From contig DGUB01000036.1 in assembly GCA_002393815.1 (NCBI GenBank), positions 1 to 26,145 of the forward strand: a stretch of 26,145 bases of DNA. The letters are read 5' to 3'. Shown piece after piece: positions 1 through 26,145 of the stretch. Source of the DNA: Ruminococcus sp. UBA4321. GTDB lineage: Bacteria > Bacillota > Clostridia > Oscillospirales > Ruminococcaceae. The notes beneath the pieces were generated by a model. The model was not told where the DNA came from, searched no databases, and saw only the letters and a list, made by a program, of their open reading frames with translations. A program made the position numbers and the translations under genes. The stretch's first letter is position 1. Every line of letters starts with the position of its first letter.

Positions 1-26
1 TACAGGCGGGGGAGGATGTCACTATC

Positions 27-1511
27 TCAGAAAGTCCGTCTGACGGCGGTTTCCCAGCCGCGGAGCAGCTGTTCTCTCTGTTCCGGATGCATGGCAGGGG
101 TGAATTCTCTGAAATTCTGAGAGAGTAAATTCAGTTCTTCCGGACTGTTCCAGAAGCCGGAATGCAGTCCGGCAAGGAATGCCGCGCCCTGTGCGGTAGA
201 TTCGGTATTTTCCGGACGGATAAGCTTCCGGTTAAGAATATCCGCCTGAAACTGCATCAGAAAATCATTCTGTGCCGCGCCGCCGTCGGTTTTGATTTCT
301 CCGAGATTTCCGGTATCTTTTTCCATAGCTTTGATAACATCGGCAGTCTGATAGGCAACCGCTTCCAGAGCCGCCCGGATGATATGCGCTTTTCCGGTGC
401 CTCTTGTCAGACCGCACAGCAGACCTCTTGCCTCGCTGTTCCAGTAGGGCGTTCCCAGTCCGACAAATGCCGGAACAAAATAAACGCCGCCGTTATCGGG
501 AATACTCTGTGCAATGGCAGCTGTTTCTTCCGCTGTCTGAATCAGTCCGAGTTCATCCCGGAGCCATTTGATAACCGCACCAGATACGAAGACAGAGCCT
601 TCCACTGCATAGGTGATTTTATTCTCCATGCCCCATGCGATAGTGGTCAGCAAGCCGTGCTGACTGGAAATGCCGGATTCTCCGGTGTTCATCAGGAGAA
701 AACCGCCTGTGCCGTAAGTGTTCTTGACATCGCCCTTGCAGAAGCATTTCTGACCGAACAGTGCCGCCTGCTGGTCGCCGGCACAGCCTGAAACCGGAAT
801 TTCCGCACCGAACAGAGATTTTTCCGTTCTGCCGAAGTCTCCGGAACTGTTCCGGACTTCCGGCAGAATACATGCCGGAATGTCAAGCAAATCCAGAATT
901 TCTTTCTCCCATTCCAGTGTATGAATGTTGAACAGCATCGTCCGGGATGCGTTGGAATAGTCTGTTGCATGTACTTTTCCGCCGGTCAGATTCCAGATAA
1001 GCCAGCTGTCCACAGTTCCGAACAGAAGTTCACCGTTTTCCGCCTGTTTCCGGGCATTTGGAACGTTATCCAGAATCCACCGGATTTTTGTTGCCGAAAA
1101 ATAAGGGTCAATCAGCAGTCCGGTTTTCTCCCGGAAGAAGCTGTTTAAATTCTGTTCTTCGAGCTGTTTGCAGAAATCGGCAGTCCGTCGGCACTGCCAG
1201 ACAATCGCATTGTAAACCGGCTTTCCGGTGTGTCTGTTCCATAAAACAGTGGTTTCGCGCTGATTGGTGATGCCAATCGAGGCGATTTCAGAAGCGTTTC
1301 CGCCGTGCTGTTCCAGCCATGAAATACAGTCACGGACTGCCTGTAACTGTGTGCTGAGGATTTCTTCCGGATGATGTTCCACCCATCCGGCATGGGGGAA
1401 TCTCTGCGGAAATTCATACTGAGAAACAAATACTTTCTGCCCCTGCCGGTCAAACAGAACCGCCCGTGAAGACGTTGTTCCCTGGTCAATTGCTAACAGA
1501 TAACGCGGCAT
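27..1511 (-). CDS. glpK: Glycerol kinase
   Basis: Phosphorylates glycerol with ATP to sn-glycerol 3-phosphate in the cytosol, the entry step of glycerol catabolism and of glycerolipid supply. The 494-residue product has the usual family length and is complete. The FGGY-kinase phosphate-1 loop [13 protein letters not shown] is at residues 9-21. Other family hallmarks visible are [12 protein letters not shown] near residue 100, the [12 protein letters not shown] stretch near residue 182, [12 protein letters not shown] near residue 242 and DGGAAQND near residue 410. The start codon follows a GAAAGGA-type ribosome site on the minus strand. It is divergent from a HAD-family gene. No glycerol facilitator or glycerol-3-phosphate dehydrogenase is seen within the window; the downstream side lies beyond the left edge. 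Assignment is secure. Confidence 0.97.
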
Positions 1512-1543
1512 AAAATCATTCCTTTCAGGATAATATTTTTATT

Positions 1544-1572
1544 ATTATAGCATATGATATAAAAATTGTCAA
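1544..1572 (-). promoter_or_regulatory. glpK promoter
   Basis: On the minus strand a perfect TTGACA (1567-1572) and a perfect TATAAT (1544-1549) are separated by 17 bases, with TGC directly before the -10 box (extended -10). It lies 33 bases upstream of the glpK start. An inverted repeat begins at the -35 box and extends away from the gene. Confidence 0.85.
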
Positions 1573-1598
1573 TTCTGCAAATCAGCACTTGCAGAATT
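1571..1598. promoter_or_regulatory. Inverted repeat between divergent promoters, candidate operator
   Basis: Perfect 10-base arms AATTCTGCAA (1571-1580) and TTGCAGAATT (1589-1598) with an 8-base spacer. The left arm abuts the glpK -35 box. The right arm contains the -35 box of the HAD gene promoter. This placement fits a repressor site governing both genes; the cognate regulator is not identifiable here. It could also form an RNA hairpin, but it lies upstream of both expected transcription starts. Confidence 0.5.
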
Positions 1599-1617
1599 TC
1601 TGTATTTATGCTATAAT
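1589..1617 (+). promoter_or_regulatory. Promoter of the HAD-family gene
   Basis: TTGCAG (1589-1594), a 17-base spacer and TATAAT (1612-1617), with a TGC immediately before the -10 box. The start codon at 1649 is 31 bases downstream of the -10 box. Confidence 0.7.
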
Positions 1618-1648
1618 AAATTAAAAAGAAAAATCAGTGAGGTGTGTT

Positions 1649-2230
1649 ATGGATTATATTGATTTTCCTGAACTCGACCATATTACCAGAGACAACGCCA
1701 GACAGGAGAAGCTCCGGAAAATTATCTTTCTGGATGTGGACGGCGTTCTGCATGATTACAAGGGGGAAACCACCGATGTGCAGGAGGATAAAATTATAAG
1801 ATTAAAGCAGATTGTCGATGCTACCGGTGCGGAAATTATTCTGTCTTCTTCCTGGAGAATGGGCTATCCGGAATTCCTGGAAAAAAATCATCTGACAGAA
1901 TATCTTTCTGACCATGAAAGCGAAAATCTGAAAGTGTTTCATAACTATCTGACCAAGTACGGCTTGCAGATTGTGGATTTTACTCCTTACAGCCTTCTCG
2001 GCGAAAACGGCAGACCGCTTGAAATCAGGACATGGCTGTTGGATAAGCCGAATATCAAAAGTTTTGTGATTCTGGATGACGAGAATTTCAACTGGCAGTG
2101 GCTCCGGGCATTTCTGGTAAAGACAAAATCACCCGTCGGCGTTGACGAAAACGGGCAGTTCGTGTTCCGGTACGGTCTGGAAGACAGCCACGTTGCAAGG
2201 GCAATTTCCATTCTGAATCATTTCGAGTAA
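1649..2230 (+). CDS. HAD-superfamily hydrolase-like protein
   Basis: A 193-residue cytosolic protein with HAD phosphatase signatures. Motif I is FLDVDGVLHD with nucleophile and acid/base aspartates D29 and D31; motif II is the serine run S66-S68 before a tryptophan (SSSW); motif IV is the acidic pair D143-D144 in ILDDEN. Such small HAD proteins with SSSW motifs are widespread in Firmicutes and include members annotated as Swiss-Army-Knife RNA repair-associated HADs; the substrate here is unknown. The ATG at 1649 is preferred over an in-frame GTG at 1637 because GAGGTG at 1639-1644 sits correctly upstream of it. It converges with the RNA methyltransferase gene, with only 7 bases between stop codons. 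Confidence 0.75.
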   Translation: MDYIDFPELDHITRDNARQEKLRKIIFLDVDGVLHDYKGETTDVQEDKIIRLKQIVDATGAEIILSSSWRMGYPEFLEKNHLTEYLSDHESENLKVFHNYLTKYGLQIVDFTPYSLLGENGRPLEIRTWLLDKPNIKSFVILDDENFNWQWLRAFLVKTKSPVGVDENGQFVFRYGLEDSHVARAISILNHFE

Positions 2231-2237
2231 CAGAAAT

Positions 2238-3047
2238 TCATTTTTTGCACAGTTCCCAGAAGGCAACGGCACTTGCCGCCGCGACATTCAGGGAATCGAC
2301 ACCGTGAAACATAGGGATTCTGACAGTATCATCACAGGCGGAAATGGTAGAAGCTTTCAGACCTTCTCCCTCTGTGCCGAGTATCACCGCGAGCCGCGGT
2401 ACAGAAGCAAGACTGTTATCATCAATACACAGCGTATCATTCCGGAGAGCCATTGCTGCTGTCCGGAATGATTTTTCTTTCAGGAAGCTGACATATTCCG
2501 GAGAACCGCAGGGAAGGTATGTCCACGGAATCTGAAATACTGTCCCCATACTGACACGCACGGAACGCCTGTAGAGCGGGTCACTGCATCCGGGAGTCAG
2601 CAGAACCGCATCCATTCCCAGAGCCGCCGCAGAACGGAATATCGCTCCGACATTTGTCTGATTCATAATATCTTCCAGAACGGCGATTCGCGAAGCATTC
2701 CGGCAAATCTGCTCCGCGTCCGGAAGCGTATGCCGCCGCATGGCGCACAGAACCCCTTGTGTTAATTTAAAGCCTGTAATTTCCGTCAGAATTCCGGAAT
2801 CTGCCGTATAGACGGGAATGTCTCCCACACGTTCAATAATATCTGCGGCTTGTCCGGAGATATATTTTCTTTCACACAGCAGCGAAACAGGCTGATAGCC
2901 GGCATCCAATGCCCGGCGGATGACTTTCGGACTTTCTGCAATAAAAAGCCCCTGTTCCGGTTCGTCCCAGTGCAGAAGCTGATTTTCGTTTGTGCATAGA
3001 AAAGGCTGTAATTCCGGTGCGGTCAGGTCTTCAATTTCGATTATCAT
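2238..3047 (-). CDS. TrmH/SpoU-family RNA 2'-O-methyltransferase
   Basis: A 269-residue SPOUT-class methyltransferase that probably transfers a methyl group from SAM to a ribose 2'-hydroxyl in rRNA or tRNA. The three SpoU motifs are present: motif 1 with N132 and R138 (NVGAIFRSAAALG), motif 2 ILGTEGEGL at 222-230, and motif 3 IPMFHGVDSLNVAAA at 244-258. The N-terminal part (about 1-105) resembles the substrate-binding domain of larger family members. The target nucleotide cannot be inferred. It starts after an AGGAGGAATC ribosome site on the minus strand and appears monocistronic. Confidence 0.88.
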   Translation of the reverse strand: MIIEIEDLTAPELQPFLCTNENQLLHWDEPEQGLFIAESPKVIRRALDAGYQPVSLLCERKYISGQAADIIERVGDIPVYTADSGILTEITGFKLTQGVLCAMRRHTLPDAEQICRNASRIAVLEDIMNQTNVGAIFRSAAALGMDAVLLTPGCSDPLYRRSVRVSMGTVFQIPWTYLPCGSPEYVSFLKEKSFRTAAMALRNDTLCIDDNSLASVPRLAVILGTEGEGLKASTISACDDTVRIPMFHGVDSLNVAAASAVAFWELCKK

Positions 3048-3076
3048 AAAAATGATTCCTCCTGAGTTTTTTGTTT

Positions 3077-3105
3077 ATTATAGCACAGAATTCCGAAAAA
3101 GTAAA
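3077..3105 (-). promoter_or_regulatory. Probable promoter of the RNA methyltransferase gene
   Basis: On the minus strand a perfect TATAAT (3077-3082) preceded by TGC forms an extended -10 element. The -35 position holds TTTACT (3100-3105) at 17-base spacing, only a partial match. Confidence 0.55.
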
Positions 3106-3191
3106 GTCCGGTGCTTTCACGACAGAATTCAGGAAAAACAGCCCGAAATTGTGCATTTTTCTGAATTTTGGAAAATTTTTCCCTGAAATGC

Positions 3192-3220
3192 TTGTGTTCT
3201 TCCGGATTCTGTGCTAAAAT
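3192..3220 (+). promoter_or_regulatory. Promoter of the CHAP-ricin-dockerin gene
   Basis: TTGTGT (3192-3197), a 17-base spacer and TAAAAT (3215-3220) with TGC directly before the -10 box. The gene start at 3259 follows after a strong AAGGAGG ribosome site. Confidence 0.6.
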
Positions 3221-3258
3221 ACTGGATATACATTCCGGATAAATTTAAGGAGGATTTT

Positions 3259-4431
3259 ATGAAATACGGAAAAAAGATAGTTTCAGTATGTTTCGGACTC
3301 GCGCTGTTCATGACAGGCATATTCTGTCCGCAGATGCAGGTATCTGCTACACAGTCGAGAAAAGATAATTTTTCAACAGATTATACGATTACAGGAATCG
3401 GCGCACAGGATATTCTGAATGTGGCAGTTGCACAGACCGGAAAGACCGGAAAACAGCTCGGCTATACAGAAGAATGGTGTGCAGACTTCGTCAGTGACTG
3501 TGCAGACTTAGCCGGACAAAGTGCAGCTGTACCGCGTTACGGACAGGTGACAGGTCTGAAAAGCAGAATCATTTCGGCAGGCGGTAAAGTAATAACTTCT
3601 TCTCCGCAGCCGGGCGATATTGTATTCTATAAAGGTCATGTCGAAATTGTATATTCTGCTTCCGGGACTTCGCTGTCTTCCCTGAAATCCGTCGGCGGCA
3701 ATACCAGCAGTGCTTCTACGCTGTATACCAGAAAAGTGTCTCTGCCCCATTATTGCGGAACGGTGCTTTCTGTTGTCAGACCGGCATATCATAATCAGCC
3801 TGTCGAATGGTATAAAAAACAGGAGCCTGCTGATTTTGGCGAGGTCTTTTACGGAAAAATAAGAAATCATATTTCCGGCTGGTATCTGACCAATGATAAC
3901 GGCAATGCTGCCGGCATGGGAGAACAGGCTGACAGCAGTCAGTTCTGGAAGTTTGAAAGACAGGATGACGGCAGCTATCAGATTACCAGTCTTCTGGACG
4001 GCAGCTGCCTGGGAGTTGAGGATTCTGCACAAGACGGAAGTGACTCCAATGTGCTGACATGGGAAGACAATGCCGGCGAAAATCAGAGATTTTCTTTCTA
4101 TAAAATCGGGAATGTGTTCTATTTCAGGCCGCAGTGTTCTGAATCTGCTCTGGAAATGGATTTGAACAACCGCCCCGGCAATGTTTCTGTTGCCGAATTT
4201 GCAGAAAACCGCGAACAGCAGAAATTTGAAATCGAAGAACTCGCCCCCGAAGAACTCCCGGCTGAAAATCAGCTCAGTGTGGAGGATATTATCGCTCTGA
4301 AAAAATATCTCCAGAAAGAAGAAATCTTTACAGAAGAACAGTTCACAGCGGCAGACTGGAATCAGGACGGCGAGGTCAATATCTATGACCTGATTCTGCT
4401 GAAAAAACAGCTTCTGGAAGAAAATTCCTGA
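3259..4431 (+). CDS. Secreted CHAP-domain protein with ricin-type module and dockerin-like C-terminus
   Basis: A 390-residue exported protein. Residues 1-30 form a signal peptide (basic MKYGKK, hydrophobic core, probable cleavage after VSA). Residues about 45-175 form a CHAP-like amidase/endopeptidase domain with candidate nucleophile C74 (EEWCADFVSDC), PGDIVFY at 118-124 and candidate H127 (KGHVEIV). CHAP domains typically cut peptidoglycan. Residues about 193-327 look like a ricin B / CBM13-type carbohydrate module with QFW and QRF repeats. Residues 338-388 are dockerin-like: a second calcium-loop repeat DWNQDGEVNIYDLILLKK is intact, whereas the first repeat has only its helix (VEDIIALKKYL). 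The start at 3259 is chosen for the AAGGAGG just upstream; an in-frame ATG at 3211 lacks one. Cell-wall remodelling or inter-bacterial lysis is inference. Confidence 0.85.
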   Translation: MKYGKKIVSVCFGLALFMTGIFCPQMQVSATQSRKDNFSTDYTITGIGAQDILNVAVAQTGKTGKQLGYTEEWCADFVSDCADLAGQSAAVPRYGQVTGLKSRIISAGGKVITSSPQPGDIVFYKGHVEIVYSASGTSLSSLKSVGGNTSSASTLYTRKVSLPHYCGTVLSVVRPAYHNQPVEWYKKQEPADFGEVFYGKIRNHISGWYLTNDNGNAAGMGEQADSSQFWKFERQDDGSYQITSLLDGSCLGVEDSAQDGSDSNVLTWEDNAGENQRFSFYKIGNVFYFRPQCSESALEMDLNNRPGNVSVAEFAENREQQKFEIEELAPEELPAENQLSVEDIIALKKYLQKEEIFTEEQFTAADWNQDGEVNIYDLILLKKQLLEENS

Positions 4432-4487
4432 AAATCTGCTGTTTCATAAATCGGACATAAAATATTCATAATTTAGCAATAATACTA

Positions 4488-4496
4488 TGCTATAAT
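4488..4496 (+). promoter_or_regulatory. Extended -10 promoter element of the thiamin operon
   Basis: TGCTATAAT: a perfect TATAAT at 4491-4496 with TGC in front. No good -35 hexamer lies 16-18 bases upstream (ATAATT at the 17-base position), so recognition probably rests on the extended -10. The TPP aptamer begins within ten bases of it. Confidence 0.6.
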
Positions 4497-4501
4497 AATT
4501 G

Positions 4502-4594
4502 CATGGCAGGGGAGTCTGTGATTCAGGCTGAGAGGGAACAGTAACAGTTCCGACCCTTTACCTGATGCGGATCATGCCGCCGTAGGAAGTCATA
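4502..4594 (+). ncRNA. TPP riboswitch (THI element)
   Basis: Senses thiamin pyrophosphate and lowers expression of the downstream salvage genes. P1 can form between 4503-4507 (ATGGC) and 4589-4593 (GTCAT). The pyrimidine-binding arm shows P3, then CTGAGAGG at 4528-4535, and the P3a hairpin GGAAC/GTTCC, then GACCC. The pyrophosphate-binding arm shows CCTGATGCGGATCATGCCGC (4561-4580) followed by CGTAGGAA. A terminator follows directly, so control is probably by premature termination. Confidence 0.95.
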
Positions 4595-4610
4595 AATGAT
4601 GATGATGACG

Positions 4611-4645
4611 GGGACATTCTGAATCCAGAATGTCCCTTTTCTTTT
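4611..4645 (+). terminator. Terminator of the TPP riboswitch expression platform
   Basis: A perfect 11-bp stem, GGGACATTCTG (4611-4621) with CAGAATGTCCC (4626-4636), AATC loop, followed by TTTTCTTTT. It lies 16 bases after the aptamer and 205 bases before thiW, as expected for ligand-induced termination. Confidence 0.9.
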
Positions 4646-4698
4646 GAAAGGAGGAGTGAACAGCCAGACGGGCAGATGAGGAGCGTCTTTTGCCTGAG

Positions 4699-4806
4699 AT
4701 TACAGCGAGGGAAGCCGTGTTCCGGCGTGAGAGGAAACCAGTAAGTTTCGACCGATTGTCTTTTTACAGGATAATTGTATCTATTCTGAGAGGACGACGC
4801 TGTAAT
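4699..4806 (+). ncRNA. Second structured leader element resembling a diverged TPP aptamer
   Basis: A perfect 9-bp closing stem ATTACAGCG (4699-4707) / CGCTGTAAT (4798-4806) encloses a segment whose first half closely follows the upstream TPP aptamer. The order is GGGAAGCCG, loop, CGGC, TGAGAGG, hairpin GAAAC/GTTTC, then CGACC. The conserved CTGAGA reads GTGAGA. The second half keeps GGATAAT (4769-4775) but lacks CCTGAT and CGTAGGGA, so the pyrophosphate-binding arm is degenerate or remodelled. It lies after the terminator and 43 bases before the thiW start. It may be a tandem variant aptamer, a decayed duplicate, or a structure with another ligand. Confidence 0.55.
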
Positions 4807-4820
4807 TCTGCCGTTCTCTC
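4788..4820 (+). promoter_or_regulatory. Hairpin upstream of thiW, possible expression platform of the second element
   Basis: GAGAGGACG (4788-4796) pairs with CGTTCTCTC (4812-4820) over 9 bp including one wobble. The loop contains the 3' strand of the closing stem of the preceding element, so the two structures should compete. No T-tract follows. The ribosome site AAAGGAGAA is 15 bases further on, suggesting translational rather than transcriptional control. Confidence 0.45.
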
Positions 4821-4849
4821 GAAACAAATCTTTCAAAGGAGAATGTATC

Positions 4850-5356
4850 ATGAATCAGAACAAAACTAAAAAATTAGCCCTTGCAGGTGTACTCTGTGCC
4901 GTTGCCGTTGTCGGAAGCTACATCTCAATTCCCGTATTCGGAAGCAAATGCGCTCCCGTACAGCATATGGTGAATATCCTGTGTGCTGTGCTTCTGGGTC
5001 CCTGGTATGGCGTGGGCGTGGCATTCGCAGCAAGTCTTATCCGGAATCTGCTGGCACTGGGAACTCCTCTGGCGTTTACCAGTATGATTGGCGCACTGCT
5101 CAGCGGACTTGTCTACCATAAAACAAAACTCACATGGCTTGTGTATCTGGCTGAAATTATTGGTTCCGGCATTCTCGGCGGTCTGTGTGCTTACCCGATT
5201 GCGATTTTTATTATGGGCAAAGATGCAAGCTCTATCGCTTTTTATGCCTATGTCGTTCCGTTCCTGATTTCTGTTGTAGGCGGTGCAATTCTGTCCGTGA
5301 TTCTGGTAGAATCGCTCCGGAAAGCAAAAGTCTTTAAATTACAGAAAGAATCCTGA
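4850..5356 (+). CDS. thiW: ThiW, S-component of an ECF-type thiazole transporter
   Basis: A 168-residue integral membrane protein with about five hydrophobic segments, matching ThiW, the substrate-binding subunit predicted to import hydroxyethylthiazole. It works with the shared ECF module (EcfA, EcfA', EcfT), which is not encoded in this window. Visible features are the N-terminal KKLALAGVLCAVAVVGS helix, the short PVFGSKCAPVQH segment, the NILCAVLLGPWYG helix and RNLLALGTPLAFTSM, a stretch typical of this family. It is the first gene of the operon, behind the TPP riboswitch and a second leader element. The start has a clear AAAGGAGAA site. The ligand is inferred from the family and from adjacency to thiM. 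Confidence 0.9.
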   Translation: MNQNKTKKLALAGVLCAVAVVGSYISIPVFGSKCAPVQHMVNILCAVLLGPWYGVGVAFAASLIRNLLALGTPLAFTSMIGALLSGLVYHKTKLTWLVYLAEIIGSGILGGLCAYPIAIFIMGKDASSIAFYAYVVPFLISVVGGAILSVILVESLRKAKVFKLQKES

Positions 5357-5360
5357 AATC

Positions 5361-6182
5361 ATGTTCGGAGAATATTTATCTCATGTCAGAGAAAAACAGC
5401 CGCATATTCACTGTATCACGAATTATGTGACAGCGAATGACTGCGCGAATCTTCTGCTTGCTTCGGGCAGTTCGCCGATTATGGCGGACTGTCCGGAAGA
5501 ATCTGCCGAAATTACGGCATTATGTGATGGCTTACTGCTCAATACCGGAACTTTGAATCCGGATAAGCTTTCCGCTATGCGGAAATCCGGCAGAACCGCA
5601 AACGAACTGCATCATCCTGTTGTGCTTGACCCGGTCGGAGCAGGGGCTTCCCGTTTCAGAACAGAATCTGTTCTGTCTCTGGTGAAAGAACTTCGGATTG
5701 ATGTGATTCGCGGAAATCTGTCCGAAATCAAAGCGTTATTCTGTCATGCAGAAAGTTCCGGCGGCGTGGATGCCGTATCTTCTGACAGAATCACAGAAGA
5801 AAATCTTCCGGAAATGCTCACTTTAATCCGGCAGATTGCCGCTGTGCAGAATACTGTCATTGCCGTGACCGGACAGATTGATATTATTGCCGATAAGAAT
5901 CAGGCATACTGCATCCGGAACGGCTGTTCCATGATGAAATCCGTAACAGGTTCAGGCTGTCAGCTTTCCGCGCTGACGGCGGCATTCATCACGGCGAATC
6001 CGGAACGAATTCTTGAATCAGCGGCGGCGGCGGTCTGCATGATGGGCGTATGCGGTGAAACCGCACTCGAACATCTGGAATCTTATGAAGGCAATGCAAG
6101 CTTCCGGAACAGAATCATTGATGCCGTATCTCATCTGGATGCCGAAATGCTCGATAAAAAAGCAAAGTATCAGATTTTTTGA
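5361..6182 (+). CDS. thiM: Hydroxyethylthiazole kinase
   Basis: Phosphorylates 4-methyl-5-(2-hydroxyethyl)thiazole with ATP to give thiazole phosphate for ThiE. The 273-residue length is normal. It begins with the conserved HCITNYVTANDCANLLLASG region (17-36) and SPIMAD. It carries VLDPVGAGASRFR near residue 88 and the active-site loop VTGSGCQLSA near residue 195, with the conserved cysteine. It starts only 4 bases after the thiW stop codon, with a weak AGAAAGAA site lying inside the end of thiW, so translation is probably coupled. It makes a logical pair with the thiazole importer. Confidence 0.96.
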   Translation: MFGEYLSHVREKQPHIHCITNYVTANDCANLLLASGSSPIMADCPEESAEITALCDGLLLNTGTLNPDKLSAMRKSGRTANELHHPVVLDPVGAGASRFRTESVLSLVKELRIDVIRGNLSEIKALFCHAESSGGVDAVSSDRITEENLPEMLTLIRQIAAVQNTVIAVTGQIDIIADKNQAYCIRNGCSMMKSVTGSGCQLSALTAAFITANPERILESAAAAVCMMGVCGETALEHLESYEGNASFRNRIIDAVSHLDAEMLDKKAKYQIF

Positions 6183-6207
6183 TACTCCGGAAAGGAATTA
6201 GATAGTT

Positions 6208-6858
6208 ATGAAAATCAATCCCGAAATGATGCGGCTTTATGCCGTTACAGACAGGCACTGGCTCAACGGAAAGACGCTTGCACAGCAGGTCGAAGAAGCA
6301 CTTAAAGGCGGAGTTACCTGTGTACAGCTCCGTGAAAAAAATCTGGATTTTGATTCTTTTCTGAAAGAAGCAGTCGAACTTAAAAAAATTTGCAGTGCGT
6401 ATCATGTGCCGCTGCTGATTAACGATAATATCGAAATCGCCCTGAAATCCGGGGCGGACGGCGTTCATGTCGGTCAGGGCGATATGCCTGTCGAAGAAGT
6501 CAGAAAAATTCTCGGAGAAGATAAAATTATCGGCGTGACAGCGAAAACGGTCGAACAGGCTCTTGAAGCGCAGAAACACGGCGCAGATTATCTCGGCTCC
6601 GGGGCGATGTTCGCAAGTTCGACCAAAACAGATGCCATCCGGATTGATTATCAGACGTTCCGGGAAATCTGTCAGGCAGTAGAAATTCCGGTAGTTGCAA
6701 TCGGCGGTATCACGAAAGAAAATATTTCTCAGATTGCCGGGCTTGGCATGGACGGAATCGCCGTTATCACAGCGATTTTCTCGGCGGAAAACATTCAGCA
6801 GGCATGTCAGGAACTCCGGGCATTATCGGAACAGATTGTTTCTGATATGAAAAAATAA
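6208..6858 (+). CDS. thiE: Thiamin-phosphate synthase
   Basis: Joins HMP pyrophosphate and thiazole phosphate to form thiamin monophosphate. The 216-residue TIM-barrel protein shows the family blocks YAVTDRHWL, CVQLREKNLD (HMP-PP binding), LLINDNIEIALKSGADGVHV, GVTAKTVEQA, YLGSGAMFASSTKTDA (thiazole-phosphate site) and VAIGGITKENI. It starts 25 bases after thiM with a GGAAAGGA site. A 9-bp hairpin separates it from thiD. Confidence 0.97.
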   Translation: MKINPEMMRLYAVTDRHWLNGKTLAQQVEEALKGGVTCVQLREKNLDFDSFLKEAVELKKICSAYHVPLLINDNIEIALKSGADGVHVGQGDMPVEEVRKILGEDKIIGVTAKTVEQALEAQKHGADYLGSGAMFASSTKTDAIRIDYQTFREICQAVEIPVVAIGGITKENISQIAGLGMDGIAVITAIFSAENIQQACQELRALSEQIVSDMKK

Positions 6859-6873
6859 ATTTTCTTGATAAAC

Positions 6874-6906
6874 AACGGCAGACCGGGAACACCACTCTCT
6901 GTCGTT
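6874..6906 (+). promoter_or_regulatory. Hairpin in the thiE-thiD gap
   Basis: AACGGCAGA (6874-6882) pairs with TCTGTCGTT (6898-6906) over 9 bp with one wobble and a 15-base loop, followed by TTATAAAATT. The T-tract is too weak for an efficient terminator. It could be an attenuator, an RNA-processing site or an mRNA-stabilising stem within the operon. Confidence 0.4.
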
Positions 6907-6945
6907 TTATAAAATTAATGCATTTCAGAAGGGAGTTATTTTATC

Positions 6946-7749
6946 ATGAAAACTGCATTAACAATCGCTGGAAGCGATTCCAGCGGAGGTGCTGGCATTC
7001 AGGCAGATATCAAAACCATGACCGCAAACGGTGTGTTCGCGATGAGTGCGGTCACAGCTCTGACCGCTCAGAATACCACCGGAGTCGCTGCCATTATGGA
7101 AGCTTCACCGGAATTTCTGGCACAGCAGCTTGACTGTATCTTTACGGATATTGTTCCGGATGCGGTAAAAATCGGCATGGTTTCTTCTTCTGCCCTGATT
7201 GCAGTCATCGCGGAGAAACTCATACAGTATCAGGCAAAACATATTGTGCTTGACCCTGTTATGGTTGCGACCAGCGGTGCAAAACTCATCAGTGATGATG
7301 CCATTGCCGCTCTTACGGAAAAACTCATTCCGCTCGCCGAAGTCATTACACCGAACATTCCCGAAGCCGAAGTTCTGACCGGAATGAAAATTACTGACGT
7401 TTCCGGAATTGAACAGGCTGCAAGAAAGATTTCGGAATCTTATGGCTGTGCGGTTCTGCTGAAAGGTGGACATTCGGTCAATGATGCGAATGATTACCTT
7501 TACAGCAAGGACGGCGGCAGAGTATTCGAGGGCAGACGCATTGACAATCCGAACACGCACGGCACAGGCTGTACGCTTTCCAGTGCGATTGCTTCCAATC
7601 TGGCGAAGGGCTTTCCTCTGCCGGAAGCTATCGAACGGGCAAAAAACTATATTTCCGGCGCACTGGGTGCGATGCTCAATCTCGGAAAGGGTTCGGGACC
7701 TATGAATCATGCATTTGCAATCGAGAATCAGTTCACTGAGGAGGCGTAA
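6946..7749 (+). CDS. thiD: Hydroxymethylpyrimidine / phosphomethylpyrimidine kinase
   Basis: Catalyses two successive phosphorylations, HMP to HMP-P to HMP-PP, the pyrimidine half of thiamin. The 267-residue ribokinase-fold protein has ALTIAGSDSSGGAGIQADIK at residues 3-22, DPVMVATSGAKLI near residue 103, TPNIPEAEVLTG near residue 136, the LLKGGHS strand near residue 171 and NTHGTGCTLSSAI near residue 203 with the anion-hole GTGC. The upstream GAAGGGAG element serves as ribosome site. Its stop is 2 bases before the tenA start. Confidence 0.97.
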   Translation: MKTALTIAGSDSSGGAGIQADIKTMTANGVFAMSAVTALTAQNTTGVAAIMEASPEFLAQQLDCIFTDIVPDAVKIGMVSSSALIAVIAEKLIQYQAKHIVLDPVMVATSGAKLISDDAIAALTEKLIPLAEVITPNIPEAEVLTGMKITDVSGIEQAARKISESYGCAVLLKGGHSVNDANDYLYSKDGGRVFEGRRIDNPNTHGTGCTLSSAIASNLAKGFPLPEAIERAKNYISGALGAMLNLGKGSGPMNHAFAIENQFTEEA

Positions 7750-7751
7750 AT

Positions 7752-8423
7752 ATGAAAGTTTCAGAAAGATTATATCAGGCGGCTCTGCCTATCTGGGAAA
7801 GTTATTATCAGCATCCTTTTGTACAGGGCATTGCAGACGGAACACTCGAACATGAAAAGTTCGCATATTACATGATTCAGGACCATAAATATCTGATGCA
7901 GTATGCGAAAGTGTTTGCGCTCGGCGTTATCTGCGCCGATAAGGAAAGCGATATGAGAACATTCAGCAAGCTGATTACAGAAACCCTCGATACGGAAAAT
8001 GCTGTACATCAGAGCTATTTGGCGAAGTTCGGCATTGACAGGGAAAAAATCGAATCCACGCCGATGGCACTTAATAATGAAAGCTATACAAATTATATGA
8101 TTTCCATCGGATTCAAGGGCGGACTTGCCGAAATCGCCGCCGCTGTGCTGGCATGTTCATGGAGCTATGAACTTATCGGCGAATATATCGAGAAGAATTT
8201 CCCGGAAAGCAAGAACGACGAATTCTATGCCAACTGGGTGAATACTTACACTTCCGAAGGCTACCGTGCCTGCAATGACGAGATGATTGCCATGTGTAAC
8301 CGTTTTACGGAAAACTTTACAGAAGAACAGATTCAGGAACTGGAACGCATTGTTGTGATTTGCAGCAAATATGAATATCAGTTCTGGGATATGGCTTGGA
8401 CAAAAGGCGAAATCTACAGATAA
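7752..8423 (+). CDS. tenA: Aminopyrimidine aminohydrolase / thiaminase II
   Basis: TenA hydrolyses amino-pyrimidine breakdown products of thiamin to HMP, feeding ThiD. The 223-residue all-helical protein has the family blocks HPFVQGIADGTLEHEKFAYY, YMIQDHKYLMQYAKVFA with the conserved aspartate, LACSWSYELIGE carrying the conserved catalytic cysteine, and WVNTYTSEGY near the C-terminus. The GAGGAGG site overlaps the end of thiD. With thiW and thiM upstream, this makes the operon a salvage pathway for both halves of thiamin. It is the last gene before a strong terminator. Confidence 0.95.
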   Translation: MKVSERLYQAALPIWESYYQHPFVQGIADGTLEHEKFAYYMIQDHKYLMQYAKVFALGVICADKESDMRTFSKLITETLDTENAVHQSYLAKFGIDREKIESTPMALNNESYTNYMISIGFKGGLAEIAAAVLACSWSYELIGEYIEKNFPESKNDEFYANWVNTYTSEGYRACNDEMIAMCNRFTENFTEEQIQELERIVVICSKYEYQFWDMAWTKGEIYR

Positions 8424-8427
8424 TTAA

Positions 8428-8470
8428 AAACCTCTGTGAAAGTGAGAATTCTTTCACAGAGGTTTATTTT
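8428..8470. terminator. Bidirectional terminator between tenA and the minus-strand operon
   Basis: A perfect 12-bp stem CCTCTGTGAAAG (8431-8442) / CTTTCACAGAGG (8451-8462) with an 8-base loop. It is followed by TTTATTTTT on the plus strand and by TTTTTAATTA on the minus strand. It can end both converging operons. Confidence 0.92.
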
Positions 8471-9708
8471 TATTCTTCTTCCAGAATTCGCATTGGAATT
8501 GACCTGTACAGGAATTTTCCCGTAAAAGAGCGGATTAGTTTCTGATATTCTTCGGGAGTGACATCACCGCCGGTTCCGAGCAGTTCATAGATAACACTGC
8601 CTTCCTGTACACGCCTGTGCAGTTCCGGAAATCCGTTTTTCAGATAGAAATTTTTCCTGCTGATACGCTCCTGATAATTCAGTGCAGAACTGTCGAGTTC
8701 TTCGACAGCGAGAAATAATTTTCTTCCCTGACAGAATTTCTGTAATTTCTGCAAAGCCCGGCTGCCGATTCCCATTCCGCGAAATTCCGGAAGAACCGCA
8801 AAATAGAAAATATAGGATAAATTCTGATAATTGACAAGATAGAAAAATCCTGCCCACTGCGTTCCGGCATAGATGGATAAAAAATCCGTATCTGCAAGAT
8901 ACTGTTTTGCGCACAGAAGCCGGAAAGGTGCGCGTTCTTCCGGCGGAAATGCCTGCCGATACAGGCGTTCTGCATTCGGAATCTCTTTTTTCTGCATTCT
9001 GACAAGCCGGACAGGTCTGTATAATGGCGCGGTCTGGATTTTCGTTCCCTGAATTAGTTTCAGGATTTCGGCTTCATTATCAAGATGCATGAAATAAATC
9101 TGAACGCCGTTTTCTGTCAGGCGAATCAGTTCCGGCAGAACCTCCGGAAGATATAAATGCACCTCACTGCGGTAAAAAGCCGCTTCTGTATAGAGAACAT
9201 CTCCGGAATGCAGATACGGAAGATAAGGCTCCAGCATGGCAGTATCTCCGGTATAGATGATATTTCTGCCGTCAATGCAGAGCTGCCAGCCGAAACATTT
9301 TCCGTTCAGCGGCTGCACATGTACAGTCGGAATCGGTCTGACAAGCCATGATTTCTGAATCTTGTCGGCAGTTGTCAGCGTGAACCATTCCGGCATACAG
9401 CCTTCGATTCTGGTCAGCAACAGATGCAAATCTTTCCGGACGCGCTCTGAAGGCGCAATCACGGTTACAGGCAGATGATTCAGAGCAAACCAGGCATACT
9501 GAATCATAGAGCCTGTACCGCCGCAGTGGTCGCCGTGCGTATGCGTGATTAAAATATAGATATGCCGGAACTGTTCCGGTTTTATTTTTTTCAGTTTCTG
9601 AAAAGCCGAAACCGGACAGTCCAGAAGTACAAGTTCATTTTCATGAACAAAAAATGCAGAATTATGTTCATCTGCAAAGGCAGAGCCTCTCCCGGTGAAT
9701 AACAGCAT
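8470..9708 (-). CDS. Fusion of a metallo-beta-lactamase-fold hydrolase and a GNAT acetyltransferase
   Basis: A 412-residue two-domain cytosolic protein. Residues 1 to about 225 are an MBL-fold domain with THTHGDHCGG, giving metal ligands H56, H58, D60 and H61, further ligands likely at H130 (PTVHV), D155 (YTGDT) and H208 (YFMHLD). The pattern resembles ribonuclease Z-like or phosphodiesterase MBL enzymes. Residues about 231-375 are a GNAT domain with the acetyl-CoA binding run AVLPEFRGMGIGSRAL (304-319) and the late FYLKNGF strand. The junction is uninterrupted and both active centres look intact, so frameshift or misassembly is unlikely. Substrates are unknown. It is the last gene of the nine-gene operon, 35 bases after upp. 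Confidence 0.82.
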   Translation of the reverse strand: MLLFTGRGSAFADEHNSAFFVHENELVLLDCPVSAFQKLKKIKPEQFRHIYILITHTHGDHCGGTGSMIQYAWFALNHLPVTVIAPSERVRKDLHLLLTRIEGCMPEWFTLTTADKIQKSWLVRPIPTVHVQPLNGKCFGWQLCIDGRNIIYTGDTAMLEPYLPYLHSGDVLYTEAAFYRSEVHLYLPEVLPELIRLTENGVQIYFMHLDNEAEILKLIQGTKIQTAPLYRPVRLVRMQKKEIPNAERLYRQAFPPEERAPFRLLCAKQYLADTDFLSIYAGTQWAGFFYLVNYQNLSYIFYFAVLPEFRGMGIGSRALQKLQKFCQGRKLFLAVEELDSSALNYQERISRKNFYLKNGFPELHRRVQEGSVIYELLGTGGDVTPEEYQKLIRSFTGKFLYRSIPMRILEEE

Positions 9709-9743
9709 AAGACATCACCTCACACATGCAGGGAAGTATCTGG

Positions 9744-10373
9744 TTATTTTGTACCGAAAATTCTGTCTCCGGCATCGCCCAGACCGGGGATGATATATTT
9801 GTCTTCGTTCAGACCTTCGTCCATGACACCGCAGTAAATATCCACATCAGGGTGAGTCTGAATCATATTGGCAGCACCTTCCGGAGAACAGAGAATACAC
9901 ATAAACTTGATATTCTTCACGCCGGCTTTTTTCAGTTCGGTGATAGCGGCACAGGCAGTTGAGCCAGTCGCAAGCATAGGGTCTACAACGATAACATCAC
10001 GTTCGGCGATATCATCCGGAAGCTTGCAGTAATACTTGACAGATTCGTGCGTTTCCGGGTCGCGGAACATACCGATATGTCCGATTTTAGCCGCCGGAAC
10101 AAGAGACGTTACGCCGTCAATCATGCCCAGACCTGCGCGGAGTACCGGAACAACGGCAAGCTTTCTGCCGGATACAATTTTTGTCCGAGCCATGCAGAGA
10201 GGGGTTTCCATCTCGATTTCTTTCAGGGGCAAATCTCTGGTTGCTTCGTAACAAATCAGCATAGCGGTTTCGTTGACGAGTTCGCGGAATTCTTTTGTTC
10301 CGGTGTTCTTGTCGCGCATAAGGGAAATTTTATGCTGAATCAGCGGATGGTCGATAATGTGTAAGTTAGCCAT
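9744..10373 (-). CDS. upp: Uracil phosphoribosyltransferase
   Basis: Converts uracil and PRPP to UMP in pyrimidine salvage. The 209-residue length is typical. The PRPP-binding loop is [15 protein letters not shown] near residues 130-144; the uracil-binding C-terminal region is [17 protein letters not shown] (193-209). The start is preceded by AAGGAGG on the minus strand and lies 12 bases after rpiB. Confidence 0.97.
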
Positions 10374-10385
10374 AGTAAATCCTCC

Positions 10386-10850
10386 TTAAAATTCTTCTTC
10401 GTCGCCGTCGAGCATGGATTTTGCTTCCAGTTCTGTAATTTTGTCTACGCGTCTCTGATGTCTGCCGCCCTCGAATTCGGTTTCAAGGAAGATGTCAACG
10501 AGTTCCAGAGCGAGTCCCGTGCCAATCACACGCTCACCCATGCAGAGAACATTCGCGTCATTATGCTTTCTGGTGTAACGGGTTGAGAAACAGTCATTGC
10601 AGACTGCTGCCCGAATGCCCTTGATTTTATTCGCGGCGATACTCATGCCGACACCCGTACCGCAGACAAGAATGCCTTTTTCCGCAGTGCCGTAAATGAT
10701 TTCATTGCAGACTTTTTCTGCAATATCAGGATAATCGCAGGCTTCGCCGTCCGTTCCCAAATCGAGATAGAGAATATTTTTTTCATCGAGATGCGCTTTA
10801 ATCGCATTTTTAAGATTGACCGCTGCATGGTCACAGCCGATAGCTATCAT
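10386..10850 (-). CDS. rpiB: Ribose-5-phosphate isomerase B
   Basis: Interconverts ribose 5-phosphate and ribulose 5-phosphate, supplying ribose for PRPP, the co-substrate of the neighbouring Upp. The 154-residue LacA/RpiB-family protein has MIAIGCDHAAVNLK at the N-terminus, the active-site loop VCGTGVGMSIAANK with catalytic C63, and CFSTRYTRKHNDANVLCMGE with phosphate-binding arginines and histidine. It lies 22 bases downstream of an LRR gene. Confidence 0.96.
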   Translation of the reverse strand: MIAIGCDHAAVNLKNAIKAHLDEKNILYLDLGTDGEACDYPDIAEKVCNEIIYGTAEKGILVCGTGVGMSIAANKIKGIRAAVCNDCFSTRYTRKHNDANVLCMGERVIGTGLALELVDIFLETEFEGGRHQRRVDKITELEAKSMLDGDEEEF

Positions 10851-10872
10851 GAATCAATCACTGACCTTTCTG

Positions 10873-11649
10873 TTATAGTTTTAATTTTTTCGTAATCTGA
10901 CTTGCGTCAGACGGAAAATGCTGATATTTATAATCCGTCAGGATAACCTGAAATTCCGGATTGCCGCCGTTCTGTGTATGTTCGATGGCATACTGAATCA
11001 TGGAATCAATATTTTTCTTTGTGATAAAACCGGTATTTAATAAATCTGCCAGTAATTTTTTATCATTCCGGTGAATCGCAAGAGTGACAGCTCTCTTGAT
11101 ACTCCGTTTCAGATAGTTTTTAATTGCTTCATCAGTATCGTAATAGCTGACTGCAATCTGAATTTTATAGTTCGGTTCCAGCAAAGAAAAATTTTCATAG
11201 CAGGGATGGTCAAAAAAATCCAGAATCCGGAGTTCCGGAGTATAGCCAAGCCAGAGCATTTCAATCATGATTCTTGTCTTTTTCTGATTTTTATGAAAAT
11301 TCAGCGTTATCCACTCAAAATCATAAGTCGGAGAACCAAACGCACAGCTTCCGATATGTTTTACACTTTCTGGAATCTCAATTTCTTTGATATTGGTAGC
11401 AAAGAAAGCACTGCCCTCTATTCGTTCCAGACCTTCAGGAAGTGTCATATGTTCCAGAGAGGTACATTCTTCAAATGCACCTGCCTGAATAATTTTCAGA
11501 TTCGGCGGAAGATTGATTTTTTCCAGAAGTGTATGACCGTCAAAAGCACCGTAACCGATTTCTGTGACATCATCCGGAATGGTGACTTCTGTCACGCCGG
11601 GTTCATCGGTATAGCTTATCAGTACATGATTTCTGATTTCAAACCCCAT
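10873..11649 (-). CDS. BspA-type leucine-rich repeat protein, paralogue 1
   Basis: A 258-residue protein without signal peptide or membrane segment. Residues about 1-110 contain four BspA/LRR_5-type repeats of about 22-23 residues, for example VTIPDDVTEIGYGAF, INLPPNLKIIQAGAF, MTLPEGLERIEGSAF and IEIPESVKHIGSCAF. Residues about 140-258 form a conserved helical tail: FSLLEPNYKIQIAVSYYDTD, IKNYLKRSIKRAVTLAIH, FITKKNIDSMIQYAIE and DYKYQHFPSD, ending KLKL. BspA repeats are usually binding modules; a cytosolic role is inferred from the missing export signal. The start has AAAGGGGG upstream. It is the most downstream of three adjacent paralogues, and its last roughly 80 coding bases are nearly identical to those of the next copy. 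Confidence 0.8.
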   Translation of the reverse strand: MGFEIRNHVLISYTDEPGVTEVTIPDDVTEIGYGAFDGHTLLEKINLPPNLKIIQAGAFEECTSLEHMTLPEGLERIEGSAFFATNIKEIEIPESVKHIGSCAFGSPTYDFEWITLNFHKNQKKTRIMIEMLWLGYTPELRILDFFDHPCYENFSLLEPNYKIQIAVSYYDTDEAIKNYLKRSIKRAVTLAIHRNDKKLLADLLNTGFITKKNIDSMIQYAIEHTQNGGNPEFQVILTDYKYQHFPSDASQITKKLKL

Positions 11650-11661
11650 AGAAATCCCCCT

Positions 11662-12561
11662 TTACAGCTTTAATTTTTTCGTAATCTGACTTGTATCAGA
11701 CGGAAAATGCTGATATTTATAATCCGTCAGCATAACCTGAAATTCCGGATTTCCGCCTTTCTGGGTATTGTCAATAGCATACTGAATCAGTTCGTCAATA
11801 TGCTTTTTGATAATCAGTTCTCTTTCCAGAATGCCTTTCAGGACTTCCGGCTGATTGCTGTCAACGGCAAGCCGGACGGCTTCTTTGATATTCCGTTTCA
11901 GATACGCGCTGATTTCGTCTGCAATATCATAATAACTATATGCAACCGGAAATTTATATTCTGCCTTTAAAGCAGAAAATTTTTCAGCAGAGGGCTGTTC
12001 AAAAAATTCCATAAGCCTTTTTTCCGGCGCGTTATCGTCCCAGATACCGAGTACTTTAATTCTTGTGATTCTCTGATTTTTATGAAAGACCAGTACAGGC
12101 GCATAATGTCCGCCGAATGCCCAGCCCCGAATTGCCTTGACGCTTTCCGGAATATGGACTTCTTTCAAACCGGTCAGGAAGAACGCTTCACTTTCAATTT
12201 GTTCCACGCCCTCCGGAATGACAGCTTCTTCAAGTTTCCAGCATTCATAAAACAGGCGGTTAGCAATTATTTTCAGATATTTTGGCAGGACAACTTTTTT
12301 CAGAGCAGTTTCATAAAAAGCTTCTTCACCGATTTCGATGACAGAATCCGGAATGTGAATTTCTTCCAGTGAACGGAAAGAAAAAGCAGAAACAGAAATT
12401 TTCTCCACAGAATCAGGCAGAATAATTTTCTTCACCTGTTCACAGCCGCAGAAAGCACATTTACCGATTTCGTTCACGCCGTCCGGAACGGTGACTTCTG
12501 TCACGCCGGGTTCTTCGGTGTATTTTTCGAGAACATTCCAGGTACGGATTTCAAATCCCAT
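11662..12561 (-). CDS. BspA-type leucine-rich repeat protein, paralogue 2
   Basis: A 299-residue protein from the third of three consecutive ATG codons (12567, 12564 and 12561). The third is preferred because it gives a normal gap to AAAGGGG and matches the MGFEI/MAFDI starts of the paralogues. It has about six BspA-type repeats in residues 15-140, including VTVPDGVNEIGKCAF, IILPDSVEKISVSAF, IHIPDSVIEIGEEAF, VVLPKYLKIIANRLF, AVIPEGVEQIESEAF and VHIPESVKAIRGWAF, one to two more than its neighbours. The C-terminal tail is the same (YLKRNIKEAVRLAVD, LIQYAIDNTQKGGNPEFQV, ending KLKL). No signal peptide. It lies 12 bases after paralogue 3. Confidence 0.8.
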   Translation of the reverse strand: MGFEIRTWNVLEKYTEEPGVTEVTVPDGVNEIGKCAFCGCEQVKKIILPDSVEKISVSAFSFRSLEEIHIPDSVIEIGEEAFYETALKKVVLPKYLKIIANRLFYECWKLEEAVIPEGVEQIESEAFFLTGLKEVHIPESVKAIRGWAFGGHYAPVLVFHKNQRITRIKVLGIWDDNAPEKRLMEFFEQPSAEKFSALKAEYKFPVAYSYYDIADEISAYLKRNIKEAVRLAVDSNQPEVLKGILERELIIKKHIDELIQYAIDNTQKGGNPEFQVMLTDYKYQHFPSDTSQITKKLKL

Positions 12562-12573
12562 CATCATTCCCCT

Positions 12574-13344
12574 TTATAATTTTAATTTTCTTCCGATTCC
12601 GCTGATATCAGAAGGAAAATGCTGATGCTTGTAATTTGTCAGCATAATCTGAAATTCCGGGTTTCCGAATTTCTGCATATCTTCGATAGCATACTGAATC
12701 AGGAAATCAATATTTTTCTTCGTGACAAAGCCAGTGTTCAGAAGTTCAGCAAGCATTCCGGCATCTTCGCCGTCAATGGCGAAAACCACGGCTTTTTTGA
12801 TGATTCGTTTCAGATACGCGCCGATTTGTTCGTCCGTATCGTACCAGCCGACAGAAAGCGGAATCTTGAATTCCGGTTTCAGAAGCGAGAAAGTTTTAAA
12901 GCACGGATTCGCGATAAAATCGGCAAGGCGTTCTTCGGGCGTATAGGAAGCCCACGGACTGGAAAGCGTAATTTTCAGTTTTCTGCCGTTCCGGAGGAAG
13001 ATAATCTGCATGGCATTGTTCCAGTCACCGAACGCGAGCGGACTGATTTCCCGGACAGATGCCGGAAGCGTCAGTTCCGGCAGACTGTAACAGCACTGAA
13101 ATGCCATTGTGCCGACAGAAATCAGAGAATCTGGAATATGAATGCTTTCCAGATAACGGCAGTCCCAGAACGCACCTTTTCCGATAGCCGTCACACCATC
13201 CGGAAGAATGACTTTCCGGATGCTTCTGCATTGGTAGAATGCATATTCGCCGACTGCCGTCACGCCGTCCGGGACGGTAACTTCTGAAATATCGGGTTCT
13301 TCGATATATTTTTTCAATACATGATTCTGAATGTCAAATGCCAT
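12574..13344 (-). CDS. BspA-type leucine-rich repeat protein, paralogue 3
   Basis: A 256-residue protein starting at MAFDIQNHV. The reading frame stays open upstream to 13512, but that extension lies inside tsaB and does not look like protein sequence conserved in the paralogues; AAAGGA upstream of 13344 supports the shorter start. Repeats VTVPDGVTAVGEYAF, VILPDGVTAIGKGAF, IHIPDSLISVGTMAF and LTLPASVREISPLAF fill about residues 17-110. The tail (YLKRIIKKAVVFAID, FVTKKNIDFLIQYAIE, GNPEFQIMLTNYKHQHFPSD, ending KLKL) matches the other two. It begins 13 bases after tsaB and is the most diverged of the three. Confidence 0.8.
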   Translation of the reverse strand: MAFDIQNHVLKKYIEEPDISEVTVPDGVTAVGEYAFYQCRSIRKVILPDGVTAIGKGAFWDCRYLESIHIPDSLISVGTMAFQCCYSLPELTLPASVREISPLAFGDWNNAMQIIFLRNGRKLKITLSSPWASYTPEERLADFIANPCFKTFSLLKPEFKIPLSVGWYDTDEQIGAYLKRIIKKAVVFAIDGEDAGMLAELLNTGFVTKKNIDFLIQYAIEDMQKFGNPEFQIMLTNYKHQHFPSDISGIGRKLKL

Positions 13345-13357
13345 GAGGGGAAATCCT

Positions 13358-14098
13358 TTATTTGTCTGTTTTTTTCTTCTGAATCTGCACAGCCTGCAGA
13401 TAGCTTGCTGTGAGGTCGGCAGCTGTAGGCAGTTCCTTATGACAAGCACAATAATATGCTGCACTGTGGCAGACTCCGGCGGCAGATTGCAGCCGCAGAA
13501 ACGGGGGTGCAATTCTCAGAAAGGTTTCGTCCATATCTTCATGAGCGGCTTTATACTGCCGGATAAATTCTTCTGCGCCTTCTCCCGTGACAATAATCTT
13601 TTCGGAATCATTGATAATATGTTCCGTAACTTTTGCGATTTGGTCAAATGTCTGCAATTCGTCGGGAATTCCTCTGTCAATATACATGGGGTCATAGTAC
13701 ATATAAATCTGATAGGAGAACCATGCAGCATAGAATAAATCGCCTCTTGCATGGATAACAGATAAAATATGTTTCGCGCCGAAGATTCTGTTTGCCATTG
13801 CTTCCAGAGTGGAAACGCCGATACAGGGCGTATTGTTCACCATTGCCATTCCCTGAACTGCCGCGATGCCGATTCTCAGACCTGTATAAGAGCCGGGTCC
13901 CACTGAAACCGCGAAACAGTCCACATCCCTGACGGTCATGCCGCATTCTTCCAGAAGATTCTTGCACATTGGCATGATAACCTGTGACTGCGTCCGGCTG
14001 GTATAAACAGAATGTTCACCAAGCAGAATATTTTTTTCTGTATCAAGAATGGCAGCGGATGCCGTTTTTCCTGATGTATCAAGTCCCAAAATCCGCAA
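13358..14098 (-). CDS. tsaB: tRNA threonylcarbamoyladenosine biosynthesis protein TsaB
   Basis: TsaB is the ASKHA-fold partner of TsaD and TsaE in making t6A at position 37 of ANN-decoding tRNAs. The 246-residue protein starts with MRILGLDTSGKTASAAILD and has VSVGPGSYTGLRIGIAAVQG near residues 67-86, both diagnostic. TsaD and TsaC are not in the window. The first 20 bases overlap the end of tsaE, implying translational coupling. Confidence 0.95.
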   Translation of the reverse strand: MRILGLDTSGKTASAAILDTEKNILLGEHSVYTSRTQSQVIMPMCKNLLEECGMTVRDVDCFAVSVGPGSYTGLRIGIAAVQGMAMVNNTPCIGVSTLEAMANRIFGAKHILSVIHARGDLFYAAWFSYQIYMYYDPMYIDRGIPDELQTFDQIAKVTEHIINDSEKIIVTGEGAEEFIRQYKAAHEDMDETFLRIAPPFLRLQSAAGVCHSAAYYCACHKELPTAADLTASYLQAVQIQKKKTDK

Positions 14099-14531
14099 AG
14101 CGTTCCGCCTCCTGTGTTTCGAGAATAATTTTGCGTTCGTCGTCGCTGATTCGTTCGAGTGTCAGCCGGATAGTATTTGAGGGAAGGGCGTTCATGATAT
14201 TTTCAGACCATTCAATCGCGAAGATGCTTTCATTCAGGTCATAATCATAGAAGCCGGTTGTTTCGAGTTCGTTTTCGTCCGTGATGCGGTACATATCGAA
14301 GTGACAGAGCTGCAAAGGCGGCTGACCGTAAACATGGACAAGCGCGAATGTCGGGGAAGTCACTAAATCTTTCAGACCAAGACCGAGGGCAAGCCCTCTT
14401 GTAAAAGTCGTTTTTCCTGCACCCAAATCCCCCAGATAGGCAAGCACATCACCGGGGTGAAGGTACTTGCCGAACTTCTCCGCAAAAGAGATGGTTTCTT
14501 CCGGGGAACGGGTGATGAATTCTTTTCTCAT
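14079..14531 (-). CDS. tsaE: tRNA threonylcarbamoyladenosine biosynthesis ATPase TsaE
   Basis: The P-loop ATPase of the TsaBDE complex. The 150-residue protein has the Walker A motif GDLGAGKTTFTRGLA near residue 34, then TSPTFALVHVYG (switch-like) and the HFDMYRITDENELETTGFYD acidic region typical of the family, and IEWSENI near residue 113. Its ATG begins one base after the fhs stop codon. It overlaps tsaB by 20 bases. Confidence 0.96.
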   Translation of the reverse strand: MRKEFITRSPEETISFAEKFGKYLHPGDVLAYLGDLGAGKTTFTRGLALGLGLKDLVTSPTFALVHVYGQPPLQLCHFDMYRITDENELETTGFYDYDLNESIFAIEWSENIMNALPSNTIRLTLERISDDERKIILETQEAERFADFGT

Positions 14532-14532
14532 A

Positions 14533-16206
14533 TCAGAACAAACCGCTGATATTGCCCTGATTATCGCAGTCGATACGCAGAGCCGCCGGAGATTTCGGCA
14601 ATCCGGGCATGGTCATGATATCGCCTGTCAGGACGACAACAAATCCTGCACCCGCGGAAACTCTCATATCACTGACAGTAATCCGGAAGTTTTCCGGCTT
14701 ACCGAGCAGTGCCGGATTATCAGAAAGAGAATACTGTGTCTTGGCAATGCAGACAGGCAGATTGCCGAAGCCGAGACTTTCAATTTCTTTCATGGATTTC
14801 AGAGCTTTGTTCTGGAAGTCCACGCCATCGGCGCGATAGATTTCCTTTGCGATTTTTTCGATTTTTTCAGTCAGGGATAATTCGGTATCATAGAGAACTT
14901 TAAAAGCGGATTCCTGATTGTCGACTATCTGACAAACTTTTTCTGCAAGGTCAGTACCGCCTTCTCCGCCTTTGGCGAAGATTTCACACATGGAAGTCTG
15001 TACGCCGTACTGCTTCTGACAGTAATCGGCAATATAATTCAGTTCTTCTTCCGTATCAGTGTAGAATCTGTTGATTGCCACGACAACAGGCATATGATAT
15101 TTCTGCATGTTTTCGATATGCACGCCCAGATTGACGATACCTTTTTTAAGGGCTTCCAGATTAGGATTAGAAAGTTCTGTTTTCGGCACACCGCCGTTAT
15201 ATTTCAGAGCGCGGACAGTTGCCACCAGAACCACACAGGAAGGCTTTAACCCGGCATAGCGGCACTTGATATCGAAAAACTTTTCTGCGCCGAGGTCAGA
15301 ACCGAATCCGGCTTCTGTAATGCAGTAGTCGCCGAGTTTCAGTGCTAATTTAGTTGCTCTTACGGAATTGCATCCGTGTGCGATATTGGCAAAGGGACCT
15401 CCGTGAATCAGTACCGGCGTATGCTCCAGCGTCTGCACCAGATTCGGCTTGAGCGCGTCTTTCAGCAGAGCGGTCATAGCACCTTCTGCGTGTAAATCCT
15501 TCGCATAGACAGGCTGATTGTCCAGACTCCATGCAACCAGAATATTGCCGAGCCGTTTTTTCAGGTCATCCAAATCGGAAGCAAGACAGAGAATCGCCAT
15601 GACTTCGGAAGCAACGGTAATCTGAAAACTGTCTTCACGGGGAACACCGTTGACTTTTCCGCCCATGCCGATGACAATATTTCTCAAAGCACGGTCGTTC
15701 ATATCCAGACAACGTTTGAACAGGATTCTTCTGGTATCAATCCGGAGTTCGTTTCCCTGCTGAATATGATTGTCAAGCAGAGCGCAGAGCAGATTGTTTG
15801 CGGCTGTCATGGCGTGAATATCGCCGGTAAAATGCAGATTGATATCTTCCATAGGAACAACCTGCGAATAGCCGCCGCCTGCCGCACCGCCCTTGATGCC
15901 GAATACGGGTCCAAGAGATGGCTCACGAAGTGCCAGAACCGCTTTTTTCCCGATTTTCGCCATTGCCTGACCGAGTCCGACGCTGACTGTGGTCTTGCCT
16001 TCTCCGGCAGGAGTGGGGTTGATGGCTGTTACCAGAATCAACTTGCCGTCAGGACGACAGACAGTTTCTGCAAACAGCGATTCGCTGAGTTTTGCCTTAT
16101 ATCTTCCGTAAGGCTCTAATTTTTCCTGCGGTATGCCTAAGTTATTGGCAATTTCCGTAATCGGCAGCATTTCTGCTGCCTGTGCGATTTCAATATCAGA
16201 AAGCAT
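14533..16206 (-). CDS. fhs: Formate-tetrahydrofolate ligase
   Basis: Makes 10-formyl-THF from formate, THF and ATP, feeding purine synthesis and initiator Met-tRNA formylation, or acetogenic carbon flow. The 557-residue enzyme shows the nucleotide-binding loop TPAGEGKTT (65-73), [39 protein letters not shown] and the conserved C-terminal [20 protein letters not shown]. Ribosome site AGGAGGAATT precedes the start. It heads the nine-gene minus-strand run. A terminator-like hairpin separates it from the upstream ybjN-like gene, and I could not identify its own promoter convincingly. Confidence 0.98.
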
Positions 16207-16231
16207 AGTATCAATTCCTCCTGTTGATTTT

Positions 16232-16272
16232 TTAAAATAAAGCAGCCGTTCCGCAATGAAGCAAAGCGGCTG
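16232..16272 (-). terminator. Probable terminator downstream of the YbjN-like gene
   Basis: CAGCCG (16243-16248) pairs with CGGCTG (16267-16272), extendable by two weaker pairs. On the minus strand it is followed by CTTTATTTTAAAAAA, a moderate T-rich tail. It lies between the YbjN-like gene and fhs. Confidence 0.6.
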
Positions 16273-16284
16273 TTTCTTGAAAGA

Positions 16285-16740
16285 TTATTCCGGCTGAACT
16301 GCCTGAAAAGCGGCATCTTCCGGAGAAAGTTTGCCTTCCATCATATCATGCAGGGATTCTGCAATATCCTGTACCATGGTGACGGAATAGCCGACAACAT
16401 CATCAATCTGCTGTAATGTCGGAACGGCATCCGCACAGATGATTCCTACCCGGAAGACAAGCACTTTCTGTTCCTTGTCCAGATATACGCAGCCGATATT
16501 CGTCAGATTATTGATTTCATTTGCGAATGTCTGCACAGCAAGCGACATGATTTCCGGAATTTCGACATCCGGAGCGGTCAGCATGGTGAAAGAGCGTTCA
16601 TTGGCAATCAGCTGAATCATGGCACCGGGTGTGCGTCCTTCCAGAGAAACGCCGGTCAGGAAAGCATTTTCCTGTTCGTCAAAATTCCATTCTGTCTGCC
16701 GGAAGTAGTTCCGGATTTGTTCCATAATTGATTCCTGCAT
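16285..16740 (-). CDS. Small YbjN-like protein of unknown function
   Basis: A 151-residue soluble acidic protein without signal peptide. Its alternating strand/helix layout (FLTGVSLEGRTPGAMIQLIA, FTMLTAPDVEIPE, IGCVYLDKEQKVLVFRVGI, then a helical C-terminus) resembles YbjN or type III secretion chaperone-like folds, but this is by eye and not secure. The start has AGGAGGAAA upstream. It follows pspA in the same direction across a terminator-like hairpin, with no separate promoter visible, so it may be transcribed by read-through from pspA. A link to envelope stress is inference from the neighbour. Confidence 0.6.
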   Translation of the reverse strand: MQESIMEQIRNYFRQTEWNFDEQENAFLTGVSLEGRTPGAMIQLIANERSFTMLTAPDVEIPEIMSLAVQTFANEINNLTNIGCVYLDKEQKVLVFRVGIICADAVPTLQQIDDVVGYSVTMVQDIAESLHDMMEGKLSPEDAAFQAVQPE

Positions 16741-16772
16741 GATAAATTTCCTCCTGTTTTTTGATAATATTG

Positions 16773-16808
16773 AAAAAGGCGCACCCTTTCCCGGATGGAA
16801 AAGGGTGC
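16773..16808 (-). terminator. Terminator downstream of pspA
   Basis: GCACCCTTT and AAAGGGTGC arms within 16781-16808 form a stem of about 10 bp around CCGGATGG. On the minus strand it is followed by GCCTTTTTC. It lies just after the pspA stop codon. Confidence 0.8.
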
Positions 16809-16815
16809 AAACGGA

Positions 16816-17604
16816 TTATTCAGACATTTTCTGTAATGAGATGCCGTCTGCTGCACCCTCAGCAACAGCCGCTTCTGCTGCGGCTTCGGCAGCAGCGATT
16901 TGTTCTTCGAGGGAAAGTTCGCCTTCTGTGGGCTGAATTTTTCCCATTTCCGCCATCAGACGCTGGAGTTCGGCATCGACCTGTGCGTCAGTCTGGAGCT
17001 GCTCGAAAGTTTCGTAATCTTTGGAAGCAGCAGTTCCGGCGATTTCGGCGAAAGCATCAGCTTCGGCTTCTTTTCGGGTGACTTTTTCCTCCATGCGGTT
17101 GAGTTTTTCGTAAGCACTGGAAGTATCAATTCCGCTGATGGACTGTGCAAGGCTTTTTTTGGTATCAGCCATCTGGGAGCGGGCAATGAGCATTGCCTGA
17201 CGGCTTTTCGCTTCGGAAAGCTTGGCTTTGAGGGTTTCGACCTGAGTGCGGATGGCTTCGGTCTGATTGGAGATAGTTTCAGCCATTTCTTTATAAGTAG
17301 CGACTTCTTCATCGGCTTTGACTTTCTGAGCCAATGCGCGTTTTGCAAGTTCCACGTTATTGGCGGCAAGGGCAGCTTTTGCCTTGGCTTCCCAGTCAGC
17401 AGCTTTGCGCTGTGCTTCCTGATACTGCTTTTGTGCAAGGCGTTCACTGGCGACGGCTTTTCCGAGAGCCTGAGTAGATTTATTCAGTTCCTGCTGCATA
17501 TCCGCAATAATCTGTTTCACCATTTTTTCGGGGTCTTCGGCGCGGTCAATCAAATCATTGACATTGGATTTAAAAATATCAATCATTCTGGAAAAAAATC
17601 CCAT
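16816..17604 (-). CDS. pspA: PspA/IM30-family envelope stress protein
   Basis: A 262-residue ESCRT-III-like membrane-remodelling protein that binds the inner membrane face under stress. It begins MGFFSRMIDIFKSNVNDLID, with the amphipathic first helix, then AEDPEKMVKQIIADMQ (a family signature), long coiled-coil helices rich in A, E, K and Q through about residue 215, and an acidic C-terminus. The ATG at 17604 is chosen because GGAGG lies 7 bases upstream and the family starts MG(I/F)F; an upstream in-frame ATG at 17655 would add 17 unrelated residues. A consensus promoter sits 65 bases upstream. Confidence 0.95.
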   Translation of the reverse strand: MGFFSRMIDIFKSNVNDLIDRAEDPEKMVKQIIADMQQELNKSTQALGKAVASERLAQKQYQEAQRKAADWEAKAKAALAANNVELAKRALAQKVKADEEVATYKEMAETISNQTEAIRTQVETLKAKLSEAKSRQAMLIARSQMADTKKSLAQSISGIDTSSAYEKLNRMEEKVTRKEAEADAFAEIAGTAASKDYETFEQLQTDAQVDAELQRLMAEMGKIQPTEGELSLEEQIAAAEAAAEAAVAEGAADGISLQKMSE

Positions 17605-17668
17605 GGCAGTACCTCCGTTCGGTTCTGTGCCGGAAACGGCAGCAGAATCATTCATCTATAATAAATTA

Positions 17669-17697
17669 ATCATACCACAAATTGATAGAATTGTCAA
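17669..17697 (-). promoter_or_regulatory. pspA promoter
   Basis: On the minus strand, TTGACA (17692-17697), a 17-base spacer and TATGAT (17669-17674). The start codon is 64 bases downstream. No conserved Psp operator was recognised. Confidence 0.8.
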
Positions 17698-17821
17698 GTG
17701 CCTGTGATAATTTTTCAGATAAAGGCGAGAACTGTCATCATGCAAAGGGGGGATTCTGTGCTTGTCAGGGAGTATTTCTGTCAGAAGATAAAATATGCAA
17801 TAAATTGTATCATTTTTGCAA

Positions 17822-17850
17822 TTGACAAATAGCAGATTTTGTGATACTCT
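17822..17850 (+). promoter_or_regulatory. Promoter of the rhamnogalacturonan lyase gene
   Basis: A perfect TTGACA (17822-17827), a 17-base spacer and TACTCT (17845-17850), a partial -10 box helped by TG at 17842-17843. The remaining gene-free DNA between pspA and this site (17698-17821) shows no RNA motif I recognise. Confidence 0.6.
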
Positions 17851-17920
17851 TAGATATGAAATATAACGAGATTGTTTTATAGTTAAAAAAATAAACAAAA
17901 ACAAACTGGGGGAATATTTT

Positions 17921-20900
17921 ATGAAAAAAAGCAAAGTCAGTGCCGTGCTGCTTTCCGGTGCAGTATGCCTTTCCGCATGGAGCGGACTGCTTCCCGTTAC
18001 CGATTCGCCGGCGATTGAAGTCGCCGCGGCAACAAGTCCTGTTGTAGAATATCTCGACAGAGGCATCAACGCAGTCGGCACAGGTTCCGGAATGCTTGTC
18101 AGCTGGCGTTTTCTGGCATCTGACCCGGATAATGCCGTTTTCAAGCTGTATCGGGATAATACGCTGATTTATACCAGTACCGAAAAGACCAACGGTGCAA
18201 CCTGTTTTCTGGACAAGAGCGGAACTGCCAATTCTAACTATAAAGTAGAATGCTATAACGGAAGCTCCCTGATTTCCAGTGATACCTGTACGCTGAAATC
18301 TGCAAATGCTTATTATGACATTAAGCTTGACCGTCCCGGTTCCAGCTATACGCCGAATGATATGTCTGTTGGCGACGTAGACGGTGACGGCGTTTACGAA
18401 CTGTTCGTGAAATGGGATCCGAGCAACTCAAAAGACAATTCTCAGAAAGGCAAGACAGATAAAGTTTACATCGACTGCTATAAACTGGACGGCACAAAAC
18501 TCTGGAGAATTGATTTGGGTGTGAATATCCGTGCAGGTGCGCATTATACACAGTTCTTTGTTGCAGACTTTGACCTTGACGGCAAGGCAGAAATGACTTG
18601 CAAAACCGCTGACGGCACTGTGGACGGTAAAGGCAAGGTTATCGGAGATGCTTCCAAAGATTACAGAAATTCAAGCGGCTATGTGCTGTCAGGACCTGAA
18701 TATTATACACTCTTTGACGGCGCAACCGGTGCGGCTCTGGATACTGTCAATTATGAACCCGGCAGAGGCACGGTTTCTTCATGGGGTGACAGCTACGGCA
18801 ACCGCGTAGACAGATTCTGGGGAACAACAGCCTATCTTGACGGTGTGCATCCGTGCGTTGTCACCGGACGCGGCTATTATACCAGACTGACAGCAACCGC
18901 TTATACAGTCGAGAATAAGAAGCTCAAGAAACTCTGGGCATATGATTCCGGAAATTCCAATTCATCAAGCAATGCATACGGTGACGGCAATCACAATTCT
19001 ATGGCTGCCGATGTGGACGGCGACGGCAAACAGGAAGTAATTACAGGTCCTGCAATTATTGATGATAACGGAAAACTTTATTATTCTACGAAACAGGGAC
19101 ACGGCGACGCGATGCATGTCGGCGACCTCGACCCGTCTAACCCCGGTATTGAAGTCTGGATTTGCCACGAAGAAAAGCCGTCCGGCTATGGCGTAACGCT
19201 CTATGATGCCGACCAGAAGAAAATTATCTTCCACAACAACGGCGCAGGCGATACAGGCAGATGCTGCGGCGATAACGTCTGGGCTGGCAATCCCGGTGCA
19301 GAACTCTGGGGTAATAAGGAATCCGATGATTCTATGCCTGTCAAGGACACGAAAGGCAATACGCTGAACTGCCGCCGCCCGGCTATCAATTTCCTGACCT
19401 ACTGGGACGGAGATTTGGAACGCGAAATTCTCGACGGCTATACAGATTCTCCGGCGACTATCTCCAAGATGACAGGCGATGCCGGAAAGACAACTATCAC
19501 CAATCTGCTTGTAACCGACGGTTTCTACACCTGCAATACGACCAAAGGCACACCCTGTCTTTCTGCTGATATTTTCGGCGACTGGCGTGAAGAATTAATT
19601 GTCCGGAAGGCAAGCGGTGATGCTATCAGAATCTACTGCACAGATTATGATACAGATTACAGAATTCAGTGTCTGATGCATGACCCGCAGTACAGAACAC
19701 AGGTTTCCGCACAGCAGACAGCTTATAATCAGCCGCCGCATACCAGTTTCTATCTTGGTTCTGACCAGAAAATTCCGGCGCGTCCTTCCTGTACAGTGAA
19801 TGAAAACGGTGTTGTCAAGCCCGGAAAAGCAGGCGCGGCAATTGATACGGCTCACAAATACATGATTCAGAACGTGAACAGCGGTCTGTATCTGAGCGTG
19901 GATACTTCCGATAATAATGTAGTGCAGAGCGCAGCCGGCGTAACGGGCTGGAAACTCGAAGATGCCGGAAGCGGTTACTATCATCTTTACAGCGAAACAG
20001 GCGACGGAAAGACCTATCTGCTCGATTTGGATTACGGCAAAGCCGATAACGGAACGAATATTCATCTCTATACAGATACGGCTTCTGATGCACAGCTGTT
20101 CAAGTTTGTGGATAACGGAGATGGTTCTTATACTATCTGCACAAAGAATACTAAGGATGAAAGCTGTCTCGGCGTGACATCTGCTTCCAAGGAAGAAGGC
20201 GCGAATGTTGTACAGTGGTCTTGCAGCGGCAGCAATGACCAGAAATGGAAACTGGTCATCAAAGTTGACCCCATCGACGGCAATCTCATCAAGAATCTGC
20301 TTGTAAAAGATACTGCTAATTATCTGAACTGGAAATTTGATACCTGTCTCATGACCGGTGATGCCGTATATGGCGACAGAGAATTCACTTATACCAGTCT
20401 GCCGACAGAATTACAGGGTGCAGAATCTGTTCTGACTGCCTGCAATTCCAAGAATTATGATGCAGATTTAGCCACTTTCACCGCTGGCGCAGATATGACA
20501 CTTTATATCGCACTGGATGCCCGTCAGGAAGCTGTTCCTGCATGGCTGAGCAGTTATACAAAAACAAATCAGACAGCAGCCACAAGCAATGATGTGACAT
20601 TCAATCTGTACACAAAGCAGATTGCCAAGGGCGAAACAGTTACACTCGGCACAAACGGCGGTTCTTACAATCTGGTGAATTATACCGTGATGGCAAAAGC
20701 TTCCGCAATGACCGGAAACGCCTATGTCAAGAATTTACAGGTGAATGATACGGAAAATGCCGCTGACTGGTCTCTTGATGAGAATATCACAACCGGAAGC
20801 CTTCTGTACGGCGACCGCGATGTGACATTCGCACAGCTTCCGGCAGAACTCCAGAATACTGCCGCAGTCCGCACCGCCTGCGATTCTAAGAATCTGGATG

Positions 20901-21331
20901 CTTCTCTTGCAGTGTTCACTGCTGGTATGGACGAAACTGTCTACGTTCTGGAAGACAGCCGTGTCACAACAGTTCCGGCATGGCTGAACAGCTACACTAA
21001 AACCAGTCTGACAGTTGTCGGCTCGAACGATGTAACATTTAACGTATATGCTCTGGATGTTGCAAAGGGCGATACGGTTGTACTCGGCACAAACGGTCAG
21101 AGTTCCGGATGTGTTGGCTATACTGTTCTGATTAAGGCAAACGGTAAGGTTTCCGGTATCATCGGTGATGCTGATGCCAACGGAAAAGTAGAACTTGCCG
21201 ATGCTGTCATGCTTCAGAAATATCTGAAGAAAAAAGGTCATCTCACTGACTGGAAACAGGCTGATGTTTGTCAGGACGACGTAATTAATATCTTTGATTT
21301 GATTGCTCTCAAGAAATTACTCATGAAATAA
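17921..21331 (+). CDS. Secreted PL11-type rhamnogalacturonan lyase with ricin module, two repeat modules and dockerin
   Basis: A 1136-residue extracellular enzyme predicted to cleave the rhamnogalacturonan I backbone of pectin by beta-elimination. Signal peptide about 1-38. Residues about 40-640 match the family 11 lyase beta-propeller: EYLDRGINAVGTGSGMLVSW, repeated calcium-type loops (DVDGDGVYELFVKWD, DFDLDGKAEMTCKTADGT, DVDGDGKQEVITG), GDLDPSNPGIEVWICHE and FGDWREELI. Residues about 643-778 are a ricin/CBM13-type module. Residues about 787-1065 are two copies of an unassigned module. Residues about 1080-1136 are a type I-like dockerin with GDADANGKVELADAVMLQKY, while the second loop (DVCQDDVINIFDLIALKK) has lost the central N-G. 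The start follows a GGGGG-type ribosome site. A terminator follows closely. Confidence 0.92.
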   Translation: MKKSKVSAVLLSGAVCLSAWSGLLPVTDSPAIEVAAATSPVVEYLDRGINAVGTGSGMLVSWRFLASDPDNAVFKLYRDNTLIYTSTEKTNGATCFLDKSGTANSNYKVECYNGSSLISSDTCTLKSANAYYDIKLDRPGSSYTPNDMSVGDVDGDGVYELFVKWDPSNSKDNSQKGKTDKVYIDCYKLDGTKLWRIDLGVNIRAGAHYTQFFVADFDLDGKAEMTCKTADGTVDGKGKVIGDASKDYRNSSGYVLSGPEYYTLFDGATGAALDTVNYEPGRGTVSSWGDSYGNRVDRFWGTTAYLDGVHPCVVTGRGYYTRLTATAYTVENKKLKKLWAYDSGNSNSSSNAYGDGNHNSMAADVDGDGKQEVITGPAIIDDNGKLYYSTKQGHGDAMHVGDLDPSNPGIEVWICHEEKPSGYGVTLYDADQKKIIFHNNGAGDTGRCCGDNVWAGNPGAELWGNKESDDSMPVKDTKGNTLNCRRPAINFLTYWDGDLEREILDGYTDSPATISKMTGDAGKTTITNLLVTDGFYTCNTTKGTPCLSADIFGDWREELIVRKASGDAIRIYCTDYDTDYRIQCLMHDPQYRTQVSAQQTAYNQPPHTSFYLGSDQKIPARPSCTVNENGVVKPGKAGAAIDTAHKYMIQNVNSGLYLSVDTSDNNVVQSAAGVTGWKLEDAGSGYYHLYSETGDGKTYLLDLDYGKADNGTNIHLYTDTASDAQLFKFVDNGDGSYTICTKNTKDESCLGVTSASKEEGANVVQWSCSGSNDQKWKLVIKVDPIDGNLIKNLLVKDTANYLNWKFDTCLMTGDAVYGDREFTYTSLPTELQGAESVLTACNSKNYDADLATFTAGADMTLYIALDARQEAVPAWLSSYTKTNQTAATSNDVTFNLYTKQIAKGETVTLGTNGGSYNLVNYTVMAKASAMTGNAYVKNLQVNDTENAADWSLDENITTGSLLYGDRDVTFAQLPAELQNTAAVRTACDSKNLDASLAVFTAGMDETVYVLEDSRVTTVPAWLNSYTKTSLTVVGSNDVTFNVYALDVAKGDTVVLGTNGQSSGCVGYTVLIKANGKVSGIIGDADANGKVELADAVMLQKYLKKKGHLTDWKQADVCQDDVINIFDLIALKKLLMK
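20281..21150 (+). repeat. Two tandem copies of an unassigned ~140-residue module in the lyase
   Basis: Copy 1 spans roughly 20281-20700 and copy 2 roughly 20716-21150. Both follow the order: (I/Y)VKNLxVxDT, W-x-x-D/L, YGDRxxTxxxLPxELQ, a run of aspartates (KNYDADLATFTAG / KNLDASLAVFTAG), a VPAWLxSYTKT segment, SNDVTFNxYxxxxAKG, LGTNG and a final VxYTVxxKA. Such modules occur beside many secreted carbohydrate-active enzymes and are plausibly carbohydrate-binding beta-sandwiches; I cannot assign a CBM family by eye. Confidence 0.75.
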
Positions 21332-21345
21332 ACCGCCTTTTCTGG

Positions 21346-21387
21346 AAAATTCCCGTTTTTCTGTGCAAGAAACGGGAATTTTTCTGT
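21346..21387 (+). terminator. Terminator of the rhamnogalacturonan lyase gene
   Basis: AATTCCCGTTT and AAACGGGAATT form an 11-bp stem around TTCTGTGCAAG, followed by TTTCTGTTTC. It lies 15 bases after the stop codon. Confidence 0.9.
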
Positions 21388-21401
21388 TTCTTAACCCGGA
21401 C

Positions 21402-21430
21402 TTGCTTTTTTCTGACATCTGTGCTATAAT
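21402..21430 (+). promoter_or_regulatory. Promoter of the metallophosphoesterase gene
   Basis: TTGCTT (21402-21407), a 17-base spacer and a perfect TATAAT (21425-21430) preceded by TGC. It lies just behind the preceding terminator. Confidence 0.7.
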
Positions 21431-21475
21431 AGAATTATATAAAAATACTACAGGAGGACAGGGGGATTTTTTTAC

Positions 21476-22195
21476 ATGATTTTTATTACCGGAGATATTC
21501 ACGGAGAATATGATATTCATAAATTTTCTGCACGGCGGTTTACTTTGCAGAAAACACTCACACGCGATGATTATATGATTATCTGCGGTGATTTCGGATT
21601 ATTATGGGACGGCTCCAAATCCGAAAAATGGTGGCTGAACTGGCTCGAAAACAAGCCCTGGACTACCCTCTGGATTGACGGCAATCACGAAAACTTTGAT
21701 ATGCTCGATGCACTGCCTGTTTCGGAATGGAACGGCATTCAGGTGCATAAAATTTCGGAACATGTCATGCACATTCTCCGCGGTCAGTGCTTTGAACTGG
21801 AAGGAAAGAAATTTTTCGCATTCGGCGGCGCGGAAAGTCATGACAAGGCATTCCGGAAATGGGGCGTTTCCATCTGGAAACAGGAAGTCCCCAGTATTGC
21901 CGAAATGAAACGCGGCAGAAAAGCCCTCGAACAGGCAGGCTGGAAAACCGATATTGTCATTACGCACTCACTGCCGCAGCATATTCAGCTGGATATGTTC
22001 GGCTGGGAAGCCTATAACCGCAATGAACTGACAGACTATTTCGACGAAATTGATTCCCGTCTGGATTTCAAATTATGGTTCAGCGGTCATTATCATCTGT
22101 CCATGCCCTGTGACAGCAAGCATTTTCTGGTCTATAACGATATCCTGAAACTGACAGACAGCGGTTTCGAGTGCGTTTATTCGCCGTATCTTTAA
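21476..22195 (+). CDS. Calcineurin-like metallophosphoesterase
   Basis: A 239-residue cytosolic dinuclear-metal phosphoesterase of unknown substrate. All motif blocks are present: GDIHGE (D7, H9), ICGDFGLLW (D39), DGNHENFD (N70, H71), VITHSLP (H164) and FSGHYH (H205, H207). The ATG at 21476 is the first in frame and begins directly with the metal-binding strand MIFITGDIHG; a GGGGG run lies 10 bases upstream and AGGAGG a little further. It has its own promoter and no obvious functional partner nearby. Confidence 0.9.
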   Translation: MIFITGDIHGEYDIHKFSARRFTLQKTLTRDDYMIICGDFGLLWDGSKSEKWWLNWLENKPWTTLWIDGNHENFDMLDALPVSEWNGIQVHKISEHVMHILRGQCFELEGKKFFAFGGAESHDKAFRKWGVSIWKQEVPSIAEMKRGRKALEQAGWKTDIVITHSLPQHIQLDMFGWEAYNRNELTDYFDEIDSRLDFKLWFSGHYHLSMPCDSKHFLVYNDILKLTDSGFECVYSPYL

Positions 22196-22221
22196 TTTTT
22201 TGAAATTTTTCAGAAAGCTGC

Positions 22222-22250
22222 TTGACAAATGAAATTTCTTATGCTATAAT
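22222..22250 (+). promoter_or_regulatory. Consensus promoter of the large structured RNA
   Basis: A perfect TTGACA (22222-22227), a 17-base spacer and a perfect TATAAT (22245-22250) with TGC directly before it. A start around 22257 would put the first hairpin (CTGAAGCTT...TTCAG) at the RNA 5' end. The strength suggests abundant transcription. Confidence 0.88.
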
Positions 22251-22256
22251 AAAAAC

Positions 22257-22900
22257 CTGAAGCTTGAAAGCTATATATTCAGTATTTTGTACAGCGTATC
22301 TGCATAACCGTGTGTTAAAATGAGAGCCGGCTGCTCTGCACGGGTGCGCCGGAACCGCTGAGTCGTCAGGCGGACGGATACGTTCGCAAGGCGGCTTTGA
22401 GATTGAAATAATGTGGCAACACGATTTTTCAGGAGACAGAGAGAAATCCTGTCAACAGAGAAGGCGCAGCGCATGAGGTGTATGCAGATGTAAGGTATTC
22501 TGAACGACTGCCCCTCGCAATAGACCGCCTCCGCGGGGAGGAAGAAGCCTGTAAGACCATGTGTGGAAACATGAGCCGCCACAGGTAGTCCGCAAGGACG
22601 ACCAGCCAAGAGGGGGTGCCGATACTGTGCGGCGAAATCCGTACAGCAGTTGAAGGAAGTACACTGCCGTAAGGTACGCTATCGGAATGCAAATCCGACA
22701 GAAATGGAATTTATTCTGAATGCTGTGGCGGTGCTGCGGGTATAAATCCCGTCCGGGTTCGGTGCTTGCACAGGGTAAGAAGCAGCGGGTCGCTCCCGTC
22801 TGTTCAGACTTATTCTCCCGGTGACCGAATACATTGAGAAGCTGTCCATGTAAGGTGAATAAAAGCCTGTGCAGATATGTTGTACTAAATGCTGAATCTT
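22257..22900 (+). ncRNA. Large (~640 nt) highly structured RNA of unrecognised class
   Basis: No convincing protein is encoded on either strand. Positions 22277-22306 can pair with 22868-22897 as a terminal helix of 30 positions with 29 pairs (four wobbles, one T-T mismatch), far beyond chance. Inside lie many local helices: 22355-22373; GTG-GCAA-CAC at 22413-22422; CAGGA/TCCTG at 22430-22451; CCTGT/ACAGG (22548-22552 with 22581-22585) enclosing CATGT/ACATG; GTCC-GCAA-GGAC at 22588-22599; and CTGTGCGG/CCGTACAG at 22625-22646. GNRA tetraloops recur. No T-tract terminator follows; the next gene's ribosome site is 13 bases after the helix. Size, own promoter and paired ends recall ornate large RNAs such as OLE, ROOL or GOLLD, but I cannot assign a class. 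Confidence 0.8.
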
Positions 22901-22922
22901 GTCAGTGATTGGAGAACTGAAT

Positions 22923-24086
22923 ATGAAAAAAATAACAGCAGTCATTCTGTCTGCACTGCTCGCGTTCAGCGGATGTGCGGGAATGGCTTTTTCTGTTTCG
23001 GCGGAAGAATATGCCGTTGGTGATATCAATGAAGACGGTAAAACAGACGCGGCGGATGCGGCGGAGATTCTCATGCTCTGTGCGAAGGCAGGTGCAGAAG
23101 GATTCGGCAGCCTTTCCGATGCACAGCGCAGCAGAGCAGACTATAATCAGGACGGAACAGTAGATGCTTCCGATGCAGGAGAAATTCTGGTATTTGCAGC
23201 CGAATCCGGTGCAGGCGGAAATCAGACGGAAGAATCTCTCAATGAACTGCTTCTGAACGTCATCGGTCAGATACCGGACGGCGGCGGATATTATACCGGA
23301 CGTGCCGCAAAGGCTGAACTGACGCAGAATGCATGGGAAGGCATGGACAAGGCAGTCGTGATAGAAGAAAACAGCGTAACAATTGATATGAATGAAGCCC
23401 GTCCGTCTTTCTGTTCTTCGGCAACATATATGGCTTTGCTGAAAACTCTGTCTGTCTGGGATACGGAACAGGTCATTTCTGTTGAAGCCTGGAAAAATCT
23501 CAAACCCTATACGGTACAGGGAAGAGCATGGGCAATTCAGGATGACGGTGTCGGCTGCTGGGGGCGTGCAAATGCCAATGGACCTGGATTTGCTGTACTC
23601 GCCGCACAGTTCGGCGCGGGAGAAAATACCTATATTGCACCGAAAAATTCTTATGCTTCCGAAGAGGATTATTTTGCCGCATGGAAGCAGGTGAAGCCCG
23701 GAGATTTTGTAAAGCTGTTCTGGAACAAATATATCGGCGATAACGGCAGCAATTCAGAATCCGGTCATATGGTTATCTTTCTTGGATTCACAGAATCTAC
23801 AGATGCTGACGGAAACCGAACCGGTACTGTTCGGTACTGGTCATCCAACGGCTCCGGTTATCAGCCGGACAGAGGCTACGGAATCAGCGAAACAAAGATT
23901 TCCTCTGTTTACCGCGCTGTTTCTACCCGGATTACACATCCGGAATCCTTCGCTGATGCAGAAAAAATCATGCCGGATAACAAAGATGCATGGCTGTATT
24001 CTCTCAACGGCAGTCATCTTGCCACAGAAAAAGAACTGCTTCAGGCAATTTCCGGGGTTTCGTCTGCGGCTGTCTCTGAAAAATAA
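22923..24086 (+). CDS. Secreted protein with N-terminal dockerin and putative Cys/His hydrolase domain
   Basis: A 387-residue exported protein. Residues 1-27 are a signal peptide (MKKITAVILSALLAFSG) with probable cleavage after VSA; a cysteine at 18 gives only a weak lipobox. Residues 31-95 hold a dockerin with two good calcium-loop repeats, GDINEDGKTDAADAAEIL and DYNQDGTVDASDAGEIL. Residues about 105-340 are a domain reminiscent of NlpC/P60 or CHAP folds: a helix-starting cysteine C164 (RPSFCSSATYMALL), VKPGDFVKLFW (257-267), H282 (SGHMVIFLG) and VRYWSSNG. Catalysis is inference. The ATG at 22923 follows GGAG. It directly follows the structured RNA, with no other promoter visible, and ends at a terminator. 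Confidence 0.82.
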   Translation: MKKITAVILSALLAFSGCAGMAFSVSAEEYAVGDINEDGKTDAADAAEILMLCAKAGAEGFGSLSDAQRSRADYNQDGTVDASDAGEILVFAAESGAGGNQTEESLNELLLNVIGQIPDGGGYYTGRAAKAELTQNAWEGMDKAVVIEENSVTIDMNEARPSFCSSATYMALLKTLSVWDTEQVISVEAWKNLKPYTVQGRAWAIQDDGVGCWGRANANGPGFAVLAAQFGAGENTYIAPKNSYASEEDYFAAWKQVKPGDFVKLFWNKYIGDNGSNSESGHMVIFLGFTESTDADGNRTGTVRYWSSNGSGYQPDRGYGISETKISSVYRAVSTRITHPESFADAEKIMPDNKDAWLYSLNGSHLATEKELLQAISGVSSAAVSEK

Positions 24087-24110
24087 TATGCTGAATTGAA
24101 AAGATTTGCT

Positions 24111-24150
24111 TTCTGCATCTGAAAAATTTTTCGGATGCAGAAATTTTTTT
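24111..24150 (+). terminator. Terminator of the N-terminal dockerin gene
   Basis: TTCTGCATC (24111-24119) pairs perfectly with GATGCAGAA (24134-24142); the intervening bases can extend the stem. ATTTTTTT follows. Confidence 0.92.
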
Positions 24151-24202
24151 GAAAATGATGTCACACTTTCTGTTTTCAGATTGTCTCTGGAAGTGAAAGC
24201 AA

Positions 24203-24214
24203 AATTGTACAATT
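24203..24214. promoter_or_regulatory. Palindrome upstream of the sigma factor gene
   Basis: AATTGTACAATT is a perfect 12-bp palindrome 30 bases before the sigma gene start and 52 bases after the previous terminator. It could be an operator. No convincing housekeeping -35/-10 pair was found in 24151-24244, so the promoter may be recognised by an alternative sigma factor. Confidence 0.35.
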
Positions 24215-24244
24215 CAGCTTGCACAAAAGAAAGGAGAAAAAACA

Positions 24245-24766
24245 ATGCAGGACAGCTCCGAACAAAGAAAAATTTTTGATGCGTATTATCATTATGTTTA
24301 TGCTGTTGTCTCCCGGATTCTCTCCGGAATCGGTACAGCAGAAGATATGGAGGAATGTGTTGCAGATGTCTTTGCAGAATATTTTCTCCGCTGTGAAAAT
24401 GTCAATCCGGAGAAGGTGAAATCCTATCTCGGCACGACTGCCCGGAATCAGGCAATTAATCGCTATCATTCCCTGAAACGGCATTTTGCGTTTTCGCTCG
24501 ATGATGATTCTGTGCCGGAACAGGCTTCTGATGAAGATATCTGTCAGACTGCCGAACAGGAAGAAACAGCCCATCTCTTACTGGAACAGATTCAGGCTCT
24601 GGGCGAACCGGACGCTTCTATTCTGATACAGAAATTTTATTATCACTGCAATTCCGGACAGATTGCCCGGATGTTGCATATGAATCCTGCTGCTGTCAGA
24701 ACCAGATGCAGCAGAGCTTTGAAACGGCTCAGAAAATCACTCACAGATGCCGGAATCACACTCTGA
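24245..24766 (+). CDS. ECF-type RNA polymerase sigma factor
   Basis: A 173-residue sigma-70 family protein with only regions 2 and 4. Region 2 spans about 10-80 (FDAYYHYVYAVVSRIL, AEDMEECVADVFAEYF, VKSYLGTTARNQAINRYHSL). Region 4 spans about 112-170 with a helix-turn-helix (CNSGQIARMLHMNPAAVRTR, then SRALKRLRKSL). Start preceded by AAAGGAGAAA. The next gene begins 15 bases later and has the layout of an anti-sigma factor, so the pair probably responds to an extracellular signal. Targets are unknown; neighbouring dockerin genes are candidates. Confidence 0.9.
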   Translation: MQDSSEQRKIFDAYYHYVYAVVSRILSGIGTAEDMEECVADVFAEYFLRCENVNPEKVKSYLGTTARNQAINRYHSLKRHFAFSLDDDSVPEQASDEDICQTAEQEETAHLLLEQIQALGEPDASILIQKFYYHCNSGQIARMLHMNPAAVRTRCSRALKRLRKSLTDAGITL

Positions 24767-24781
24767 AAGGAGGATTTACAC

Positions 24782-25795
24782 ATGAATCACAGAAAGATAA
24801 AAAATATCCTGAAACATGTCAGCTTTGAAGATGCCGAAAAAATCAGCAGAACATGGGCTGACCCCCATAAGGAAAAAGTATGGGAACGCATTCACCAGAA
24901 AATGGAATCCAAGGAGGAATTTCCTATGAAAGAACAAATTACTGTTTCACAAAATAAAATTATCAGCTGGAAAGGATATCTCAGCTTTGCGGCAGGAATT
25001 GCGCTATTCTGCGGCATTGCGGGTTATGGTGTGGCTTCTCTCCGGCAGTCCGGAAGATATGCCCCGGAACCCGAACCGCAGGCTTCTGTAGGAATGGCTG
25101 TCGAAACTGAAACGGATGCCACTGTCACAGAATCCGGAAGTACACAGACAGAACCTGTTATGATAATCCCTGAAACCGCTACAGCAATGACGGAAACTAC
25201 AGCTGACGTTCTGAAAAAAACAACAGATTCCGTCACGAAAACAACGACTTCTTCTACAGAAACAGCTTCTTCCACAACAGAAACGACTACAACAACAGTT
25301 GTTATCATGGAAAATCAGCTGCCTGAAACAGAAGAAACCCTTCCGGAGACTGTCCCCGAACTTCCGGAAACCATGCCGGAACTATCAGATAATGTCATCA
25401 TCGAAGACCCTACAGAAATGCCCGAAATTGACGCGCCTGATGAAACAGATGTATTCGCCGGCGAATATCTCGAAGAATATGCAGGCCGCTGTCAGATTAC
25501 AATCACAAAAAATGATACCGGCTATGATGTGCATATTCGTTGGGCAGGTTCGGCATCTGACCACGCTGAATGGGATTTCAGCGGAGAATTCGACGGAAAA
25601 GGTGTTCTGTATTACAGTGACTGTATCAAGAAAACGACTGTCTATGCTCCTGACAAAAGCACTGAAACAATCAACTATACAGACGGCACCGGCTATCTGC
25701 GGGTTTCTGAAGAAGGCACGAAAACCGGACTCATCTGGGTGGACGATATAGAACATGCCGCAGATGATTACTTCTTTATAGAAAAAAATGATTAA
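24782..25795 (+). CDS. Probable membrane anti-sigma factor
   Basis: A 337-residue single-pass membrane protein. Residues 1-60 are a charged cytosolic region (KHVSFEDAEKIS, KEKVWERIHQKM) suited to bind the sigma factor. Residues about 64-87 are the only membrane segment (GYLSFAAGIALFCGIAGYG). Residues about 95-223 are a low-complexity Thr/Ser/Glu/Pro linker. Residues about 225-337 form a small outer domain rich in beta strands (YDVHIRWAGSASDHAEWDF, GVLYYSDCIKKT, GYLRVSEEG) of no family I recognise. No zinc-binding HxxxCxxC motif is seen, so it is not a standard ZAS anti-sigma. Assignment rests on operon position and topology. Start has AAAGGAGG upstream. Confidence 0.75.
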   Translation: MNHRKIKNILKHVSFEDAEKISRTWADPHKEKVWERIHQKMESKEEFPMKEQITVSQNKIISWKGYLSFAAGIALFCGIAGYGVASLRQSGRYAPEPEPQASVGMAVETETDATVTESGSTQTEPVMIIPETATAMTETTADVLKKTTDSVTKTTTSSTETASSTTETTTTTVVIMENQLPETEETLPETVPELPETMPELSDNVIIEDPTEMPEIDAPDETDVFAGEYLEEYAGRCQITITKNDTGYDVHIRWAGSASDHAEWDFSGEFDGKGVLYYSDCIKKTTVYAPDKSTETINYTDGTGYLRVSEEGTKTGLIWVDDIEHAADDYFFIEKND

Positions 25796-25802
25796 AAAAA
25801 TC

Positions 25803-25831
25803 TTGTCAGCCCGGCTTACAGGGCTTGACAA
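25803..25831. promoter_or_regulatory. Inverted repeat covering the metK -35 box
   Basis: TTGTCAGCCC (25803-25812) pairs with GGGCTTGACAA (25821-25831) over 10 bp with one bulged base. The 3' arm contains the metK -35 TTGACA. On the plus strand no T-tract follows. On the minus strand the stem is followed by GATTTTTTTAATC, the layout of a terminator for antisense transcription. It may otherwise be an operator or an inefficient terminator. Confidence 0.5.
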
Positions 25832-25853
25832 ACAGCTTGAATTATAGTATAAT
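25825..25853 (+). promoter_or_regulatory. metK promoter
   Basis: A perfect TTGACA (25825-25830), a 17-base spacer and a perfect TATAAT (25848-25853). It lies 33 bases upstream of the SAM riboswitch. Confidence 0.9.
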
Positions 25854-25885
25854 ATTATTAGCGGCATAACTCTCTTATGCAACTG

Positions 25886-25987
25886 ACCTTATCAAGAGCG
25901 GCTGAGGAAACAGGTCCTGTGAAGCCCGGCAACCTGACAGTTTTGTTGATGGTGCTAAATCCTGCGGTTTTACCGAGAGATGAGGAA
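25886..25987 (+). ncRNA. SAM-I riboswitch (S-box leader)
   Basis: Binds S-adenosylmethionine and shuts off the SAM synthetase gene. S-box hallmarks are visible in order: CTTATCAAGAGCGGCTGAGG with its kink-turn, CCTGTGAAGCCCGGCAACCTG (P3 region with the GAAGCCCGGCAACC core), GGTGCTAAATCCTGC and the closing GAGAGATGAGGA that pairs with ACCTTATC for P1. A terminator follows at once. Confidence 0.96.
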
Positions 25988-26003
25988 TTATCTAATGCAA
26001 TCC

Positions 26004-26036
26004 ACAGCGTTCGGTCAATCCGGACGCTGTTTTTGT
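26004..26036 (+). terminator. Terminator of the SAM-I riboswitch
   Basis: ACAGCGTTCGG (26004-26014) pairs with CCGGACGCTGT (26020-26030) over 11 bp with one wobble, followed by TTTTTG. Ligand-bound aptamer should allow this stem to form. Confidence 0.9.
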
Positions 26037-26089
26037 TCCGCCTCTTGTGTCGCTTTATGAATTCTTTTATCAAAATTGGAGGCTTTATT

Positions 26090-26145
26090 ATGAAAAGAGT
26101 ATTTACTTCAGAATCCGTAACAGAGGGACATCCCGACAAAATCTG
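26090..26145 (+). CDS. metK: S-adenosylmethionine synthetase, N-terminal fragment (runs off the window)
   Basis: Makes SAM from methionine and ATP. Only the first 18 codons are present: MKRVFTSESVTEGHPDKI, which includes the diagnostic ESVTEGHPDK ATP-binding motif of MetK. TTGGAGG upstream is a good ribosome site. The gene is incomplete because the window ends, not because it is broken. The SAM-I riboswitch upstream agrees with the identity. Confidence 0.95.
   Translation, partial: MKRVFTSESVTEGHPDKI

Follow-up and report, generated by a model that had tools for sequence, protein, structure and literature searches.

ROOL RNA is described as a product of phage and prophage genomes, frequently located close to tRNA islands, and as having no known function (PMC12286853). 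According to the same account it forms an octameric cage whose contacts include the kissing of L8 with J6/8 (B4) and of L18 with itself (B6) and whose interior holds a disordered linker, and a pseudoknot of the linker-flank kind was proposed for it. A second ROOL cage structure, by Ling et al., is summarised in a commentary (PMC12515178). GOLLD and OLE are likewise large ornate RNAs that form homo-oligomers (PMC12286853). In addition, a very abundant and stable lncRNA of 520 nt was described from Ligilactobacillus salivarius (PMC5643018) and is treated as a ROOL by PMC12286853.

Here we describe a ROOL gene in a 26,145-nt stretch of DNA from Ruminococcus sp. UBA4321 (the window). It resembles the L. 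salivarius lncRNA, which is described as a stand-alone gene for a stable RNA, and the available text of PMC5643018 makes no mention of phage. The L. salivarius gene differs in lying on a megaplasmid, in the 520-nt length of its product and in being followed by a gene that is reported as a separate unit, for which the authors also weigh a shared promoter (PMC5643018). The class of our RNA is already known; what is new is its fixed chromosomal place beside metK in related genomes. A literature search of incomplete coverage, which is no proof of novelty, found no earlier report of ROOL at this Ruminococcus metK locus. We put at roughly 85% the reading that this is a resident, inherited and cage-forming ROOL gene upstream of a SAM riboswitch and metK.

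Results

A full-length ROOL gene with its own promoter

An earlier note on this DNA had described a large ornate RNA with its own promoter and a size and organisation like those of ROOL. The Rfam search that it proposed bore this out end to end, with a strong match to ROOL, one of the classes that the note had named: RF03087 matches positions 22283-22888 over the whole model (1-574 of 574) with 214.8 bits (E 1.4e-47), more than twice the Rfam gathering cut-off of 99.1 bits. With lax filters no Rfam family other than ROOL was found at E<=1 in 22150-23050, and group II intron, HEARO, OLE, GOLLD and raiA were rejected as candidates on this result. GOLLD and OLE also gave no match at gathering score in the window. 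It is virtually certain, then, that the RNA at 22277-22897 is a ROOL. The gene most likely spans from about 22257, the predicted start, to 22897, and the RNA would be about 620 nt long. Its fold reaches -242.3 kcal/mol (z = -6.0 against 20 dinucleotide shuffles). On the plus strand the ORF list holds no frame of at least 60 aa inside 22277-22897, in keeping with the note's view that no plausible ORF is present; three such frames (70, 87 and 112 aa) lie there on the minus strand, where a fourth, of 131 aa (22679-23074), overlaps the end.

The perfect TTGACA-N17-TATAAT promoter claimed for this RNA is indeed there, just 5' of the start at 22257 given in the note, and all eight ROOL copies of the genus have the same promoter architecture. 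Similarly, the ends of the RNA pair over 29 of 30 positions as had been reported, with G-U pairs counted, which is far above what 2000 mononucleotide shuffles gave (mean 11.4, maximum 21). The note had held that a lack of compensatory change in this terminal helix, P1, would remove the RNA interpretation; in fact, 3 of the 27 counted P1 pairs have changed on both sides among the eight genus copies. The GNRA loops that it listed were also recovered, as GTG-GCAA-CAC at 22413-22422 and GTCC-GCAA-GGAC at 22588-22599.

Table 1. Features of the ROOL-metK region, in coordinates of the window
Feature	Position	Strand	Basis
Metallophosphoesterase gene, upstream of ROOL	21476..22195	+	PF00149
Sigma-70 type promoter TTGACA-N17-TATAAT, extended -10 (TG before -10)	22222..22250	+	12/12 consensus
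ROOL RNA gene including whole terminal helix P1	22277..22897	+	RF03087 match 22283-22888
5' arm of terminal helix P1	22277..22306	+	pairs 29/30 with 22868-22897
L8 loop (UGUGGAA), partner of J6/8 in the published inter-chain kissing pair B4	22562..22568	+	putative placement
GCAA-capped hairpin, insert relative to Rfam consensus (after model position 279)	22588..22599	+	in alignment of 8/8 genus copies
J6/8 strand (ACGACCAGCCAAG), other side of B4	22598..22610	+	putative placement; 3 Watson-Crick pairs in window
Hypervariable linker (disordered part of published cage)	22678..22713	+	nearly unconserved in 8 genus copies; a fixed block on either side
Linker flank UUCUGAA, complementary to 22803-22808 (UUCAGA)	22714..22720	+	pairing predicted from sequence
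Hairpin GGG-UCGCU-CCC, taken as L18 (self-kissing loop B6)	22787..22797	+	putative L18
3' arm of terminal helix P1	22868..22897	+	pairs 29/30 with 22277-22306
Dockerin (PF00404) gene next after ROOL, with signal peptide (by eye); C-terminal part unassigned	22923..24086	+	Pfam
Intrinsic terminator-like site after dockerin gene	24110..24143	+	terminator scan
ECF sigma factor gene	24245..24766	+	PF08281, PF04542; TIGR02937 above cut-off
337-aa protein with one probable membrane segment (by eye); position alone hints at an anti-sigma factor	24782..25795	+	no family above cut-off
Promoter of SAM riboswitch-metK unit	25825..25853	+	12/12 consensus
SAM riboswitch RF00162	25886..25986	+	80.2 bits
metK start, cut by contig end	26090..26143	+	18 residues, 100% identity to G028 protein

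Interior structure and candidate cage contacts

To follow changes in paired positions, the Rfam structure was projected onto the eight genus copies and extended by the outer P1 pairs, which gave 161 pairs. Both sides had changed in 13 of these, a number that none of 500 shuffles equalled, and controls with a slid structure gave 0-3. The structure that RNAalifold itself proposes has 24 of 187 pairs changed on both sides. The number of further pair types was below the shuffle mean, with 494 of 500 shuffles at least as high. In projected helices 10, 11, 20, 21 and 24 only 0-56% of cells form pairs, which points to a probable misalignment by the model; RNAalifold re-pairs most of these regions. 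In the window, 23 of 150 projected Rfam pairs are non-standard.

The window RNA shares with RF03087 a full-length match from P1 to the 3' end, an L18-type loop and a variable linker, and differs from it by the extra GCAA hairpin before J6/8. RNAalifold pairs two positions of this hairpin, one of which is compensated in one sequence. The UCGCU loop taken as L18 is identical in all eight genus copies and is also present in the Rfam consensus. In one relative, G018, the ROOL (L032:747-877) carries an insert of 131 nt between P8 and J6/8 with a short direct repeat at its bounds; the insert matched no separate Rfam family, and no further copy was found among the fetched metK-upstream loci.

L8, J6/8 and L18 were placed on the window from the Rfam alignment and the text of PMC12286853. 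Thus placed, UGG at 22564-22566 in L8 can pair with CCA at 22602-22604 in J6/8. In the 19 of 22 ROOLs that were compared, L8 and J6/8 share a Watson-Crick run of 4.26 on average, against 3.59 with partners exchanged (maximum 4.11; 0/2000 as high), a contrast that is inflated by kinship among the ROOLs and was obtained with segments delimited by hand; the other three (L010, L026 and L095) were left out because the anchor or the P8 loop could not be delimited. Copies from the genus have 3-6 Watson-Crick pairs here, and those of the window, G028 and G018 have 3, below the exchanged-partner mean of 3.59. The UGG/CCA core varies with its neighbours throughout the family, for example as UGGUA/UACCA, UGGC/GCCA and UGGA/UCCA. 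As far as sequence comparison can tell, the L8-J6/8 kissing pair thus appears supported across the family and weak in the window itself.

The octamer of ROOL env-120 from cow rumen (PMC12286853) was compared by its published description, for B4, B6 and the linker only. The two RNAs are similar in size (659 nt and about 620 nt), L18 and the linker can be placed on ours, and an L8-J6/8 contact is possible; they differ in that the putative B4 of the window has only 3 Watson-Crick pairs.

A fixed chromosomal place beside metK

ROOL is present as a single copy in 8 of 38 genomes of the genus, among them the window's own (G000 in this set), the eight carriers being drafts that are 72-96% complete. 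It was found in 9 of 150 genomes drawn from relatives, in 3 of 396 drawn from the family (G000 and G018, of this genus, account for two) and in 4 of 394 drawn from the order (G000 again being one). In all eight carriers it lies upstream of the SAM riboswitch and metK; metK is complete on the fetched DNA in six and is cut by the contig end in G018 and the window. The metK protein of G028 is an S-adenosylmethionine synthetase by Pfam.

On its other side, ROOL adjoins the metallophosphoesterase gene in five of the eight carriers. In G034, G028 and G008 the gene block is turned round, so that a beta-lactamase-fold/GNAT protein adjoins ROOL instead, and G034 and G008 carry the phosphoesterase gene on the same contig, some 10 kb off and pointing the other way. 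ROOL and its promoter stayed with metK. Gene order on contigs G034:C83 and G008:C39 suggests an inversion of about 10 kb that has one of its breakpoints immediately 5' of the ROOL promoter.

In 23 genomes that lack ROOL, a blastn search upstream of metK (E<=1) for remnants of it returned only four chance-level pieces of 16-26 bases, with merely 234, 142 and 13 bases available in G003, G012 and G013. The DNA upstream in sister genomes does not align and so reveals no clean empty site.

A metK tree was built from 30 of the 38 genomes, 14 of its 30 rows being flagged for uneven base make-up; left out were G000 (18 residues), G025, G017 and G036 (no metK match) and G009, G005, G011 and G029 (no locus listed). 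The seven carriers with a usable metK group together with weak support (71/69) and need one label change, which none of 500 label shuffles matched. The ROOL and metK trees agree on the groups G034+G028 and G018+G020+G026 and disagree inside the latter, where metK joins G020 with G018 (100/99) and ROOL joins G020 with G026 (84/87). ROOL is very probably an inherited chromosomal gene here, and its single entry into the group is likely rather than proven. These related gut bacteria, several of them from the rumen, appear to have kept ROOL as an ordinary chromosomal gene beside metK.

Several other features of this DNA deserve mention. Close relatives of the ECF sigma factor and its putative membrane partner (24245-25795) were seen in G037 only, among the fetched genus loci. 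Positions 17921-21331 encode a rhamnogalacturonan lyase (RGL11) of 1136 aa that bears a dockerin and ricin-type lectin domains (Pfam); no fetched relative has a full-length match to this protein, G026 and G018 covering that place. The protein encoded at 3211-4431 combines a dockerin with ricin-type lectin repeats and matches CHAP below threshold, and at 4498-8423 a TPP riboswitch is followed by genes for ThiW, hydroxyethylthiazole kinase, thiamine phosphate synthase, phosphomethylpyrimidine kinase and TENA.

The 3' end and the transcription unit

What follows ROOL differs between carriers. In the window and in G037, a dockerin gene begins 25 nt and 28 nt after P1, respectively, and neither a promoter nor a terminator was found between P1 and the dockerin ATG (22923 in the window). 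Full-length relatives of this dockerin protein occur in 2 of 38 genus genomes, these same two, in both right after ROOL. Its C-terminal part was suspected by eye to be a cysteine peptidase, a suggestion for which Pfam and NCBIfam returned nothing. In the six carriers without the dockerin gene no intrinsic terminator was found between ROOL and the riboswitch, and the first one stands at about +233 to +297 after ROOL, just past the riboswitch aptamer. Elsewhere, four of seven scanned ROOLs without tRNA genes (L012, L015, L017 and L020) have a terminator within about 110 nt, and L010 has a weak one further on; L022, whose contig ends 37 bases after ROOL, was left out of these scans. Since no terminator of its own was found, the 3' end of this ROOL probably comes from processing at P1 or from a later terminator. 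That it is cut from a longer precursor is a tentative reading, to which we give somewhat less than an even chance.

These observations also bear on the alternative that best survives, namely that the element is a cis-acting leader. It would form the beginning of the dockerin mRNA in the window and G037, and of the SAM riboswitch-metK mRNA in the other six, and would tune their transcription or stability. That no terminator was found between ROOL and the dockerin ATG at 22923, and no promoter between P1 and that ATG, speaks for such a leader, as does the fact that in the six other genomes the first terminator is, by its position, the riboswitch's own. However, a separate metK promoter stands between ROOL and the riboswitch in 6/6 carriers without the dockerin gene, and the window has one at 25825; moreover, ROOL is conserved while the genes after it differ between species. 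A weak 9/12 promoter-like site within ROOL (22383-22412) also tells against a leader. The scans behind the missing terminators were not exhaustive, one script overlooking long-loop terminators and the other the terminator of L026, which only one of them found. A terminator-like hairpin followed by TTTTT, in the first dockerin codons of both the window and G037 (22940-22988), could end the transcript, and we do not claim it as a terminator: 17 of 300 synonymous recodings fold as stably and 39 of 300 reach -19 kcal/mol. Overall, we consider the leader reading unlikely.

A related reading, which we regard as a long shot, is that a phage-type cage RNA has turned host gene and heads longer transcripts as their 5' portion. 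The SAM riboswitch terminator (six of eight carriers) or read-in to the cellulosome-type dockerin gene (the window and G037) would then determine where the RNA ends and perhaps how much of it is made. If true, this would tie an RNA cage to the supply of methyl donors or the degradation of fibre.

A conserved RNA outside a phage setting

The resident-gene reading gains further weight from rates of change. Over 21 species pairs ROOL differs by 3.4-15.6% and fourfold metK sites by 22.4-53.6%; the ratio of the two is 2.6-6.6 and is at least 3 in 16 of the 21. Change slower than at silent sites, together with the compensatory changes, indicates that the RNA itself is under selection. Synteny and rates show that ROOL has been passed on under purifying selection.

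The same data weaken the idea that the gene is a persisting remnant of a phage or another mobile element, an idea that arises naturally from the published descriptions of ROOL (PMC12286853). Outside the genus we collected 14 distinct ROOLs (10 from a pattern scan, one from a viral contig and three from genome searches), a sample rather than a census and with flanks of differing length, and tRNA genes were present in the fetched DNA of six of them. The remaining eight had none, and therefore tRNA-less ROOLs are not confined to this genus. In the window, none of the 24 proteins scanned with Pfam belongs to a phage-like family: they fall into metabolic, cell-surface, dockerin-bearing and housekeeping families, including thiamine synthesis, uracil phosphoribosyltransferase, TsaE and formate-tetrahydrofolate ligase, with one unassigned. 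Nor was a phage-like protein found by Pfam among four scanned proteins of G028, metK included, and ARAGORN found no tRNA gene in the window or in the loci of seven relatives. The earlier note's remark that phage context is missing thus stands. Compared with the typical, though not defining, phage or prophage ROOL near tRNA islands, the window ROOL has a fixed chromosomal place and no tRNA or phage neighbours. A persisting remnant is at odds with the absence of phage-like families and tRNAs, with a locus that is the same in 8/8 carriers and with selection on the RNA itself. A blastn search of 50,697 phage records and 72,556 plasmid records gave no match, a weak test because blastn aligns only about 60 nt of more distant ROOLs with the window. 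We judge a remnant very improbable. A mobile element with inverted terminal repeats, which the P1 arms resemble, was rejected because the locus is the same in 8/8 carriers and the arms covary as a helix.

Two of the outside ROOLs, from Romboutsia sedimentorum (L017) and an uncultured member of the Peptostreptococcaceae (L015), have several neighbouring genes in common, and may represent a second lineage of chromosomally inherited ROOL. Another, from Faecalimicrobium dakarense (L010:3135-3563), is only 429 nt long and scores 241 bits with both model ends matched; it looks internally deleted, because the AATAGAC middle-domain anchor was not found.

Finally, there is a negligible chance that the RNA is a new large class merely resembling ROOL, the possibility that the earlier note had raised: the window copy (215 bits, within 199-225 bits for the genus) does score below the 14 outside ROOLs (241-404 bits), but the suggestion is contradicted by a match of 214.8 against 99.1 bits that is co-linear and covers the RNA end to end, the L18 loop and the linker-flank block are kept, and no other Rfam family appears at E<=1.

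Discussion

We propose that transcription from a strong housekeeping-type promoter yields an RNA of about 620 nt, expression being suggested by the promoter and the gene. The long P1 helix closes this RNA, and its interior takes up the ROOL secondary structure, as the model match and the compensatory changes show. Eight copies could then lock together by kissing loops, L8-J6/8 and L18 among them, into a hollow RNA cage. By analogy with the published octamer, we hold such an octameric cage to be quite probable for the window RNA; its odds are reduced by the L8-J6/8 pairing of the window itself, which does not exceed chance. One group of a Ruminococcus-like genus has acquired or retained the gene upstream of the SAM riboswitch and metK. 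The role that we favour for the cage is that of a stable compartment or scaffold, made of RNA, that works for the host.

It is reasonably likely that this ROOL serves its host rather than a phage. Indeed, its position at one chromosomal site in eight related genomes, together with 2.6-6.6 times fewer differences than at fourfold metK sites, argues that ROOL can serve the bacterium itself. ROOL is usually discussed as phage-encoded. The resident copy beside metK is an informative setting because it is inherited and free of phage genes, and it therefore offers a non-phage background in which to seek a deletion phenotype.
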